A stretch of 64,000 nucleotides of DNA from assembly GCF_030863805.1 (NCBI RefSeq), contig NZ_CP132957.1, positions 186,001 through 250,000 of the forward strand, given 5' to 3'. Both the position numbers and the translations under genes were made by a program. Below, in pieces: positions 1-64,000 of this stretch. Under the pieces are notes generated by a model. That model was not told where the DNA came from. It was given only the letters and a program-made list of their open reading frames with translations, and made no database searches. This stretch comes from Kineothrix sp. MB12-C1. GTDB lineage: Bacteria > Bacillota > Clostridia > Lachnospirales > Lachnospiraceae. Positions within the stretch are counted from its first letter, which is position 1; every line of letters begins with the position of its first letter.

Positions 1-257
1 AAAGCATCCGTATCATCCTTTTCAGTATTTAACTCAATAACTTTTCCCGGATTCCTGCTTTTTATTTCTTCAATTTCCTCTTTCATACTCTCATCGATAG
101 AATCCATATCTCCAATCAGAAAATCCGGTTCTATAGCAAGTAACTTACAATACAGATACCCTCCATCCACCGCAATGCATAAATCTTCTTTCTTTTTTTC
201 TATCTCAGATAGGGTAAAATCTCCCGCTCCGATTATAATGCATCTTCCGTTTCCCAA
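1..257 (-). CDS. thiN: thiamine pyrophosphokinase, N-terminal part (cut by window edge)
   Basis: Transfers pyrophosphate from ATP to thiamine to give thiamine diphosphate in the cytoplasm. About 85 residues are visible. They show the family's nucleotide-binding start (IIIGAGDF), the VDGG turn, the acidic GDMDSID motif (usually GDFDS) and the EKDDTDA motif that binds magnesium and ATP. The start is taken as TTG at 257 because AAAGGAGA lies 7 bases upstream; an ATG at 245 is possible but has no well-spaced ribosome site. The gene starts 14 bases after the stop of the TPR protein, and its ribosome site overlaps that stop, so the two are probably cotranscribed. The C-terminal half lies outside the window. 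Confidence 0.88.
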   Translation of the reverse strand, partial: MGNGRCIIIGAGDFTLSEIEKKKEDLCIAVDGGYLYCKLLAIEPDFLIGDMDSIDESMKEEIEEIKSRNPGKVIELNTEKDDTDA

Positions 258-270
258 TCTGCTATCTCCT

Positions 271-1638
271 TTAATATGTTTTCTGCCATTGATAAGGCCC
301 ACCCCAATCGCCTATCATAATCGTCGTCATTCCAACCTCTGTAAAGCTTCTTGTCTCCAAATGATAGTTCATCTCTGCCTCAAAGGCATTCTTCTTCTGC
401 ACATTGCTATACATATAGCTGATCACATATTCCGTATGGGGATAATAACTTTCCGATTCCTTTGCCGGCTCGTAAGCAATTGCAGAGCGTTGTACACCGT
501 CATCTTTCATCTGAGCTCCCCATACCGTAATGATACCGGCTGTATTTTCATTCGCCTTAAAATCCGGATATTCAAACGCCCACGCACCATTTTCCTGTCT
601 CAAAATAACGTACTCTCTACTAACCGGAATATAGGTTGCACCTGTCCAATATTCCATCGTACCGTTGATAAAGGAATCACGGATTCCGGTATAAGTATCG
701 GAAATGATAAATTCTTTCGCCGCTTCCAGATTCCCCGCATCGAACGCAAGGAACAGATCTGCAAAAATAGCTTGAACCTCCGCCTCTTTCTCCAAACAGA
801 GAATTAAATTACTCCGGCTATCTGTCTCTATGAAGGAGTTCACCTGGTCCAGAATCGATTTATATTCTTTTAAGTGTTCCCTATTTATATGGAACTCCGG
901 AACATCAACCATGGCAAATTGGGAAATAACCGTTTTTATTTCTTCCGAAGGATTCTGCGCATAAAGTTCAATAAGTTCCTTCATTATCTGTATATAAGAA
1001 TTAAAAGTACCGAATTCAGCCTCTTCCCGTTCCTCTAAAAAGAAGGTTTTACTTTCGTCCTCTCTCAATTTACTCGTAATACGTTCATATACCGTGTGCA
1101 TCAATGGAAGCGCATCCGCACTGTTACTATCCCGCTTCAATACCCCCAGAATCTTCTGGGCTGTTTCAAGCGTACACTGTCCGGCGTTAATTTCTGCCAC
1201 CGCCTCATTTAAAATAGCAGTACAATAATATTGCAAAAGACCTTCATCCTGAGTGTTTTCCCATCCTTCCAGAAGCACTTGCTTCGCATGCATATTATCT
1301 TCAAGATCAAAGTAGGCCTTAGCCATATAACGATAAGCTTTTACAGAAGTGGAATCTATTTTCAACGCATTTTCATAGGAATCAATAGCTTCCCCATATG
1401 CTTCCTCCTGAGTATACCCTTCTCCCGCTTTTAACTCCCTATTCAGGCGAATAACCGGCAAATTCCAAATAATAGCGGCACCACCACCAATAACAGCCAA
1501 TACACAAAGAAATAAGAACACTCGCTGCATCATGACAATTCGATGTCTTGCTTTTTTTCGTCTTGCCCTTTTCTCATTCACCGAAAGCCCTTGCATAGTT
1601 CTTCTTTCTTTTCCTGTATTAGTTTCTGCCCGTCTCAT
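271..1638 (-). CDS. TPR-containing single-pass membrane protein, function unknown
   Basis: A 455-residue protein. It has a basic N-terminus, one membrane segment (about residues 38-58, VFLFLCVLAVIGGGAAIIW) and a tetratricopeptide-like helical region (about 70-150; EAIDSYENALKID is a typical TPR repeat). The long C-terminal region is not recognised; it is predicted to be extracytoplasmic. ATG at 1638 is chosen because AGGGGG sits 6 bases upstream; a longer version starting near 1761 would run through the promoter. TPR domains usually hold protein partners. The only context is cotranscription with thiN, which does not suggest a thiamine role by itself. Function unknown. Confidence 0.8.
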   Translation of the reverse strand: MRRAETNTGKERRTMQGLSVNEKRARRKKARHRIVMMQRVFLFLCVLAVIGGGAAIIWNLPVIRLNRELKAGEGYTQEEAYGEAIDSYENALKIDSTSVKAYRYMAKAYFDLEDNMHAKQVLLEGWENTQDEGLLQYYCTAILNEAVAEINAGQCTLETAQKILGVLKRDSNSADALPLMHTVYERITSKLREDESKTFFLEEREEAEFGTFNSYIQIMKELIELYAQNPSEEIKTVISQFAMVDVPEFHINREHLKEYKSILDQVNSFIETDSRSNLILCLEKEAEVQAIFADLFLAFDAGNLEAAKEFIISDTYTGIRDSFINGTMEYWTGATYIPVSREYVILRQENGAWAFEYPDFKANENTAGIITVWGAQMKDDGVQRSAIAYEPAKESESYYPHTEYVISYMYSNVQKKNAFEAEMNYHLETRSFTEVGMTTIMIGDWGGPYQWQKTY

Positions 1639-1687
1639 AACTTGCCCCCTATTTAATACCTGTACGATAAATTTTTCAACATTTTTC

Positions 1688-1716
1688 ATACTACCATAGA
1701 AAACTTTCCTTGACAA
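1688..1716 (-). promoter_or_regulatory. sigma-A-type promoter for the TPR protein-thiN operon
   Basis: TTGTCA (1711-1716) and TAGTAT (1688-1693), read on the minus strand, are separated by 17 bases and lie about 50 bases before the ATG at 1638. The region overlaps the divergent promoter of the metallopeptidase. Confidence 0.65.
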
Positions 1717-1725
1717 TGATATAAT
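1717..1725 (+). promoter_or_regulatory. extended -10 promoter abutting the metallopeptidase start codon
   Basis: TGATATAAT is a perfect extended -10 (TGnTATAAT) with no clear -35. Seven bases separate it from the ATG at 1733, so transcription is expected to begin at or within a base of the start codon. No ribosome site is visible. Confidence 0.55.
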
Positions 1726-1732
1726 TTGGCTT

Positions 1733-2347
1733 ATGAAGCGAACAATCTTATTAACGGACAAAAAAAATCATACGATAACTGCCGAATATGAAATCTTTCG
1801 CAGCAAAAGGAAAACATACTCTCTTTCCTTAAATGACAGCGGGATTTTACGGGTGCGTATCCCTATTCATGTAACTGATTATGAAGTGGAGCAAATTCTT
1901 CTCCAAAAGCAGTTTTGGATCACCGATAGAATTGCCGAATTTATGAAACAACAAAACAACCGGCCAAAGAATCACTTCACTCCAGAGCAACAGCTTGCCC
2001 TCGAAAAGCGTTATCGTCAGGCTGCCAGAGAATGGATTCCAAGCCGGGTCACCTATTATATGAATGCTTATCCCTATATTCTTCCTGCGCGGAATATGAA
2101 AATTACCATTCGAGACCAGAAAACACGCTGGGGGAGCTGTAGCAGTAAGGGGTCTCTATCCTTTAACTGGCGGCTCATGTTGGCACCACCCGGCATTCTC
2201 GATTATGTTATCGTACACGAACTCTGCCATCTTATACATATGAATCATTCTCAAGAATTCTGGAAATGTGTCGGAGATATTCTTCCCGACTATAAAGAAC
2301 GCAGAAAATGGTTGAAAGACCATGGAAACGAATTAACGCTGTCCTAA
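1733..2347 (+). CDS. YgjP-like M48-family zinc metallopeptidase (SprT-like fold)
   Basis: A 204-residue soluble protein of the YgjP/DUF45 family. The zinc site is clear: VIVHELCHLIHMNHSQEFW carries HExxH-type HELCH with a third ligand further on. Upstream are the family motifs RSKRKTYSLSL near the N-terminus and RDQKTRWGSCSSKGSLSFNWRL in the middle. Length fits the family (about 200-240). Substrates are not known; the family resembles SprT peptidases. The ATG at 1733 lacks a Shine-Dalgarno sequence and follows an extended -10 directly, which suggests a leaderless message. The gene stands alone, divergent from the TPR operon. Confidence 0.85.
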   Translation: MKRTILLTDKKNHTITAEYEIFRSKRKTYSLSLNDSGILRVRIPIHVTDYEVEQILLQKQFWITDRIAEFMKQQNNRPKNHFTPEQQLALEKRYRQAAREWIPSRVTYYMNAYPYILPARNMKITIRDQKTRWGSCSSKGSLSFNWRLMLAPPGILDYVIVHELCHLIHMNHSQEFWKCVGDILPDYKERRKWLKDHGNELTLS

Positions 2348-2363
2348 GTTCACGGACAGCGTT
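2335..2363. terminator. convergent hairpin between metallopeptidase and DEAD-box gene
   Basis: AACGCTGTCC (2335-2344) pairs perfectly with GGACAGCGTT (2354-2363). The metallopeptidase stop codon lies in the left arm and loop. Neither side has a strong T run, so termination activity is uncertain. Confidence 0.45.
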
Positions 2364-2383
2364 AGTCATTATAATCGTCTTAT

Positions 2384-3982
2384 TTAAATAGCTTCTCTTC
2401 TGCTTTTTTCTCTTCCTTTGAAAATCTCAGGAGTCTCTCTATCCTTGCGATTTCTCTTTACCTTATCGCCTTTTTGGTCCAGTGGCTTTTTACTGTTGCC
2501 CTTATCTGAGCGGCGTCTATCAGAAAAACCTTTATCTTTGATTCCTTCTCCGTTTCTTCTTCCGTCATTCCTGCGTCTGTTGTCGCCGCCTTTGCGAACG
2601 CCGAATCCAGAACCTTTCCTGCCGGAAAAACCACGCTCTTTTGAGCTGTATTTCTCGATTTTAATATCCTTAATATCATCACCCATCTTCATTTTCATAA
2701 AAGCTGCTGCTAATTCTAACGCACTATACTCGCCCTCAGCAAGTTTCTCTTCCAAAAATGCGACGGTTTTATCCATTTTTTTATTCTGCATCACGTCCAG
2801 TGCTTCATTCAGCACTTTCTGTGCTTTTACAGAAGTAATATCCGCTGCAGAAGGAATTGTTTTTTCTTTAATTTTAGTATGGCATATTCTTTCGATTTCA
2901 CGTAGTTTAAACGATTCCCTGCCAACAACTAATGTAAAGGAACGGCCTGTTCTGCCCGCACGTCCTGTACGTCCGATTCTATGAACATAGTATTCGATAT
3001 CATCCGGCACATCGTAATTGAATACAGCCTCAACATCATCTACATCGATTCCTCTGGCTGCTACGTCTGTAGCTATTAAGATATCAGTTCTGCCGCTTCT
3101 GAAAAGATTCATTACAGTATCTCGCTGGTGTTGGCTTAAATCTCCGTGAAGTCCTTCTGCTGCATAGCCTCTATCTTTCAAATGCTCTGTTAATTCATCT
3201 ACCATTCGTTTCGTATTACAGAAAATAAGAGAGCGCTTCGGATGATAATAATCCATAAGGCGGCAAAGTACTTCTTCTTTATCTTTACGCTGTATTTGAT
3301 AATATGCCTGTTTGATAAGAGGAATGGTCATTTCCTTCGGTGTTGTCTTCACATATTCTGCATCCGCATTCTGATATTCTCTCGTAATATCGAGAATAGG
3401 CTTTGGCATGGTCGCAGAGAAAAGAGCGGTCTGACGCTCCTTAGGCATATCCTTGAGAATCGTCTCGATATCCTCACGGAATCCCATGTTCAACATTTCA
3501 TCTGCCTCATCAAGAACAATCATCTTTACCTGACTCGTCTTAATCGTGTGACGTCGCATATGATCCATCACTCTTCCGGGTGTTCCTACTACAATCTGAG
3601 TTCCACTGCTAAGAGCTCTGATCTGTCTGGAAATATCCTGTCCTCCGTATACGGGAAGTACCTTCACTCCATGCATATACTTAGCAAAACGTCTCATTTC
3701 CTCCGCTGCCTGGATTGCAAGTTCACGTGTGGGACAAAGTACAATTGCCTGTAATGCTTTATTATTCATATCAATGCTTTGAATTAAGGGAATTCCGAAA
3801 GCTGCCGTTTTACCAGTTCCTGTCTGTGCCTGGCCAATGATATCCTTGCCCATTAACATAACGGGGATTGCCTGTTCCTGGATAGGCGTCATATATTCAA
3901 ATCCCATTTCTTCTACCGCACGGATGATTCTTTCATCAATTGCCGATTCCTTATAACTAACTTGATTTTCTGTACTACTCAT
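2384..3982 (-). CDS. DEAD-box ATP-dependent RNA helicase (DeaD/CshA type)
   Basis: A 532-residue RNA helicase that unwinds RNA during ribosome assembly, mRNA decay or cold adaptation. Motifs appear in order: the Q-motif region (GFEYMTPIQEQAIP), AQTGTGKT (motif I), PTRELAIQ (Ia), TPGRVMDH (Ib), DEAD (II), SAT (III), then the C-terminal RecA lobe with ATDVAARGIDV (V) and HRIGRTGRAGRTG (VI). After about residue 440 a basic Arg/Lys/Gly-rich tail replaces the RNA-recognition domain of some DeaD/DbpA proteins and probably binds RNA loosely. The start has AGGAG 5 bases upstream. The gene has its own promoter, and an intrinsic terminator lies in its leader. Confidence 0.93.
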   Translation of the reverse strand: MSSTENQVSYKESAIDERIIRAVEEMGFEYMTPIQEQAIPVMLMGKDIIGQAQTGTGKTAAFGIPLIQSIDMNNKALQAIVLCPTRELAIQAAEEMRRFAKYMHGVKVLPVYGGQDISRQIRALSSGTQIVVGTPGRVMDHMRRHTIKTSQVKMIVLDEADEMLNMGFREDIETILKDMPKERQTALFSATMPKPILDITREYQNADAEYVKTTPKEMTIPLIKQAYYQIQRKDKEEVLCRLMDYYHPKRSLIFCNTKRMVDELTEHLKDRGYAAEGLHGDLSQHQRDTVMNLFRSGRTDILIATDVAARGIDVDDVEAVFNYDVPDDIEYYVHRIGRTGRAGRTGRSFTLVVGRESFKLREIERICHTKIKEKTIPSAADITSVKAQKVLNEALDVMQNKKMDKTVAFLEEKLAEGEYSALELAAAFMKMKMGDDIKDIKIEKYSSKERGFSGRKGSGFGVRKGGDNRRRNDGRRNGEGIKDKGFSDRRRSDKGNSKKPLDQKGDKVKRNRKDRETPEIFKGREKSRREAI

Positions 3983-4043
3983 TTAGCTCCTGTTCTGTCC
4001 GTATTGGACTTCTCTATTACATTTCACCATCATTTACTTTCGC

Positions 4044-4080
4044 AAAAAAAGACAACACTCGATTCAAAAGTGCTGTCTTC
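4044..4080 (-). terminator. intrinsic terminator in the DEAD-box helicase leader
   Basis: On the minus strand AAGACAGCACT pairs with AGTGTTGTCTT and is followed by a run of T (4044-4048). It lies downstream of the DUF4956 operon, but also downstream of a promoter at 4099-4127, so it can act both as operon terminator and as attenuator of the helicase gene. Confidence 0.8.
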
Positions 4081-4098
4081 CAACTTACGAACTCTTTT

Positions 4099-4127
4099 AC
4101 TATATCGCATTTTTTTTCTAAAGTCAA
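4099..4127 (-). promoter_or_regulatory. promoter for the DEAD-box helicase
   Basis: TTGACT (4122-4127) and TATAGT (4099-4104) on the minus strand have 17-base spacing. The predicted start is near 4092, giving a leader of about 110 bases that includes the terminator at 4044-4080. Confidence 0.6.
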
Positions 4128-4133
4128 GTAATT

Positions 4134-4805
4134 TTAGAAAGTCACTTCACCATCCTGAGAAATCAACGATACGTTATTTATCCCCTTTAAACCATTCACT
4201 TCCCGGATGCACTCCGCTTCTTCTTTTACCTTTACTTCTATTACCATATTCAAGCTGTGCGCGTTCATATTTCTACTTTTTACCTTTATGTGGGAACTAT
4301 ACTCTTCGATAACTGACAAGATTTCTTCTTCACCATCAATATTATCGGAATCCACCACCAACATCATAGATACCTTTGCTACCGGAAGCCGTTCCAGCAA
4401 TAGAATCAATGCGGTCAAGAGAAGAGATGTCACAATTGCTATTTCAAATAATCCTACACCGCATATAATACCTATACTTATCGACCAGAATAAAAACACC
4501 AAGTCCATTGGTTCCTTAATTGCCGTGCGAAATCTGACAATAGACAGCGCACCGACCATACCAAGAGATATTACTACACTCGATTGTATGGACAAAATAA
4601 TAGCAGTAGTAATAACAGCCAGAGCCACTAAAGATATATTAAAGCTTTTGTTGTAAAAAGTCCTCTTTGTCGCTATTCTATAAATGGCAAAAATATAAAC
4701 AGCAATTAGGCAGGCCACCCCGATTGAAAGAAGTACACCTCCAAAATTCATATTATCCGCCATCGATTGTACAAATGATTTTTTTAGCACGTCATTAAAT
4801 CCCAT
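4134..4805 (-). CDS. DUF4956 membrane protein of the CotH/VTC cluster
   Basis: A 223-residue protein with about four membrane segments in residues 20-145, then a soluble C-terminal domain of about 75 residues resembling a small alpha/beta regulatory fold. The conserved loop VGALSIVRFRTAIKEPMDLVFLFWSI identifies DUF4956. This family is commonly encoded beside VTC-domain and CotH proteins. The gene overlaps the end of the VTC gene by 11 bases, so the two are translationally coupled. The biochemical role is unknown; a membrane partner of the polyphosphate-polymerase-like VTC protein is an inference from gene order. Confidence 0.82.
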   Translation of the reverse strand: MGFNDVLKKSFVQSMADNMNFGGVLLSIGVACLIAVYIFAIYRIATKRTFYNKSFNISLVALAVITTAIILSIQSSVVISLGMVGALSIVRFRTAIKEPMDLVFLFWSISIGIICGVGLFEIAIVTSLLLTALILLLERLPVAKVSMMLVVDSDNIDGEEEILSVIEEYSSHIKVKSRNMNAHSLNMVIEVKVKEEAECIREVNGLKGINNVSLISQDGEVTF

Positions 4806-5505
4806 TGCTTCTCATTCCCCCTATGTTATATTTTCTGCATAAATAATATTTTGAAAAAGTTTCCTGACGCAAATGCCCCGCTTGGAGGCTTCGATAAATA
4901 TGGTCCGGCAAGTATTCATCGTACTTTACTTCCATTAAATGATAACCCGCCGGCATAACCGGCCTCGCGTACAGCTCGTCATCAAAAAAGCTATCCTTCC
5001 TATTGGAAGACCGAATATCTGTGTCAAAGGTAATTCGCACATTGCCATTTCGATAGGTATAAGGCTCTCTCTCATATTCTACAATTACCTTTGGCTCCAG
5101 CAGACGGGTACGCTGCTGTAAATAGAACTTTTTAAGCAGGGGAGGATCTGTTTTTTCAAAGGAAAATATCCGCCCTTTAAAAATGTCTTCGCATCGTTCC
5201 TTTGTCAGTTCACAGGATGTCTTGCGTATCTTTCCCCTCTCCTTCCTCTTTAACTCCAAAAGGATTCTGTCATCACTACCATTATAAATACGAATTCGGA
5301 ATTTCTCTCTCGGACTGGTACCGTCTTCATTATCATAAAAGCAGGTATTCTTAATATCATCAAAATAAATACTTCTAATATTGTATCTTCCATCTTCTCT
5401 CACATAGGCATCGGGTGTGAGAAAGGGCCGTATACGACTACGAAGAAGGGCCATCTGAGATGAAGACACTACATACTTTATTTCCTGTCTATACTCCAGC
5501 GCCAT
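4795..5505 (-). CDS. VTC-domain protein (polyphosphate polymerase-like)
   Basis: A 236-residue cytoplasmic protein with the VTC domain, which in yeast Vtc4 polymerises phosphate from ATP inside a tunnel of basic residues. Matching features are the N-terminal RQEIKYVV, RSIYFDD, the basic strand REKFRIRIYNG, LELKRKERG, the RITFDTDI acidic strand and LMEVKYDEYLPD near the C-terminus. The size is that of a stand-alone bacterial VTC domain. It starts 1 base after the cotH stop and overlaps the DUF4956 gene, so all three form one operon. Activity on polyphosphate is family knowledge and has not been shown here. Confidence 0.85.
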   Translation of the reverse strand: MALEYRQEIKYVVSSSQMALLRSRIRPFLTPDAYVREDGRYNIRSIYFDDIKNTCFYDNEDGTSPREKFRIRIYNGSDDRILLELKRKERGKIRKTSCELTKERCEDIFKGRIFSFEKTDPPLLKKFYLQQRTRLLEPKVIVEYEREPYTYRNGNVRITFDTDIRSSNRKDSFFDDELYARPVMPAGYHLMEVKYDEYLPDHIYRSLQAGHLRQETFSKYYLCRKYNIGGMRSNGI

Positions 5506-5506
5506 C

Positions 5507-7834
5507 CTATTCTCCCCTTTCTTCCTGCCATATTCTTGTCGTCATATCCTTTTTGTATGTTCCATTCTCCATTTCCAGATCCGGAACTATTACTTTCTCA
5601 TAAATCCCGCCATTGGAATGCCCTAAGATAACTTCCTCTCCCTTTTTCAGGTTGAAATTCACATTCATAAAACACTCTTCTCCGCTGTAATTCTTACAGC
5701 CCACCACAATTCGTTCCCCCGGTTCCAGTATCGTGACCTCCAGATAGTTCATATGTGATGTATTTTCTTTATCCATTAAGAAATAACCCGTTGTATTTAT
5801 TTCCTGCTCTGAAATATTTCTCAAAGCGATATAGTCTCCTTCCTCGCTTTCCCTTATCTCTTCCAAAACAAGACCATTTCCGGACATCTTCGTGTAAAGC
5901 GATACGGTTACACTTCCATCTATTAACATCTTTTCATCAATAATAACTTTCTCTTTTGTCCAAATCGTTCCATTTATCTCCCAATGGGAAAATTCTCTTC
6001 CTTCCTGAACCATCGCAGAGAGAATAGTATTACACCCCGTGAAATATATTCCTGTAAATTCTGACTCCTTAAACTCTAGCGAGTTAATGAATACGCCATC
6101 TCCTGCATCCATATACACATGAAGATCGTAAGTATCGCCTAACTGCCATAACTCCTTAATGTTATTAATCAAGTTATCCGGAGTCACCTCTGCCCATGCG
6201 TTAATACAATCCATCTGCATTTCAAGGTAAACAGAACTGATTTCCGGTAAATCAGGATTATTGATACTCTCCTCAATATACTTTTCCATCTCATTTTTCC
6301 TTAAGGAATCCATTTCCTCAAGTACGCGCCTGACATTTTCTGCAGAAAAAGCACCATTTGCCAAATCACAAAGATAGCTGGCAAAATAAGCTCTGCAATC
6401 TTCCCTTTCCATCAGTGCTGTAAATAATGGAGCATAATTATTCTCCATTATTTTTACGAGCGTATCGTAGCTTTGGGATTCTTCCAATGTATCCCGCACG
6501 GAACCGAGCCCCATAGTTGTATCTACATCATACAGTAAGTATCGATATCTTCCGTCAAATACAGAATTCTCCAAATATTCCTCTTCTGCTGCCACATATC
6601 GATAGGCCTTCAAATTATTAAAGGGCCAGTCTTTATTAGCCAAATATACCTCAATACCATAATATTGCAAATAATTTCTTATATCAATATGATTTTTTAG
6701 CTCCTCAAATATGGAATCCTCGGTCAAATCGAGCATACTGTATTTATTATAAAGTTCTGTATATTCTTCGGCATATTTATTTGTAAGCTCATCGTCAGAA
6801 TCAGTAATCATATTCATCTCACTGTCGCCGATTACTACCATTTCCCCATCGTATTTTCCATATTTCTGTTCAAAGTATTCCTTCTCATATGTAGAATGCA
6901 TCCAATAAAGTCCCTGATAAACCCCATTGATATAAACAGACACAGGACGCACGCTCTGTGTATCCAAAAAACCGGCCTCTTTGGCAAGGGTCAATCCAAG
7001 CTCGTCCCTTATAAATCCTTCCGAACGATCATTTCCCGTATTACGTACTTTTAATCGCTTGTACTTTCCTATCACACTGTCATCTATTGACGAATGCAGA
7101 TCGTCGAAGAAAGCATAGCGGAATTTATTCTGTATATCATACTCGCTTCTTGCATATAGTTGAAAGGACTTCTGCTCCGACTGTCTTGTGAAATTACCTG
7201 AAATTCGAATTCCTCCGTTCTGGGAAATAATCCTTTTCCCATCTTCGAACATCTCAATATAAACATCTCTCTCACTATCTCTTCCCCGAAGATTATAATT
7301 AGCCGGCGTATGATACTCAACTTCTTCCTCCGGATGTTCTAACAGCCAATCTTCCCGCAGCTTCCCCTCTACAAAGATACCTCTTTCCTGTCCATATAAA
7401 TCATCCGCTTCAGCACTTACACTTATCACGAGTGTATTATAACGCTGGTCGATATTTTTTCCTACAAAATAAGTGTTTGTATAAATCTTTGACTGAGTCC
7501 CATCCTCGAAATCAATACAATATTTAAACACAGTGACTGTTTCCTCTTCCCCCGCCACTAAAGTGATAGGCTTCTTATATAAAAGAGTACCTTCTTTACC
7601 CTTTTGCGGTGTGGAGCCATCCATCGTGTATAAAATCTGCCCTTTCTCTCTCGTCATCAACACAAGCATTATATCATTCTCATAAAATCCACTTTTTATA
7701 GAAATACTGATTTCTGATACTTCCTCTTCTGCTTGCTCCTCATTCTCAGTCAGTATTTTATTTTCGCCTTGCATATCCATTATAAGGAAGAATACAAGTA
7801 TAATCATAAGTAAGGCAGAGCATATATAAATCAA
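5507..7834 (-). CDS. CotH kinase-family exported protein with chitobiase-like and lamin-tail domains
   Basis: A 775-residue secreted or membrane-anchored protein with an N-terminal hydrophobic segment (about 3-20). Next comes a region like the C-terminal domain of chitobiase (about 45-125, including GQILYTMDGSTP), then a CotH domain (about 135-530) with YRYLLYDVDTTMGLG matching the metal-binding Asp motif. The C-terminal region (about 650-760, starting LVLEEIRESEEGDYIALRN) looks like a lamin-tail domain. CotH proteins phosphorylate spore coat proteins in Bacillus; homologues in clostridia are often found with VTC and DUF4956 proteins, as here. The start codon is TTG at 7834, preceded by AAGGGG at 7 bases. 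Substrate unknown. Confidence 0.85.
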   Translation of the reverse strand: MIYICSALLMIILVFFLIMDMQGENKILTENEEQAEEEVSEISISIKSGFYENDIMLVLMTREKGQILYTMDGSTPQKGKEGTLLYKKPITLVAGEEETVTVFKYCIDFEDGTQSKIYTNTYFVGKNIDQRYNTLVISVSAEADDLYGQERGIFVEGKLREDWLLEHPEEEVEYHTPANYNLRGRDSERDVYIEMFEDGKRIISQNGGIRISGNFTRQSEQKSFQLYARSEYDIQNKFRYAFFDDLHSSIDDSVIGKYKRLKVRNTGNDRSEGFIRDELGLTLAKEAGFLDTQSVRPVSVYINGVYQGLYWMHSTYEKEYFEQKYGKYDGEMVVIGDSEMNMITDSDDELTNKYAEEYTELYNKYSMLDLTEDSIFEELKNHIDIRNYLQYYGIEVYLANKDWPFNNLKAYRYVAAEEEYLENSVFDGRYRYLLYDVDTTMGLGSVRDTLEESQSYDTLVKIMENNYAPLFTALMEREDCRAYFASYLCDLANGAFSAENVRRVLEEMDSLRKNEMEKYIEESINNPDLPEISSVYLEMQMDCINAWAEVTPDNLINNIKELWQLGDTYDLHVYMDAGDGVFINSLEFKESEFTGIYFTGCNTILSAMVQEGREFSHWEINGTIWTKEKVIIDEKMLIDGSVTVSLYTKMSGNGLVLEEIRESEEGDYIALRNISEQEINTTGYFLMDKENTSHMNYLEVTILEPGERIVVGCKNYSGEECFMNVNFNLKKGEEVILGHSNGGIYEKVIVPDLEMENGTYKKDMTTRIWQEERGE

Positions 7835-7904
7835 ACTTTTCCCCTTAATAATAAAAACCCCTTTCTTTTATATAATTACCACCCCCACTTAGCCGCCCGT
7901 TCAA

Positions 7905-7933
7905 ATTCTATTCCTTTCTTCCATATATTTCAA
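7905..7933 (-). promoter_or_regulatory. promoter for cotH-VTC-DUF4956 operon
   Basis: TTGAAA (7928-7933) and TAGAAT (7905-7910) on the minus strand with a 17-base spacer, about 70 bases upstream of the TTG start. The rest of the 7835-8177 gap is very AT-rich and holds only this and the divergent promoter. Confidence 0.55.
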
Positions 7934-8118
7934 TGCTATTTATGATAAATTAATTATTTTTTAATTATATTTTAGTATTTTCTCTTTTTTACTGCATAAT
8001 TATTGTTTTCTTGATACACAAGATAACTTCCCAGTCCTATACTTTTAATCCTTAATAATATCCCATTTGATATGTGAATCATATACATTACTTAATGCAT
8101 ATTTATACTGATGATTCA

Positions 8119-8147
8119 TTGACATACCACACCTCCTATGATAAATT
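8119..8147 (+). promoter_or_regulatory. promoter for the symporter pair
   Basis: TTGACA (8119-8124), 17-base spacer, TAAATT (8142-8147). An AAGGGGG ribosome site follows at about 8164-8170, before the ATG at 8178. Confidence 0.5.
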
Positions 8148-8177
8148 TAACAATATGCTACTTTAAGGGGGTAAACT

Positions 8178-9560
8178 ATGCTAGATACATTACAATCAAT
8201 TGTCACTTCTCTTAACGGATTTTTATGGGGTCCTCCCATGATCATTTTATTAGTAGGAACTCATCTTTTCCTCACCATCCGTACGAGATGTATTCAGAGG
8301 AAAACTTTACTGGCCATTAAACTATCCGTAACAAAGGACGAAGACTCGACCGGAGACATTAGCCAATTCGGTGCTTTAACAACTGCTCTGGCCTCTACTA
8401 TCGGTACCGGAAACATTATCGGCGTGGGTACAGCTATCGCCCTTGGCGGTCCGGGTGCCGTTCTATGGTGCTGGCTTACCGGCGTATTCGGTATCGCCAC
8501 CAAATATGCGGAATCGCTAATCGCTGTTAAATATCGTGTACAAACGAAGGACGGGAAAATGCTGGGTGGTGCCATGTATGCTCTTGAACGCGGATTACAT
8601 ATGAAGTGGCTCGGCATCTTATTTGCTTTTTTCGCTGCTCTCGCTTCCTTCGGTATCGGAAGCGGTGTACAAGTCAATGCGATTGCGGAGGTAGTGGAAA
8701 ACAACCTACATATCGACGGACTCATCGTAGGGATTTTAGTTGCCGCACTGACTACACTCGTTATTTTCGGCGGAGTAAAAAGTATAGCTAACGTATGCGA
8801 AAAACTCGTTCCTTTTATGGCTGTTTTCTATGTTCTCGGATGTATCATTATTTTATGCCTCAACTACGATTACATAATACCTGCGGTTAAGACCATTGTT
8901 GAACTCGCTTTTACAAAAGGTGCTGCTGCCGGGGGATTGGTCGGTTCCGGAATTATGACTGCCGCAAGATACGGTATTGCCAGAGGACTTTTTTCGAATG
9001 AATCAGGCATGGGTTCCGCACCTATCGTAGCAGCTGCCGCGCAGACGAGGAATCCTGTTCGACAAGCGCTTATTTCCTCTACGGGAACTTTCTGGGACAC
9101 AGTAGTCGTATGCCTTATGACAGGACTCGTTTTAGTAAGCAGTATTATGAAAAATCCTTCTATCGACGTATCCGGTATTGATAACGGTGGACAGCTTACT
9201 ACACTCGCATTTAACCAGATTCCGATTTTAGGTCCGATTATTCTTGTATTCGGTATTATTACCTTCGCCTATTCTACAATTTTAGGCTGGTCTTATTATG
9301 GCGAACGCTGTACTGAATATCTTTTCGGCAAGGCAGCTCGTATTCCCTACCGGATTCTTTATATTATAGTTCTTGTTGTCGGCCCGATTATTAGCCTTAA
9401 TCTCGTCTGGGATATCGCAGACACATTGAATGCCTTGATGGCCATTCCTAACTTAATTGCCGTTCTTTTATTATCCGGTGTTATAAAAAAGGAGACTGAC
9501 CATTATTTGAAGCATTTGGATGAAAAAGATAATAGCGAAATCCCTATTGTAAATAAATAA
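8178..9560 (+). CDS. alanine/glycine:cation symporter (AGCS family)
   Basis: A 460-residue polytopic inner-membrane transporter importing alanine or glycine with sodium. The family signature is clear near residues 65-110 (FGALTTALASTIGTGNIIGVGTAIALGGPGAVLWCW), as are GGVKSIANVCEKLVPFMA and the FSNESGMGSAPI loop in the second half. Length is normal (about 450-490). It is followed 20 bases later by a proline-type symporter, so the pair forms an amino-acid uptake operon. The exact substrate cannot be told from sequence. Confidence 0.93.
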   Translation: MLDTLQSIVTSLNGFLWGPPMIILLVGTHLFLTIRTRCIQRKTLLAIKLSVTKDEDSTGDISQFGALTTALASTIGTGNIIGVGTAIALGGPGAVLWCWLTGVFGIATKYAESLIAVKYRVQTKDGKMLGGAMYALERGLHMKWLGILFAFFAALASFGIGSGVQVNAIAEVVENNLHIDGLIVGILVAALTTLVIFGGVKSIANVCEKLVPFMAVFYVLGCIIILCLNYDYIIPAVKTIVELAFTKGAAAGGLVGSGIMTAARYGIARGLFSNESGMGSAPIVAAAAQTRNPVRQALISSTGTFWDTVVVCLMTGLVLVSSIMKNPSIDVSGIDNGGQLTTLAFNQIPILGPIILVFGIITFAYSTILGWSYYGERCTEYLFGKAARIPYRILYIIVLVVGPIISLNLVWDIADTLNALMAIPNLIAVLLLSGVIKKETDHYLKHLDEKDNSEIPIVNK

Positions 9561-9580
9561 TTGTTTTAAGGAGAATTTAT

Positions 9581-11170
9581 ATGACTAGTAATGAAATAAA
9601 AATCTTAATTTCTATGTCTCTTTATATGTTAGGTATTATCGGTATCGGTTTGTTTTTCATGAAAAGAGCGAATAAAAATAGTGAAAACTATTTCCTGGGC
9701 GGTCGTTCTCTCGGCCCTTGGGTCGCTGCTATGAGCGCAGAGGCCTCCGATATGAGCGGATGGCTTCTAATGGGTCTTCCCGGCGTTGCCTATTTCACCG
9801 GAATTGCTGATGCTGCCTGGACAGCTATCGGCCTCGCTCTCGGTACTTACATCAATTGGCTCATCGTAGCTAAGAGATTGCGTCGTTATTCATCTATTAC
9901 CAACGATGCTATTACACTCCCCGACTTTTTCAGCTCCCGTTACCATGAAAGCAAGAAAGTTATTATGACGATTTCTTCTCTTTTCATCCTTATTTTCTTT
10001 ACCGTTTATGCCTCGAGCTGTTTTGTAACTTGCGGAAAACTTTTCTCCAAGTTATTCGGAACTTCTTACCAATCAATGATGATTTTAGGAGCTATATTCG
10101 TTATTGTTTATACCTTCCTTGGCGGTTTTCTTGCCGAAAGTGTTTCTGACTTTGTTCAAGCCTTTGTTATGATATTCGCCCTTTCAGCGATACTGGTTCT
10201 CGGTGTTGTAAATGCAGGCGGAATTGCTTCCGTAGTTACCAACGCACAAGCAATTGACGGTTTCTTCAATTTCTTTACTACAGCATCCCCTTCACTTGAT
10301 ACTGACGGAGTGCAGCAAGTTGCGAATGGTGCTGCTTTATTCGGCGAACCTGCTACCTATGGCTTCCTCACCATTATTTCTACTATGTCCTGGGGACTTG
10401 GTTATTTCGGTATGCCTCAGGTACTGCTTCGCTTCATGGCGATCCGCAAAGCAGAAGAACTGAAAAAGTCAAGGCGTATCGCCACTGTATGGGTACTTAT
10501 CTCCCTTTTCTGTGCTGTTTCTATCGGTGTGATCGGACGAATTCTTTTCCCGGCCGAGACATCTTTATTGACGAGCAGTGGCGCGGAAAATATTTTTGTC
10601 GTATTATCCCAGAGTTTGCTTCCCCCTCTGTTAGCAGGCATCGTTATGGCAGGGATCCTTGCCGCAACTATTAGCTCTTCGGATTCTTATTTGCTGATTG
10701 CAGCTTCGGCCTTTTCTAAGAATATCTATCAGAGCATTCTGAAAAGGGACGCTACCGATAAGCAGGTCATGAAAATATCGCGCATTATCCTCATTGTTAT
10801 ATCCGTAATCGGTATGATAATTGCTCTGGATGAAAACAGTGTTATATTTAAAGTGGTTTCCTTTGCCTGGGCCGGCTTCGGAGCAACTTTTGGCCCCTTG
10901 CTCTTATTCAGCCTCTTCTGGAGACGTACTACGAAGGAAGGAGCTATCGCAGGTATGCTTTCCGGAGGAATCATGGTGTTTTTCTGGAACTTGATAGTGA
11001 AGCCTTTTGGAAAGTCGATCGGGGGTACCTTAGGTGGCATTCTCGGAATCTACGAATTACTGCCGGCATTCTTAATCTCCTGCGCATTTATTATTATTTT
11101 CTCCCTTTTAAGCAAAGGACCTTCCGGAGAAATAATTAAAGAGTTTGAGTTGGCACGAAAAAAAGACTGA
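9581..11170 (+). CDS. putP: sodium/proline symporter (SSS family, PutP-like)
   Basis: A 529-residue sodium:solute symporter with about 13 membrane segments. The N-terminal motif SAEASDMSGWLLMGLPG closely matches the PutP sodium/proline site (SAGASDMSGWLLMGLPG). The GGFLAESVSDFVQ and AAGILAATISSSDS-like motifs (here MAGILAATISSSDS) are also present. An AGGAG ribosome site precedes the ATG. It is the second gene of a two-symporter operon and is followed by a strong terminator at 11278-11321. Proline is the likely substrate; related solutes remain possible. Confidence 0.9.
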   Translation: MTSNEIKILISMSLYMLGIIGIGLFFMKRANKNSENYFLGGRSLGPWVAAMSAEASDMSGWLLMGLPGVAYFTGIADAAWTAIGLALGTYINWLIVAKRLRRYSSITNDAITLPDFFSSRYHESKKVIMTISSLFILIFFTVYASSCFVTCGKLFSKLFGTSYQSMMILGAIFVIVYTFLGGFLAESVSDFVQAFVMIFALSAILVLGVVNAGGIASVVTNAQAIDGFFNFFTTASPSLDTDGVQQVANGAALFGEPATYGFLTIISTMSWGLGYFGMPQVLLRFMAIRKAEELKKSRRIATVWVLISLFCAVSIGVIGRILFPAETSLLTSSGAENIFVVLSQSLLPPLLAGIVMAGILAATISSSDSYLLIAASAFSKNIYQSILKRDATDKQVMKISRIILIVISVIGMIIALDENSVIFKVVSFAWAGFGATFGPLLLFSLFWRRTTKEGAIAGMLSGGIMVFFWNLIVKPFGKSIGGTLGGILGIYELLPAFLISCAFIIIFSLLSKGPSGEIIKEFELARKKD

Positions 11171-11277
11171 GGTCGGTGCATCTTTATTTGTCTTTAATGA
11201 TTGCATTATAATTGAATTGTATTTTGCACTTATAGATATATTAGCTTACGATATTATTGTATATAAATCGAAAGAAA

Positions 11278-11321
11278 GAGGATATATGCGGCCACTGCGA
11301 GCCCTTATATATCCTCTTTTT
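11278..11321 (+). terminator. intrinsic terminator after putP
   Basis: GAGGATATA (11278-11286) pairs with TATATCCTC (11308-11316) around a GC-rich loop, followed by TTTTT. Confidence 0.75.
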
Positions 11322-11375
11322 ATATCCTTTTAATATTTATTATGAATGTTGAGTAATTGATTGTTGGTTGTCGAA

Positions 11376-11606
11376 AGCCTTACCTCTGTCACATTGGTTT
11401 TCTTTCCGGTGCGCGCGGCTTGTATTTTCTAAATGAAACCGGAAAGATATTGGCAAGGAACGGGGCGGCAGCTAGGTACATCCTTGTACCAATCTGCCTA
11501 AACACCGCCTCCATGCGGTGTTTGCCCTGCCTGCCCTATGATTTCATTAAGAAAATCTGGCGCCGCTTGCCGACGGAAAGAAAACCAACATGTCAGAGGT
11601 AAGGCT
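11376..11606. repeat. ~231-bp imperfect palindrome with branched head (element 1)
   Basis: A 13-bp perfect outer arm (11376-11388 with 11594-11606) continues into TTGGTTTTCTTTCCG (11394-11408) paired with CGGAAAGAAAACCAA (11574-11588). Further in, TTTTCTAAATGAAA pairs loosely with TTTCATTAAGAAAA. The head holds two local hairpins: GGCAG-GGTAC/GTACC-CTGCC (about 11466-11498) and AAACACCG/CGGTGTTT (about 11500-11523). No coding sequence or flanking direct repeat is evident. It could be a structured RNA, a non-autonomous mobile element or a long-hairpin terminator-like sequence. Confidence 0.8.
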
Positions 11607-11717
11607 ATTTCTACATATCGAATAAGAAAGTTTCTGTTTCTCATCATTCTCTAAATAATTTAAGGGAGAATATAAGAAAGAAATAGTGAATAGTCGGCTA
11701 TTCTATAACGTAAATTA
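11607..11717. other. AT-rich spacer between the two palindromes
   Basis: No gene is seen. A short hairpin GAATAG/CTATTC lies at about 11688-11703, and TTCTC..GAGAA pairing is possible around 11650-11672. Confidence 0.4.
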
Positions 11718-11945
11718 TGCCTTCACGGTCCGAATATGGTACGAAAAGGGAGAACGCAGCACCATAGCACTTCTTAGTGTGTACTTCAAAGAAACAGTAA
11801 GGTGAGGCATGGATGCCGAGCCAGCCCCGCCACGACAGGACGTCGTGTCAGGGGCGCTTACGTCCATTTCCGACTACCTTTTGTACACACATAGAAGTTC
11901 TTGGTGCGAAGTGTTCTTTCATACCACGTTCGGACCGTGAAGGCA
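11718..11945. repeat. ~228-bp imperfect palindrome with branched head (element 2)
   Basis: A 17-bp perfect outer arm: TGCCTTCACGGTCCGAA (11718-11734) pairs with 11929-11945. The stem continues imperfectly (TGGTACGAAA with TTTCATACCA; GTGTGTAC with GTACACAC). The head contains GGCATGGATGCC (11806-11817) and a hairpin CCCC-CACGAC/GTCGTG-GGGG (about 11825-11854). It matches element 1 in size and shape, but their sequences are not alike beyond the GCCTT at the arm ends. No protein-coding capacity is convincing. Confidence 0.8.
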
Positions 11946-11991
11946 GTCACAACCTTTATCCAGTTTAATCTTTACCAATACCTCTATATAG

Positions 11992-12049
11992 AAAAAGACC
12001 CGCCTCCATCAAGCTGTTACATCCAACAACTGACAGAAGCGAGTCTTTT
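11992..12049 (-). terminator. intrinsic terminator after tpiA
   Basis: On the minus strand AAGACTCGCTTC pairs fully (with G-T wobbles) with GAGGCGGGTCTT, followed by TTTTT. It lies about 40 bases beyond the tpiA stop. Confidence 0.75.
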
Positions 12050-12086
12050 CTTTATTTATATATGCGCACCACCGCATATATAATTC

Positions 12087-12836
12087 TTATTTGTAATTTA
12101 CAATCTTGCCAAAGTCCGGTTTAAGAGCAGCTCCGCCTACAAGGCCGCCGTCGATATCAGGCTGTGTAAATAATTCAGGTGCGCTTGCTGCTGATACAGA
12201 ACCGCCATACTGAATACGGATTGCTGCTGCAGTAGCATCATCATAGATCTCTGCAATGCAGTCACGGATTGCTTTACATACTTCCTGAGCCTGCTCAGTA
12301 GTTGCAACCTTACCTGTACCAATTGCCCAGATAGGCTCGTAAGCGATAACTGCCTCTGCTGCCTGCTCTGCCGTTACATTTAAGAAAGCAATCTTAATCT
12401 GCTGACGAATCCAGTCAATCGTGATGCCCTGTTCTCTCTGCGTCAAACTTTCACCACAGCAAACTATAGGTGTAATACCATGCTCAAATGCTTTTAATAC
12501 CTTTTTATTTACAATTTCATCTGTCTCAGCAAAGTATTCTCTTCTTTCGGAGTGTCCGATAATTACATATTTTACTCCAACATCAGTTAACATCTTAGGA
12601 GAAATCTCACCTGTGAAAGCACCGCTCTCTTCATAGTACATATTCTCTGCACCGATATTGATATTAGAGCCTTTAGCCGCCTCCATCGCCGGAATGATGT
12701 CAATTGCAGGCACACAAAATACTACGTCTGCATCTTCTGTTGCTACTAAAGGTTTTAATGTATTTACTAATTCTACCGCTTCACTGGGAGTCATATTCAT
12801 CTTCCAGTTTCCTGCAATAATTTTCTTTCTTGCCAT
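12087..12836 (-). CDS. tpiA: triosephosphate isomerase
   Basis: A 249-residue cytoplasmic TIM barrel that interconverts dihydroxyacetone phosphate and glyceraldehyde-3-phosphate. The catalytic residues are present: Lys in AGNWKMN, His in [11 protein letters not shown] and the loop-6 Glu in [12 protein letters not shown]. The phosphate-binding YGGSVSA and GLVGGAAL near the C-terminus are intact. Length is standard. It is the last gene of gap-pgk-tpiA, 43 bases after pgk, and is followed by a strong terminator. Confidence 0.97.
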
Positions 12837-12879
12837 TTTTATAATCTCCTGTTAATACGAACTTATCGCTCGCCTTTTA

Positions 12880-14088
12880 TTATTTGTCGTTAGCTGCAGC
12901 AACACCCGGAAGTTCTTTTCCTTCGAGGAACTCTAAGGATGCACCGCCGCCTGTAGAAATATGTGTCATTTTATCGCCGAAACCTAACTGATTAACTGCT
13001 GCTGCAGAGTCACCACCGCCGATAATCGTTGTTGCATCTGTCTCAGCGAGAGATTTTGCCACTGCAATTGTGCCTTTTGCTAGAACCGGATTCTCGAATA
13101 CACCCATAGGTCCGTTCCAAACAACTGTCTTAGCGGATTTCACAGCTTCTGCATAAACTTCTGCTGTCTTTGTTCCAATATCAAGACCTTCCATATCAGC
13201 AGGAATGTTCTCAGAATCCACTACGGATACTTCGATTTCTGCATCGATAGGATTGGGGAAGGATGCTGCAATTGTTGTATCTTCAGGAAGAAGAAGCTTC
13301 TTGCCAAGCTTTTCTGCTTTTTCCATCATTTCCTTACAATAATCGAGTTTCTCCAAGTCTACTAAAGAATTCCCTACTTCATAGCCTTTTGCTTTTAAGA
13401 AGGTAAATGCCATACCTCCACCGATAATAAGTGTATCACATTTCTCCAACAGGTTGGAAATAACATTGAGTTTATCCGCAACCTTAGCTCCGCCAAGAAT
13501 CGCAACGAAAGGTCTCTCCGGAGATTCCACTGCGTTTCCTAAGAAATCAATTTCTTTCTGCATTAAGTAACCAACTACTGCAGTATCTACAAGCTCTGCT
13601 ACACCTACGTTGGAGCAATGTGCTCTGTGTGCCGTACCAAAAGCATCGTTAACGAAAACATCACAAATAGAAGCTAATTCCTTAGAGAAAGCTTCTCCAT
13701 TTTTCGTTTCTTCTATTCTGTAACGTGTATTCTCAAGTAAAATTACATCGCCATCATTCATTGCTTCCACTGCTGCTTTTGCATTAGGGCCTACTACTTC
13801 AGCGTCCGCCGCAAATTTCACTTCCTGTCCGAGCAATTCAGATAACTTTACAGCAACCGGAGCCAAAGACAGTTCCGGTTTCGCTTCTCCCTTCGGTTTG
13901 CCAAGGTGAGAGCAAAGAATTACTTTTCCACCGTCAGCGACCAATTTCTTAATCGTAGGAAGAGCTGCTGTCAAACGGTTCGTATCCGTAATAACGCCAC
14001 CCTTAAGAGGAACGTTAAAGTCGCATCTGCAAAGTACGCGTTTGCCTTTTACGTTAATATCATCCACCGATTTTTTGTTTAATCCCAT
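12880..14088 (-). CDS. pgk: phosphoglycerate kinase
   Basis: A 402-residue enzyme moving phosphate between 1,3-bisphosphoglycerate and ADP. It has the N-terminal substrate motif [18 protein letters not shown], the hinge region and the C-terminal nucleotide loop [13 protein letters not shown] ending in [13 protein letters not shown]. The start is ATG at 14088, 7 bases after GGAGG; an ATG further upstream overlaps the ribosome site itself. It lies between gap and tpiA. A 9-bp hairpin in the gap-pgk interval may adjust relative expression. Confidence 0.97.
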
Positions 14089-14126
14089 ATTTATTTCCTC
14101 CATTTTAAGTTATAAAAATGTAATAA

Positions 14127-14149
14127 GGTCCGGTCCATAAGACCGGACC
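14127..14149 (-). terminator. intercistronic hairpin between gap and pgk
   Basis: GGTCCGGTC (14127-14135) pairs perfectly with GACCGGACC (14141-14149) around a 5-base loop. On the minus strand only TTATT follows, so it more likely acts as a weak terminator or an mRNA stability element that keeps gap more abundant. Confidence 0.5.
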
Positions 14150-14183
14150 CTTATAGGTCTTCAATACCTTAAATAACGAACGA

Positions 14184-15185
14184 TTAGCCTAATTCAGCGA
14201 AGTATTTGATTGTACGAACCATCTGCGATACATAGCTGTTCTCATTGTCATACCAGGAAACAACCTGAACAAGGTTATTGGAACCAACCATTGTCTGAGT
14301 AGCATCGAATAAAGATCCGAATGTGCTTCCAATAACGTCACTGGATACGATTTCGTCAGTTGTATAACCAAAAGATTCTGTAGCTGCTGCTTTCATAGCC
14401 GCATTGATTTCATCTTTTGTTACAGTTTTCTCTACTGTTGCAACTAAAATAGTTGTAGAACCTGTAGGTGTAGGTACACGCTGAGCGGAACCGATTAATT
14501 TGCCATTCAAATCAGGAATAACAAGGCCAATTGCTTTTGCAGCACCTGTGGAGTTAGGAACGATGTTGCAAGCGCCTGCACGGCTTCTTCTCTTATCGCC
14601 TTTTCTCTGAGGTCCGTCAAGGATCATCTGATCGCCTGTGTAAGCATGAACTGTTGTCATGATACCGGATTTGATTGTAGCAAGATCATTTAAAGCCTTT
14701 GCCATAGGAGCTAAGCAGTTTGTTGTACAAGAAGCTGCGGAGATAACCGTATCTTCTTTTGTCAATACTTCATGGTTTACATTGAAAACAACGGTAGGAA
14801 GATCATCTCCAGCCGGAGCGGAAATAACAACCTTCTTAGCGCCTGCTGCAATATGAGCAGATGCTTTGTCTTTGGATGTATAGAAACCTGTACATTCAAG
14901 AACTACGTCTACATCTAATTCGCCCCAAGGAAGTTCTGAAGCGTTAGCTTTTGCATAGATTGTAATTTTTTTACCGTTTACAGTAATGGAATCTTCACCA
15001 TATTCTACAGCGCTTGCATATTTGTAATTACCCTGTGCTGTATCATATTTTAATAAATGAGCAAGCATCTCAGGACTTGTTAAGTCATTGATTGCTACCA
15101 CTTCATATCCTTCTGCATCGAACATCTGTCTGAATGCAAGACGACCAATACGACCAAAACCATTAATTGCTACTTTTACTGCCAT
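14184..15185 (-). CDS. gap: glyceraldehyde-3-phosphate dehydrogenase
   Basis: A 333-residue NAD-dependent enzyme making 1,3-bisphosphoglycerate from glyceraldehyde-3-phosphate. The Rossmann start [13 protein letters not shown], the active-site [12 protein letters not shown] with the catalytic Cys, and [15 protein letters not shown] at the C-terminus are all intact. AGGAGG lies upstream of the ATG. It is the first gene of the operon, with its own promoter about 85 bases upstream and no adjacent cggR-type regulator in the window. Confidence 0.97.
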
Positions 15186-15267
15186 TTTAGATTCCTCCTA
15201 AAAATGTATTTGTTTATATTATTTTGCAACCAAAGTATCTGATTGTCAAAACTTTATCAGCAGATTC

Positions 15268-15296
15268 ATTTTACCTAATTTGTCCAAATAATTCAA
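15268..15296 (-). promoter_or_regulatory. promoter for gap-pgk-tpiA
   Basis: TTGAAT (15291-15296), 17-base spacer, TAAAAT (15268-15273), minus strand. A second TTGACA lies nearer the gene at about 15243-15248 but has no good -10 at standard spacing. Confidence 0.5.
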
Positions 15297-15488
15297 GTCG
15301 TAAATAAAAAATATTTCTTTTTTGTTTGTTTTTTTATAGTTTATTGGTATTTCCTTTCCACATCTTAGGAGAAATGCTAAATATAATATGGATATTCACT
15401 ACCTTCACAGTTGCAATACAATTATCTCGTTGCCTTTTTCAAATATATCATATACACTTTATCTATAAACGAAAAGGAGGGACAAACT

Positions 15489-16307
15489 ATGAGTATCTTG
15501 TCCGATTATCATCTTCATTCTTCTTTCTCAGGCGATTCCAATACTCCTATGGACGTTATGATCGAAAAAGGAATTTCCCTCGGCCTTAAAAATATGTGCT
15601 TTACCGAACATATGGATATCGATTACACCTATATAAAAGAAGAAGATATCGGTATGTTCGACTTAAATACCGATTCTTATCTTTTCGACTTGATTAAATA
15701 TAGAGAAAAATATAAGGATCAAATCAATATTTACTTCGGCGTCGAACTCGGGCTGCAGCCTCACATCGCGAAAAAATTATCAAGCTATGTTAAAAGCTAT
15801 GATTTTGATTTCGTTATCGGCTCTTCTCATATTTGCAATAAGAAAGATCCTTATTTCCCGCAATTCTATGAAGGCAGGTCCGAAGAGGAGGCTTACCGCG
15901 AATACTTCTCTTCCATCCTGGATAACCTTAAGGTCTTTCATAATTTTGATGTATATGGACATTTAGACTATGTAGTGCGCTATGGTCCTAATCGCGACAA
16001 GGATTATTCCTATGAAAAATATAAAGATATTCTGGATATCATCCTTATGCGCCTTATCGATATGGAAAAAGGGATTGAAATCAATACGGGAGGCGTCTCC
16101 TACGGTTTAAAAGAATTAAATCCATGCACCGGTATTATCAGGCGCTACCGGGAGCTTGGCGGAGAAATCATTACGATTGGTTCCGATGCCCATACACCGG
16201 AACGGATTACCAAAGCCTTTGATCGCGCTGCCAATATCTTAAAGGAGTGCGGATATCGATATTATTCGATATTTGCCGGGCGAATGCCTGAATACATCAA
16301 ACTATAG
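15489..16307 (+). CDS. hisJ: PHP-domain histidinol-phosphatase family protein
   Basis: A 272-residue metal-dependent phosphoesterase of the HisK/HisJ type, expected to convert histidinol phosphate to histidinol. It carries the PHP motifs YHLHSSFS, FTEHMDID, GVELGLQPH, GSSHI, YGHLDYVVRYG and the C-terminal GSDAHTPERI. The ATG at 15489 has GGAGG 6 bases upstream. It stands alone rather than in a his operon, so another phosphoester substrate cannot be excluded. Confidence 0.82.
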   Translation: MSILSDYHLHSSFSGDSNTPMDVMIEKGISLGLKNMCFTEHMDIDYTYIKEEDIGMFDLNTDSYLFDLIKYREKYKDQINIYFGVELGLQPHIAKKLSSYVKSYDFDFVIGSSHICNKKDPYFPQFYEGRSEEEAYREYFSSILDNLKVFHNFDVYGHLDYVVRYGPNRDKDYSYEKYKDILDIILMRLIDMEKGIEINTGGVSYGLKELNPCTGIIRRYRELGGEIITIGSDAHTPERITKAFDRAANILKECGYRYYSIFAGRMPEYIKL

Positions 16308-16343
16308 CATATATGGAATTACCGCAGCTTATTTGCTTCACAT

Positions 16344-16371
16344 GTAACTGTGAGGATACACTGAACAGTTA
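16344..16371. repeat. GTAACT palindromic repeat, short form
   Basis: GTAACTGT..ACAGTTA with the TACACTGAACAG core, 2 bases beyond the mnmA stop. Member of the dispersed family described in the findings. Confidence 0.7.
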
Positions 16372-16373
16372 GG

Positions 16374-17453
16374 TTATTTTACAATCGTTCCGCCGCCCAG
16401 TACATAATTATCTTCATAAAATACCACAGCCTGTCCCGGCGTTATTGCCCGGACGGGCTCATCAAAGGTACATCTGACTTCATCTTCTCCCACTTTTTCT
16501 ATCAGGCAGGGCGCTCCTTGGTGAGCATATCTGATTTTGGCCGTTACTTTCCTCGGCGCTGTTAAATCTTCCATCCCCATATAATTGATTTGATTGCAGA
16601 TCAACTCTTTCGAAAAAACGTCTTCACTTTCACCAATCACCACTTCATTTGTTTCCGGGCGTATCTGCGTTACGAATACCGGGTGCCCCATAGAAAGGTT
16701 CAATCCTTTTCTTTGCCCTATCGTATAATGAGTGATTCCTTTATGCCGGCCAATAACTTCCCCTGTTACCGATACGAAGTTCCCTTCTCCCGGCACACAT
16801 CCGTCCGCTTCTCTATCGATAAAGGCCGCATAATCATTATCAGGAATAAAACAAATCTCCTGACTATCCGGCTTGTGAGCTACCGGCATCCCCAAGTTCT
16901 TGGCAATTTGGCGGATTTCATCCTTAACATAAGCACCTACCGGCATTAACGTATGCGCAAGCTGGTACTGCGTCAGATTATACAGCGCATAGGTTTGATC
17001 CTTAGCTGCTGTCACCGAATTACAAATAGCATATCTTCCGTTCGTAAGCTTTGTTATCTGTGCATAATGTCCCGTAGCGATATAGTCTGCCCCGATATCC
17101 ATACTTCTTTTTAACAAGGACTCCCACTTCACATAACGGTTACACGCAATACAGGGGTTAGGAGTCCTCCCGTGAAGATATTCCTCCACGAAATAGCTCA
17201 TAACCCTATCTTTGAAATCTTGTTTAAAGTTCATGACATAATAAGGGATATCGAGAAACTGTGCCACCCTCCTGGCATCATCTACTGCACTGAGACCACA
17301 GCATCCGCCATTTTCCTCCACTTCCGCTTCATGCTCATCCTGCCAAATCTGCATGGTAACTCCGATTACGTCATAACCTTCTTCTTTTAACAAATAAGCC
17401 GCCACAGAGGAGTCCACTCCTCCCGACATGCCTACTACTACTTTCTTTTTCAT
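16374..17453 (-). CDS. mnmA: tRNA-specific 2-thiouridylase MnmA
   Basis: A 359-residue enzyme that thiolates U34 of tRNA-Lys, -Glu and -Gln using ATP and sulfur relayed from a cysteine desulfurase. The PP-loop [15 protein letters not shown] opens the protein. The two catalytic cysteines are expected in [12 protein letters not shown] and [16 protein letters not shown] and the C-terminal beta-barrel region are present. It begins 3 bases after iscU, in an iscS-iscU-mnmA operon that supplies the sulfur donor together with its user. Confidence 0.96.
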
Positions 17454-17456
17454 GAA

Positions 17457-17900
17457 TTAATATTCTTCCTCTTCTGCTTCTTCGTCTTCATGAATATCTG
17501 ACTTAGGTGGCTCCAATCCCTCAATTTTAATATTATGCTTCTGCGCATAATCCCAAAGTGCTGCATGAATTGCTTCCTCCGCCAGTAAAGAGCAGTGCAC
17601 CTTCACCGTCGGAAGTCCGTCAAGCGCTTCCATTACCGCCTTATTCGTAACTAATAAAGCTTCCTGAACTGTTTTGCCTTTTACAAGCTCCGTTGCCATA
17701 CTGCTCGTAGCAACTGCCGCACCGCAACCGAAAGTTTTGAACTTGCAGTCATTGATAACCCCATTTTCGTCAATATCCAAATACATACGCATAATATCGC
17801 CACATTTTGCATTGCCTACCGTACCCACACCGCTGGCATTATCTATCTCGCCTACATTGCGTGGATTCTCAAAATGATCCATTACTTTTTCTGTATACAT
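17457..17900 (-). CDS. iscU: IscU/NifU-like iron-sulfur cluster scaffold
   Basis: A 147-residue scaffold on which iron-sulfur clusters are built from sulfur supplied by the desulfurase. The three cluster cysteines are in NAKCGDIM, KTFGCGAAVA and KVHCSLLA, and the Asp of KCGD is present. The C-terminus has an extra acidic tail (EDEEAEEEEY). It lies between iscS and mnmA. No iscR or hscAB genes are nearby, as is typical of clostridial two-gene isc loci. Confidence 0.94.
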   Translation of the reverse strand: MYTEKVMDHFENPRNVGEIDNASGVGTVGNAKCGDIMRMYLDIDENGVINDCKFKTFGCGAAVATSSMATELVKGKTVQEALLVTNKAVMEALDGLPTVKVHCSLLAEEAIHAALWDYAQKHNIKIEGLEPPKSDIHEDEEAEEEEY

Positions 17901-17950
17901 TATTTCATTCCTCCATATCTAATGGTAATCAAAATCCCTATTAAATACAT

Positions 17951-17977
17951 GTAACAGTCCTATCCTCTCACTGTTAC
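17951..17977. repeat. GTAACA palindromic repeat, short form
   Basis: GTAACAGT..ACTGTTAC in the iscS-iscU interval; same 27-base layout as the family, with compensating changes in both arms. Confidence 0.65.
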
Positions 17978-18013
17978 AAATACCTACAACCCGCTTCCGA
18001 ATAATTCAGCTGT

Positions 18014-19198
18014 TTATTTTCCATGTTTTTTCATAAAATCCTCATACAGAGGAGACATAGCTCTTAATTTCTCCACAATGCCTTTCACTGTTTCTACTAC
18101 TGTATCCATTTCTTCCTTCGTATTCTCTTCACTTACACTCAGCCGCAACGATCCGTGTGCGATTTCGTGAGGAAGTCCAATAGCAAGAAGTACATGAGAA
18201 GGATCGAGAGAACCGGAGGTACATGCAGAGCCGCTGGAAGCACAGATCCCCTTCATATCAAGCATTATTAAAAGAGATTCTCCTTCAATAAATCGGAAAC
18301 TGTAATTCACATTATTAGGAAGGCGATTTACACTATCGCCATTTAGACGGCAATAAGGAATCTCCCGTGCGATCTTTTCTATGATATAATCACGAAGTTC
18401 CTTCTCCTTGGCTGTTCTTTCTTCCATATTGGCAAAAGCAAGCTCCACTGCCTTGCCGAGTCCTACAATGCCGGGTACGTTCTCTGTGCCCGCACGGCGT
18501 CCTCTCTCCTGCTGACCGCCATGAATCAAGGAGCGAATCTTCACTCCCGTACGAATATAAAGGAAGCCAATCCCTTTCGGCCCGTAAAACTTATGTCCGC
18601 TGGCACTTAACATATCTATGTTCATTTCATTTACATCGATCGGTACATGACCATAAGCCTGCACTGCATCTGTATGGAATAACACGCCGTGGGCCTTCGC
18701 AATCGCTCCGATCTCTTTAATAGGCTGTATCGTTCCGATTTCATTGTTAGCAAACATGATGGAAATAAGAATGGTATCCGGACGAATCGCTTTCTCCAAC
18801 TCATCCAGCTTCAAAACGCCATTTTCATCCACACCCACATAGGTTACTTCATATCCCTTTTTCTCCAGGTACTGACACGTATGCAATACTGCATGGTGTT
18901 CTATTTGAGATGTAATAATGTGCTTTCCTTTTTTTTCATATGCCTCCGCCGTTGCGATCAACGCCCAGTTATCCGATTCCGAACCTCCTGCCGTAAAATA
19001 AATCTCATTCGTCTTTGCAGATAAGGTGCCGGATATCTGTTCCCTCGCCTTTGTTACTACTTCTTTCGACTGACTGCCAATGGAATAAATACTGCTCGGA
19101 TTGCCATACCCTTCTGTAAAATAAGGTAGCATCGCAGTTACTACTTCCGGTGCTGTTTTCGTGGTGGCTGCATTATCTAAATATATGAAATCACCCAT
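18014..19198 (-). CDS. iscS: cysteine desulfurase (NifS/IscS)
   Basis: A 394-residue PLP enzyme that removes sulfur from cysteine as a protein persulfide. N-terminal [10 protein letters not shown], the PLP lysine in [17 protein letters not shown] and the active cysteine loop [19 protein letters not shown] are intact. ATG at 19198 is chosen over an upstream GTG because AGGAGA lies 8 bases before it. It is first in the iscS-iscU-mnmA operon. A 9-bp hairpin sits just before the ribosome site. Confidence 0.96.
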
Positions 19199-19217
19199 GA
19201 TTATATCTCCTTTCACA

Positions 19218-19244
19218 AGTTGAAAGAAGCTGATTCTTTCAACT
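19218..19244. repeat. AGTTGAAAG palindrome before iscS
   Basis: AGTTGAAAG pairs perfectly with CTTTCAACT. A very similar hairpin occurs at 50867-50890 between nadK and tlyA, so this may be a second small repeat family. It abuts the iscS ribosome site. Confidence 0.55.
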
Positions 19245-19295
19245 GTTCTACTCCTTTTTCAATTCCTAGTAACCCGCTACGGATTCAGTATTTTC

Positions 19296-19324
19296 ACTAT
19301 AGCACTCCTCTTATGTTCTGTCAA
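19296..19324 (-). promoter_or_regulatory. promoter for iscS-iscU-mnmA
   Basis: TTGACA (19319-19324), 17-base spacer, TATAGT (19296-19301), minus strand, giving a leader of about 90 bases. Confidence 0.65.
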
Positions 19325-19374
19325 TAAATCAAATTGCATATATTTATAAACAAATCAATTCATTAAGGTACTAC

Positions 19375-20715
19375 ATGAAGAAAAAGAATCCCCTCATCCT
19401 TGGAACTTTTATTTTGACCATTACCGGCTTTATTAGCCGTTTTATCGGCTTTTTCTACCGTATCTTCCTCTCGCGCGTATTCGGAGCCGAGGGCATGGGG
19501 CTTTACCAGCTCATTTCTCCCGTGCTCGCATTAACTTTCTCCGTCACAGTATCCGGCATGCAGACTGCTATTTCTAAGTTCGTAGCGAGCGAAACAAGCA
19601 CCCGCGACTACAAGTCTTCGTTTCGTATTCTTCTCGTTGGATTCTTCATCGCCATGGCCCTTTCCTTCGGCTGTATGGCGTACATCTATACCTTCTCAGA
19701 AATGATTGCTGAGAAGCTGTTGTTCGAGCCGCGTACAGCGCCTCTACTTCGCATTATCTCTTTGTCCATTCCTATGGCTACCGTACATTCTTGTATTAAC
19801 GGCTACTTCTACGGAATTCGTAAAACCTTCGTTCCTGCTATGACGCAGCTTGTAGAACAGGTAGTTCGCGTCGGAAGTATCTTTCTTCTATATGAAATCT
19901 TCAAGTCACACGGACAGACTCCTACGATCAGCTTCGCAGTAGCCGGGCTCGTTATCGGTGAAAGTGCCTCTATGATCGTATCCCTCGTAGCTATTTATCA
20001 CCGGTTCTATGCGCTAACCAACACTTATGGTATCCTTTCCAAGGTAAGGCAGTCTTTTTATGTCTATTTTAATGATACCAGACGACTCCTTTCCCTTGCA
20101 ATACCGCTTTCATTAAATCGTACAATCATTAACTTTCTTCAAAGTGTAGAGGCCATCTACATTCCGCAGAGACTACAGCTTTATGGCTACGATAACGCTA
20201 AGGCACTGAGTGTATACGGGGTCTTAATGGGAATGTCCCTTCCTCTCATTTTATTTCCCTCTGCCATTACTAACTCTATCTCCGTACTTCTGCTCCCTCT
20301 CGTATCGGAGGCCGATGCGGTAAACAATCAGAAGGCAATAAAAAAAGCAGTAAGAACTTCCATTAAATATTGTTTCTTATTGGGATTTTTATGCACCGGA
20401 ATCTTTCTGGCATCCGGACGGTTTATGGGAATGCTCCTGTATGAAAGCCACCTCGCTGGAACTTTCATTCTCGTTTTAAGCTTTATCTGTCCCTTTATGT
20501 ATGTAGCAAGTACCTTGAATAGCATTCTAAACGGACTCGGAAAAACAGGCCTTACTTTTACATACAGTATGCTCAGCCTTATCTTCCGTCTATTTTTTGT
20601 TTTCTTCTCCATTCCTGTTTTCGGCATCCAAGGATATTTGATCGGCCTTCTCGCAAGCCAGCTTCTGCAGACCTCTCTTTGTGTCTTCGCCGTAAGAAAA
20701 TACTTAAGAGACTGA
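19375..20715 (+). CDS. spoVB: SpoVB-like polysaccharide/lipid flippase
   Basis: A 446-residue MOP-superfamily membrane protein with about 12-14 membrane segments. It starts with the typical ILGTFILTITGFISRFIGFFYRIFLSRVFGAEGMGLYQ. SpoVB is needed for spore cortex formation, presumably by flipping a cortex precursor lipid. It is shorter than usual SpoVB proteins (about 510-520) at the C-terminus but is otherwise collinear. A second relative lies at 42467-44125. Single gene; no terminator is clear after it. Confidence 0.8.
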   Translation: MKKKNPLILGTFILTITGFISRFIGFFYRIFLSRVFGAEGMGLYQLISPVLALTFSVTVSGMQTAISKFVASETSTRDYKSSFRILLVGFFIAMALSFGCMAYIYTFSEMIAEKLLFEPRTAPLLRIISLSIPMATVHSCINGYFYGIRKTFVPAMTQLVEQVVRVGSIFLLYEIFKSHGQTPTISFAVAGLVIGESASMIVSLVAIYHRFYALTNTYGILSKVRQSFYVYFNDTRRLLSLAIPLSLNRTIINFLQSVEAIYIPQRLQLYGYDNAKALSVYGVLMGMSLPLILFPSAITNSISVLLLPLVSEADAVNNQKAIKKAVRTSIKYCFLLGFLCTGIFLASGRFMGMLLYESHLAGTFILVLSFICPFMYVASTLNSILNGLGKTGLTFTYSMLSLIFRLFFVFFSIPVFGIQGYLIGLLASQLLQTSLCVFAVRKYLRD

Positions 20716-20776
20716 TTTTAACAGTTGCTTAAATATTTTCCATATATTATAATTCGTATTATATGTGTAATATTTC

Positions 20777-20830
20777 GTAACTATTTAGCAGGTCTGCGCA
20801 TTTGCTTCGCTGACCGCAAGAATTATTCGC
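20777..20830. repeat. GTAACT repeat, long form with decayed right arm
   Basis: GTAACTATTTAGCAGG followed by TCTGCGCATTTGC and GCTGACC matches the long form at 61019-61078 (reverse orientation). The right arm no longer matches. It sits in the aroF upstream region. Confidence 0.6.
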
Positions 20831-20853
20831 ATATTTGGAATGTTAATGAAGAC

Positions 20854-20870
20854 TGCCGCCACCCGCGGCA
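20854..20870 (+). promoter_or_regulatory. GC-rich hairpin just before the aroF ribosome site
   Basis: TGCCGC (20854-20859) pairs with GCGGCA (20865-20870), 2 bases before GGGAGG. It could modulate translation of aroF; no evidence beyond the pairing. Confidence 0.35.
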
Positions 20871-20884
20871 TGGGAGGTACTTGA

Positions 20885-21913
20885 ATGTCATTTGAATTTG
20901 TACAGAAACTGCCGACCCCGGACGAAATCCGAAGCGAATTCCCCGTACCGGCGAGACTGAATGAACTGAAAAAAGAAAGAGATGCCCAAATCCGTGATGT
21001 GATTACAGGCAAAAGCAATAAATTTCTCGTTATTGTTGGCCCTTGCTCCGCAGACAATGAAGATGCTGTTTGCGAATATGTAAGTCAACTTTCTAAAGTA
21101 AATGAAAAAGTAAAGGACAAGCTGATTCTCATACCCAGAATCTATACGAACAAACCGCGCACTACCGGTGAGGGGTATAAAGGAATTATCCATCAGCCCG
21201 ACCCTGAGAAAAAACCCGACTTTCTGGCCGGTCTTATCGCGATGAGGAAGATGCAGATTCGCGCCATCGAGGAATCCGGACTAACCGCTGCGGATGAAAT
21301 GCTTTATCCTGAAAACTGGCGCTATCTCTCCGATATTCTTTCTTATGTAGCCATAGGTGCACGCTCTGTGGAGGATCAACAGCACAGACTGACTGTCAGC
21401 GGCTTCGATGTTCCCGCAGGAATGAAGAATCCTACCAGCGGCGACTTCTCCGTTATGCTTAATTCCGTACATGCTGCCCAGCAGCCTCATTCTTTTATAT
21501 ACAGGGGATGGGAAGTCAATACTTCCGGTAACGATCTGGCACATACCATTTTACGTGGCGCTGTAAACAAACATGGAAGGAATCTTCCTAACTACCATTA
21601 TGAAGATCTCAATACCCTTCTTGAACTATACGGTGAAAGAGATCTGAAACACCCCGCTTGTATCATTGATGGCAACCACAGCAACTCCAACAAGCTATTC
21701 AAAGAGCAGGTAAGAATTGTAAAAGAAGTGATGCATAACCGTAAGCTGAACAAAGATATTTACAAATTGGTAAAGGGTGTTATGATTGAAAGCTATCTGG
21801 AAGAAGGTTGTCAGAAGATTGGGGAAGGCATCTACGGAAAATCCATTACCGACCCTTGCCTCGGTTGGAAAGATACGGAAAAACTTATCTATGATATCGC
21901 AGAATATGAATAA
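20885..21913 (+). CDS. aroF: 3-deoxy-7-phosphoheptulonate synthase (AroFGH class)
   Basis: A 342-residue DAHP synthase joining phosphoenolpyruvate and erythrose-4-phosphate, the first step of the shikimate pathway. Motifs are VGPCSADNEDAV, RIYTNKPRTTGEGYKG, GARSVEDQQHR, ATP-independent NPTSGDF and DGNHSNSNK. This is the type I-alpha (E. coli-like) class rather than the short Bacillus/Thermotoga class. The N-terminal extension suggests aromatic amino-acid feedback, which cannot be resolved by reading. GGGAGG precedes the ATG and a strong terminator follows. Confidence 0.94.
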   Translation: MSFEFVQKLPTPDEIRSEFPVPARLNELKKERDAQIRDVITGKSNKFLVIVGPCSADNEDAVCEYVSQLSKVNEKVKDKLILIPRIYTNKPRTTGEGYKGIIHQPDPEKKPDFLAGLIAMRKMQIRAIEESGLTAADEMLYPENWRYLSDILSYVAIGARSVEDQQHRLTVSGFDVPAGMKNPTSGDFSVMLNSVHAAQQPHSFIYRGWEVNTSGNDLAHTILRGAVNKHGRNLPNYHYEDLNTLLELYGERDLKHPACIIDGNHSNSNKLFKEQVRIVKEVMHNRKLNKDIYKLVKGVMIESYLEEGCQKIGEGIYGKSITDPCLGWKDTEKLIYDIAEYE

Positions 21914-21929
21914 TTCAAAATAACTTTGT

Positions 21930-21965
21930 ATCCCAATAGGTTGAAACCCTATTGGGATATTTTGA
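21930..21965 (+). terminator. intrinsic terminator after aroF
   Basis: ATCCCAATAGG pairs with CCCTATTGGGAT around a 6-base loop and is followed by ATTTTG. Confidence 0.75.
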
Positions 21966-22022
21966 TATGAGATATAATAAGAAACTTTATTACCGAAAAT
22001 AGACGAAGCAACACTTCCCTTC

Positions 22023-22631
22023 TCAAAACATCTTCAGAAATCGGGACAGAAGTATAGGATTCACATAGCTCTCTATTAGGCTTCCGATAAAAATAGCCAC
22101 TAAAATGATAGTAAGCTGAAGAAGCTTCTTCATATAATATTGCTGGCGCATTCCATACCCATTCTCATATACCTTGTGGGGATAATAAAGCCCCGCACAA
22201 ATCTGCCAGCACCATCGCATAAGCATAAGGTAGGCAGGAACGAGTAACAGATATTGGGGGAAGGTACCGGCTATTATAAGAAAAATACCTTTGATTCCAT
22301 ACCGCATGGCTGCTGTAGATAAAAATATCCCAGCCATCATCCCCATAAATCCAGCATATAAAGAAACGCTGAGTATACCTACGTAAGTAGTTGCAAGCAG
22401 ACATAAAAACAGCATTGTCTTGAGCCTTCCCTTCAAAATATAAAGTAAAAATGCACTGCCGTTAATGTCCAAATATTTCAATCTGTTCAAGGAAGCCGCT
22501 CCGAGCAAATCCATTTCTCCAAAAAAGATGTTTTTCCATATATTAATCATAAGTATTCCTATAAGAAAGCCACACAAAAACAAATACAGCCAGCTTATAT
22601 GCCGGCTGTATGTACCTGTCCTTTTATACAC
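22023..22631 (-). CDS. spoIIM: stage II sporulation protein M
   Basis: A 202-residue membrane protein with about five segments. With SpoIID and SpoIIP it forms the peptidoglycan-degrading complex that drives forespore engulfment. Sequence landmarks are FLCGFLIGILMINIW near the N-terminus, LSVSLYAGFMGMMAGIFL, and the C-terminal ESYVNPILLSRFLKMF. The start is a GTG at 22631, since a stop codon lies just upstream; its ribosome site is weak. It follows nudF as in Bacillus. Sigma-E control is expected from the family, but no promoter could be read with confidence. Confidence 0.9.
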   Translation of the reverse strand: MYKRTGTYSRHISWLYLFLCGFLIGILMINIWKNIFFGEMDLLGAASLNRLKYLDINGSAFLLYILKGRLKTMLFLCLLATTYVGILSVSLYAGFMGMMAGIFLSTAAMRYGIKGIFLIIAGTFPQYLLLVPAYLMLMRWCWQICAGLYYPHKVYENGYGMRQQYYMKKLLQLTIILVAIFIGSLIESYVNPILLSRFLKMF

Positions 22632-22638
22632 CTGTTAC

Positions 22639-22677
22639 ACCGTCACACATGAATTTATACAATATATGTATGACGGT
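22639..22677. promoter_or_regulatory. inverted repeat upstream of spoIIM
   Basis: ACCGTCACACAT (22639-22650) pairs with ATGTATGACGGT (22666-22677), one mismatch. It lies directly before the spoIIM GTG and could be an operator or a hairpin masking the start. On the minus strand one arm reads CATACAT, which resembles the sigma-E -10 element. Confidence 0.4.
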
Positions 22678-22709
22678 ATATATCAATTCCATTTATTTAG
22701 AATATTTAT

Positions 22710-22736
22710 GTAACTGTGAAGAAATCTTACAGTTGC
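22710..22736. repeat. GTAACT palindromic repeat, short form
   Basis: GTAACTGT..ACAGTTGC in the nudF-spoIIM interval. Confidence 0.65.
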
Positions 22737-22742
22737 ATATTT

Positions 22743-22769
22743 GTAATAGTTCAGTTCCCTCAAAGTTAC
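22743..22769. repeat. GTAATAG palindromic repeat overlapping nudF stop
   Basis: GTAATAGTTCAGTTCC..AAAGTTAC; the final TTAC contains the nudF stop codon (22766-22768). It lies 6 bases from another copy. Confidence 0.6.
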
Positions 22770-23302
22770 CGATATTTATCTTTATAGGTCATAATCGCTG
22801 AAATCGTTTTGGAATCTTCTATTTTCCCTGAATAGATCATCTCACAAAGTTCTTCCACCGAATAAGCTTCTACATGAATAAACTCATCCTCGTCCAGGTG
22901 CTGTTTGCTCTCTATCAAGTTATGGGCAACATAGATATCTATTTTTTCGTTGCAAAATGCCACCGTAGTACGAATCGTAAGCAGTAACTCTAAGTCCTTC
23001 GAACGATAGCCGGTCTCCTCTTCCAATTCCCTGGCGGCGGCATCCTTCGTCGGTTCCTCAGGTCCGTTCAATCCCCCGGCTGGAATCTCCAAAGTATATC
23101 GTTCCAAAGCGTTACGATACTGGCGTACCATAAGAAGTTTACCATCTTCCTTAACCGGAATTACAGCAGCCGCCCCTTTATGGCCGATAAAATCCCATTT
23201 TACAATATTTCCATTAGGAACTTGTATCGTATCCTTATAAAAGTCCACAATAGTCCCTCGATATACCAACTCACGGTTCAGCCTCTTGAATTCTTCTGCC
23301 AT
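22766..23302 (-). CDS. nudF: Nudix ADP-ribose pyrophosphatase
   Basis: A 178-residue hydrolase splitting ADP-ribose into AMP and ribose-5-phosphate. The Nudix box is GGLNGPEEPTKDAAARELEEETGY, which fits Gx5Ex7REUxEExGU. The preceding VIPVKEDGKLLMVRQYRNALERYTLEIPAGG is typical of the NudF subgroup. It is followed by spoIIM, a pairing also found in Bacillus, and lies 10 bases after an aminotransferase gene. Its stop codon lies inside a dispersed palindromic repeat. Confidence 0.92.
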   Translation of the reverse strand: MAEEFKRLNRELVYRGTIVDFYKDTIQVPNGNIVKWDFIGHKGAAAVIPVKEDGKLLMVRQYRNALERYTLEIPAGGLNGPEEPTKDAAARELEEETGYRSKDLELLLTIRTTVAFCNEKIDIYVAHNLIESKQHLDEDEFIHVEAYSVEELCEMIYSGKIEDSKTISAIMTYKDKYR

Positions 23303-23312
23303 AGCTTTCCCC

Positions 23313-24605
23313 TTATGCTTGTTGCGCCAACAACATCTCTACGCTTACTAACTTCACGCATAATACGAATAAATCAGTTGCTGCACGGAGTTCCTCCGGA
23401 GTGGGGAATGTAGGTGCCAAACGAATATTGCTGTCTCCCGGATCCTTTCCATAAGGGAAGGTAGCTCCTGCCCCTGTGAGAACTACACCGGCTTCTTTGC
23501 ATTTTGCGACAATTTTCTTCGCACATCCATTCAGAGCTTCAAAGGAAATAAAATATCCGCCCTTTGGCTCTGTCCACTGAGCTATTTCAAGTCCACTGAG
23601 CTCGCATTCCAATACCTTAAGTACCGCCTCGAACTTAGGACGTATAATCTGTGCATGTTTCTTCATATGAGCTTCTATACCATCGAAGTCTTTAAAATAT
23701 CTTACATGACGAAGCTGGTTTATCTTATCGTATCCTATCGTCTGCATTGTCATAGACTTGCGCATATCATCGAGATTTTCTTTGGAAGATGCGATTGCCG
23801 CAATCCCTGCCCCCGCAAAACTAACTTTAGAAGTGGAGCAGAATTCATATACGATATGGGGATTTCCTGCTTTCTCACATTCAGCCAGTATATCCAGAAT
23901 ATGATCCTGTTTCTCTTCATACAAATGATGAACGACATAAGCATTATCCCAGAAAATTCTAAAATCTTTCGCCGCCGGTTTCAACGCCGCAAATCGCTTC
24001 ACGGTCTCCTCAGAATAAGAATATCCCTGGGGATTAGAGTATTTAGGCACACACCAAATTCCCTTTACCGCCTCATCTTCGCTCACAAGCTTCTCCACAA
24101 TATCCATATCAGGGCCCTGCGGAGTCATAGGTACCGTAATCATCTCTATCCCGAAATGCTCCGTTACGGAAAAATGTCTATCATATCCCGGTGCCGGGCA
24201 CAAAAATTTAACCTTACCCAATTTACACCAAGGCGTACTTCCTAGCACACCGTGTGTCATAGAACGTGAAATGGTATCGTACATAATCGATAAGCTCGCA
24301 TTCCCGCATACAATTACATTATCCGCATTAGCCACTCCCATCATATCGGCCATCAATTTCTTCGCCTCAGGAATGCCGTCCACTAAACCGTAGTTTCTGC
24401 AATCCATACCTGCCGCCGTCTTATAATCGGAAGAAGAATTAAGAACATCCATAATATCCATTTCCATATCGAACTGGGAAGCTGCCGGTTTACCTCTTGA
24501 CATATCAAGATTTAATCCTTTGCTCTTCGCATCTTCATATTCTGCCTCTAATGCTGCCTGTAACTGTAATAGTTCTTCTTTACTTAAGTCTTTGTACGAT
24601 TTCAT
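23313..24605 (-). CDS. aspartate aminotransferase-like PLP enzyme (subgroup Ic/MocR-type)
   Basis: A 430-residue fold-type I PLP enzyme. The N-terminal LDMSRGKPA, RNYGLVDGIPEAKKLMADM, and VPKYSNPQGYSYSEETV mark the family formerly annotated as MocR-type aminotransferases, which includes subgroup Ic aspartate transaminases. The PLP lysine is expected in EFCSTSKVSFAGAGIA. It transfers amino groups between aspartate and 2-oxoglutarate in characterised members; substrate range here is inferred. First gene of an aspartate aminotransferase-nudF-spoIIM run. Confidence 0.85.
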   Translation of the reverse strand: MKSYKDLSKEELLQLQAALEAEYEDAKSKGLNLDMSRGKPAASQFDMEMDIMDVLNSSSDYKTAAGMDCRNYGLVDGIPEAKKLMADMMGVANADNVIVCGNASLSIMYDTISRSMTHGVLGSTPWCKLGKVKFLCPAPGYDRHFSVTEHFGIEMITVPMTPQGPDMDIVEKLVSEDEAVKGIWCVPKYSNPQGYSYSEETVKRFAALKPAAKDFRIFWDNAYVVHHLYEEKQDHILDILAECEKAGNPHIVYEFCSTSKVSFAGAGIAAIASSKENLDDMRKSMTMQTIGYDKINQLRHVRYFKDFDGIEAHMKKHAQIIRPKFEAVLKVLECELSGLEIAQWTEPKGGYFISFEALNGCAKKIVAKCKEAGVVLTGAGATFPYGKDPGDSNIRLAPTFPTPEELRAATDLFVLCVKLVSVEMLLAQQA

Positions 24606-24765
24606 TTCTTCACCATCCTATTAATAATCCATGTAAATTGTATATTTATCCTGCTCATTCCGCATTGGATAATCGTATACAATCATACATCTCGTTTATT
24701 CTACTACAAGGTATGCAATAGCACAAGAACTTTTTATAAAAAAATTAAGAATTAGGAAAAGGCAT

Positions 24766-24801
24766 TAAAAAAAGCGGTAAACTTAAACTTGTTTACCGCT
24801 T
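24766..24801 (-). terminator. intrinsic terminator after rny
   Basis: AAGCGGTAAAC (24772-24782) pairs perfectly with GTTTACCGCTT (24791-24801); on the minus strand a T run follows. Confidence 0.85.
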
Positions 24802-24832
24802 CTTACTATTCTTTGTTTCATACTATACGACA

Positions 24833-26377
24833 TTATTTCGCGTAGTCTATTACCCTTGATTCTCTGATTACATTGACTTTAATCTGACCGGGATATTCCA
24901 ACTCTGCTTCAATCTGCTTGGAAATATCTCTAGCTAATAATATCATATCAGCATCCGTAATCTGATCAGGAACTACCATTACTCGAACCTCTCTACCCGC
25001 CTGTATAGCAAAAGATTTGTCAACACCTTTGAAATTGTTTGTAATATCTTCTAATTGTTTCAATCTGCTTGTATATGTCTCTAAGGTTTCTCTTCTTGCA
25101 CCCGGTCTTGCCGCCGAAATCGTATCGGAAGCTTGTACCAAACATGCAATGAGAGACTGTGGTTCCACATCTCCATGATGTGATTCCACCGCATTAATTA
25201 CAATAGCTGATTCTTTGTATTTCCTACAAAGCTCAACTCCAAGTTGAATATGAGAACCTTCCATTTCGTGGTCAACAGCCTTACCGATATCATGCAGTAA
25301 GCCTGCTCTCTTCGCCATTCTGACATCGAGCCCCATCTCCGCTGCTAAAAGCCCGGATAACTGAGCTACTTCAATCGAATGCTTTAAAGCATTCTGACCA
25401 TAGCTGGTTCTGAATTTCATTTTACCAAGTAATCTTACAAGTTCAGGATGGATACCATGTACACCCACTTCAAGCGTTGCGGCTTCACCTTCCTCTTTTA
25501 TCATTACTTCAACTTCTTTTTGCGCCTTTTCAACCATCTCTTCAATTCTTGCCGGATGGATACGTCCATCTACAATTAATTTTTCGAGAGCAATTCTTGC
25601 GACTTCACGTCGAATCGGATCAAAGCCCGATAAAATGACCGCTTCCGGCGTATCGTCAATAATAAGGTCCACGCCTGTCATCGTTTCGAGAGTTCTGATA
25701 TTTCTTCCCTCTCTACCGATGATTCTGCCTTTCATTTCGTCATTCGGAAGCTGTACAACGGATATGGTGGTCTCAGATACATGGTCTGCCGCACATTTCT
25801 GAATGGCTGTCACCACGTATTCCTTCGCTTTCTTATCTGCTTCTTCCTTAGCTCTGCTTTCCATTTCTTTGATCATTACAGCAGATTCATGTTTTACTTC
25901 ATCTTCAACAATTTTCAATAAATAATCTTTTGCTTGTTCGGAGGTTAAACCTGAGATTCTTTCTAGTTCCTGTAGTCGCTGTTCGTTGAGTTGAGAGATT
26001 TCTTCGCGCTGTTTCGCCAAAGATTCCTCTTTTGCAATCAAGCCTGCTTCCTTCTTTTCGATAGCTTCTGATTTCTTATCGATGTTCTCTTCTTTTTGCT
26101 GGACTCTGCGCTCATAACGCTGCGCTTCCGCTCTTCGCTCTTTAATTTCTTTGTCGAGTTCATTTCTCGTACGAATGGACTCTTCTTTCACTTCGAGCAA
26201 AGATTCGCGCTTTTTCGTCTCAGCAGTCTTCAAAGCTTCATCAATAATTTCCCTTGCCTTATCTTCCGCATTGCCAATCTTAGACTCCACAATCTTCTTG
26301 CGATAAGATGTTGCGACAAATGCCGACACCGGCACAGAAATAATCAGAGTTGCAAGCACTGCTATTACAACATACAT
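24833..26377 (-). CDS. rny: ribonuclease Y
   Basis: A 514-residue endoribonuclease that starts mRNA decay at the membrane. It has an N-terminal membrane anchor, a long charged coiled coil (about 25-200), a KH domain with [13 protein letters not shown], and an HD domain with the metal site [10 protein letters not shown] and a later SHHGD. ATG at 26377 is used; a GTG at 26389 overlaps the AAGGAGG ribosome site. The gene has its own promoter and terminator, and sits near recA as in Bacillus. Confidence 0.96.
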
Positions 26378-26425
26378 GTACAGGAGCACCTCCTTATTTA
26401 ATTTTCATTGTACTGTTATCTAATA

Positions 26426-26469
26426 TAGAATGTGGTAAATCTAATACATTCTAATAAGCGATTTTACAA
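26426..26469 (-). promoter_or_regulatory. rny promoter overlapped by an inverted repeat
   Basis: TTGTAA (26464-26469) and TATTAG (26441-26446) with a 17-base spacer. The inverted repeat TAGAATG (26426-26432) / CATTCTA (26447-26453) straddles the -10 and could be an operator. Confidence 0.45.
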
Positions 26470-26485
26470 CAGTTAAATTTTAAAC

Positions 26486-27109
26486 TTAAATTGGACTTAT
26501 GTCAAGTAAAAGTGCTCTTCTTATTGTATCCGTTCCAAAACCCTTTCTATATAAATATGCCGCAAGCTTCTGTTTTTCCTCGTTAGATGCACTCTTTGCA
26601 TCATATTTCTTTTTTTGCAGAAGTTCTACTGCCATAGAAATTTCATCCGGCTCATTTCCTTCTTCCTTCCGTTTATCGAAAATTTCGTCGATAATACGCT
26701 TATCAATTCCTTTTTTCAAAAGATCCTGTTCTATCCGTCTCTTACTTTTTGTCTCACAATGATATTCGACAAAGTCTTCACAGTAACGTCTGTCATCCAC
26801 ATATCCATAAGACTTTACATAGTCGAGCGCTTCATCAATAAACTGCTGTATATATTCTCCTGTTTTCAACTTATCCCTAAGCTGCTTTTCCGTATAGTTT
26901 TTGGACTTTAGAAGGTTCATACAACGAAGCTTCGCCCGTTTAGGGAGTATATTTTGACAAATTTCCTTATAGGCAGACGCTTCTATCTCGGTCTCTTCTT
27001 TTATGGAAAAAAGACGTAATTCGCCTTTGTAAACAACAAAGGCGAATTCATGGTCAATATATACTTTTACTCTTTTTTTATCGAGTTCTTCTATCTTAGT
27101 AACAATCAT
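26486..27109 (-). CDS. recX: RecX-family regulatory protein
   Basis: A 207-residue helical-repeat protein that modulates RecA filaments. It is rich in Lys/Arg with three RecX repeats; KSKRRIEQDLLKKGID and LAAYLYRKGFGTDTIRRAL are typical segments. It starts 6 bases after the recA stop, so it is in the recA operon, which is the usual arrangement. Confidence 0.9.
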   Translation of the reverse strand: MIVTKIEELDKKRVKVYIDHEFAFVVYKGELRLFSIKEETEIEASAYKEICQNILPKRAKLRCMNLLKSKNYTEKQLRDKLKTGEYIQQFIDEALDYVKSYGYVDDRRYCEDFVEYHCETKSKRRIEQDLLKKGIDKRIIDEIFDKRKEEGNEPDEISMAVELLQKKKYDAKSASNEEKQKLAAYLYRKGFGTDTIRRALLLDISPI

Positions 27110-27115
27110 TATTTT

Positions 27116-28174
27116 TTACTCAGCTTTTTTCTTTTTCTTCTCTGTGGCTGTCTCTTCACTTCCTGTTACAGGAACTTCCTTTACCAGTCCATAGTGCTCT
27201 CGCACTTTCTGTTCCACCGTCGCAGCAATCTCCGGATTATCCTTTAAATACTGTTTCGCATTCTCCCTGCCTTGCCCTATCTTCGTACCATCATATGCAT
27301 ACCAAGCTCCGCTTTTATTAATGATATTTATCTCCGCTGCCAAATCAAGAATATCACCTACGGTAGAGATTCCCTCGCCGAACATAATATCGAATTCTGC
27401 CTCTTTAAAAGGAGGAGCCACTTTATTTTTAACGATTTTCACTCTCGTTCTGTTACCTACGATTTCCCCACTTTGCTTCAACGATTCAATTCTCCTTACA
27501 TCGAGACGGACGGAGGAATAGAATTTCAACGCACGGCCGCCGGTAGTAGTCTCCGGATTACCGAACATAACACCTACCTTCTCACGAAGCTGGTTGATAA
27601 ATATAACGGTACAATTAGATTTACTGATAATTCCTGTCAGCTTTCTAAGTGCCTGAGACATCAAACGAGCCTGAAGGCCTACATGGCTATCTCCCATATC
27701 TCCATCTATCTCAGCCTTGGGAACGAGAGCTGCTACGGAGTCCACAACAACAATATCGATGGCTCCGGAGCGAACCATAGTCTCTGTGATCTCCAGCGCC
27801 TGTTCACCGTTATCCGGCTGCGAAATATATAGATTATCCACATCCACGCCAATCTTTTTCGCATAGGCAGGATCCAATGCATGTTCTGCATCGATAAAGC
27901 CTGCAATTCCGCCTCTTTTTTGCACTTCTGCTACCATATGTAATGTAACTGTCGTCTTACCGCTCGATTCCGGTCCGTATATCTCTACTACTCGTCCTCT
28001 GGGAATTCCCCCCAATCCAAGAGCGATATCGAGGCTAAGGGCCCCTGTTGGAATCGTCTCAACGTTCATCTGCACGCTGGGATCTCCCAGCTTCATTACC
28101 GCACCCTTGCCGTACTGCTTCTCTATCTGCACAAGGGCGGCATCCAAGGCTTTTAACTTTTCTTCTTTTTCCAT
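27116..28174 (-). CDS. recA: RecA recombinase
   Basis: A 352-residue ATP-dependent strand-exchange protein and SOS co-protease. Walker A is GPESSGKTT. The MAW motif region [16 protein letters not shown], the [11 protein letters not shown] segment, loop L1 [28 protein letters not shown] and loop L2 [25 protein letters not shown] are intact. The C-terminus ends in a Lys-rich tail, KKKKKAE. Its promoter carries a LexA-like box, and recX follows it. Confidence 0.98.
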
Positions 28175-28203
28175 CTCTTTTCTCCTTCATCTATCATTAA
28201 AAG

Positions 28204-28229
28204 GTAACTGTCAGTACTCTCACAGTTAC
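28204..28229. repeat. GTAACT palindromic repeat in the recA leader
   Basis: GTAACTGTCAGTACTC..CACAGTTAC, 26 bases, between the recA promoter and the start codon, so it would fold in the mRNA leader. Confidence 0.7.
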
Positions 28230-28272
28230 ATGTTCATAGACATAATCAGAACGTAGGTTCTTCACAATTAAT

Positions 28273-28301
28273 AGAATAAAACAAATGTTCGATTTTGTCA
28301 A
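28273..28301 (-). promoter_or_regulatory. recA promoter with LexA-type SOS box
   Basis: TTGACA (28296-28301) and TATTCT (28273-28278) with 17-base spacing. CGAACATTTGTTTT (28278-28291) fits the Gram-positive SOS box CGAAC-n4-GTTC well and fills the spacer, so LexA would block polymerase directly. Confidence 0.75.
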
Positions 28302-28411
28302 TATCTTTTTCTGTTTTCACTTTTGTATTTTCTGAATCTTAGCCGAAGCGGCGGATATGCACTAAAATACCACTATGTATTCGCGAATAGTTCTTTCTAC
28401 TAAGATATCAT
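28302..28411. other. gene-free spacer between recA promoter and IS element
   Basis: No gene is seen. Holds a 12-bp perfect palindrome TATTCGCGAATA (28379-28390). It may be the remnant of the original upstream region that the IS now separates from recA. Confidence 0.35.
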
Positions 28412-28495
28412 ATTGAATATTCTTGGGCGATGAAACCGCAGTTCCGGGGAATCGGGAACCGCTTGACCGGAACTGCGGAACCACCTTATGCGAGT

Positions 28496-29272
28496 TTACT
28501 CGCTCATGTTTTTGTCTAGTCCATATATCTCTCGCATTGATATATCCTTTGAAGGATCAATGCTTTGGATATTGATTTTATATGCATCATAAACAATACG
28601 ATCCAGAATAGCATCAGCCAGAGGACTGGATTCACCACCTAACTGTTCATACCATCCTTCCTGCAGATACTGGGAGCAGAAAATCGTAGATGATTTCTTA
28701 CGTCTCCTATGCAGAAGTTCAAATATATCTTTTTGTTCATTGTCAGTTGGCTTGAGCAAGAGCCATTCATCAATGATAAGAAGAAGTGGATTGGCATATT
28801 TAGCCATGACCTTTTTGTATGTACCTTCATTTCTTGACATCTCTAGCTCGATCAAAAGATCTGGGAGACGCACATATTTAGTATTGTAATACTGCTTACA
28901 TGCTTCCATACCGAAAGCGCATGCCATGTAAGTCTTACCACTGCCTGTTGCACCAGTAATAAATAAGTTACGGTGTTCAGATATGTATTCGCAAGCAGCA
29001 AGTCTCTTTATGAGTTCTCTGTTCAGCTTGCGTCCTGAAGTATAATCGATATCCATGATACTTGCTTCCGTCTGGTCGAATCCAGCGTTATGAATCAGTC
29101 TTTTTAGTCGGTTATTCTTACGACTGCTGAATTCGATATCGGTCAGCATGCCAAAGCGGTCTTCGAAGGAAACTTCTTTCATCTTTGGATCATTCAGCTG
29201 ATTGCGAAATGCATCTGCCATAGAACTAAGGCGCATTTCAATTAATTTATCAATCGTACTTTGGTTTGTCAT
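28496..29272 (-). CDS. istB: IstB transposition helper ATPase
   Basis: A 258-residue AAA+ ATPase that loads target DNA for the IstA transposase. Walker A is GATGSGKTYMA and Walker B is LLLIIDEW. Its N-terminal part (TNQSTIDKLIEMRLSSMADAF) matches the IstB family start. Full length is expected, with no frameshift. It begins 6 bases after the istA stop. Confidence 0.95.
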   Translation of the reverse strand: MTNQSTIDKLIEMRLSSMADAFRNQLNDPKMKEVSFEDRFGMLTDIEFSSRKNNRLKRLIHNAGFDQTEASIMDIDYTSGRKLNRELIKRLAACEYISEHRNLFITGATGSGKTYMACAFGMEACKQYYNTKYVRLPDLLIELEMSRNEGTYKKVMAKYANPLLLIIDEWLLLKPTDNEQKDIFELLHRRRKKSSTIFCSQYLQEGWYEQLGGESSPLADAILDRIVYDAYKINIQSIDPSKDISMREIYGLDKNMSE

Positions 29273-29278
29273 AAGTGT

Positions 29279-30829
29279 TTACCTCCGATAATAGTCGGCA
29301 CCTCTTGTGATGCCATACTTGTTTTGTGTGTCTGCTGGTTTTGTTTCAGAATCAGCGTCAACAGATTTGTCATGCCCTGCAGTGAGTATGTTTTTAATAC
29401 TTTTATAGCTGGGTGCCGCTGTATAGCTGAGAGCCTTTTCACAAGCAGCTTCTAATCGCTCTACTGAGTATTTATCAGCAAGTTTAAGAAGTCCCATACA
29501 GCCTTTATAAGTCTGTTGTTCCACACGTTTGGAGGTGAGGATTGCATCCACTACCTTGTACGTATTGTTACCGATCCGCTCGCCCCACTTCCGGAAACGG
29601 TCACCGTTCCATTCCAGATATTTCTGGTGGTCTTCTGGCATATGTTCCAGTATTGTATCATACTGACCTTTTCTGCCATGAAGTCTTTTGTGGGAAGCTA
29701 TGCGGTTATGGTTGTAGAAAATTTCAATTGTAGTATCTGTTACCCTGACATCTACCTTTCGTTTAATGTATTCATATGGAACCGAGTATAGCATTCCGTC
29801 AATGGATATGTGATAATTAAACTGAACGGTGACCTGTTTCCAGTCCGCCAGTTCAAAAGAGGTAGCAGGTAGGGGAGCCAGTAATGGCAGTTCTTCGTCG
29901 CGGAAGAGTTCCAATCGGCTACCTTCTTTCTTTTGAAAGAGCCGCTTATTGAATTCTTCTAACTTTTGACGAATCACACGATTCAGTTCCGCAAGTGAAA
30001 AGAACTGTTCATTACGTAATGCAGCAATAATCCAGGTGGAAATATTTCCGACGGATCCTTCTGCATTTGGCTTGTCCTTAGGTGCCCGGACTCTGGCAGG
30101 TATAATGGCTGTTCCATAGTGCTCAGCCATTTCCTGATAAGTGGCGTTGATTCGTTGATCATTCCAGTTGTTATTGTGTATCACAGCTGTTTTACAGTTA
30201 TCTGGGACGAGGATCTTAGCGACACCACCGAAGAACTGATACATATGAATATGAGCTCTGATCCAGGCTGGCTGCTTTTCATCAATAAATGCTTCCGCAT
30301 AGACATACTGGCTATAAGTCATTACACCTACAAATACATAGGCGTTGATGATTTCACCTGTATCTGGATCAATGATGTGAGCTGGATATCCAGCCCAGTC
30401 CACTTCCACCTGTTCGCCTGGCTTACGATTAATGTGCATGGTTGCACGGTGTTTCTGTTCGTCCTGCTGAATGTAGTAGCAGAACTGGGAATACATCAAA
30501 GGCTCATCGCCGTTTAATCGGCAGTCCTCCATGTATTCGGTCCAAAGGAGCTTTTTGCTTACTCCATTGCGAAGTAGCTCTTTACGGATGTAGGCATAGT
30601 CGGGCATACGCTTATTCGATGATTCGATATGCTTACCCTTTTCTGGGAAAAGAATTCCGGCAAGTACTTCGTCAGTTTGATTCTTATCAAGTGGCCATGA
30701 AACATCTAATTCTTTGGCTTTTTTAAGAACACTATTGACGGTTTTCTTAGAGACACTGCAACTATCTGCAATGCTCTGTTGACTGAGATGAAGACTATGA
30801 AGTCTCAATATCTCGCGATACTTGGTCAT
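29279..30829 (-). CDS. istA: IstA transposase (IS21 family)
   Basis: A 516-residue DDE transposase. It has an N-terminal helix-turn-helix (about 10-45, SQQSIADSCSVSKKTVNSVL), then the rve/DDE core with Asp in QVEVDWAGYPAH, Asp in LVPDNCKTAV and Glu in KPNAEGSVGN. A C-terminal Mu-transposase-like domain contains DGMLYSVPYEY. GGAGG lies 8 bases before the ATG. Intact, so the element may still be active. Confidence 0.95.
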   Translation of the reverse strand: MTKYREILRLHSLHLSQQSIADSCSVSKKTVNSVLKKAKELDVSWPLDKNQTDEVLAGILFPEKGKHIESSNKRMPDYAYIRKELLRNGVSKKLLWTEYMEDCRLNGDEPLMYSQFCYYIQQDEQKHRATMHINRKPGEQVEVDWAGYPAHIIDPDTGEIINAYVFVGVMTYSQYVYAEAFIDEKQPAWIRAHIHMYQFFGGVAKILVPDNCKTAVIHNNNWNDQRINATYQEMAEHYGTAIIPARVRAPKDKPNAEGSVGNISTWIIAALRNEQFFSLAELNRVIRQKLEEFNKRLFQKKEGSRLELFRDEELPLLAPLPATSFELADWKQVTVQFNYHISIDGMLYSVPYEYIKRKVDVRVTDTTIEIFYNHNRIASHKRLHGRKGQYDTILEHMPEDHQKYLEWNGDRFRKWGERIGNNTYKVVDAILTSKRVEQQTYKGCMGLLKLADKYSVERLEAACEKALSYTAAPSYKSIKNILTAGHDKSVDADSETKPADTQNKYGITRGADYYRR

Positions 30830-31045
30830 AATGATGACCTCCTTATAATGAATTTACACCGGACTGGTGCATGCTTTCATTATAAGACTTATATGCTTAA
30901 ATGGTTTACCCAACACCGGAATGTTGGTTTCCATTAAAACGGAATAACGGTTTCCGGATTCCGGACAGATGGTGTAATCAGTTCCGGATTATTCAATCAT
31001 ATTTCCCCTAAAATAACAAGGAAACATCAAGTACTCGTATATTTT

Positions 31046-31192
31046 CTAGCTTATCTCTATAATATAAATTTGGCAAGAATTATCTTCATCCCAAAGTTCA
31101 GAAAAACATTCAAATTCCTTAAATCCTATGCTCTCATAAAATGAATTGGTTTTATCGTAACTCTCATAGTACCCCTTTCGTACTGTCTTCTT
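31046..31192 (-). pseudogene. C-terminal fragment of a GNAT acetyltransferase
   Basis: One frame encodes about 48 residues ending at TAG (31046-31048), containing ESYDKTNSFYESIGFKEFE and LWDEDNSCQIYI. This is the C-terminal acceptor-loop and strand of a GNAT enzyme. A TAG stop at 31193-31195 closes the frame upstream, and no N-terminal portion or start codon is seen. The remnant sits beside the IS21 element, which may have disrupted or replaced the rest. Confidence 0.65.
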
Positions 31193-31222
31193 CTACTTGA
31201 AAATTTTTTCTAAAATAAGAAT

Positions 31223-31254
31223 AACGGCATGATCTATATTCGAACCACACCGTT
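31223..31254 (-). terminator. possible terminator after the zinc-ribbon-like membrane protein
   Basis: AACGGTGTGGT pairs imperfectly with ATCATGCCGTT on the minus strand, followed by ATTCTTATTTT. Confidence 0.5.
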
Positions 31255-31264
31255 AAGGAATCTT

Positions 31265-32341
31265 TCAATATCTTTGCATATACATTTCATAGTCCTTATA
31301 GGTTACTGTCAGATAACCTTCGCCAAAATTCATCCCAATTTCCATACCGAGGGGAGTATAGAAAATAATAGAGGTATTTATATTCGACAGATAATCAATA
31401 ACCTCCTGGTCAGACATCTTGTTCAAAAGACCCACGTCGCCGTTCTGGTTCTGACTCTTCTTTCGAAATATAGAAACGAATTCGGAATTCAAGTCTAAAA
31501 TACTGTTATTATTAAGAACCACTCCGTTTTCCATGTCGATATTGATACAGTAAAGTCCATGATCCTGCCAATAATCGGTATAAATTTCTTCATGAAATAC
31601 GACGCTCATGACCGCTTCGTCCATATAGGTAACATAGCCTTCCGCATACACTGCAAAAACTTCATCTTCCATCATATATTTGGAATACTCTTCAAAATAT
31701 TCCTCGAAATATTCAGTTTCCTCAGCAATAACGCGATTTAAGATATCCTTATTCGGTACTTCTCCTACAATAACAGGATAATCTACCGTGATCATTACAA
31801 GATCACTATTTCCTTCATATTCATAATTGTCCCATTCGATGGAATATGTTAAGTCAGCGCGGATGGCATCTTCCACTTCAGCATAATAATCCTTAGAGTT
31901 ATTTCCTTCCGGCACATTAGCATCAGGCTCCGGTTTCACATAGGGAATCTGTGCTGACGGAGGAACTACCTCATTCTCATATCCTCCATAAGTCTGCTGT
32001 CTTTGCCGATCGCTCCACGCTACTACGCTTATTAAGCAGAATATCGTAGCCAGAAATGCAATAAGCAATACGACAACAGAAGCCACCGCCACAATAATCA
32101 AAGCAATATGGTCTGAATTCTTCTGGTAAGGGCAGCCCGCGCATCTATGTTCATAAGGAATATTTACATTCCTGCGATAAGGTTGAGGTTGAGGCGCGTA
32201 AGGTCTTACCGGAATGTCCGTATTGCCTCCCGGAGCACTCCAATATCTATTATCCTCATTTCTTCGTCCGCCCTGCGGGCCACTGAAAATTCCGTTATCA
32301 AACCTTCCGCTTCCATTCGCTTCTTGTCCCGGTCTCTCCAT
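31265..32341 (-). CDS. membrane protein with C-terminal extracytoplasmic domain, unknown
   Basis: A 358-residue protein. The N-terminal 65 residues are Gly/Pro/Arg-rich and end in HRCAGCPYQKN, a CxxC that might be half a metal site. One membrane segment follows (about 75-105). The C-terminal 220 residues (from about SKDYYAEVED) resemble DUF3298-type extracytoplasmic domains of anti-sigma-factor-like proteins such as RsiV, with strands like VMSVVFHEEIYT. No partner sigma factor is adjacent. GGGAGG lies 8 bases before the ATG. Function not recognised; the family placement is a weak inference. Confidence 0.7.
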   Translation of the reverse strand: MERPGQEANGSGRFDNGIFSGPQGGRRNEDNRYWSAPGGNTDIPVRPYAPQPQPYRRNVNIPYEHRCAGCPYQKNSDHIALIIVAVASVVVLLIAFLATIFCLISVVAWSDRQRQQTYGGYENEVVPPSAQIPYVKPEPDANVPEGNNSKDYYAEVEDAIRADLTYSIEWDNYEYEGNSDLVMITVDYPVIVGEVPNKDILNRVIAEETEYFEEYFEEYSKYMMEDEVFAVYAEGYVTYMDEAVMSVVFHEEIYTDYWQDHGLYCINIDMENGVVLNNNSILDLNSEFVSIFRKKSQNQNGDVGLLNKMSDQEVIDYLSNINTSIIFYTPLGMEIGMNFGEGYLTVTYKDYEMYMQRY

Positions 32342-32382
32342 ACCGCTGCCCTCCCCGTAATATTCTCTCCCTGCCCTTTATT

Positions 32383-32408
32383 GTAACAGTTCTGTACCGA
32401 ATAGTTAC
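32383..32408. repeat. GTAACAG palindromic repeat after cinA
   Basis: GTAACAGTTCTGTACCGAAT then AGTTAC, directly abutting the cinA stop codon. Confidence 0.6.
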
Positions 32409-33665
32409 CTATTTTCTTCTTTCCGCATCGTATTCTAAGATGCATTGTCTGATTAAAATTAATGCAGAAGATACCGTCGTTTCCCTTATTTTCGCCCGAT
32501 TTCCCCTGAACTGATATTTCTTTACTGTTGTCTTTCCGCATACGCTGCAAGCGATATATACGAGCCCAACCGGTTTCTCCCCGGTTCCGCCCTCCGGACC
32601 TGCAATACCGGTGACTGCTACCGCTACTTTTGCTTTAGAAGCTGCTGCAGTTCCTCTGGCCATCGCCACGGCTGTTTCCTTACTTACCGCTCCCTTTTTA
32701 TCGAGCAAAGATTTCTTAACACCAAGTATCTTCCTCTTAGACTTATTCGAATAGGTGATATATCCTGACTGATATACTTCCGATACTCCGGATACATTTA
32801 TCAGGCGGCCGGCCAACAGTCCGCCGGTACAAGATTCTGCTGTGGATATATTAAGTTCCCTTTCCTTCAATAAATCTGCAACTGCCTTTTCCAGAGACGT
32901 ATCCTTGTCCATCGTATAGATGTGCTGACCGAATCGTTCCTCCAATTCCTTTAATACAGGATTCATCAGAAGCTTCGCCTCTGCTTCGTTCTTAGCCTTC
33001 GCAGTTACACGAAGATGTACTTCGCAGTTCTTGGCATAAGGAGCGATGGTTGGATTGCTTTGACCGTCAATTAAGTCCTTAATTACCGTTTCCACCTTAC
33101 TCTCTCCGACACCGCAGATTTTTACAGTCTGGGAGAAAATGGTTTCTGACTTCTTATCCGATAAGTAGGGAATAATTCCCGTCTCGAACATCGGAACTAA
33201 TTCGTTGGGTGGTCCGGGAAGAAGGATCATTACCTTACCTTCCTCTTCCATAATGACACCCGGCGCTGTTCCGTTTGCATTATCCACTACAATGGCTTCC
33301 TCAGGCATCATCGCCTGCTTCCAGTTATTCTCGGTCAATTCTATTTTTCTCTGTTTAAAATACCCTTCAATCTGCCTTCTTGAAGGTTCATGCATCAAAA
33401 GCTTTCTTCCCATAACTTTTGCAGCAGCTTCCTTCGTCAAATCATCTTCTGTGGGACCGAGACCACCGGAAAGAACAACGATATCCGAACGTTCAAGCGC
33501 AGTCTTTATTGTAGCCATCAGGCGCTCCTCATTATCTCCTACCACACTCTGATAGAAGCAGGATAACCCTAAATCAGCACACCGTTCCGACAAATAAGCA
33601 GCATTCGTATTTACAATGTTCCCAAGAAGTAATTCTGTTCCTACCGATATCAATTCTACTATCAT
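32409..33665 (-). CDS. cinA: CinA-like protein (competence/damage-inducible, nicotinamide-nucleotide amidase)
   Basis: A 418-residue two-domain protein. The N-terminal MoCF-like domain (about 1-170; ELISVGTELLLGNIVNTNA, LSGGLGPTEDDLT) resembles ADP-ribose pyrophosphatase domains. The C-terminal PncC domain (about 255-410; STAESCTGGLLAGRLINVSGVS, VTGIAGPEGGTGEKPVGLVYIA) deamidates NMN. In Streptococcus it is induced in competence; its position in the rimO-pgsA-cinA-recA vicinity is widespread in Firmicutes. Full length and intact. Confidence 0.94.
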   Translation of the reverse strand: MIVELISVGTELLLGNIVNTNAAYLSERCADLGLSCFYQSVVGDNEERLMATIKTALERSDIVVLSGGLGPTEDDLTKEAAAKVMGRKLLMHEPSRRQIEGYFKQRKIELTENNWKQAMMPEEAIVVDNANGTAPGVIMEEEGKVMILLPGPPNELVPMFETGIIPYLSDKKSETIFSQTVKICGVGESKVETVIKDLIDGQSNPTIAPYAKNCEVHLRVTAKAKNEAEAKLLMNPVLKELEERFGQHIYTMDKDTSLEKAVADLLKERELNISTAESCTGGLLAGRLINVSGVSEVYQSGYITYSNKSKRKILGVKKSLLDKKGAVSKETAVAMARGTAAASKAKVAVAVTGIAGPEGGTGEKPVGLVYIACSVCGKTTVKKYQFRGNRAKIRETTVSSALILIRQCILEYDAERRK

Positions 33666-33679
33666 TCTATTCTTCCTCT

Positions 33680-33706
33680 GTAACTGTTCAGTACCTTCAC
33701 AGTTAC
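33680..33706. repeat. GTAACT palindromic repeat in the cinA leader
   Basis: GTAACTGTTCAGTACC..CACAGTTAC, 27 bases, just upstream of the cinA ATG. Confidence 0.7.
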
Positions 33707-33778
33707 GAAAGCAACGATTGCTTTGTGAAAATCCATTAAAATCACCTTCAGTAATGGCTTTCTTAATTTTATAAGTTA

Positions 33779-33787
33779 ATTATACCA
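33779..33787 (-). promoter_or_regulatory. extended -10 element upstream of cinA
   Basis: TGGTATAAT on the minus strand, with no clear -35; start would fall about 105 bases before the cinA ATG. A hairpin GGATT-GCAC/GTGC-AATCC (33797-33828) lies upstream. Confidence 0.4.
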
Positions 33788-33867
33788 TGATACCTACGGA
33801 TTACTACGCACTTTGTGCTCCCGCAATCCTAAAACACATGACCTTTTGACCCTGGTATTATACCATA

Positions 33868-34404
33868 TTATTTAACATCTTTCATGATTTCTTTATTTTT
33901 CACAAGATAATCGATTAAAGATACTACCGTAAGGATAAGCGCAATCCACATCACAATCGCTGTGAGCAGAGAAAGCGGCGCCAGATTCGCAATCATAAGA
34001 CAAATCATGAGCATCTGGAACGTCGTTTTAAATTTCCCCCAATAGCTGGCTGCAATGACTACTCCGTTGTCGGAAGCAACCAGGCGGAATCCGCTAATAA
34101 TAAACTCCCTGGCAATAATAATAATAACAATCCATGAAGGTATTTGTTTCAACTCCACAAGGCAAATCAATGCGGAACAGACTAAGAGCTTATCCGCTAA
34201 CGGATCCATGAACTTCCCGAAGTTCGTCACCAGATTATTCTTCCTGGCCAAATAACCATCGAGCCAATCGGTAAAACTTGCGACAATAAAGATGGCAAGC
34301 GCAATCCACCTGCTCCATTCTCCCGCAAGAGGCATCATCATAAATACTACAAAAAAAGGAATCATAATTACTCTTAAAATAGTTAGTTTATTCGGTAAAT
34401 TCAT
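33868..34404 (-). CDS. pgsA: CDP-diacylglycerol-glycerol-3-phosphate 3-phosphatidyltransferase
   Basis: A 178-residue membrane enzyme making phosphatidylglycerol phosphate. The CDP-alcohol phosphotransferase motif is complete: DWLDGYLARKNNLVTNFGKFMDPLADK (DGx2ARx8Gx3Dx3D). About five membrane segments surround it. ATG at 34404 has GGGGAG 7 bases upstream. It overlaps the 3' end of rimO by 17 bases, so translation is coupled. Confidence 0.95.
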   Translation of the reverse strand: MNLPNKLTILRVIMIPFFVVFMMMPLAGEWSRWIALAIFIVASFTDWLDGYLARKNNLVTNFGKFMDPLADKLLVCSALICLVELKQIPSWIVIIIIAREFIISGFRLVASDNGVVIAASYWGKFKTTFQMLMICLMIANLAPLSLLTAIVMWIALILTVVSLIDYLVKNKEIMKDVK

Positions 34405-35725
34405 CACATATCTCCCCTATCAAATCATATTCATAAGAACCGGTTACTTTTACTTTCACAAAATCTCCGCTCACAAGCGTCTGACTCGTATTGATGAATA
34501 AATAGCCATCCACATTAGGGGCATCCTTATAAGTTCTCGCTACATAAGCGTCCTCATCCGCTACCTTGCCCTCTATCATGGCATAAAGCACTCTTCCGAC
34601 CATTCGGTCTGCAGCGTCAAAAGCAATCTCCTGCTGCAGTTCCATAATCTGCGCTTTTCGTTCCTCTTTTATTTCTTCCGGTACCTGATTCTCCATAGTC
34701 GCTGCCGGAGTATCTTCTTCCGGCGAATAAGCGAATACACCGAGGCGGTCAAACTCCATTTCCTCCACAAAATCCATTAATACTTCATGGTCTTCTTGCG
34801 TTTCCCCGGGGAATCCTGAAATTAACGTCGTTCTTAAACAAATATCCGGAATATTTTCTCTCAACTTTTCAACAATCGCCTTGATTTCTGCCTGATTAGT
34901 TCTTCTTCCCATACGTCTAAGAACCGTATCCGCTCCATGCTGAATGGGAATATCGAGATAATTACATACCTTCTCTTCTTCTTTTATGACGGTAATGAGT
35001 TCATCTGTAATTTCTTCCGGATAGCAATAAAGAACACGAATCCAATAAATACCGGTAATCTCACTTAATTTACGAAGCAGCTCCGGCAATTTCTTCTCCC
35101 CGTACAAGTCCATACCGTACAGAGTCGTTTCCTGAGCTACGAGTACGAGTTCTTTCACGCCGCCGTCTGCAAGTCTATTGGCTTCTGCCAATAACTTCTC
35201 CATCGGTACGCTTCGATAATCGCCTCTAACTTTCGGAATAATACAATATGTACAGTGCTTTTCGCATCCTTCCGCTATCTTAAGATAGGCGTAATGTCCT
35301 CCGGTCGTAACCATTCGCTTCTTATCTCCAAGAGGCGGCGTATCTAACGGTTCGATATGGCTCTCGCCCTTTCCTGCAAGCACCGCTTCCACAGTCTCCA
35401 CAATCTTATCGATAGCCGCCGTACCCAGGATTGCATCCACTTCTTCAATTTCATCCTTAATCTCCTGCTGATAACGCTGTGCCAGACAACCGGTTACAAT
35501 TAATGCTTTCACCTGTCCTGTTTTCTTATACTCTGCCATTTCCAGAATCGTATTCACGCTCTCTTCCTTAGCATCCCCGATAAAACAGCAAGTATTAACT
35601 ACAATAATCTCAGCCTCTGTCTCATCGTCTGTAAAAGAATACCCTTTTTCGGACAACATCCCGAGCATGACCTCGGAATCAACCAGGTTTTTATCACACC
35701 CAAGTGATACAAATAATATTTTCAT
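34388..35725 (-). CDS. rimO: ribosomal protein S12 methylthiotransferase RimO
   Basis: A 445-residue radical-SAM enzyme that adds a methylthio group to the conserved Asp of ribosomal protein S12. The N-terminal cluster cysteines are in LGCDKNLVDSE, NTCCFI and TGCLAQRY; GCDKNLVDSE separates RimO from MiaB. The radical-SAM motif is CEKHCTYC (about 145). A TRAM domain ends the protein. Upstream is the rpoZ-gmk-remA-yicC run. Confidence 0.95.
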   Translation of the reverse strand: MKILFVSLGCDKNLVDSEVMLGMLSEKGYSFTDDETEAEIIVVNTCCFIGDAKEESVNTILEMAEYKKTGQVKALIVTGCLAQRYQQEIKDEIEEVDAILGTAAIDKIVETVEAVLAGKGESHIEPLDTPPLGDKKRMVTTGGHYAYLKIAEGCEKHCTYCIIPKVRGDYRSVPMEKLLAEANRLADGGVKELVLVAQETTLYGMDLYGEKKLPELLRKLSEITGIYWIRVLYCYPEEITDELITVIKEEEKVCNYLDIPIQHGADTVLRRMGRRTNQAEIKAIVEKLRENIPDICLRTTLISGFPGETQEDHEVLMDFVEEMEFDRLGVFAYSPEEDTPAATMENQVPEEIKEERKAQIMELQQEIAFDAADRMVGRVLYAMIEGKVADEDAYVARTYKDAPNVDGYLFINTSQTLVSGDFVKVKVTGSYEYDLIGEICDEFTE

Positions 35726-35777
35726 GTATACTCCTTAAAATGAATATGCCCGCAGATTACGGGCATAAAATTTATCC

Positions 35778-36029
35778 TTAGTTATTTTCAAACTCCGAGT
35801 CTTCCTCGCTTAAAATTTTAATTTTCCCCTGATTCAATTCCTCTACTGCAAGGGATAGCGGTTTTTGCCCGTCATCTTTTACAAGAGACTCCTCTCCGGC
35901 AATTAACTGTCTCGCTCTCTTCGATGTTGCCATAACGATAGAATATCTGCTGTTTACTACCAGCGCCTCTCCCGGCTCTACCTCGCTATTTACTACTTTC
36001 ATTAAATCGGAATAAGATGGATGTAACAT
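35778..36029 (-). CDS. rpoZ: RNA polymerase omega subunit
   Basis: An 83-residue subunit assisting RNA polymerase assembly. LHPSYSDLMKVV and SRYSIVMATSKRARQL are the conserved omega segments, with a short acidic tail. It starts at the last base of the gmk stop, in the yicC-remA-gmk-rpoZ order typical of Firmicutes. Confidence 0.93.
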   Translation of the reverse strand: MLHPSYSDLMKVVNSEVEPGEALVVNSRYSIVMATSKRARQLIAGEESLVKDDGQKPLSLAVEELNQGKIKILSEEDSEFENN

Positions 36030-36664
36030 TAATTTTCTCCTTTCACAAGAGCTTCAAGCTCCTGTCTCATATTTTCTATCAATTCTATATTTCTAAGCGG
36101 AGCGTTATGTGCCGCTTCGATCAATTCATGTAGTCTTCTCGTACATTCCTTCAAATCGTTATTTACTATAATATAATCATACTCTTCTATGCCCTTTGCC
36201 TCTTCACTGGCACGAATCAAGCGCTTTTTAATTACTTCTGCCGTCTCCGTTCCCCTTCCCTCCAGGCGCTTTATAAGTTCCTCCGCACTTGGCGGCATTA
36301 CGAACAACAAAAGTGCTAACGGGAATCTTTCCTTTATCTTAAGAGCTCCTTGTATTTCGATTTCCAGAATCACATCTTTACCTGCTGCAAGCTGCTCTTC
36401 TACATATGCTTTCGGTGTTCCATAGTAGTTTTCACAATAAGAAGCATATTCAATCAATTCATCTTGTTTTATTTTATCTTCGAAGGCGTCCTTTGTTACG
36501 AAAAAATATTCTCTTCCATCTTTTTCGCCTTCTCTTGGCGCACGGGTCGTCATCGATATGGATAAGGCATAATTATTATATGTTTGCAAAAGCTGCTTCA
36601 TTAAAGTTCCTTTGCCTGCCCCTGAAAAACCGGATACTACCACTAAGATTCCTTTACGTTTCAT
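36029..36664 (-). CDS. gmk: guanylate kinase
   Basis: A 211-residue kinase phosphorylating GMP to GDP. The P-loop is SGFSGAGKGTLMK, followed by the GMP-binding SISMTTRAPREGEKDGREYFFV and the lid segment. ATG at 36664 is chosen since GGGAGA lies 5 bases upstream. It overlaps the end of remA by 11 bases. Confidence 0.95.
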   Translation of the reverse strand: MKRKGILVVVSGFSGAGKGTLMKQLLQTYNNYALSISMTTRAPREGEKDGREYFFVTKDAFEDKIKQDELIEYASYCENYYGTPKAYVEEQLAAGKDVILEIEIQGALKIKERFPLALLLFVMPPSAEELIKRLEGRGTETAEVIKKRLIRASEEAKGIEEYDYIIVNNDLKECTRRLHELIEAAHNAPLRNIELIENMRQELEALVKGEN

Positions 36665-36914
36665 CTGTATCTCCCATTTCTGCCTGTGCTCTATTCGCAA
36701 TCGTCTCCGGCAGAAGTGCCGACAGCACTAACTGATTATTCTCCATAACGAGCACCGCTTTCGTTTTTCTCCCCTGTGTCGCATCAATTGCCATTCCGTT
36801 TTCTTTGGCGCCTTGCACCATGCGCTTTACCGGCGCTGAATCCGGACTGACAATGGCTATAATTTTTCTTGTATTTACAATATTTCCAAAACCAATGTGA
36901 ATCAGCTTATTCAT
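36654..36914 (-). CDS. remA: RemA family regulator (extracellular matrix regulator)
   Basis: An 86-residue DNA-binding protein of the RemA/DUF370 family, which in Bacillus activates biofilm and osmoprotection genes. KLIHIGFGNIVNTRKIIAIVSPDSAPVKR, a hallmark segment, is intact. It overlaps gmk and follows yicC by 10 bases, the arrangement found across clostridia. Confidence 0.93.
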   Translation of the reverse strand: MNKLIHIGFGNIVNTRKIIAIVSPDSAPVKRMVQGAKENGMAIDATQGRKTKAVLVMENNQLVLSALLPETIANRAQAEMGDTDET

Positions 36915-36924
36915 AATATGTATC

Positions 36925-37803
36925 CTATTCTATATTCTGTATCTGTTCGCGAACCTTTTCTATCTCAGTTTTTAATTCAATGGCACGATTAGATATTTCC
37001 AAATCATTCGCCTTGGATAAAATCGTATTGGCCTCCCGGTTCATCTCCTGTGCAATAAAGTCAAGTTTTCTACCGATGCTTCCGCCTCCTAACAGCGTGC
37101 TCTTCGTCGTTTCAATATGACTTTTTAAGCGTACTAATTCTTCATCCACACATACCCTGTCTGCGAAGATAGTGACTTCCATTAACAGCCTGTTTTCATC
37201 AATTTGAGTATCTTCCAAAAGGTCTCTCACCTTTTCCCTCAACCTATCCTTATATTCCGTAATAAGCTGCGGAGAACGCTCCGTAATAAATGCTACATGT
37301 GCCAGCATATTATCGAGTTTATTGCTCAAATCGATTTTAAGATTTTCGCCTTCTGCAATTCTGGTCTCCACGAAGTTCTGTGCCGCACCTTTCAGGGCCT
37401 TTTGAAGAACCTTCCATATTTCTTCTTCATCCGGACTTTGCTCTTCCATGGCGAGTACTTCCGGATATCTGGAAAGAGAAGATACACGAATATCATTATC
37501 CAGATTGAAATCCTCCGCAATTTGTTTCAAATACCCCATGTACTCGGTGGCAATATCTTTATTATATCGAATGCAGACGTTATTCTCTGTAAAATCTTCA
37601 TAAAGAATAAAAAGGTCAACTTTTCCCCTTTGAATATAGTTCTTAAGCTCGGAGCGAATTGCCGCTTCGAAAAAGTTAAGCTTCTTGGGCATCTTAATAT
37701 TTACATCCAAATACCTGTGATTTACGGACTTCATCTCTACCGTAATCTTACGGTCGGCTTCCGCCACTTCGTACCTGCCAAATCCTGTCATACTTTTAAT
37801 CAT
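36925..37803 (-). CDS. yicC: YicC/YloC family endoribonuclease
   Basis: A 292-residue protein of the YicC family, whose members have endoribonuclease activity. It starts IKSMTGFGRYE, with KSVNHRYLDVNIKMP and a C-terminal ANTILSKANDLEISNRAIELKTEIEKVREQIQNIE, the strongest signature. GGAGAG lies upstream. It heads the yicC-remA-gmk-rpoZ operon behind a strong promoter. Confidence 0.93.
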   Translation of the reverse strand: MIKSMTGFGRYEVAEADRKITVEMKSVNHRYLDVNIKMPKKLNFFEAAIRSELKNYIQRGKVDLFILYEDFTENNVCIRYNKDIATEYMGYLKQIAEDFNLDNDIRVSSLSRYPEVLAMEEQSPDEEEIWKVLQKALKGAAQNFVETRIAEGENLKIDLSNKLDNMLAHVAFITERSPQLITEYKDRLREKVRDLLEDTQIDENRLLMEVTIFADRVCVDEELVRLKSHIETTKSTLLGGGSIGRKLDFIAQEMNREANTILSKANDLEISNRAIELKTEIEKVREQIQNIE

Positions 37804-37847
37804 AGTCTTGCCCTCTCCAACCGTACTATTTTTGCATACTTCTTGTT

Positions 37848-37876
37848 ATTATAAAATACCAATTCCACTCCGTCAA
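37848..37876 (-). promoter_or_regulatory. promoter for yicC-remA-gmk-rpoZ
   Basis: TTGACG (37871-37876), 17-base spacer, consensus TATAAT (37848-37853). Confidence 0.7.
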
Positions 37877-37898
37877 GATGAACCCTCGGAAAGTTTGG

Positions 37899-37927
37899 TT
37901 GAAATAACAGGCAAAATATTGTAAAAT
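37899..37927 (+). promoter_or_regulatory. promoter for rqcH
   Basis: TTGAAA (37899-37904), 17-base spacer, TAAAAT (37922-37927), divergent from the yicC promoter. Confidence 0.65.
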
Positions 37928-37973
37928 CTTATCCATAGCACTTTTATTACGTAATAAAGCGAGGTTAAATATT

Positions 37974-39713
37974 ATGGCATTCGATGGAATTACCATTGCC
38001 AACATTGTAAAAGATTTAAACGACAGCCTGATTGGCGGACGTATTTATAAAATTGCACAGCCGGAAAGCGATGAACTTCTCCTAACCATTAAGAATAACG
38101 GCGGCCAGAAACGCCTCTTTATTTCAGCGGGAGCTTCTCTTCCCCTTATCTATCTTACCGATGCCAATAAACAAAGTCCTATGACAGCACCGGGCTTTTG
38201 TATGCTGCTTCGTAAACACATCCAGAATGGAAGAATCATAAAAATCAGCCAACCCGGCCTGGAACGTATCATCCAAATAGAAATCGAACATTTGAATGAG
38301 CTTGGGGATCTGTGTACGAAAAAGCTTATCATTGAAATTATGGGCAAGCATAGTAATATTATTTTTACGAACGAAGAAAATATGATTATCGATAGCATTA
38401 AGCATATTTCCGGAATGGTCAGCAGCATCCGCGAGGTTCTCCCCGGCCGCCCTTATTTCATTCCGGATACGATGGAAAAACAAAATCCTCTCTGCGTAGA
38501 AAAAGAGAGTTTTTTGGATACGATCAGCAAAAAAAGTATGCCTGTTCATAAAGCCATCTATAACTCTTACACCGGATTTTCTCCCGTAATTTCTCAGGAG
38601 CTTTGTTATCGTGCGAAGCTGGATGGCGATCGACCTGCATCTTCTCTAACTGCAGACCAGCTAAATGCTCTTTATGAAGAATTTCAGAAGCTCGTCGCGT
38701 TAGTTACAAAAGGAAGTTTCTTGCCCAATATCATTTATGAAAATGGCAATCCGATAGAATTCTCTGCCCTGTTTCTCACAATCTATGAAGAAGAAAAGGC
38801 AGTCTCCTTCTCTTCCATCAGCGATGTTTTAGAAAAATATTATGCACAGAAAAACGCCATTACAAGAATCCGGCAAAAATCGGTAGACTTGAGAAAGATT
38901 GTACAGACAGCACTCGAACGAAATGTGAAAAAGTATGATTTACAACTACGGCAGATGAAAGATACCGAAAAAAGAGAAAAATATAAGGTATACGGCGAAC
39001 TAATCAACACTTATGGTTATGGAGTGGAACAAGGTGCTAAATCTATGCGCGCCCTAAACTACTACACCGATGAGGAAATCGATATCCCTCTGGATACCAT
39101 GCTCACTCCTTCTGAAAATGCGAAGAAATATTTCGATAAATATAACAAGCTGAAACGAACTTATGAGGCTTTATCTGAATTAACTTTAGAGGTCAAAGAA
39201 GAAATTGCCCATCTGGAATCTATAAGTACAGCTCTCGATATCGCCCTTTTGGAGGAAGATCTTGTCCAAATCAAGGAAGAACTTATTGAAAACGGCTATA
39301 TCCGCAGAAAAGGCGGTTCCAAAAGAGAAAAGATCACAAGCCGGCCATTTCATTATATTAGTAATGATGGCTTTCATATTTATGTAGGAAAAAATAATTA
39401 TCAAAATGAAGAAATTACTTTCAAAATGGCAATAGGAAATGACTGGTGGTTTCATGCCAAAGGAATCCCCGGTTCTCATGTCATCGTAAAAACAAATGGG
39501 GAGGAACTACCTGACCGAACCTTCGAAGAGGCGGCCAGACTCGCTGCTCATTATTCCCGGGCCAAAGGTCAGGATAAAGTAGAAATCGATTATACGGAAA
39601 AAAAGAATATTAAAAAACCAAGCGGCGGCAAGCCCGGTTTTGTTGTATATTATACGAATTATTCCATGATTATCGATTCTGATATTAGTTCCTTGCAACA
39701 AATCAATGAATAA
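37974..39713 (+). CDS. rqcH: RqcH/NFACT ribosome quality-control protein
   Basis: A 579-residue NFACT protein that adds C-terminal alanine tails to nascent chains on stalled 50S subunits. It is often annotated as a fibronectin-binding protein. It has NFACT-N (about 1-220, starting AFDGITIANIVKDL), a helical coiled coil (about 280-430) and NFACT-R at the C-terminus (FHIYVGKNNYQNEEIT, WWFHAKGIPGSHVIV). At the tRNA-binding Asp-Arg pair of characterised RqcH proteins this one reads Glu-Arg in GLERIIQIEI, a conservative change. A GNAT gene follows 13 bases later. Confidence 0.92.
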   Translation: MAFDGITIANIVKDLNDSLIGGRIYKIAQPESDELLLTIKNNGGQKRLFISAGASLPLIYLTDANKQSPMTAPGFCMLLRKHIQNGRIIKISQPGLERIIQIEIEHLNELGDLCTKKLIIEIMGKHSNIIFTNEENMIIDSIKHISGMVSSIREVLPGRPYFIPDTMEKQNPLCVEKESFLDTISKKSMPVHKAIYNSYTGFSPVISQELCYRAKLDGDRPASSLTADQLNALYEEFQKLVALVTKGSFLPNIIYENGNPIEFSALFLTIYEEEKAVSFSSISDVLEKYYAQKNAITRIRQKSVDLRKIVQTALERNVKKYDLQLRQMKDTEKREKYKVYGELINTYGYGVEQGAKSMRALNYYTDEEIDIPLDTMLTPSENAKKYFDKYNKLKRTYEALSELTLEVKEEIAHLESISTALDIALLEEDLVQIKEELIENGYIRRKGGSKREKITSRPFHYISNDGFHIYVGKNNYQNEEITFKMAIGNDWWFHAKGIPGSHVIVKTNGEELPDRTFEEAARLAAHYSRAKGQDKVEIDYTEKKNIKKPSGGKPGFVVYYTNYSMIIDSDISSLQQINE

Positions 39714-39726
39714 AAAGAGGTTTTAA

Positions 39727-40296
39727 ATGCAATTAAGAAAATTAGATTCACAGGAGATTCTCTCCATTTATACCGATCATTCCGTAAGGCATTTTCCCAG
39801 AAACGAACGTAAGCCAATCTCTTCCATTCGCCGGATGGCAAAGGAAGGAATTTATACGGGATATGGACTTTTCGAAAAAGAAGGCGAGCTTTTAGCCTAT
39901 GGTTTTTTCACCATTCTTCCAGATAAAAAAACAATTCTTTTAGATTATTTTGCCGTTATGGAGCAATATCGCAGTTGCGGCATCGGCTCTTCTTTCCTTA
40001 AATATACGGAAACTGCCTTGGCGGATTATGATGGTATTTTAATTGAGTCGGAGAATCCGGATTATGCCGCGAATGAAGAAGAACGGCTGGTTCGAGACAA
40101 AAGAATTGCCTTCTACAATAGGAACGGAGCTATCTCTACCGGAATTTTGGCAAAAGCATTCGGCGTTCATTATAAAGTACTGTTTTTCCCGATTCTCTCA
40201 ACGCCGGAGAAAGATAGTCTTTGCGACGATCTAAGAGCCATTTATCAGTATATGGTTCCAAAGATTCTTTATAAGACTCAAATCCATATTTCCTAA
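39727..40296 (+). CDS. GNAT-family N-acetyltransferase
   Basis: A 189-residue acetyl-CoA-dependent transferase. The acetyl-CoA loop region is YFAVMEQYRSCGIGSSFLKY, matching the Q/RxxGxG/A motif, after an N-terminal alpha-beta part. The acceptor is unknown. It is probably cotranscribed with rqcH and followed by a strong bidirectional terminator. Confidence 0.82.
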   Translation: MQLRKLDSQEILSIYTDHSVRHFPRNERKPISSIRRMAKEGIYTGYGLFEKEGELLAYGFFTILPDKKTILLDYFAVMEQYRSCGIGSSFLKYTETALADYDGILIESENPDYAANEEERLVRDKRIAFYNRNGAISTGILAKAFGVHYKVLFFPILSTPEKDSLCDDLRAIYQYMVPKILYKTQIHIS

Positions 40297-40301
40297 TATA
40301 T

Positions 40302-40345
40302 AAAAAGCGGTGAACATCGTCACTCACAATGTTCACCGCTTTTTC
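40302..40345. terminator. bidirectional terminator between GNAT and CotF-like genes
   Basis: AAAAAGCGGTGAACAT (40302-40317) pairs perfectly with ATGTTCACCGCTTTTT (40330-40345), T runs on both strands. Confidence 0.9.
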
Positions 40346-40357
40346 TATCTCATATTA

Positions 40358-40612
40358 CTATAAGCTACTGCTCGTAAATAACGACTTCACATGCTCCACT
40401 TCTTCCTGAGTTGCTTTAGCCGCCGGTACATAATAAGATTTGTCTCTTGCGATCTGATACAATTCTTCCTGTGACTGTTCACAAGCATTTCTGAATTGTT
40501 TTAATGTCTGCTTTAATTCCTTATTGTCTGTCTGAGGAATCATTTCTCCGAAACGAACGAGTTCTCCGTTAATTCCTGCCAAGGTATCGGCTACCATTGT
40601 TTTTTCTTGCAT
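40358..40612 (-). CDS. CotF-like spore coat protein
   Basis: An 84-residue helical protein of the coat F family. ELKQTLKQFRNACEQSQEELYQIARDKSYYVPAAKATQEEV matches the conserved helix-loop of CotF proteins. ATG has AGGAGG 9 bases upstream. It is the second gene of a pair with the 61-residue relative at 40625. Likely incorporated in the spore coat. Confidence 0.75.
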   Translation of the reverse strand: MQEKTMVADTLAGINGELVRFGEMIPQTDNKELKQTLKQFRNACEQSQEELYQIARDKSYYVPAAKATQEEVEHVKSLFTSSSL

Positions 40613-40624
40613 CTTCTCACCCTC

Positions 40625-40810
40625 CTACTGTAAAAACTTCATAAGCTGTTGTTTGTTGTCCATTGCTGATTTCGCGCCCTTGTCAAAAAATTGCTTCACA
40701 TTCGTATCCGTAGCGCATTCCGCATATTCTGTTAGTTTACAGTGTGTGGTGTCATAGCCGCCGATTAAATGGCGTAAATTTTGTAATTCCAATTCTGATA
40801 AGTTACTCAT
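40625..40810 (-). CDS. short CotF-like spore protein
   Basis: A 61-residue protein (SELELQNLRHLIGGYDTTHCKLTEY...AKSAMDNKQQLMKFL) resembling the N-terminal half of coat F proteins. It is 12 bases upstream of the longer CotF-like gene. Pairs like this may stem from duplication of the coat F helical hairpin. A well-spaced AGGAGG lies upstream of the ATG. Confidence 0.7.
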   Translation of the reverse strand: MSNLSELELQNLRHLIGGYDTTHCKLTEYAECATDTNVKQFFDKGAKSAMDNKQQLMKFLQ

Positions 40811-40895
40811 CTTTTACCTCCTGATAATAATAGTTTCACTCCTATTATTACCATGATGAATCTTTCTATTCAGACAATTATTTCAAAAATGATTC

Positions 40896-40922
40896 ATAAC
40901 GGTTCAGTACTCTCACAGTTAC
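40896..40922. repeat. ATAACGG palindromic repeat after mntP
   Basis: ATAACGGTTCAGTACTC..CACAGTTAC, 27 bases, 8 bases beyond the mntP stop. Confidence 0.65.
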
Positions 40923-40930
40923 AATGAAGC

Positions 40931-41509
40931 TTACAAAATCCCCGTATGTTCCAATAAAATCTTAAGTCCCATGAAAATAAGTACCACTCCTCCTACAAAC
41001 TCTGCCCGGGCTTTATACTTCACACCAAAAGTATGTCCCACTTTTACCCCGGTCATCGATAGGAGAAAGGTCAATATGCCGATAAAAGATACTGCAACAA
41101 CAATATTTACATTTAAAAAAGCAAACGTAATTCCTACCGCCAACGCATCAATACTGGTCGCTACTGCTAATACAAACATTTCACGTGCTGATAAAGAATC
41201 ATTGCATCCACCATCTACGCTGCAGCCCTCTTCTTTGCTGCTTTTGGATTCTTTTATCATTTTTAGACCAATAATCAGAAGTAGAATAAATGCTATCCAA
41301 TGGTCTATCGCTGTTATTTTGTCTCGAAACTGTATTCCGAGTATATATCCTATTGCGGGCATAAGTGCCTGAAAACCTCCAAACCACCCTCCTACAATAG
41401 CTGCCTTTTTCACAGTTAGCTTTTCCATCGAAAGTCCTTTACAAATTGCTACCGCAAATGCATCCATCGACAATGCGATTGCCAATGTAAATAATGTAAT
41501 AATGTCCAT
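40931..41509 (-). CDS. mntP: manganese efflux pump MntP
   Basis: A 192-residue membrane protein of six segments that exports Mn(II). The conserved Asp motifs [14 protein letters not shown] and [15 protein letters not shown] occur in the two symmetric halves. A yybP-ykoY manganese riboswitch lies directly upstream, giving metal-responsive control that fits this function. Confidence 0.95.
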
Positions 41510-41563
41510 TTTTTCTCCTTTGTTTCCTAAATCGTCTTTACTAATTCGTCTTTCCTATAGAAT

Positions 41564-41616
41564 AAAAAAACTCACAGACAGTAACAGATAGAATCTATCT
41601 GCTGCTGTCCATGAGT
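41564..41616 (-). terminator. riboswitch-controlled intrinsic terminator before mntP
   Basis: On the minus strand ACTCA..GGACAG and CAGATAG pair with CTATCTG and CTGTC..TGAGT, followed by seven T (41564-41570). The left arm overlaps the riboswitch's 3' GAGACTCA, as expected for an expression platform. Confidence 0.85.
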
Positions 41617-41712
41617 CTCATTCATTAAGGTAATACCAGATTTTCATCATTATGTTGATATTACCGCAGACTTGGCTACCGGAAATCTGCGAACTACTCC
41701 CTCATAGGGACG
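41612..41712 (-). ncRNA. yybP-ykoY manganese riboswitch
   Basis: The minus strand reads GAGGGAGTAG, GGTAGCCAAG, then GGTAATATCAACATAA and GGTATTACC closing a stem, then AATGAGACTCAT. These are the conserved blocks (GGGGAGTAG near the 5' end, NGAGACT near the 3' end) of the Rfam yybP-ykoY class, which binds Mn(II). Overlap with the terminator at its 3' end implies transcriptional ON control of mntP. Confidence 0.85.
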
Positions 41713-41718
41713 CCTTAC

Positions 41719-41747
41719 ATTCTATAGTAATTCATAAATTTTGTCAA
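41719..41747 (-). promoter_or_regulatory. promoter for the riboswitch-mntP transcript
   Basis: TTGACA (41742-41747), 17-base spacer, TAGAAT (41719-41724). Confidence 0.7.
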
Positions 41748-41888
41748 CTTCAATTCCCTTTAAAAAGATACAAGAATACAAATGCATATTTAAATGCCAT
41801 CAGCAAGCAAATCAACCATAGCAGCTACACATTATTATCTCTTATTATATGGCCATCTTTGAACTGTTATTCCACATTTTATTCAATT

Positions 41889-41953
41889 TTTACTTAAATT
41901 TTGTATATTTATATTATATAATGATATTGGGACAAAAGGTATTTTGCCCCAAT
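41889..41953 (+). promoter_or_regulatory. promoter and leader hairpin of the Nudix gene
   Basis: TTTACT (41889-41894), 17 bases, TATTAT (41912-41917); an alternative TATAAT lies at 41917-41922. The leader holds a hairpin ATTGGG-CAAAA/TTTTG-CCCAAT (41926-41953) without a T run. Confidence 0.4.
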
Positions 41954-41992
41954 GATACCTATCATTTAAATACGAAAAGGATAAAACATACT

Positions 41993-42472
41993 ATGACTCT
42001 TACTACTCTTTGCTATATAGAAAAAGATAATTCTTATCTGATGCTCCATCGCGTTAAAAAGGAACATGATATTAATAAGGACAAATGGATCGGCATCGGC
42101 GGTCACTTCGAGCCTGGGGAAAGCCCGGATGATTGCGTCATTCGAGAAGCTAAGGAGGAAACAGGGCTGACACTTACCTCTTATCGCCTTCGTGGTATCC
42201 TCACTTTTTTATGCGATGATATTACTGATTATTATATTTTTTTATACACTGCCGATGGTTTTACGGGCGATCTTAAGCCTTGCAACGAAGGTACTTTGGA
42301 ATGGGTATCCAAAAGTGATATTCCTTTTTTGGATTTATGGAAAGGAGACCTTATCTTTTTCAAGCTTTTGGAAGAAAATGCTCCTTTCTTCTCTTTAAAG
42401 GTTCGTTATATCGACAATGTATTAATAGAAGCCGTTCTTAACGGCAAAGAAATAGAGATTGCTTCTTTATAG
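41993..42472 (+). CDS. Nudix hydrolase, MutT/8-oxo-dGTPase-like
   Basis: A 159-residue Nudix protein. The box GGHFEPGESPDDCVIREAKEETGL fits Gx5Ex7REUxEExGU. The tail from FLDLWKGDLIFFKLL is typical of the small MutT-like clade that hydrolyses oxidised nucleotides; substrate is uncertain. ATG at 41993 is chosen over upstream in-frame starts because they lie in the AT-rich promoter region. Its last 6 bases overlap the convergent flippase gene end. Confidence 0.85.
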   Translation: MTLTTLCYIEKDNSYLMLHRVKKEHDINKDKWIGIGGHFEPGESPDDCVIREAKEETGLTLTSYRLRGILTFLCDDITDYYIFLYTADGFTGDLKPCNEGTLEWVSKSDIPFLDLWKGDLIFFKLLEENAPFFSLKVRYIDNVLIEAVLNGKEIEIASL

Positions 42473-44125
42473 CAATCTCATTTTTCTTGCCGCCTTCGTA
42501 AGCAAATGTCCTTTGGGCAGCCCTTTTAAATCCGCTTCTTTCACCGCTTTAAGCTTAATTACGAGTATAAAGTAAACCGGTACTGCGATTATTACCGCAA
42601 CTGCCAGAGCAATGAGATTCACGAAATACATAGAATCCATAAACAGCTCGAGCAAATATGTAATCCCTTCATAGACACCAAATGCCACCCCTCCCATTAT
42701 CACCGAGGCGAATAAAGGTCTGGCAAAGGTCTTATCCATCTCTTGCTTATACTCCAGATGTTTCCTTAGGGAAATCCCATTCAGTATACACATTAAAAAG
42801 GAGTACACCATTGTAGCGATCATCACACTATATACGCCCAAGTCTGTGTACCATAAAACAGATACGAGTACCGCCGTCTGCAATACGAGAGCAACTGCCG
42901 CATTGGTTACCGGAACATTCACCTTCCCAATTCCTTGCAACACCGCATTCGTCAATGTGGAAAGTCCATAGAAAATGACCGTAACCGAAAGCCCGGCCAA
43001 AAGCATAGAGGCCAGTTCCAAAGATTCTAACTGAGGAAACAACGCAAGCACCAAAGCCCTTGCCAGCACTCCTATTCCTACTGCCGCCGGTATGGAAATC
43101 AGCATTGTCACCTTTACCGCTGATGCCACCTTCTTCTTCGTCTGTTTCCAAGCTCCCTGTGCATAGGTCGAGGCAATGGTAGGGATAATAGCCGATGACA
43201 TCGCAGAAGCAATTGCAATCGGAATATTAGAAATTGTCACCGCTTTCGATGCCAAAACTCCATAACTTGTAGAAGCCAGCGTGACACTCATTTCCTTGAA
43301 AGTTACCATCATATCCAAATATATCTTTTGATTGACTGAGGTAGTCAAGTTGTAAATACAAGTACTCAATATAAAGGGAGTCACTACCGAAGTAATCAAT
43401 CGGAAAATTTCCTTATAAGAATCCTCTGTCTGCGTACGGTCGCGGGATATCCTTCTTTGAATCATCTTACGATTCATTATATAGACTCCGAACATAAAAA
43501 ATAAAGCGACCAGAACACCTACACCTGTTCCAAGGGCACTTCCTATCGCACCATACATCGCTTGCGTGCTCGCATCCTTCCCGCTGGCCAGAGCCACCTG
43601 TATAAGGAAATACGCCGCCCCCATGCTGACTACCGCATTCAGTATCTGTTCCATAATCTGCGAAACTGATGTCTGCATCATTGTTCTATGTGCCTGAAAA
43701 TACCCTCGTAAAACGCCGAGCAGACCATAGAAGAAAATGGTAGGAGCAAAAAAGCGAAGCACCGTAACTGAATACCCCATTACGAGATAAGGAGCGCAAA
43801 CAAACAGCACGAGACTTGCTAATCCTCCGACTACCATAACATAAATAATTGCACATTTAAAAATTCTCTGTGCGTTACGATACTCTTTCAGCGCAAGTCT
43901 CTGTGCCAGCACTTTTGCAATTGCCGATGGAATGCTATAGGATGATACGAGTAAAATAATCGTATAAAATGTATATGCTGTCGCGTAATAACCGTTTCCT
44001 TCGTCTCCAATAATGGCTGTCAGCGGACTTTTATACAGCAATCCAATGATTCTGCATATAATGGATGCGGCAGCAAGTATTCCCGCTTGCATAATATATC
44101 CGTCTTTTTTCTTATTGTCAGACAT
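42467..44125 (-). CDS. MurJ/YtgP-like lipid flippase (MOP superfamily)
   Basis: A 552-residue membrane protein with about 14 segments. It starts AGILAAASIICRIIGLLYKSPLTAIIGDEGNGYYATAY, as do the YtgP/SpoVB group, and its length matches YtgP, a lipid II flippase in Bacillus. Compare the shorter SpoVB-like protein at 19375. The final 60 residues are basic. It lies 16 bases after glgA. Lipid II flipping is inferred from the family. Confidence 0.83.
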   Translation of the reverse strand: MSDNKKKDGYIMQAGILAAASIICRIIGLLYKSPLTAIIGDEGNGYYATAYTFYTIILLVSSYSIPSAIAKVLAQRLALKEYRNAQRIFKCAIIYVMVVGGLASLVLFVCAPYLVMGYSVTVLRFFAPTIFFYGLLGVLRGYFQAHRTMMQTSVSQIMEQILNAVVSMGAAYFLIQVALASGKDASTQAMYGAIGSALGTGVGVLVALFFMFGVYIMNRKMIQRRISRDRTQTEDSYKEIFRLITSVVTPFILSTCIYNLTTSVNQKIYLDMMVTFKEMSVTLASTSYGVLASKAVTISNIPIAIASAMSSAIIPTIASTYAQGAWKQTKKKVASAVKVTMLISIPAAVGIGVLARALVLALFPQLESLELASMLLAGLSVTVIFYGLSTLTNAVLQGIGKVNVPVTNAAVALVLQTAVLVSVLWYTDLGVYSVMIATMVYSFLMCILNGISLRKHLEYKQEMDKTFARPLFASVIMGGVAFGVYEGITYLLELFMDSMYFVNLIALAVAVIIAVPVYFILVIKLKAVKEADLKGLPKGHLLTKAARKMRLL

Positions 44126-44141
44126 TACATCATCCGTCCTT

Positions 44142-45587
44142 CTATCCTATCAGCCAATCATACATCTCCTGATATTTCTTCGCAGATACATGCCAGGAAA
44201 AATCTGTAGCCATTCCTCTGTCAACAATCTTATTCCATTCACGCTTTCTGTTATAATAAATATGTTCTGCATAGCGAATTGTTGTGAGCATCTCATGTGC
44301 ATTATAATTAGCAAATGAAAAGCCTGTTCCCGTATTCTCGTACTCATTATAGGGCTCTACCGTATCTTTCAGCCCTCCTGTTTCCCTTACGATCGGCACC
44401 GTGCCATAACGAAGTGACATAAGCTGACTCAATCCGCAAGGCTCGAATAAAGACGGCATAAGAAAAGCATCACATGCTGCATATACCTTATGAGACATAG
44501 CCTCCGAATAATAGATATTGGCAGAAACCTTATTGTTATACTTCCAGTCGTAGTGGCGGAACATATTCTCATATTGTTCCTCTCCTGTTCCTAGTATAAC
44601 GAGCTGAACTGCATCCTGACAAATCTCTTCCATCATGTAATGAATTAAATCAAAGCCCTTTTGGTCCGTCAGTCTCGAGACAATACCTATCATCATCTTC
44701 TTGTCATCTTGCTCCAGACCGAGTTCTGCCTGTAATGCGCGCTTATTTTTAATCTTTTCCTTACGGAAATTTACTGCATTATAGTTATGTTCAATATATT
44801 TATCTGTATCCGGATTGAATTCTTCATAATCAATTCCATTAACTATTCCTCTTAGATCCTGTTCTCTCGCACGTAAAAGTCCATCTAAGCCTTCTCCGTA
44901 GAAAGCTGTCTTAATTTCCTCCGCATAGGTATCGCTTACCGTCGTAATAACATCCGCATATACCATTCCGCCTTTTAGAAGATTCGCATCTTTATAAGCT
45001 TCTATCTTATCGGGCGTAAAGAAATAGTCCGGCAGTCCGGTAATAGATTTTACCGCCTTTACATCCCATTTTCCCTGGAACTTCAAATTATGAATCGTCA
45101 TGACAGACTTCATTCCCCGGAAAAAGTCATTTCCCTGAAAACGTTCTTTTAAATATACCGGAACCAGCCCGGTCTGCCAGTCGTGGCAATGAATAACATC
45201 CGGCCTGAAATCAATGAGGGGTAGAGCAGACAAAGCCGCCTTGGAAAAGTACGCAAACTTCGTAATCTCATCTAATACATTGTCTCCATATGGTTTAAAT
45301 CCTGTAAACATAGACTCATTATCGATGAAATAATAGGTAATACCATCTTGCATAGTTTCCAGAATTCCGACATATTCATTCTTCCAATTAAAATCCATAT
45401 AAAAATAAGTCTTAAGAGTCATTCTTTCTTTGATTTCCTCAGACATACAACTATATTTAGGAATCATGACTCTAACGTCAAAATACTCTTTATCGATACA
45501 TTTGGGTAAAGAACCAACAACATCCGCCAACCCACCCGTTTTAATAAACGGCACACCTTCCGATGCTACAAATAAGATTTTTTTCAT
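44142..45587 (-). CDS. glgA: glycogen synthase (ADP-glucose)
   Basis: A 481-residue GT5 glycosyltransferase that extends glycogen from ADP-glucose. The start KKILFVASEGVPFIKTGGLADVVGSLPK holds the ADP-glucose KTGGL motif. HCHDWQTGLVP, GIVNGIDYEEFNP, SRLTDQKGFDL and MPSLFEPCGLSQLMSLRYGTVPIVRETGGL are intact. ATG at 45587 has GGAGG upstream. No other glg gene is adjacent; an adjacent promoter contains a cre-like sequence. Confidence 0.96.
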   Translation of the reverse strand: MKKILFVASEGVPFIKTGGLADVVGSLPKCIDKEYFDVRVMIPKYSCMSEEIKERMTLKTYFYMDFNWKNEYVGILETMQDGITYYFIDNESMFTGFKPYGDNVLDEITKFAYFSKAALSALPLIDFRPDVIHCHDWQTGLVPVYLKERFQGNDFFRGMKSVMTIHNLKFQGKWDVKAVKSITGLPDYFFTPDKIEAYKDANLLKGGMVYADVITTVSDTYAEEIKTAFYGEGLDGLLRAREQDLRGIVNGIDYEEFNPDTDKYIEHNYNAVNFRKEKIKNKRALQAELGLEQDDKKMMIGIVSRLTDQKGFDLIHYMMEEICQDAVQLVILGTGEEQYENMFRHYDWKYNNKVSANIYYSEAMSHKVYAACDAFLMPSLFEPCGLSQLMSLRYGTVPIVRETGGLKDTVEPYNEYENTGTGFSFANYNAHEMLTTIRYAEHIYYNRKREWNKIVDRGMATDFSWHVSAKKYQEMYDWLIG

Positions 45588-45614
45588 AGCTTTACCTCCA
45601 ATATAGTTAGAAAT

Positions 45615-45642
45615 ATTATACATCATATTGAAGCGCTTTGAA
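45615..45642 (-). promoter_or_regulatory. glgA promoter with cre-like palindrome
   Basis: TTCAAA (45637-45642) and TATAAT (45615-45620), 16-base spacing. The centre carries AAGCGCTT within TTGAAGCGCTTTGA, a degenerate match to the CcpA cre site (three outer mismatches). Confidence 0.45.
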
Positions 45643-45674
45643 AGTGGTAAAACACGAAATTACGGTTTTTATCG

Positions 45675-45692
45675 GTTACTGTGAACAGTAAC
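45675..45692. repeat. GTTACTGT palindrome after spo0A
   Basis: Perfect hairpin GTTACTGT/ACAGTAAC with a 2-base loop, 3 bases beyond the spo0A stop. Related to, but not a standard member of, the GTAACT repeat family. Confidence 0.5.
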
Positions 45693-45694
45693 TT

Positions 45695-46219
45695 TTATTG
45701 TTTTCTGTATTGCAGGCGGATTTTATCTGCAATTAATGCTATAAATTCGGAATTGGTCGGTTTCCCTTTTCCTGTATTAATCGTATATCCGAACAAAGCA
45801 TCCAGTGTTTCCATCCTCCCTCTGCTCCAAGCTACTTCGATCGCATGCCGAATAGCACGTTCCACACGGCTTGAAGTCGTCTGATATTTTTTTGCGATGG
45901 AAGGATAGAGTACCTTGGTAATGGAGTTTAACATTTCCGTATCCTCTACCGACATCATAATAGCTTCCCGAAGATACTGATACCCTTTAATATGAGCGGG
46001 AACACCTATCTCATGTATCATATCCGTCACATCCTTCTCAAGGTCTCTTTCCATCGTTATCCTCTTCACAACTGCATCCTGCCCAGTTTCTGATGAATTC
46101 TTATGACTGGATGGCACCGTTATCATAATTTGAAATTCTTTATCCATGTTCATCAGATCGCCAAGTATTTTATATACCCTTTCGTTATCCTTTGTAGCTG
46201 TTAGATTCAGTTGCTCCAT
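45695..46219 (-). CDS. spo0A: receiver-less Spo0A (sporulation regulator with intact DNA-binding domain)
   Basis: A 174-residue protein against about 265 for normal Spo0A. ATG at 46219 is preceded by GGAGG. Residues 59-174 are a complete Spo0A effector domain ([62 protein letters not shown]). Residues 1-35 ([20 protein letters not shown]) align with the first strand and helix of the receiver in the same numbering, but Asp10 is Lys, and the segment carrying Asp56, Thr84 and Lys106 equivalents is gone. Only 153 bases separate it from spoIVB, too short to hide a receiver. It lies in the conserved recN-spoIVB-spo0A order. Confidence 0.9.
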
Positions 46220-46372
46220 ATCAAACCTCCGACTTTTTTCTTTGCTGATATCTGAAAATCCAAAACAAATGCTAATTATTTCCAAATATTGCTAGTGTCT
46301 ATTATAAAGGAACACTATTTGATGATTCAACCGTAAAGCATCGCATGAAAAAGGCAAAAGTTTCCATTATTT

Positions 46373-47650
46373 TCAATGAAGCAACATACTCTCTATAAAT
46401 ATGCCGTATCCACTCGTCGCATCCTGTACCAAAACATGGGTAACGGCCCCGATTATTTTACCATTTTGTACAATCGGAGATCCGCTCATTCCCTGTATAA
46501 TCCCTCCTGTCAGGGCTAAAAGATTCTTATCCGTAATACGGAGCAATATCCCTCTATTAATATTATCGTTATTTAAATGCACCTCTAAAATTTCGACATC
46601 ATAATACTTCGGACTTCCCTCTATACTGCAAATAATTTGGGCCGGCCCCTTTTCAATTTCCTGCTTCAGCCCTATGGGTAATTCTTCAAAAGGAATTTTT
46701 GCCCTTACTTGTTCCCCACAGTAGCCAAAAATACCCTCCGATGTATTTTCATTGATCTCACCGATAATATTCGCATCATCATATTCGATATAGCCCGTAA
46801 GCTCTCCGGGTGAACCATTACTCCCCCTGGTAATACCAACAATTTCAGTCTGATAAAGAGTCCCCTTTTCCAACGCCATCAATGTACTCGTATCCACATC
46901 GTTAATTCCGTGTCCCAAAGCACCAAAGCCTGAGCTTCCATTGATGTAGGTCATCGTTCCTACTCCCTGCGCGTTATCCCGAATCCATATGCCAATCTTA
47001 TAATCTCCGGCCTGATTTACTTCGGGCTTCACCTTACATGTCAGTTGTTCTTCTCCCCTTCTCACCGTAAGCACCAGTTCTTGTCCTTCACAATGCTTCA
47101 CCGTTTCCACGAAGGCTGCTTTGCCCACAATTTTCTCATCGTTGACATGGGTAATGTAATCGCCCGACTGCAAAATATATTCGGACGGAGAACAACGCTG
47201 TCCGTCCTCCCCGGTAAATTCTCCCACCCCTATAACAAGGACGCCTTGCGTCTTTACATAGATTCCAATGGGGATTCCCGCCGGCGTCAGCGTCTTATTC
47301 TGTATCACCTGAACACCTACCGTTTTTAACGGAATAAAGCCAAACAATTTCAAATCTAATACATACTCATTGATTTCATTGGCTTTAATCGTTACCGGCC
47401 TGGCCAGATCGATATGGATACTGTCTTTGGGAATATTAGATGCAGCAAGCCCGCTTACTTGTATAGCCTCCCGATACAAGTCTCCTGAAGCCGGAAGCTG
47501 CAGATTCAAAGTCTGATCCACGCCTGCCTTTATTTTGATATTGGAAGGCACCATCTTCCATAGAGCAAAATAGCAAGTACTGACAAGCGCAGTTACACCA
47601 CAGCACAGTATAATATAGAGGAATATTTTATATTTTTTTACATTTTCCAA
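46373..47650 (-). CDS. spoIVB: SpoIVB peptidase
   Basis: A 425-residue serine peptidase that signals from the forespore to activate sigma-K processing. It has an N-terminal membrane segment (about 8-30), a PDZ domain (about 120-210) and the S55 catalytic region with His in FGALGHGINDVDT and the nucleophile Ser in IQGMSGSPIVQNGKIIGAVTH. TTG at 47650 is favoured (AAGGA at 9 bases); a GTG at 47668 overlaps that ribosome site. The gene is intact although the neighbouring Spo0A is truncated. Confidence 0.92.
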   Translation of the reverse strand: MENVKKYKIFLYIILCCGVTALVSTCYFALWKMVPSNIKIKAGVDQTLNLQLPASGDLYREAIQVSGLAASNIPKDSIHIDLARPVTIKANEINEYVLDLKLFGFIPLKTVGVQVIQNKTLTPAGIPIGIYVKTQGVLVIGVGEFTGEDGQRCSPSEYILQSGDYITHVNDEKIVGKAAFVETVKHCEGQELVLTVRRGEEQLTCKVKPEVNQAGDYKIGIWIRDNAQGVGTMTYINGSSGFGALGHGINDVDTSTLMALEKGTLYQTEIVGITRGSNGSPGELTGYIEYDDANIIGEINENTSEGIFGYCGEQVRAKIPFEELPIGLKQEIEKGPAQIICSIEGSPKYYDVEILEVHLNNDNINRGILLRITDKNLLALTGGIIQGMSGSPIVQNGKIIGAVTHVLVQDATSGYGIFIESMLLH

Positions 47651-47668
47651 GCTATCACATCCTTTCAC

Positions 47669-47690
47669 CGTTTATCGCAAACGATAAGCG
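47669..47690. promoter_or_regulatory. hairpin between recN and spoIVB
   Basis: CGTTTATCG pairs with CGATAAGCG around caaa. No T run follows, so termination is doubtful. Confidence 0.3.
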
Positions 47691-47728
47691 ATATCTTAGT
47701 ATGTGAAAAACTTGCTCATTTTACTTTA

Positions 47729-49411
47729 TTATTGTTTTGTATTTCTTGCCAATTCTTTCATTTCTTTTGCATTTTCAAGTGCCGCTTCTGTAATTTCCGC
47801 ACCTCCGAGCATTCTGGCAAGTTCATTCAAGCTGCCATCTTCCACTATTTTCCTGATATTTGTGACTGTACGACCCTTTTTTGTACTTTTTTCAATCAGA
47901 AAATGGGTATCCGCCCTAGCCGCTATCTGTGGAAGATGGGTGATGCAGATTACCTGATGAGACATACCGAGAAGTCCCAGTTTCCCTGAGACCTTCCACG
48001 CCGTTTTTCCACTGATACCGGTATCGATTTCATCAAAAATCAGCGTCTGAATATCATCTTTATCCGCCAACACTGTCTTTAAGGCGAGCATAATTCTTGA
48101 CAGTTCTCCCCCGCTTGCCACTTGACTCAAAGGCTTTAATACTTCTCCCTTATTGGTGGATATCATAAATTCCACATCATCATAGCCTTCGGCGGAGAAT
48201 GCTCCTTCCTGAGGCCTCACCTGTATCTCGAACTCCACATTTTCAAAGTTCAAATCAATCAGAGCTTCTTTTAAATCCTTCGTCAGAACTTTCGCATATT
48301 TACTGCGGACAGAGGAAGCTTTTTGACAAAGAGCGGCCAGTTCCTTTGTTACCGTCTCATAAGATGCCAGCATCTGGTTCAGATGTGCTTCATAATTTTC
48401 CAATAAATTAAGTTTCTCTTCCACTTCTTCTTTATACAGAAGAATTTCTTTTATATCTTTTCCATACTTTGACTTTAAATGGTTGATAAGGTTCAAACGG
48501 TTTTCTGTATGAATAAAATCCTCCTCATCGAAATCCAATTCCTCCATATAGTCCATAAGCGACCTGTTAAAATCATTTAAAAGACCATCGATATCCTGAA
48601 GTTGTTGTTCCATATCAGGAAGCGTTTCATCATATTTGGATACACTTCTTAGCTCCCGCAGAGCTCTTCCTATACCCTCTCCTGCACTTTCTTCCTCTTC
48701 ATAGCCGGTCAAACGATACACGATAGAAACCGTCTCTTTTATCTTACGACCGTTTACCATCCTGCGGTATCGCTTCTCAAGCGTAATATCCTCATCGGGT
48801 AAAAGTGATGCATCCTCTATTTCCTTTACTTCAAATGAAAGAAGAGAGACCTCCTTTTCTCTGGCACTCTCATCCGAATTTAATTCCTTTAATTCTCTTC
48901 CTATTTTCTGATAGTTATGATATTTCTCCTTCATATCAGCTTTTATCTGCGCAAGCGCATCCTTCGCATAGCTATCGAGAATCTCCTTATGCCTTTTCCT
49001 CTGCAAAAGAGACTGATGTTCATGCTGACCATGAATATCCATAAGAACACCCGATATTTCCTGAAGCTGCTTCGCACTCACCGTCTCACCGCATACCTTA
49101 CATACACTTCTGCCGGACATAATTTTCCTCTGGATAAGAAGCATTCCATCCTCTTCCGGAAAAATATCCATCTTTCTCAGTTCCTCTTCCTGCACCGCGT
49201 CTAGCTGGAACATCAGCTCAATTAGCGCATATTCAGCCCCTGTACGAATCAAATCCTTATCCGCCTTGGCTCCGAGCGCCAAATTCACAGAGCCGATAAT
49301 AATTGATTTACCAGCTCCAGTCTCACCTGTCAGAATATTTAAGCCTTTCTCGAAGCAAACTTCTTCTTCATCGATCAACGCCAGATTTTTCACATGTAAA
49401 CTTACTAACAT
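47729..49411 (-). CDS. recN: DNA repair protein RecN
   Basis: A 560-residue SMC-like ATPase that gathers at double-strand breaks. N-terminal LHVKNLALIDEEEVCFEKGLNILTGETGAGKSIII gives Walker A. A long coiled coil spans about 155-370, then LSQVASGGELSRIMLALK (signature) and LIFDEIDTGISG (Walker B). ATG at 49411 follows AAGGAG. It lies before spoIVB as in Bacillus. Confidence 0.95.
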   Translation of the reverse strand: MLVSLHVKNLALIDEEEVCFEKGLNILTGETGAGKSIIIGSVNLALGAKADKDLIRTGAEYALIELMFQLDAVQEEELRKMDIFPEEDGMLLIQRKIMSGRSVCKVCGETVSAKQLQEISGVLMDIHGQHEHQSLLQRKRHKEILDSYAKDALAQIKADMKEKYHNYQKIGRELKELNSDESAREKEVSLLSFEVKEIEDASLLPDEDITLEKRYRRMVNGRKIKETVSIVYRLTGYEEEESAGEGIGRALRELRSVSKYDETLPDMEQQLQDIDGLLNDFNRSLMDYMEELDFDEEDFIHTENRLNLINHLKSKYGKDIKEILLYKEEVEEKLNLLENYEAHLNQMLASYETVTKELAALCQKASSVRSKYAKVLTKDLKEALIDLNFENVEFEIQVRPQEGAFSAEGYDDVEFMISTNKGEVLKPLSQVASGGELSRIMLALKTVLADKDDIQTLIFDEIDTGISGKTAWKVSGKLGLLGMSHQVICITHLPQIAARADTHFLIEKSTKKGRTVTNIRKIVEDGSLNELARMLGGAEITEAALENAKEMKELARNTKQ

Positions 49412-49468
49412 CCTTCTACTCCTTATGTGCTCAGGACAAAAATCATAACACACAAAATCTTTTTCCGG

Positions 49469-49921
49469 CTAGCCTTCTATTGTCTTTTGAATCTTATCCA
49501 TTACAATAATAGTGTCTTCCACCGTTCTTATCGCAATCATAATCGTATCATCCCCTGCGATGGAACCTACGATTTCTTTCATCTTCATGGCATCGATAGC
49601 TGCCGCAACGGCCATTGCCATACCGGAAACGGTCTTAATTACGAGGATATTCTGTGCCATATCCATAGAAGCAAACCCGTCTCTCAGTACACGAATATAT
49701 TTCTCACCGAGATGGCTGTCATCTTGTTTAAGTACAACATACTTCTGTTTTCCATCCCCTGTAGGAATCTTCGATAGCTTCAGTTCTCTTATATCTCTCG
49801 ACACAGTAGCCTGCGTCACCTGGAAACCTGCCTCTTTCAGCCGGTCTGCCAATTCATCCTGTGTCTCGATATTATAATTTTCAATTAGTTCGACGATTTT
49901 CCCATGTCTGCTCTTTTTCAT
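49469..49921 (-). CDS. argR: arginine repressor ArgR/AhrC
   Basis: A 150-residue repressor of arginine biosynthesis. A winged-helix DNA-binding domain (residues 1-70; ETQDELADRLKEAGFQVTQATVSRDIRELKL) is followed by a C-terminal arginine-binding hexamerisation domain (SIAGDDTIMIAIRTVEDT). ATG at 49921 follows AAGGAG. Its place between nadK and recN is conserved in Firmicutes. Confidence 0.94.
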   Translation of the reverse strand: MKKSRHGKIVELIENYNIETQDELADRLKEAGFQVTQATVSRDIRELKLSKIPTGDGKQKYVVLKQDDSHLGEKYIRVLRDGFASMDMAQNILVIKTVSGMAMAVAAAIDAMKMKEIVGSIAGDDTIMIAIRTVEDTIIVMDKIQKTIEG

Positions 49922-49964
49922 AACTGCTCCTTTCCGGTTCGGAACTTCATATCTTAGTCTTTCA

Positions 49965-50825
49965 TCAATCACTCATTTTCTTATGTAATACCTCCAGGAA
50001 GCTAACTCGGTTAAGTTTAACAATTCCTGTCGTTTTCATCGCACGTCTGATTTCCACCCGGTCGCCGGTATATAAAATAAGCTTATGGCTTCCGTCGAAA
50101 TTCACTTCCACTTGTTGGACAGAGTCTTCTCTTCCCGAAACAATTTCTATCTCTATTTTATCCGCAGGAGCTAAAACAATACTCCTTGTATTCAATGTAT
50201 GCGGACAAATAGGTGTCACCACAATAAGTTCCGCCTTCGGTTCCACAATCGGACCTCCTGCAGACATATTATAGCCGGTAGAACCTGTCGGTGTGGCAAC
50301 AATAACACCATCCGCATTATATCTATTTAAGAACTGCCCATTTACATAGAGATTGAACTTAATGATCTGCAGCGTCCCGCTTCTCGTAATCACAATATCG
50401 TTTAAAGCATATGACTCTTTCTTGTCATAATCTACAATTCCATTTTCTTGATGAAGCTTCTCATGATATTCGTTTCGTATCACTTTACCGCTAAGCATCA
50501 TCCGCTGTTCAATGTCATATTGACCTTCCAACAGTTGATCCAGTGCTGACTCCAACCCGGACTCTTCAATTTCTGCCAGATAACCAAGAGTACCCAAATT
50601 AATGCCAAGTAACGGCATATCCTTATCGATAATGTCCCTGGCAGCCTGTAAAAGTGTACCATCGCCACCGAGTACAAGTACACAGTCCACATCCTCAGTA
50701 ATCTTGTTTGCATCCGCATTTATGCTACATGTCCGATTATGAGATTCCAGATATTCTTTTATATAATTGGATTTTTCCAATTTGCCGTCCTTATGCTGGT
50801 TGGCAATAATATAAAAATGTTTCAT
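49965..50825 (-). CDS. nadK: NAD kinase
   Basis: A 286-residue kinase making NADP from NAD. The GGDGTLLQAARD motif, NLGTLGYLAE, TPTGSTGYNMSAGGPIV and PICPHTLNTRSIVL are intact. ATG at 50825 is used. It follows tlyA by about 70 bases, with a small hairpin in between. Confidence 0.95.
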   Translation of the reverse strand: MKHFYIIANQHKDGKLEKSNYIKEYLESHNRTCSINADANKITEDVDCVLVLGGDGTLLQAARDIIDKDMPLLGINLGTLGYLAEIEESGLESALDQLLEGQYDIEQRMMLSGKVIRNEYHEKLHQENGIVDYDKKESYALNDIVITRSGTLQIIKFNLYVNGQFLNRYNADGVIVATPTGSTGYNMSAGGPIVEPKAELIVVTPICPHTLNTRSIVLAPADKIEIEIVSGREDSVQQVEVNFDGSHKLILYTGDRVEIRRAMKTTGIVKLNRVSFLEVLHKKMSD

Positions 50826-50866
50826 ATTTATACCCCATATCCGCCTCAGCGGACTTAAGACCAATA

Positions 50867-50890
50867 AGTTGAAAGTGCTTTTCTTTCAAT
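50867..50890. repeat. AGTTGAAAG palindrome between tlyA and nadK
   Basis: TTGAAAG pairs with CTTTCAA and is followed on the plus strand by a T run. Nearly the same as the hairpin at 19218-19244. Confidence 0.5.
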
Positions 50891-50894
50891 TTTT

Positions 50895-51734
50895 TTATAA
50901 CTCCTGATGTGCCTTTTTTACAATAGCTTTCATCATTTCTATGCTGTCACCCATAGAATCTATACTTTCGTTTTCTTCGGATAAGTAAACGGTATCTTCA
51001 TCCTTTTTTTCCAAATAGAGCAGGTATTCAATATTCCCTTCAGGTCCTTTAATCGGGGAATAGTCCAGGCCGAGCAAAGAGAAACCTATCGATACCGCAT
51101 AACTTGTAACCTTTTCTATTACTTCTTCATGAATCCCCGCTTCTCTTACAACACCCTTTTTCCCCACCTTGTCCTTACCAGCTTCAAATTGAGGCTTAAT
51201 CAGACATACCATCTTCCCTTTGTCCCGCAACAAGTTTCTTGCAGGCATAAGAATCTTCGTCAGGGAAATAAATGATACATCTACAGAAGCAAAATCGAGA
51301 ATATCCGCAATATCTTCCGGCTTCACATAACGGAAATTAGTCTTTTCCATACATACGACACGTTCATCATTTCTAAGCTTCCAATCTAGCTGCCCATGTC
51401 CTACGTCGACAGAATAAACCTTTATCGCACCGTTTTGCAACATACAATCGGTAAAACCGCCGGTAGAGGCTCCGATATCCATACAAACCATGCCATCTAA
51501 GGAAATATCAAATACTTCCATCGCCTTTTCCAGCTTCAAACCGCCTCTGCTCACATATTTCAGAGTGTTACCCCTTACCTCTATATGGACTTTTTCTTCT
51601 TCGAAAACAGTCCCTGCTTTATCCTCTCTTTGCCCGTTCACAAAGACATTTCCCGACATGATAATCGCTTTTGCCTTTTCCCTCGACTGAGCGTGTCCCT
51701 GCTTCACGAGAAGAACATCCAAACGTTCTTTCAT
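50895..51734 (-). CDS. tlyA: TlyA-family rRNA 2'-O-methyltransferase
   Basis: A 279-residue protein with an N-terminal S4 RNA-binding domain (about 1-60; ERLDVLLVKQGHAQSREKAKAII) and an FtsJ-like methyltransferase domain (CMDIGASTGGFTDCMLQNGA, the SAM motif). Characterised TlyA proteins methylate 16S and 23S rRNA cytidines. It stands between dxs and nadK, a conserved order. Confidence 0.93.
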   Translation of the reverse strand: MKERLDVLLVKQGHAQSREKAKAIIMSGNVFVNGQREDKAGTVFEEEKVHIEVRGNTLKYVSRGGLKLEKAMEVFDISLDGMVCMDIGASTGGFTDCMLQNGAIKVYSVDVGHGQLDWKLRNDERVVCMEKTNFRYVKPEDIADILDFASVDVSFISLTKILMPARNLLRDKGKMVCLIKPQFEAGKDKVGKKGVVREAGIHEEVIEKVTSYAVSIGFSLLGLDYSPIKGPEGNIEYLLYLEKKDEDTVYLSEENESIDSMGDSIEMMKAIVKKAHQEL

Positions 51735-51752
51735 TGCTTATCTTCCTTACCT

Positions 51753-51815
51753 GTTATTTGTCCTGCGTATTCTTACGGTCAACGCAGCAAATGCGCAGAC
51801 CTACTGAATAGTTGC
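51753..51815. repeat. GTAACT repeat, long form, providing the dxs stop codon
   Basis: GCAGACCTACTGAATAGTTGC and its hairpin partner GGTC..GCGCAG match the long form in reverse. The repeat overlaps the dxs 3' end (last codons and TAG at 51801-51803). Confidence 0.65.
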
Positions 51816-53678
51816 TAATGCCACATATGCAGTAACGATGCGTTTCACGATGGAGTCCGCATCGATACCGATTTCCTGCTTGAGCAAGTCCACGTTTCCA
51901 TGCTCCACATACTCATCCGGTATTGCTACGGTAAGCACCGTCTTTTTCTCTTCCTTTCGGTCCAGCAGTTCTCTAACCTTTTCACCAAAACCACCACTCG
52001 CCACATTTTCCTCTAAAGTAACGAACATTCGATGTTCATCCCAGGCTTCTTCTATGAGCACCTCATCGATAGGCTTAACGAATCTCGCATTGATTAAGGA
52101 ACAGGAGTATCCCTTTTCCTTTAACTGCTCCCTTACTTTTTCAGCCACGCTTACCATGCTTCCTACTGCCAGCAGACAGATATCCTCTTCTTCGTAGATA
52201 TATTCGCCTTTTCCATATACAATAGGAGCCCGGTATTCTTTCAGACCATCATAAGCCTCTCCTCTCGGATAACGCAGTGCAATTGGGCCGTCAAAATTCA
52301 CAGCGAACTTCATCATATCCGATAATTCCCACTTATTCTTAGGTGCCATAATATGCATATTCGGTATCGAAGATAAGAAGGATAAATCAAAAAGCCCCTG
52401 ATGTGTTTCCCCATCGCTTCCTACAAGTCCTGCCCGATCAATCGCAAAGATAACAGGAAGATTCTGGATACAAACATCATGTAGTATCTGATCATAGGCA
52501 CGCTGTAAAAATGAGGAATAAATAGCCACTACAGGCTTCAGCCCTCCTGCTGCCAGTCCTGCCGCAAAGGTCACTGCATGTTCCTCCGCAATCCCCACAT
52601 CGAAAAAGCGATCGGGATACATATTCTTAAATCGTTTCAGCCCTGTTCCATCGGGCATAGCCGCAGTAATCGCAACGACCCGCTCATCTCTTTTACCCAG
52701 CTTTGTCATAACTGTGGAGAAAATATCCGAGTAATTCGCCTTAGTGCGGGAACGCAGCGGCACTCCGGTCTCCACATCAAAGGGTTCCGCCCCATGGAAT
52801 CTTGCAGGATGCCTTCTTGCCGGCTCATAGCCTTTACCCTTTTCGGTAATTACATGAATCAATACGGACTTCTTAATCTTCTTCGCCTCTTGGAATACTC
52901 GCACCATCTGTCCGATATTATGTCCGTCTACCGGTCCCAGATAGGTAATACCCATATCTTCGAAAAACATACCGGGAATCATAAGCTGTTTAAAGCTATT
53001 CTTCGCACGACGAATAAAACGTACCATTTGATCGCCATATTTCGGCATATCTTTTAAGGTATTATATACGCCGTCGCGAAGGTCTAAATAACTATCTGCC
53101 ATACGCACGTTATTCAAATATCTGGATACACCGCCTACATTTTCTGAAATAGACATATTATTATCATTTAGGATAATCATGAAGTTAGTTTCCTGCCTCG
53201 CAGCATTATTGAGCGCTTCATATGCCATACCTCCCGTTAAGGAGCCATCGCCGAGAACAGAAACGACCGTGTGCTTTTCTCCTTTGATATCCCTTGCCTT
53301 TACAAGACCTAATCCTGCTGATATGGAAGTGGAACTATGTCCCGTATCGAAACAGTCGCAATCGCTTTCCTTCCTCTTAGGGAATCCACTCATCCCTCCG
53401 TACTTGCGCAGAGTCTCAAATCCTTCTCTTCTTCCTGTCAATAACTTGTGGGTATAGGACTGATGTCCCACATCCCATACGATTTTATCCTCCGGAAGAT
53501 GAAGTGCCAAATGAAGTGCCATGGTGAGTTCCACAGCTCCTAAATTGGAGCCTAGATGCCCCCCCGTCACACTTATCTTTTCTATAAGAAATTCTCTGAT
53601 TTCCTGTGCCAGAGCCGGATAATCCTTCTCCTCCACCTCTTTAATATCATTCACCTTACGAATATCGTCCAACAGCAT
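51801..53678 (-). CDS. dxs: 1-deoxy-D-xylulose-5-phosphate synthase
   Basis: A 625-residue thiamine-diphosphate transketolase-like enzyme starting the MEP isoprenoid pathway. GHLGSNLGAVELTMALH, the TPP motif VLGDGSLTGGMAYEALNNA, DRAGLVGSDGETHQG and the C-terminal domain are complete. The C-terminal residues ATIQ are coded within a dispersed repeat. With ispA downstream partner 17 bases upstream in the operon, it supplies precursors to the same pathway. Confidence 0.96.
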   Translation of the reverse strand: MLLDDIRKVNDIKEVEEKDYPALAQEIREFLIEKISVTGGHLGSNLGAVELTMALHLALHLPEDKIVWDVGHQSYTHKLLTGRREGFETLRKYGGMSGFPKRKESDCDCFDTGHSSTSISAGLGLVKARDIKGEKHTVVSVLGDGSLTGGMAYEALNNAARQETNFMIILNDNNMSISENVGGVSRYLNNVRMADSYLDLRDGVYNTLKDMPKYGDQMVRFIRRAKNSFKQLMIPGMFFEDMGITYLGPVDGHNIGQMVRVFQEAKKIKKSVLIHVITEKGKGYEPARRHPARFHGAEPFDVETGVPLRSRTKANYSDIFSTVMTKLGKRDERVVAITAAMPDGTGLKRFKNMYPDRFFDVGIAEEHAVTFAAGLAAGGLKPVVAIYSSFLQRAYDQILHDVCIQNLPVIFAIDRAGLVGSDGETHQGLFDLSFLSSIPNMHIMAPKNKWELSDMMKFAVNFDGPIALRYPRGEAYDGLKEYRAPIVYGKGEYIYEEEDICLLAVGSMVSVAEKVREQLKEKGYSCSLINARFVKPIDEVLIEEAWDEHRMFVTLEENVASGGFGEKVRELLDRKEEKKTVLTVAIPDEYVEHGNVDLLKQEIGIDADSIVKRIVTAYVALATIQ

Positions 53679-53695
53679 ATATGCACCTCATTTAT

Positions 53696-54613
53696 CTATC
53701 TTTCTCTGGTAATTAACTGTTCTACCAAGGCCTCCAGAAATTCATTACGCTCTGCAAAGGAGCCTAAAATATCCATCGCTTCCTTAGATAGCCGTTCCAC
53801 CTCTTTCTTCGCTTCTTCCATTCCTTTTAAGCTCACATAAGTTGCTTTATGATTCTTCTCATCGCTTCCCGTCTGCTTGCCCAAGGCTTCCAGACTTCCC
53901 GTAATATCCAGGATATCATCCTGAATCTGAAAGGCCACGCCTATGTTATAAGCACAATTTTCTATTTTCTTAATCTGTTCTTCGCCAGCATCTGCGAGTA
54001 CAGCACCAATCATCATAGCGCATTGGATAAGAGCTGCCGTTTTATATCCGTAGATAAACAAGAGCTGTTCTTCCGATACCACTGCCCCTTTATCCTCTGC
54101 TTCAATGTCCGCATTTTGTCCGCCTATCATACCATAGATACCTGCTTTTCCCGACAGGATAGCGAGAGCCTTCGATACTTTCTCCATTTCTCCTGCATCT
54201 TTTGCCTTAGAAAGGGCTGAAATCGCTGTTTCAAAAGCGTAGTTTAACAAAGCATCACCTGCAAGGACCGCCATGCCCTCTCCATACACCGCGTGGGTCG
54301 TCTTTCTTCCTCTCCGATATTCGTCATCGTCCATACATGGCAAGTCATCATGTACGAGGGAATAAGTATGTATCATTTCAAGCGCTGCCAGAAATGGATT
54401 CACCTCTTCTCCGTCTCCTCCGAACATACGATAGGTCTCCCACAAAAGCATAGGGCGCAGCCTTTTTCCTCCGGCGAGAACGCTATAATTCATCGCTTCA
54501 ATTACCGTCTTTTGATATCCTTTTTCCTTCGGAAGAAAACTTTTGATTACGGACTCTATTTCTTCTATTCTTGCCGCCATTCCATTTTTAAAATCTATAT
54601 CATTAAAATTCAT
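53696..54613 (-). CDS. ispA: geranyl/farnesyl diphosphate synthase
   Basis: A 305-residue prenyltransferase condensing isopentenyl diphosphate with allylic diphosphates. The first Asp-rich motif is LVHDDLPCMDDDEYRRG and the second is FQIQDDILDITGS. AGGKRLRPMLL is typical. ATG at 54613 follows GGAGA. It overlaps xseB by 11 bases and precedes dxs. Confidence 0.95.
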   Translation of the reverse strand: MNFNDIDFKNGMAARIEEIESVIKSFLPKEKGYQKTVIEAMNYSVLAGGKRLRPMLLWETYRMFGGDGEEVNPFLAALEMIHTYSLVHDDLPCMDDDEYRRGRKTTHAVYGEGMAVLAGDALLNYAFETAISALSKAKDAGEMEKVSKALAILSGKAGIYGMIGGQNADIEAEDKGAVVSEEQLLFIYGYKTAALIQCAMMIGAVLADAGEEQIKKIENCAYNIGVAFQIQDDILDITGSLEALGKQTGSDEKNHKATYVSLKGMEEAKKEVERLSKEAMDILGSFAERNEFLEALVEQLITRER

Positions 54614-54818
54614 TGATTTCTCCATCTTCGTTAATTTGAAGTACCTTTTTTTCCACCTTATCTATTTTATCGTTGCAATACTTCAACATATTCATTCCCT
54701 CTTTATATACTTGAAAGGATTCCTCCAAGGAAATATCTTCCGCCTCCAACTTCGAAACGGCTTCTTCCAATGCTGAAAACGCTTCTTCTAACGTCAATTC
54801 CTGCTTTGCTTCTCCCAT
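54603..54818 (-). CDS. xseB: exodeoxyribonuclease VII small subunit
   Basis: A 71-residue coiled-coil protein binding XseA. LTLEEAFSALEEAVSKLEAEDISLEESFQVYKEGMNMLKYC is the full XseB signature. It overlaps both ispA and the end of xseA, so expression is coupled. Confidence 0.93.
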   Translation of the reverse strand: MGEAKQELTLEEAFSALEEAVSKLEAEDISLEESFQVYKEGMNMLKYCNDKIDKVEKKVLQINEDGEINEF

Positions 54819-56017
54819 ACCACCATCTCCTTTTCCGTCGTTGTCGCTTTTACCAATCCATTTTTCATATGAATTTGTAAGGTATCTCCAATGTCCACCT
54901 TGTTAACATCCGTTACTGTCCTCCCCTTTTCATCCGATACATAAGAAAATCCTTGGTTAAGTTTATCTAATGGGGACAGCCCTTTCAGGCGTTCGATATA
55001 AACATCGAGCCGATGTCTTTTCTTCGACACTTTAGCCTTAATCGCGTCTTCCAAACGTCCTTCCAATCTGAGCGCCAGCGTACGTTTTTCCCGAATCTGC
55101 CCCGCCGGGCTTAAATATTTCAATTTTATCGTTAAGTTGTCCAACCTGCCTCTATATATATTTATTCTGTTTCGAAACAGACGCTTCAACGTATAATCAT
55201 AATCCCTCAAATTCTCTTCATACTTCCGATATTCATATACGGCTAATTCAGCCGCTGCTGAGGGAGTAGGTGCGCGCAGATCCGACACATAATCGGCAAT
55301 CGTCGTATCCGTCTCATGTCCTATCGCGGAAATAATGGGAACACTGCAATCAAAGATTGCCTGTGCCACCGCTTCTTCATTGAACGCCCACAAATCCTCG
55401 ATAGACCCACCGCCTCTGCCGACAATAATTACATCCGCTCCATAACGCTCTAAAGTACGAATTCCCTTAATAATTGAAGCCGGCGCCTGTTCTCCCTGTA
55501 CGATTGCCGGATATAAAATGATCTGCACGTAAGGATTACGCCTGGATGCAATATTGATAATATCCCTGACTGCTGCCCCTGTAGCAGCCGTAACAACGCC
55601 GAGCGTCCTTATATATCGAGGAATCGTCTGCTTATAAGAATGATCGAACATCCCACGCTCTTCCAGTTCTCGTTTCAGACGTTCGAACTTCTCATGCAAA
55701 AGTCCGGAGCCATCCAACATAATCTGTCTGGCATAAAGCTGGTACTTTCCGTCTCTTTCATAAATATCCACGGCACCGCCTACAATTACAGACTGACCTT
55801 CCTGCATCCGAAAAGCAAGACCGGAACGATTCCCTGCAAACATCACACAGGAGATCGTTCCTTTCTCATCCTTTAACGTAAAATAAATATGTCCGGAAGA
55901 ATGATATTTGCAGTTGCTTACTTCACCCTTTATGAGTACCGACTGCAACATAAAATCTTGCAAAAACATATTTTTTATATATGAATTTATTTGTGCTACG
56001 GTATATACATTCTGCAT
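54794..56017 (-). CDS. xseA: exodeoxyribonuclease VII large subunit
   Basis: A 407-residue nuclease subunit. The N-terminal OB-fold (to about residue 100; VKGEVSNCKYHSSGHIYFTLKDE) precedes the catalytic domain with GVVTAATGAAVRDI, GRGGGSIEDLWAFNEE and SAIGHETDTTIADYVSDLRAPTPSAAAELA. A C-terminal coiled coil follows. It overlaps xseB and starts 12 bases after nusB. Confidence 0.95.
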   Translation of the reverse strand: MQNVYTVAQINSYIKNMFLQDFMLQSVLIKGEVSNCKYHSSGHIYFTLKDEKGTISCVMFAGNRSGLAFRMQEGQSVIVGGAVDIYERDGKYQLYARQIMLDGSGLLHEKFERLKRELEERGMFDHSYKQTIPRYIRTLGVVTAATGAAVRDIINIASRRNPYVQIILYPAIVQGEQAPASIIKGIRTLERYGADVIIVGRGGGSIEDLWAFNEEAVAQAIFDCSVPIISAIGHETDTTIADYVSDLRAPTPSAAAELAVYEYRKYEENLRDYDYTLKRLFRNRINIYRGRLDNLTIKLKYLSPAGQIREKRTLALRLEGRLEDAIKAKVSKKRHRLDVYIERLKGLSPLDKLNQGFSYVSDEKGRTVTDVNKVDIGDTLQIHMKNGLVKATTTEKEMVVWEKQSRN

Positions 56018-56028
56018 TCTTATCCTAC

Positions 56029-56424
56029 CTAAGCGAATTTAGCAAGAACCCCATTGATAAACCCGGGGGAATTATCCTGCCCAAACTTTTTTGCTAATTC
56101 CACTGCTTCATTGATAGCCACTCCCGTAGGAATTTCATTATCATATTTTATTTCATAAACTGCAAGACGAATAAGGGTCAAGTCCACCTTCCCCATACGA
56201 GAGGTGACCCACCCTTTTGTTTCTTGATTAATCAACTCATCGATGACATCCAATTTCGAAACGATGTCCTCATACTTCTTTAAGATATAGCCTTCCTCAT
56301 TTTCACTGGCTGTATTTTCATCGTCAAAAAAAAGCTTTTCTTGTTCCGGCATATCTTCTTTTTCATTGAATTCTATGCGAAAGAGCAATTTAAAAATCTG
56401 TTCCCGCAGTTCTCTTCTTCCCAT
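56029..56424 (-). CDS. nusB: transcription antitermination factor NusB
   Basis: A 131-residue all-helical protein that with NusE (S10) supports rRNA antitermination. [17 protein letters not shown] at the start and [28 protein letters not shown] at the end are hallmark segments. Lies between asp23 and xseA. Confidence 0.95.
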
Positions 56425-56437
56425 TAGTATATTCTTC

Positions 56438-56824
56438 CTATCTGTCTTTCTGCATATTCACGCCGGCAATTTTAATATTCACATTCGACACCGTAAGCCC
56501 AGTCATGTTCTCGATGGCATTTTTAACCTTTTCCTGCACCTGTCTGCTGGTCGCCGGAATGTTATATCCATATTCCATAATAAGTCCAAGGTCCACAGAT
56601 ACCTCTTTATTTATTACTTCTACTTTTACACCCTTTTTTAGGCTCTTTACGCCTACCATGCTCATCAGCTCATTGGTCGCATTGCCCGCCATTGTTGCGA
56701 CTCCTTCCACCTCTGCTGCTGCAATCCCGGCAATCATCGCAACTACATCATCCGCAATCTTCACCGCTCCGGCGCTCTCATCTTCTTGCAATACATAAGT
56801 GCTTCTATCTAATTCCTTTTCCAT
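56438..56824 (-). CDS. Asp23/Gls24 family cell-envelope protein
   Basis: A 128-residue Asp23/Gls24 protein. [21 protein letters not shown] and [27 protein letters not shown] are the two conserved blocks. In Firmicutes this family attaches near the membrane and is linked to envelope stress. ATG at 56824 follows GGAGG. First in the operon leading into nusB, consistent with its usual place next to nusB. Confidence 0.92.
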
Positions 56825-56938
56825 ATCAAGTGACCTCCATTTCATACGAAATTCAATTCTTCCTATTTGTATAATATACCAAAAACTACAGCCTTTGCAT
56901 AGACCTTTCTTTCCATTAGAAAACGATGGCGGCCTGTT

Positions 56939-58204
56939 CTAAAGCCAAAAACTCAAACTAAGCTGTTCCTTATTGTCCGCATAAGCGACCACCCCGTCAG
57001 GACTATCCAAATATTCAAAAATCTCCTGTTCATCGATAAGTACCCGTCCCATTTCTTCATACACTGCTCTATCGCTGCATTTTAAGGTGATATAGGTACT
57101 TTCCCTTTCATACTCTTTTTCAAACAAAGCTTTCAGCTTCTCCTTATCCACCGAAGTGAAATAAGCTCCCTCCCTCACATAGTAGTTCGCTGTCATAGAG
57201 ATACAGTCCGGTAGCTTCACTACGTTTTCTATCGTATGGGTTTTCTCAAGCTGTTTCGTCGTTACACATAAATAATCATAATTAATCGTCGGCAAGTGAT
57301 TCTGTTCATAGCCCGTCTCTCCCTCATTCTCCTCCATCTGATAAGATGCATCTCCCCATGTGGGATCCACGTGATAATAAATCCCATCTATTCTTACCAG
57401 ATTCCAGGCATGTCCTTCTCCTCCCGATACTCTTCCTATTACGAGTGTGGAAAAGACACCCACCCGTTCCAGCAAATATTGCATCGCCTTGGCATAACCT
57501 TGACAAACTGACTCACCATATAAAAAGACGGAGCATATATTCTGATTGTCCTCCGCTTCCAAATTGTATTCCGTACTATTGATAATATATTCATAAACAA
57601 ATTTTACTTTTTCATATTCATCCGCATCCGCAGGAAGATGTGCGAGAAATTCTTTCACATAAGCATCGATAAGAAGCTGTCTTCTTCCCACCTCCTCAGC
57701 GTCAATATGATACGTCCCGGTAAAAGTGATCTTTTTTAATTCCTCTCCCAGCGTATATTTCGTAAAAGTATAGCCATCCACATAGAAAATCTCGGGATGA
57801 TCGTTTAACACGCACTGAAAAACCTTTTCTATCTGATTAGTATCCATGGAAGAAATAAGTACGTTTTCTCCCCATCTTTTCAATATCTGAGTAATTTCCG
57901 CATAAATAATCTGTTCCTCTCCGGTAAGCCTTTCAAAGTTGTATTTCCCCTTTTGTCCGGCGAGGATCTTCGGCATTTCTTCTTCCGTAAGTCCGATAGA
58001 GGCACGTATTGAATCGTCGTCTAATTCCTCTTGTTTTTCATCATCATTTTGTCCCTTTGTACTTTGCGGCCATTCTTCAGGCACTGCATCGTCATCCTGC
58101 GTAACTGTTACCGGAGTTCTTCCGGGCTCCTGTAAATCTAAGGAGCATCCTGCAAGGAAAAGAAGCAGCAGGAGTAAAAAGGCAATCCGATTCTTTTTTC
58201 TCAT
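56939..58204 (-). CDS. transglutaminase-domain lipoprotein
   Basis: A 421-residue exported lipoprotein: LLLLLLFLAGCS gives a signal peptide with a lipobox. The transglutaminase-like core (about 215-290) has Cys in GESVCQGYAKAMQYLL, His in GEGHAWNLVRIDG and Asp in YHVDPTWGD, a full catalytic triad. A linker region rich in Asp/Glu precedes it. ATG directly follows the prfC stop (TAAATG). Bacterial relatives act as cysteine proteases or crosslinkers; substrate unknown. Confidence 0.85.
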   Translation of the reverse strand: MRKKNRIAFLLLLLLFLAGCSLDLQEPGRTPVTVTQDDDAVPEEWPQSTKGQNDDEKQEELDDDSIRASIGLTEEEMPKILAGQKGKYNFERLTGEEQIIYAEITQILKRWGENVLISSMDTNQIEKVFQCVLNDHPEIFYVDGYTFTKYTLGEELKKITFTGTYHIDAEEVGRRQLLIDAYVKEFLAHLPADADEYEKVKFVYEYIINSTEYNLEAEDNQNICSVFLYGESVCQGYAKAMQYLLERVGVFSTLVIGRVSGGEGHAWNLVRIDGIYYHVDPTWGDASYQMEENEGETGYEQNHLPTINYDYLCVTTKQLEKTHTIENVVKLPDCISMTANYYVREGAYFTSVDKEKLKALFEKEYERESTYITLKCSDRAVYEEMGRVLIDEQEIFEYLDSPDGVVAYADNKEQLSLSFWL

Positions 58205-59797
58205 TTAATCACGTCCAAATTCAGATAATATCAATCCTTCATTCCTTTCCAGTGTCATTCCAATGCTCCACTGATTGATAAACAGAAGCAGAGGATGTCC
58301 TTTCATATCTTTCACTTTTTTCATATCGGAGGTCCCTGTTAATTTCACCATATCGATATCTTTATTTTCCACCCACCTAATATGCTCATAAGGTAAGTTT
58401 TCCAAGCGAATCTCAACATTATACTCATTTTCAAGGCGATATTTCAAAACTTCGAATTGAAGGACACCTACCACGCCTACTATGATTTCCTCCATACCTG
58501 TATTAAATTCCTGGAATATCTGAATGGCACCCTCCTGCGCTATCTGGGTAATCCCTTTCACAAATTGCTTACGTTTCATCGTATCCATCTGACGCACCCT
58601 TGCAAAATGTTCCGGAGCAAAGGTAGGAATACCTTCATATTCTATCTGCTCCTTAGGCATACAAAGCGTATCGCCGATAGAGAAAATCCCCGGATCAAAG
58701 ACTCCGATAATATCTCCCGCATATGCTTCCTCCAGCATCTTTCTTTCGCTCGCCATAATCTGCTGAGGCTGGGATAAACGCATGGTCTTCCCACCTTGTA
58801 TGTGCTTCACTTCCATACTCGCTTCATATTTTCCGGAGCAAATTCTCATAAAGGCGATTCTGTCTCTATGAGCTTTATTCATATTAGCCTGTATCTTGAA
58901 TACAAACGCAGAGAAATTATTTTCCACCGGATCGATCAAACCGATATCCGCTTTTCGGGGAAGCGGTGTTGTCGTCATCTTAAGGAAATGCTGTAGAAAA
59001 ATCTCCACACCAAAGTTCGTCAGAGCAGATCCAAAGAAAACAGGGGTCAAATCTCCCGATCTTACCACCTCTAAGTCGAATTCTGCGCTGGCGCCATCCA
59101 AAAGCTCAATTTCCTCAAAAAGCTGTTCTTCCAATCTCTGACCGATATATTCGTTCAGCTTGTCCTTATCCGAAATGGGAATTATCGTCGTAGCCCCTCC
59201 CTGTGTTCCTTTATGTGTATCGGAATAGGTAACTACGCATTGTTCTTCCCTATCATATACCCCTTTGAATTCCTTGCCTGAACCTATGGGCCAATTCATA
59301 GGGCATGTGGCAATACCTAGTTCTCTTTCTATTTCATCCAAAAGCTCAAACATATCCCCGGCATCCCTATCCATCTTATTGATAAAGGTAAAAATGGGAA
59401 TCTTACGCATAACACATACTTTGAAAAGCTTCCTTGTCTGTGCCTCTACACCTTTGGAAGCATCGATAACCATTACCGCAGAATCGGCCGCCATTAAGGT
59501 TCTATACGTATCCTCGGAAAAGTCCTGATGTCCCGGGGTGTCCAAAATATTAATACAAAATCCACCATATTCAAACTGCAGAACACTGGAAGTAACGGAA
59601 ATACCCCTCTCTTTTTCTATTTCCATCCAATCGGAAACGGCATGCTTTGCGGTAGCTTTTCCTTTGACACTCCCTGCCATATTAATGGCACCTCCATAGA
59701 GCAGAAACTTTTCCGTCAAAGTCGTCTTTCCCGCATCGGGGTGCGAAATAATCGCAAAAGTCCTCCGTTTATTTATCTCCTCTGCATAGTTGCTCAC
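58205..59797 (-). CDS. prfC: peptide chain release factor 3
   Basis: A 530-residue GTPase that ejects RF1/RF2 from the ribosome after termination. G1 is SHPDAGKTTLTEK, G3 is DTPGHQDFSEDTYR and G4 is NKMDRD. Its length and the RF3-specific C-terminal domain (WSIGMTLERNEGLILSEFGRD) fit. It precedes the lipoprotein gene without spacing. Confidence 0.95.
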   Translation of the reverse strand: MSNYAEEINKRRTFAIISHPDAGKTTLTEKFLLYGGAINMAGSVKGKATAKHAVSDWMEIEKERGISVTSSVLQFEYGGFCINILDTPGHQDFSEDTYRTLMAADSAVMVIDASKGVEAQTRKLFKVCVMRKIPIFTFINKMDRDAGDMFELLDEIERELGIATCPMNWPIGSGKEFKGVYDREEQCVVTYSDTHKGTQGGATTIIPISDKDKLNEYIGQRLEEQLFEEIELLDGASAEFDLEVVRSGDLTPVFFGSALTNFGVEIFLQHFLKMTTTPLPRKADIGLIDPVENNFSAFVFKIQANMNKAHRDRIAFMRICSGKYEASMEVKHIQGGKTMRLSQPQQIMASERKMLEEAYAGDIIGVFDPGIFSIGDTLCMPKEQIEYEGIPTFAPEHFARVRQMDTMKRKQFVKGITQIAQEGAIQIFQEFNTGMEEIIVGVVGVLQFEVLKYRLENEYNVEIRLENLPYEHIRWVENKDIDMVKLTGTSDMKKVKDMKGHPLLLFINQWSIGMTLERNEGLILSEFGRD

Positions 59798-59820
59798 ACT
59801 TTTATCCTCCTGTCGCCCTT

Positions 59821-60972
59821 TTACAGCATTGATCTGCCGTCAAACTGGGGCTTAATATTAAAATAATCGAGTACCGTTGCTCCAATATCCGCAAAGGCAT
59901 CTCTCGTACCCAGATTTTCCGGGGTAATCGCTTGACCGTACATAAGAAACGGCGTATGCTCTCTGGAGTGATCTGTAGACACCGTATAACCGGGGTCACA
60001 GCCATGATCCGCAGTAATCATAAGAACATCCTCTTCCTGAAGCTTAGAAAGAATCTCCGGCAGCCTCTCATCGAAATAAGTCAGTGCTTTCGCATAGCCA
60101 TCAATATCATTGCGGTGACCGTAAAGCATATCATAATCCACCAAATTAATAAAGCACAATCCTTCGAATTCTTTGTCCATCATCGTCAGTGTCTTGTTAA
60201 TTCCGTCTTCATTGCTCGTTGTATAGGTATATTCAGTAATACCTTTACCGGCGAAAATATCGTTAATCTTTCCAACTGCGATCACGGCTTTCCCCTCTGC
60301 CTTCAACTGGTCCAACATGGTAACTGCCGGCGGCTCCAGAGAATAATCATGTCTTCCCGATGTGCGTACATAATTTCCGCTCGTTCCGTTAAACGGTCTG
60401 GCAATCACTCTTCCCACACCGTGTTTTCCCACGAGCATTTTCCTCGCCATGGTACAATATTCATACAAATCAGCGAGCGGAACTACATCCTCATGGGCTG
60501 CAATCTGAAATACACTGTCTGCTGAAGTGTATACAATCAATTTCCCTGTTTTCACATGCTCATCACCATAATCTTTTATGACTTCTGTACCTGAATATGG
60601 CTTATTGCATAGAATTCGCCTTCCGGTCAGAGCCTCAAACTCATCAAGGACCTCTTGGGGAAATCCATCCGGATAGGTAGGCAACGGTTCCTTAGATATA
60701 ATTCCGGCAATCTCCCAGTGTCCGATTGTTGTATCTTTTCCTTTGGAAGCCTCTTTCATGCGTGCAACCTTTGCTTGCGGAGATAATTCCTTCTCTCCAC
60801 AGGTCACACCTTCTATGTTAAACAGGCCCATTTTCTTCATATTAGGCATAGAAAAATAAGGACTGGATGCGGCAGAAGACAGGGTATTGGTTCCTTCGTC
60901 CCCATATTCTTTCGCATCCTCCATTGCTCCTATTCCCACGCTATCAAGTACAATTAAAAATATACGTTTCAT
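59821..60972 (-). CDS. deoB: phosphopentomutase
   Basis: A 383-residue alkaline-phosphatase-superfamily enzyme interconverting ribose-1- and ribose-5-phosphate. The start FLIVLDSVGIGAMEDAKEYGD, TTIGHWEIAGI, and ITADHGCDPGYTVSTDHSREHTPFLMYG hold the metal ligands. It is 23 bases from prfC. Purine/pyrimidine salvage genes are not adjacent. Confidence 0.96.
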   Translation of the reverse strand: MKRIFLIVLDSVGIGAMEDAKEYGDEGTNTLSSAASSPYFSMPNMKKMGLFNIEGVTCGEKELSPQAKVARMKEASKGKDTTIGHWEIAGIISKEPLPTYPDGFPQEVLDEFEALTGRRILCNKPYSGTEVIKDYGDEHVKTGKLIVYTSADSVFQIAAHEDVVPLADLYEYCTMARKMLVGKHGVGRVIARPFNGTSGNYVRTSGRHDYSLEPPAVTMLDQLKAEGKAVIAVGKINDIFAGKGITEYTYTTSNEDGINKTLTMMDKEFEGLCFINLVDYDMLYGHRNDIDGYAKALTYFDERLPEILSKLQEEDVLMITADHGCDPGYTVSTDHSREHTPFLMYGQAITPENLGTRDAFADIGATVLDYFNIKPQFDGRSML

Positions 60973-61018
60973 AAGTACACCTCTCTACTTCTTCCGACAT
61001 CGAAATTATCGACTAACG

Positions 61019-61078
61019 GTAACTGTTCAGTATTCTCACAGTAAGCGCAGTAAATGCACAGACTTACTGAATAGTTAC
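61019..61078. repeat. GTAACT repeat, long form
   Basis: Outer arms GTAACTGTTCAGTA and TACTGAATAGTTAC close a 60-base unit, with inner pairing around GCGCAGTAAATGCACAGAC. It lies upstream of deoB and is the best-preserved long copy. Confidence 0.75.
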
Positions 61079-61155
61079 GACTAACGTTATGATTATACCA
61101 TATCTTTTTTCGCAAATAAACTGTTATCTTTTATATTTTGAAGCTGTTTATTACC

Positions 61156-61899
61156 CTATTCTGCAGCCATTGTACTGATAATAATGGTCTCAGGAGCTAC
61201 TCCCGTTTTACGAATGATGATATCTTCTATCTGAGCACGCTGTGCTTCCGATAACTCTGTTGCATTCACAACAACATCCACTCCGGTACTGCTAATGCTT
61301 ACGACAACGTCAGAGAATCCTTTGGCTTCTAATAAGATTTCAGATGCGGTTTCTTTCTCTGCTATATCCGTAATCGCGATCATGTTATTAACGGCTTCTT
61401 GCTTCTGTGTCTCTGTTATGTTGGCATTATTAATAATTTCCATCAAAGTCTCTTTATTTTTCGCTCTTGTCTGTTCCTTCAAAAGTTTCGCGCCTGAAAG
61501 AGAATTCATGCCTGTAGTGGAAGTAAATACCGCTTCACCGGGAGTACCGCTTTCCGTAGTGGTGCTCTCATCTATCCCTTCTGCCATTCCTTCATCCAGG
61601 TAGTCTTGTGCCGCAAGAGTATCATCGGAATCCAGGCTGTTAATATCTCCATAAGTAGAATCTGCAAGGATATCCTCATCAGAAATATCGAACATTGCGG
61701 ATACTTCTTCATCGGTAGTACCTACACCTGTTCCTCCAAGTATTAAATCATTGCCATCACTCACTACAGTATCGCTTTCTACTGTCATAATTTCATCTTC
61801 CGTTAATTTTGTACCTGCGAAATTAAGGTATCCCGCAACAGCAATCATTATCGCAAGTGCAGTAATCATAATCTGGTTCTTTTTCAGCATATTTTTCAC
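61156..61899 (-). CDS. spoIIIAH: stage III sporulation protein AH
   Basis: A 247-residue protein of the mother-cell channel linking to forespore SpoIIQ. It has a single N-terminal membrane segment (about 7-25) and a C-terminal ring-forming domain (LLEAKGFSDVVVSISSTGVDVVVNATELSEAQRAQIEDI). An acidic linker lies between. GTG at 61899 follows GGGGAG at 6 bases. Last gene of the spoIIIA run in this window. Confidence 0.92.
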   Translation of the reverse strand: MKNMLKKNQIMITALAIMIAVAGYLNFAGTKLTEDEIMTVESDTVVSDGNDLILGGTGVGTTDEEVSAMFDISDEDILADSTYGDINSLDSDDTLAAQDYLDEGMAEGIDESTTTESGTPGEAVFTSTTGMNSLSGAKLLKEQTRAKNKETLMEIINNANITETQKQEAVNNMIAITDIAEKETASEILLEAKGFSDVVVSISSTGVDVVVNATELSEAQRAQIEDIIIRKTGVAPETIIISTMAAE

Positions 61900-61930
61900 G
61901 CAATTCTCCCCTTTTCTTTATTAGGTTTCC

Positions 61931-62623
61931 TTATTCGGATTGCATCTTAATTATTTTAATTTTATGTGACTCTATTCCAAATAATGCCACAATTGCTTCA
62001 CTAATATTTTTCCTTACTTCTAGTTTGTCTCCGCCCTGTACCACTACGACCACTCCTTCTATAACAGGCTGCAGTGTTTTTACTACATAAGGAACATTTC
62101 CTACACCACTCTCCTCTACATATACCGTTTCCTCCTGGAAAGAGTCTTCTTGCATAATTCGGCTCCCCCCCTGAGCATCCTTCTCTTGTGTACTGCTTCT
62201 TGTCTCAGGTATATCTTTTTCCACCACCTTTTCTTTAGAAGCGCTCACTGTTACAATTACCTTTGCCTTACCGGCCCCCTCCATTACAGAGATTATCTGT
62301 TCTAATTTATTCTCAAGATACTTCTCATATGACTCCGCATCCTCATTTCCTGCCTCCCAATTCTCATATTCGCCTGCTTCCATCGGAATTTCCCCTGCCT
62401 TCTCCTTTGTTATCTGTGTATCTTCTATCTTATCTGCATTGGATTTTGCACCGCTCATATTCCATAGTCCGGCTGCCCCCTCGCTTTTCTTCGACGTTTC
62501 TGTGGGAAGAGCAATAATAATCAAAAGAATTCCTACTAAAATGAAAATAACAAACTGTTCCTTCCCCAGCCTCTTTCCTGCCTTAAGTCGCAAAAGTAAG
62601 CTATCTTTGTTCTCTCCCCCCAT
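61931..62623 (-). CDS. spoIIIAG: stage III sporulation protein AG
   Basis: A 230-residue ring-forming membrane protein of the SpoIIIA channel. A membrane segment (about 24-41) is followed by a periplasmic-type domain ending in RNKISEAIVALFGIESHKIKIIKM-type (here VRKNISEAIVALFGIESHKIKII). It lies 2 bases after spoIIIAF and before spoIIIAH. Confidence 0.92.
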   Translation of the reverse strand: MGGENKDSLLLRLKAGKRLGKEQFVIFILVGILLIIIALPTETSKKSEGAAGLWNMSGAKSNADKIEDTQITKEKAGEIPMEAGEYENWEAGNEDAESYEKYLENKLEQIISVMEGAGKAKVIVTVSASKEKVVEKDIPETRSSTQEKDAQGGSRIMQEDSFQEETVYVEESGVGNVPYVVKTLQPVIEGVVVVVQGGDKLEVRKNISEAIVALFGIESHKIKIIKMQSE

Positions 62624-62625
62624 AT

Positions 62626-63321
62626 CTATCTCACCTCCAAATATTCCTCATCCACTCCTAACAAAATACAAAATTCCTTTTTCATCGCCCCTATCACAGG
62701 GGATTTCTCCATATCTTTACTCCCTTGTCCATCTCCTGCCTCTTCATCCGCACCTATTTCCACCTTTATGCCTATTCCATCGCTTATTGTAATTGCTTCC
62801 ACTGCCGTACTCTTATCTATCGATACGCTATCTCCCTCTCCTGCCGCTTCCGCCGTCTCAGCTCTTGAAGAAACCTTGAGCACAAACCCCGGAGGTTCCT
62901 CCCGGAATAATACTTCATCAATACCATATCCATATCCTTGTGCCGTACCCTGCAGCTTTTGTTTTACTTCTTCCTGTAAAAGTCCTCTTATCTTTTCTTT
63001 CTCTTCTTCCTCTGCACCGCCGAGAGCAGAGCCCGTTCCATTTTTTTCATAAAATATTTCCGCACCATCTATTCCTTTTTCTATGGCTGATTCCATATCT
63101 TCTTGGAATGCGAGAATACTTCTTTCCATTTCTCCACTTTCTGCTCCCAGAAGCAAGGATCTGATCGGAACAATGAACTGAGCCAGTATCATAATCCCCA
63201 CTAACACTTTAATATATTTCTCATAAGATTTCTCCGCCGCAAAATATATAAGGCTCTGTGCACATATCATAAAAATTCCAATACTTTTCATAAATTCCAA
63301 AAGGGTATATCCCATAATCAC
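62626..63321 (-). CDS. spoIIIAF: stage III sporulation protein AF
   Basis: A 231-residue protein with two N-terminal membrane segments (about 8-30 and 38-55; GIMILAQFIVPIRSLLLG) and a soluble domain with KVEIGADEE..SKDM and the C-terminal VIGAMKKEFCILLGVDEEYLEV. Together with AG and AH it builds the channel. It overlaps the end of spoIIIAE by 4 bases. Confidence 0.88.
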   Translation of the reverse strand: MIMGYTLLEFMKSIGIFMICAQSLIYFAAEKSYEKYIKVLVGIMILAQFIVPIRSLLLGAESGEMERSILAFQEDMESAIEKGIDGAEIFYEKNGTGSALGGAEEEEKEKIRGLLQEEVKQKLQGTAQGYGYGIDEVLFREEPPGFVLKVSSRAETAEAAGEGDSVSIDKSTAVEAITISDGIGIKVEIGADEEAGDGQGSKDMEKSPVIGAMKKEFCILLGVDEEYLEVR

Positions 63322-64000
63322 ATCCCCTTGCCCGTAGTATATGCCGCAATAGCAATTGTAATCATAAATAATGCCACCGAAGTGAAGGTTGTCCGGAATA
63401 AAAGCAAGCTTCCATCCCCTACTCTATCCGTGCATCCTGTAATCCGTTTGTCGCTGACAATTCCCGCAAGAGCTGCACTTCCCTTTATCATACAGGCGAT
63501 TACAAAAAGCTTCGCCAAAGGTATCAGACAGATGGCAAGCAAGAGCAAAAGCATGAGAACTCCGATACTATTTTTAATAAGAACTGCAGAGCCTATCATC
63601 ATTTCGGTTATCCCTTCCGCAAGGTTACCGATTCCCGGAATAACTGAAATCGCTTTCTTTACCGAAGAAGCTTTCAGCGAATCTATAACAGGTGTTATCA
63701 TTGATTGGAACAGGCCAAATCCCGTAATCGCCCCCATCGCTACTTTAAGCCCGAGTATAATTCCCTTTTTCAGAAATTCAAGCAAGAGAGTAAGCCGTTC
63801 TTCTGCCCATATTCCATTCATCAATGCCATAAGCACATAACTGTATATAAGAGGTATCATAATAAATAACAATAGTTTTTCTACTGCATACACTAAAAAT
63901 AACGTGAATTGATAGTAAGCAGTAGCTGTCATAACTCCCGATGCAGCCCCTACCGCCATAAAGTAGGTAGGAATGAACATTTTAATAAATAATACAATCG
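63318..64000 (-). CDS. spoIIIAE: stage III sporulation protein AE, C-terminal part (cut by window edge)
   Basis: The visible 226 residues remain open at the window end; residues before the internal Met (IVLFIK) continue the frame. They hold about six membrane segments including FIPTYFMAVGAASGVMTATAYYQ and SVKKAISVIPGIGNLAEGITEMM, typical of SpoIIIAE, which normally has about 390 residues. The N-terminal part lies outside the window. Confidence 0.85.
   Translation of the reverse strand, partial: IVLFIKMFIPTYFMAVGAASGVMTATAYYQFTLFLVYAVEKLLLFIMIPLIYSYVLMALMNGIWAEERLTLLLEFLKKGIILGLKVAMGAITGFGLFQSMITPVIDSLKASSVKKAISVIPGIGNLAEGITEMMIGSAVLIKNSIGVLMLLLLLAICLIPLAKLFVIACMIKGSAALAGIVSDKRITGCTDRVGDGSLLLFRTTFTSVALFMITIAIAAYTTGKGM

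Follow-up and report, generated by a model that had tools for sequence, protein, structure and literature searches.

A naturally shortened Spo0A that lacks most of its receiver domain in a lineage of Lachnospiraceae

The presence of Spo0A serves as an indicator that a bacterium can form spores, and the protein is regarded as a switch driven by kinases. One of the described forms closest to the protein reported here is encoded by sad67, a laboratory allele of B. subtilis that we take to be a receiver deletion. The product of this allele is constitutively active, induces early sporulation genes, and as an altered Spo0A is expected to be active without phosphate (PMC4689505). The isolated DNA-binding domain has also been characterized, in the structures 1fc3 and 1lq1 and in the C. 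difficile Spo0A-DBD construct, which binds its targets without phosphorylation (PMC3485338). Aspartate-less receivers provide another example of response regulators for which the usual route of phosphorylation is not available (PMC4395418). Regarding Spo0A itself, Davidson et al. (PMC6136694) present it as a receiver plus a DNA-binding domain, and the string "Lachnospir" is absent from the available text; Browne et al. (PMC8340488) scored spo0A as present by tblastn, and neither "receiver" nor "truncat" occurs in the available text of their paper. Among the matches listed in a search of the open-access literature, represented by titles and the beginnings of abstracts, no description of a natural receiver-less Spo0A was found.

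The gene described in this work is located in a window of 64,000 nucleotides, the whole stretch of DNA that was analysed (positions 186,001 to 250,000 of contig NZ_CP132957.1, Kineothrix sp. MB12-C1); unless otherwise stated, coordinates refer to this window. Its product resembles the canonical Spo0A (TIGR02875; B. subtilis, C. difficile) in the DNA-binding domain and the recognition helix, and the layout of the spoIIGA and spoIIE promoters is also alike; the spoIVB neighbour is a likeness that applies to this genome only. In contrast to the canonical protein, the short form lacks the phospho-acceptor Asp, the switch Thr, and the conserved Lys, position 10 is substituted in every short protein compared, and its own promoter mostly lacks an exact 0A box. 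It differs from sad67 in being natural, in occurring in 28 sampled genera, and in having a conserved remnant of the receiver together with a changed promoter. Residues 57–172 correspond to the same domain as the isolated DNA-binding domain; however, the latter comes from laboratory constructs, whereas the short Spo0A is the sole form at its locus and still carries the 37-residue remnant at its N terminus. Aspartate-less receivers, unlike this protein, retain the receiver domain, most of which has been lost here.

The short spo0A gene (45695..46219, minus strand), identified as an open reading frame with Pfam and NCBIfam matches, starts at the ATG at 46219, which is preceded by a GGAGG site, and encodes 174 residues followed by a stop codon (45695–45697). 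The adjacent spoIVB gene (46373..47668, minus strand) is intact, and its product matches the SpoIVB peptidase model TIGR02860 with 364.7 bits (cut-off 305.25). A 174-residue Spo0A beside spoIVB had been predicted originally, and this was borne out; the accompanying statement that other sporulation genes beside spo0A are also intact holds for spoIVB, but those scanned farther along, recN, argR, the NAD kinase gene, tlyA, and dxs, are non-sporulation genes. As was also predicted, the DNA-binding effector domain with its recognition helix (residues 57–174; 45698..46051, minus strand) is complete: the Pfam model Spo0A_C (PF08769) is covered from 1 to 104 of its 104 positions (159.3 bits), and residues 57–172 match the Spo0A effector structures 1fc3 (E = 2.3e-51) and 1lq1. 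No receiver match was detected in the Pfam scan up to an E value of 1, and the NCBIfam Spo0A model, whose cut-off of 200 the protein passes by scoring 204.3 bits, was matched only at positions 138–259 of 262, with positions 1–137 unmatched.

The N-terminal residues 1–37 (46109..46219, minus strand) align in register with receivers, with a mean BLOSUM62 score of 54.5 against 62 full-length receivers, compared with a mean of −21.6 and a maximum of 15.8 for 2000 shuffles of the sequence. The receiver remnant anticipated in the original prediction, given there as 35 residues, was therefore recovered, and so was the change of Asp10 to Lys; D11 and N12 are retained. In the 55 short proteins compared, position 10 is always K, R, Q, G, or N, and D11 is retained in 54 of them. 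The remnant is followed by a fast-evolving linker (residues 38–56; 46052..46108, minus strand), delimited by dN/dS and pLDDT, in which approximately 93 receiver codons are missing, as calculated from median lengths of 266 residues for 67 full-length proteins and 173 residues for the 55 short ones. An in-frame internal deletion of about 90 codons, eliminating the Asp, Thr, and Lys residues, had been proposed, in good agreement with this value. For the selection, alignment, and promoter comparisons, 55 of 59 short rows were kept as the type-I set (L101, L102b, L103, and L126 were omitted); the full-length set omits L097, L097b, L102, and L102b in the promoter counts, and additionally L099 and L108–L110 in the comparison of lengths and receivers.

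Selection on the short protein was evaluated at two depths. Within the genus (n = 16), the dN/dS ratio was 0.020 for the remnant and 0.36 for the linker, and the pN/pS ratio was 0.042 for the remnant and 0.040 for the C-terminal domain, in which synonymous sites are saturated. Over the 55 short proteins, in which synonymous sites are likewise saturated, pN was 0.182, 0.638, and 0.077 for the remnant, the linker, and the C-terminal domain, respectively, so that at this depth the remnant varies more than the DNA-binding domain. Four residues of the remnant, F29, I31, I33, and V35, are invariant in all 55 proteins, an alternation that would correspond to one face of a beta strand. From these selection figures and invariant residues, we concluded that the remnant is not decaying, and neither relaxed selection nor a broken frame, the features expected of a pseudogene, was found in the gene, whose frame is open and whose remnant shows the low dN/dS of 0.02 in the genus. 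We infer that the remnant has a binding role, perhaps in self-association. The AlphaFold (AF2) monomer model shows a mostly confident DNA-binding domain, pLDDT values below 50 for residues 38–55 of the linker, and a helix of moderate confidence at residues 12–24 of the remnant, with no strand; as a model of the monomer, it speaks neither for nor against a dimer formed through the remnant.

The genome of Kineothrix sp. MB12-C1 consists of one complete contig of 3,935,490 bp. A full-length spo0A elsewhere in the genome would be at odds with the original prediction; however, no full-length Spo0A is encoded on the complete chromosome, which carries two Spo0A_C genes, both receiver-less: the short spo0A and a 138-residue paralogue consisting only of the DNA-binding domain. 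This paralogue (positions 1432–1845 of locus L002; approximately 2,611,030–2,611,443 of the genome) is present in 14 of the 16 genomes of the genus, with a glycosyltransferase gene downstream in 11 of these 14 loci and the upstream partner in 9. Among sister species, the short spo0A is fixed (16/16 genus genomes), and an assembly deletion is excluded for the chromosome, given that the same form recurs in separate assemblies across 28 genera. The loss had been described for this organism; it is indeed present there, but it is far wider, since at least 28 of the 334 sampled genera of Lachnospiraceae, and at least 33 of the 397 sampled genomes, carry the short form. These numbers come from a search with a profile built from 37 short proteins, counting matches that begin at position 1 and taking the genera from the rows of the result. 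The short-form records L031–L053 are labelled as Lachnospiraceae, Clostridiales, "bacterium", or Acetatifactor. Among the matches listed, the best Spo0A match begins past model position 100 in all 43 short-frame genomes, and 37 of these 43 pass the NCBIfam cut-off. In at least five carriers (G008, G011, G236, G399, and G102), the short gene is accompanied by a full-length but more distant Spo0A-like gene, scoring approximately 92–105 bits.

The position of spo0A beside spoIVB is true for this genome and is not general among relatives. A motif search found spoIVB linked to spo0A in 64 loci and unlinked in 121, counts in which loci are redundant, some lie at contig ends, and some spoIVB genes were missed by the motif; of 12 unlinked loci that were inspected, 11 had other genes upstream, including the full-length L055 and L061. 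Two further loci showed unusual features. The short spo0A of G052 (L275), one of the 33 family genomes counted above, has a TAG codon within the DNA-binding domain, reflecting either decay or a sequencing error, and a D in the recognition helix where its relatives have an A. L102, from a roe deer rumen MAG, contains a tandem pair of Spo0A genes whose receivers are unusual, and in one of them the phospho-Asp motif reads N.

To infer the origin of the short form, SpoIVA was chosen for the tree because spoIVB is often not upstream of spo0A and is sometimes missed by the motif; for the same reason, a concatenated SpoIVB and Spo0A-C tree was dropped. In the SpoIVA tree, whose alignment contains no Spo0A column, a single branch separated the 36 type-I carriers included (out of 42) and G288 from 17 full-length genomes, with an ultrafast bootstrap of 100, an SH-aLRT of 99, and recovery in 100% of 200 bootstrap trees; a quick SpoIVA tree was also run for this split. 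The result is consistent with a single ancestral loss, bearing in mind that the 17 full-length controls are a non-random sample, chosen by frame length among the high-scoring matches listed. The Spo0A-C tree grouped the short forms in one clade (support of 99) that also contained four full-length intruders, L081 and L108–L110, the last three on a branch of 1.08; we read these as long-branch placements, although this tree falls short of proving that reading. Receivers collapsed in a different manner were observed in G288 (L126) and in a Roseburia MAG (L101), for which reason receiver loss may have occurred more than once. G288 matches the profile from position 1 with a lower score than the other carriers, and its placement varies, being within the short clade in the SpoIVA tree versus beside the full-length L115 in the Spo0A-C tree.

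The sporulation gene set was examined in 43 short-frame genomes (42 type I and G288), 17 full-length controls, and 6 genomes without Spo0A. SpoIIAA and the alpha/beta SASP were present in all 43 short-frame genomes and in all 17 controls (SpoIIAA weakly in G273), SpoIVA in 42 (not in G223) and 17, SpoIIGA in 41 (not in G014 or G316, and partial in G289 and G145) and 17, and SpoIIE at E < 1e-45 in 39 (not in G004, G006, G008, or G236) and 16, respectively; none of the five markers was present in any of the 6 Spo0A-less genomes. By these markers, the carriers look like spore-formers and unlike the relatives that lost the programme. A Spo0E-like phosphatase (PF09388) was found in only one of the 66 genomes, a full-length control, and is therefore uninformative as an indicator of lost control by phosphate. 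Several other features of the set were observed. A second, divergent SASP-like match to PF00269 (positions 13–50 or 6–45) occurs in 13 of the 17 controls and in 0 of the 43 short-frame genomes, and is a possible clade marker. The short SpoIIE frames have 401–450 residues (spoIIE loci L230–L247), and a hydropathy scan revealed no membrane-like segment in the 12 short-set loci or in the 4 readable loci of the 6 full-length ones; from these sequences, SpoIIE seems to have lost its membrane anchor in part of the Lachnospiraceae. A second stretch resembling spoIVA, degraded and interrupted by numerous stops (locus L362; 5607–7068 of the genome), was listed for Kineothrix sp. MB12-C1 alone among the 66 genomes searched.

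In B. subtilis, sigma-A promoters that are activated by Spo0A are characterised by a long spacer, and we looked for the layout TTGACA-N20–22-TATAAT, with at most one mismatch overall, within approximately 250 nt upstream of three target genes. This layout was found at spoIIGA in 21 of 25 short loci (0.15 expected) and 3 of 5 full-length loci (0.07 expected), and at spoIIE in 11 of 12 short-set loci, G288 included (0.03 expected), and 1 of 6 full-length loci (0.05 expected). The spacer was 21 bp in every first match listed, with spacers of 16–18 in none, and Kineothrix sp. MB12-C1 shows the layout at both genes. An exact 0A box precedes spoIIGA in 8 of 25 short loci (0.7 expected) and 4 of 5 full-length loci (0.2 expected), and a box that is exact or has one mismatch in 23 of the 25 short loci (13.0 expected); the spoIIGA start codons were assigned by a script and some lie too far downstream, and L183 yielded no frame. 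Upstream of spoIIE no exact box was present in the 12 short-set or the 6 full-length loci; a box with one mismatch was found in 11 of the 12 (5.8 expected) and 3 of the 6 (2.7 expected). At spoIIAA, the 22 short and 9 full-length loci contained no exact box, and the layout was present in 1 and 0 of them, respectively. PMC3416734 lists spoIIGA and spoIIE under sigma-A together with Spo0A, and spoIIAA under sigma-H together with Spo0A; that the layout is almost missing at spoIIAA would be expected if this gene is driven by sigma-H.

The promoter of spo0A itself (46301..46344, minus strand) consists of a GCGATG box that begins 14 nt before the −35 sequence (TTGAAT), an 18-nt spacer, and a −10 sequence (TATAAT), and is followed by a 5′ leader with the ribosome-binding site (46220..46300, minus strand) that is largely conserved in the alignment of 16 genus members. 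The whole of 46220–46344 is much alike in these genomes, although some upstream genes differ; insertions or changes of the leader near the start codon were observed in L003–L005, L007, and L011. Promoters were counted in the 54 short and 71 full-length genes that remained after omitting sequences with less than 120 nt upstream. An exact 0A box within 200 nt of the start was found in 44 of the 71 full-length genes (2.2 expected) and in 4 of the 54 short ones (1.2 expected), with 0 of 16 in the genus, including Kineothrix sp. MB12-C1, and 4 of 38 in other carriers; 27 of the 71 full-length genes also have no exact box. Given that the short carriers form one clade, this contrast represents one event inherited many times and not 54 events. 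On the other hand, the sequence GCGRTR within 26 nt before the −35 was present in 15 of the 16 genus members, in 27 of the 36 other carriers (of 38) with a sigma-A-like promoter, leaving 9 of these 36 without it, and in 7 of the 53 full-length genes (of 71) with such a promoter. The distance from its first nucleotide to the −35 is 14 nt in all the listed cases except L143 (15). Several full-length genes carry both boxes, with the 0A box first, and for this reason the second site represented by GCGRTR may be an ancient one. The complete pattern matched the genome of Kineothrix sp. MB12-C1 once, at spo0A, and a reversed-pattern control gave no match; a regulon sharing this layout was considered and rejected, as this genome gives spo0A alone and some genus members 1–2 further matches. 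According to PMC12090719, 0A boxes mediate the autoregulation of spo0A in B. subtilis, and their effects in that model are mainly repressive; the control lost in the carriers may therefore have been of either sense. The original prediction had the loss of the receiver right; the conservation of the remnant and the change in the spo0A promoter were missing from it.

Several alternative explanations were weighed against the idea of a working short Spo0A. An artefact of assembly or annotation, or a full-length copy elsewhere, is hardly credible: no point in support of it was found, and the genome is a complete single contig with no full-length copy, while the same form appears in separate assemblies of 28 genera. 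That spo0A is decaying in a lineage that is losing sporulation, the short form being an early step, seems very unlikely to us. We know of no sporulation phenotype for any carrier of the short Spo0A, G052 has a stop codon, and SpoIIE at a strong E value is missing in 4 of 43 carriers; moreover, a predictor study called all of its 24 Lachnospirales MAGs, the Acetatifactor one included, non-sporulating (PMC12536801). Against this stand the low genus ratios of the remnant (dN/dS 0.020) and the DNA-binding domain (pN/pS 0.040), the presence of SASP and SpoIIAA in every carrier, compared with 0 of 6 Spo0A-less relatives for all five markers, and the span of the short form over at least 28 genera.

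It could also be considered that the short protein has another job, for example in stationary-phase metabolism or surface polysaccharide, and that a different regulator starts sporulation. The DNA-binding-only paralogue in L002 adjoins genes resembling mannose-1-phosphate guanylyltransferase and glycosyltransferase genes, indicating that this genome uses Spo0A domains without a receiver in another setting as well. Nevertheless, the 21-bp spacer is kept at the spoIIGA and spoIIE promoters, and the frequency of 0A boxes upstream of spoIIGA, either exact or allowing one mismatch, exceeds the expectation in the short loci. Another job, which the original prediction had left as an option, thus fits poorly with the retention of the sporulation genes and of the promoter layout, and we consider it unlikely. 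Finally, a separate receiver or kinase might act in trans by binding the remnant, as in a split response regulator. The conservation of the remnant in all 55 proteins, with its invariant alternating residues, and the presence of stand-alone receivers in the genome are in line with this idea; however, the two best-scoring stand-alone receivers listed resemble CheY by eye, their best listed alignments with Spo0A receivers show 31–41% identity, and none of the 7 scanned neighbours in the window is a receiver, making this arrangement improbable.

Considering the deletion and its fixation, the selection on the protein, the retention of the gene set, and the promoter differences, we propose that the short Spo0A is probably a working, phosphorylation-independent regulator that is now controlled through its synthesis and perhaps also through the remnant. 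According to this proposal, an in-frame deletion in an ancestor would have removed most of the receiver, including the phospho-accepting Asp, the switch Thr, and the Lys, and as a result the DNA-binding domain would be freed from receiver inhibition and always competent to act, without phosphorylation, on its old targets. The main ones would be the spoIIGA and spoIIE promoters, with their 21-bp spacer and a box overlapping the −35. Binding without phosphate by the isolated domain of C. difficile (PMC3485338) and the activity of the altered Bacillus protein (PMC4689505) fit, by analogy, with a short protein that works in this way. Because a kinase could no longer switch the short Spo0A, the decision to sporulate would shift to the level of its production, with a partner perhaps also involved. 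The disappearance of the 0A box from the spo0A promoter in nearly all carriers would cut self-control, the GCGRTR box is retained at a fixed place before the −35 in most of them, and the 37-residue remnant would persist as a short helix plus strand. In growing B. subtilis, inducing constitutively active Spo0A did not bring about efficient sporulation unless a second condition was in place (PMC4689505), from which it follows that a second control, acting as a further gate, should exist in the carriers. A more specific version is put forward only tentatively: that this lineage turned Spo0A from a two-component into a one-component regulator, with the remnant as a new helix–strand module for input or dimerisation (F29, I31, I33, V35), and that commitment is set by spo0A transcription through GCGRTR and not by kinases. 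As for the upstream pathway of other clostridia, PMC3485338 cites orphan kinases acting on Spo0A and PMC6136694 argues that phosphorelays occur in many Clostridia; whether the term phosphorelay suits the Lachnospiraceae carriers is uncertain.

The carriers thus probably decide sporulation by a different control. A survey that relied on names described Lachnospiraceae of the human gut whose sporulation sets were almost complete, and reported that some of them had "lost" spo0A (PMC11170972); the short form is a possible explanation of such losses. Conversely, pipelines that record only the presence of spo0A would score the short gene as normal, as the 37 of 43 genomes passing the NCBIfam cut-off among the matches listed illustrate. 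If our proposal is true, a large gut lineage, the relatives of Acetatifactor, starts sporulation without phosphorylation of Spo0A, and the signal input lies elsewhere. These bacteria would then represent a natural experiment on which further gates control sporulation after Spo0A activation, a question of long standing.
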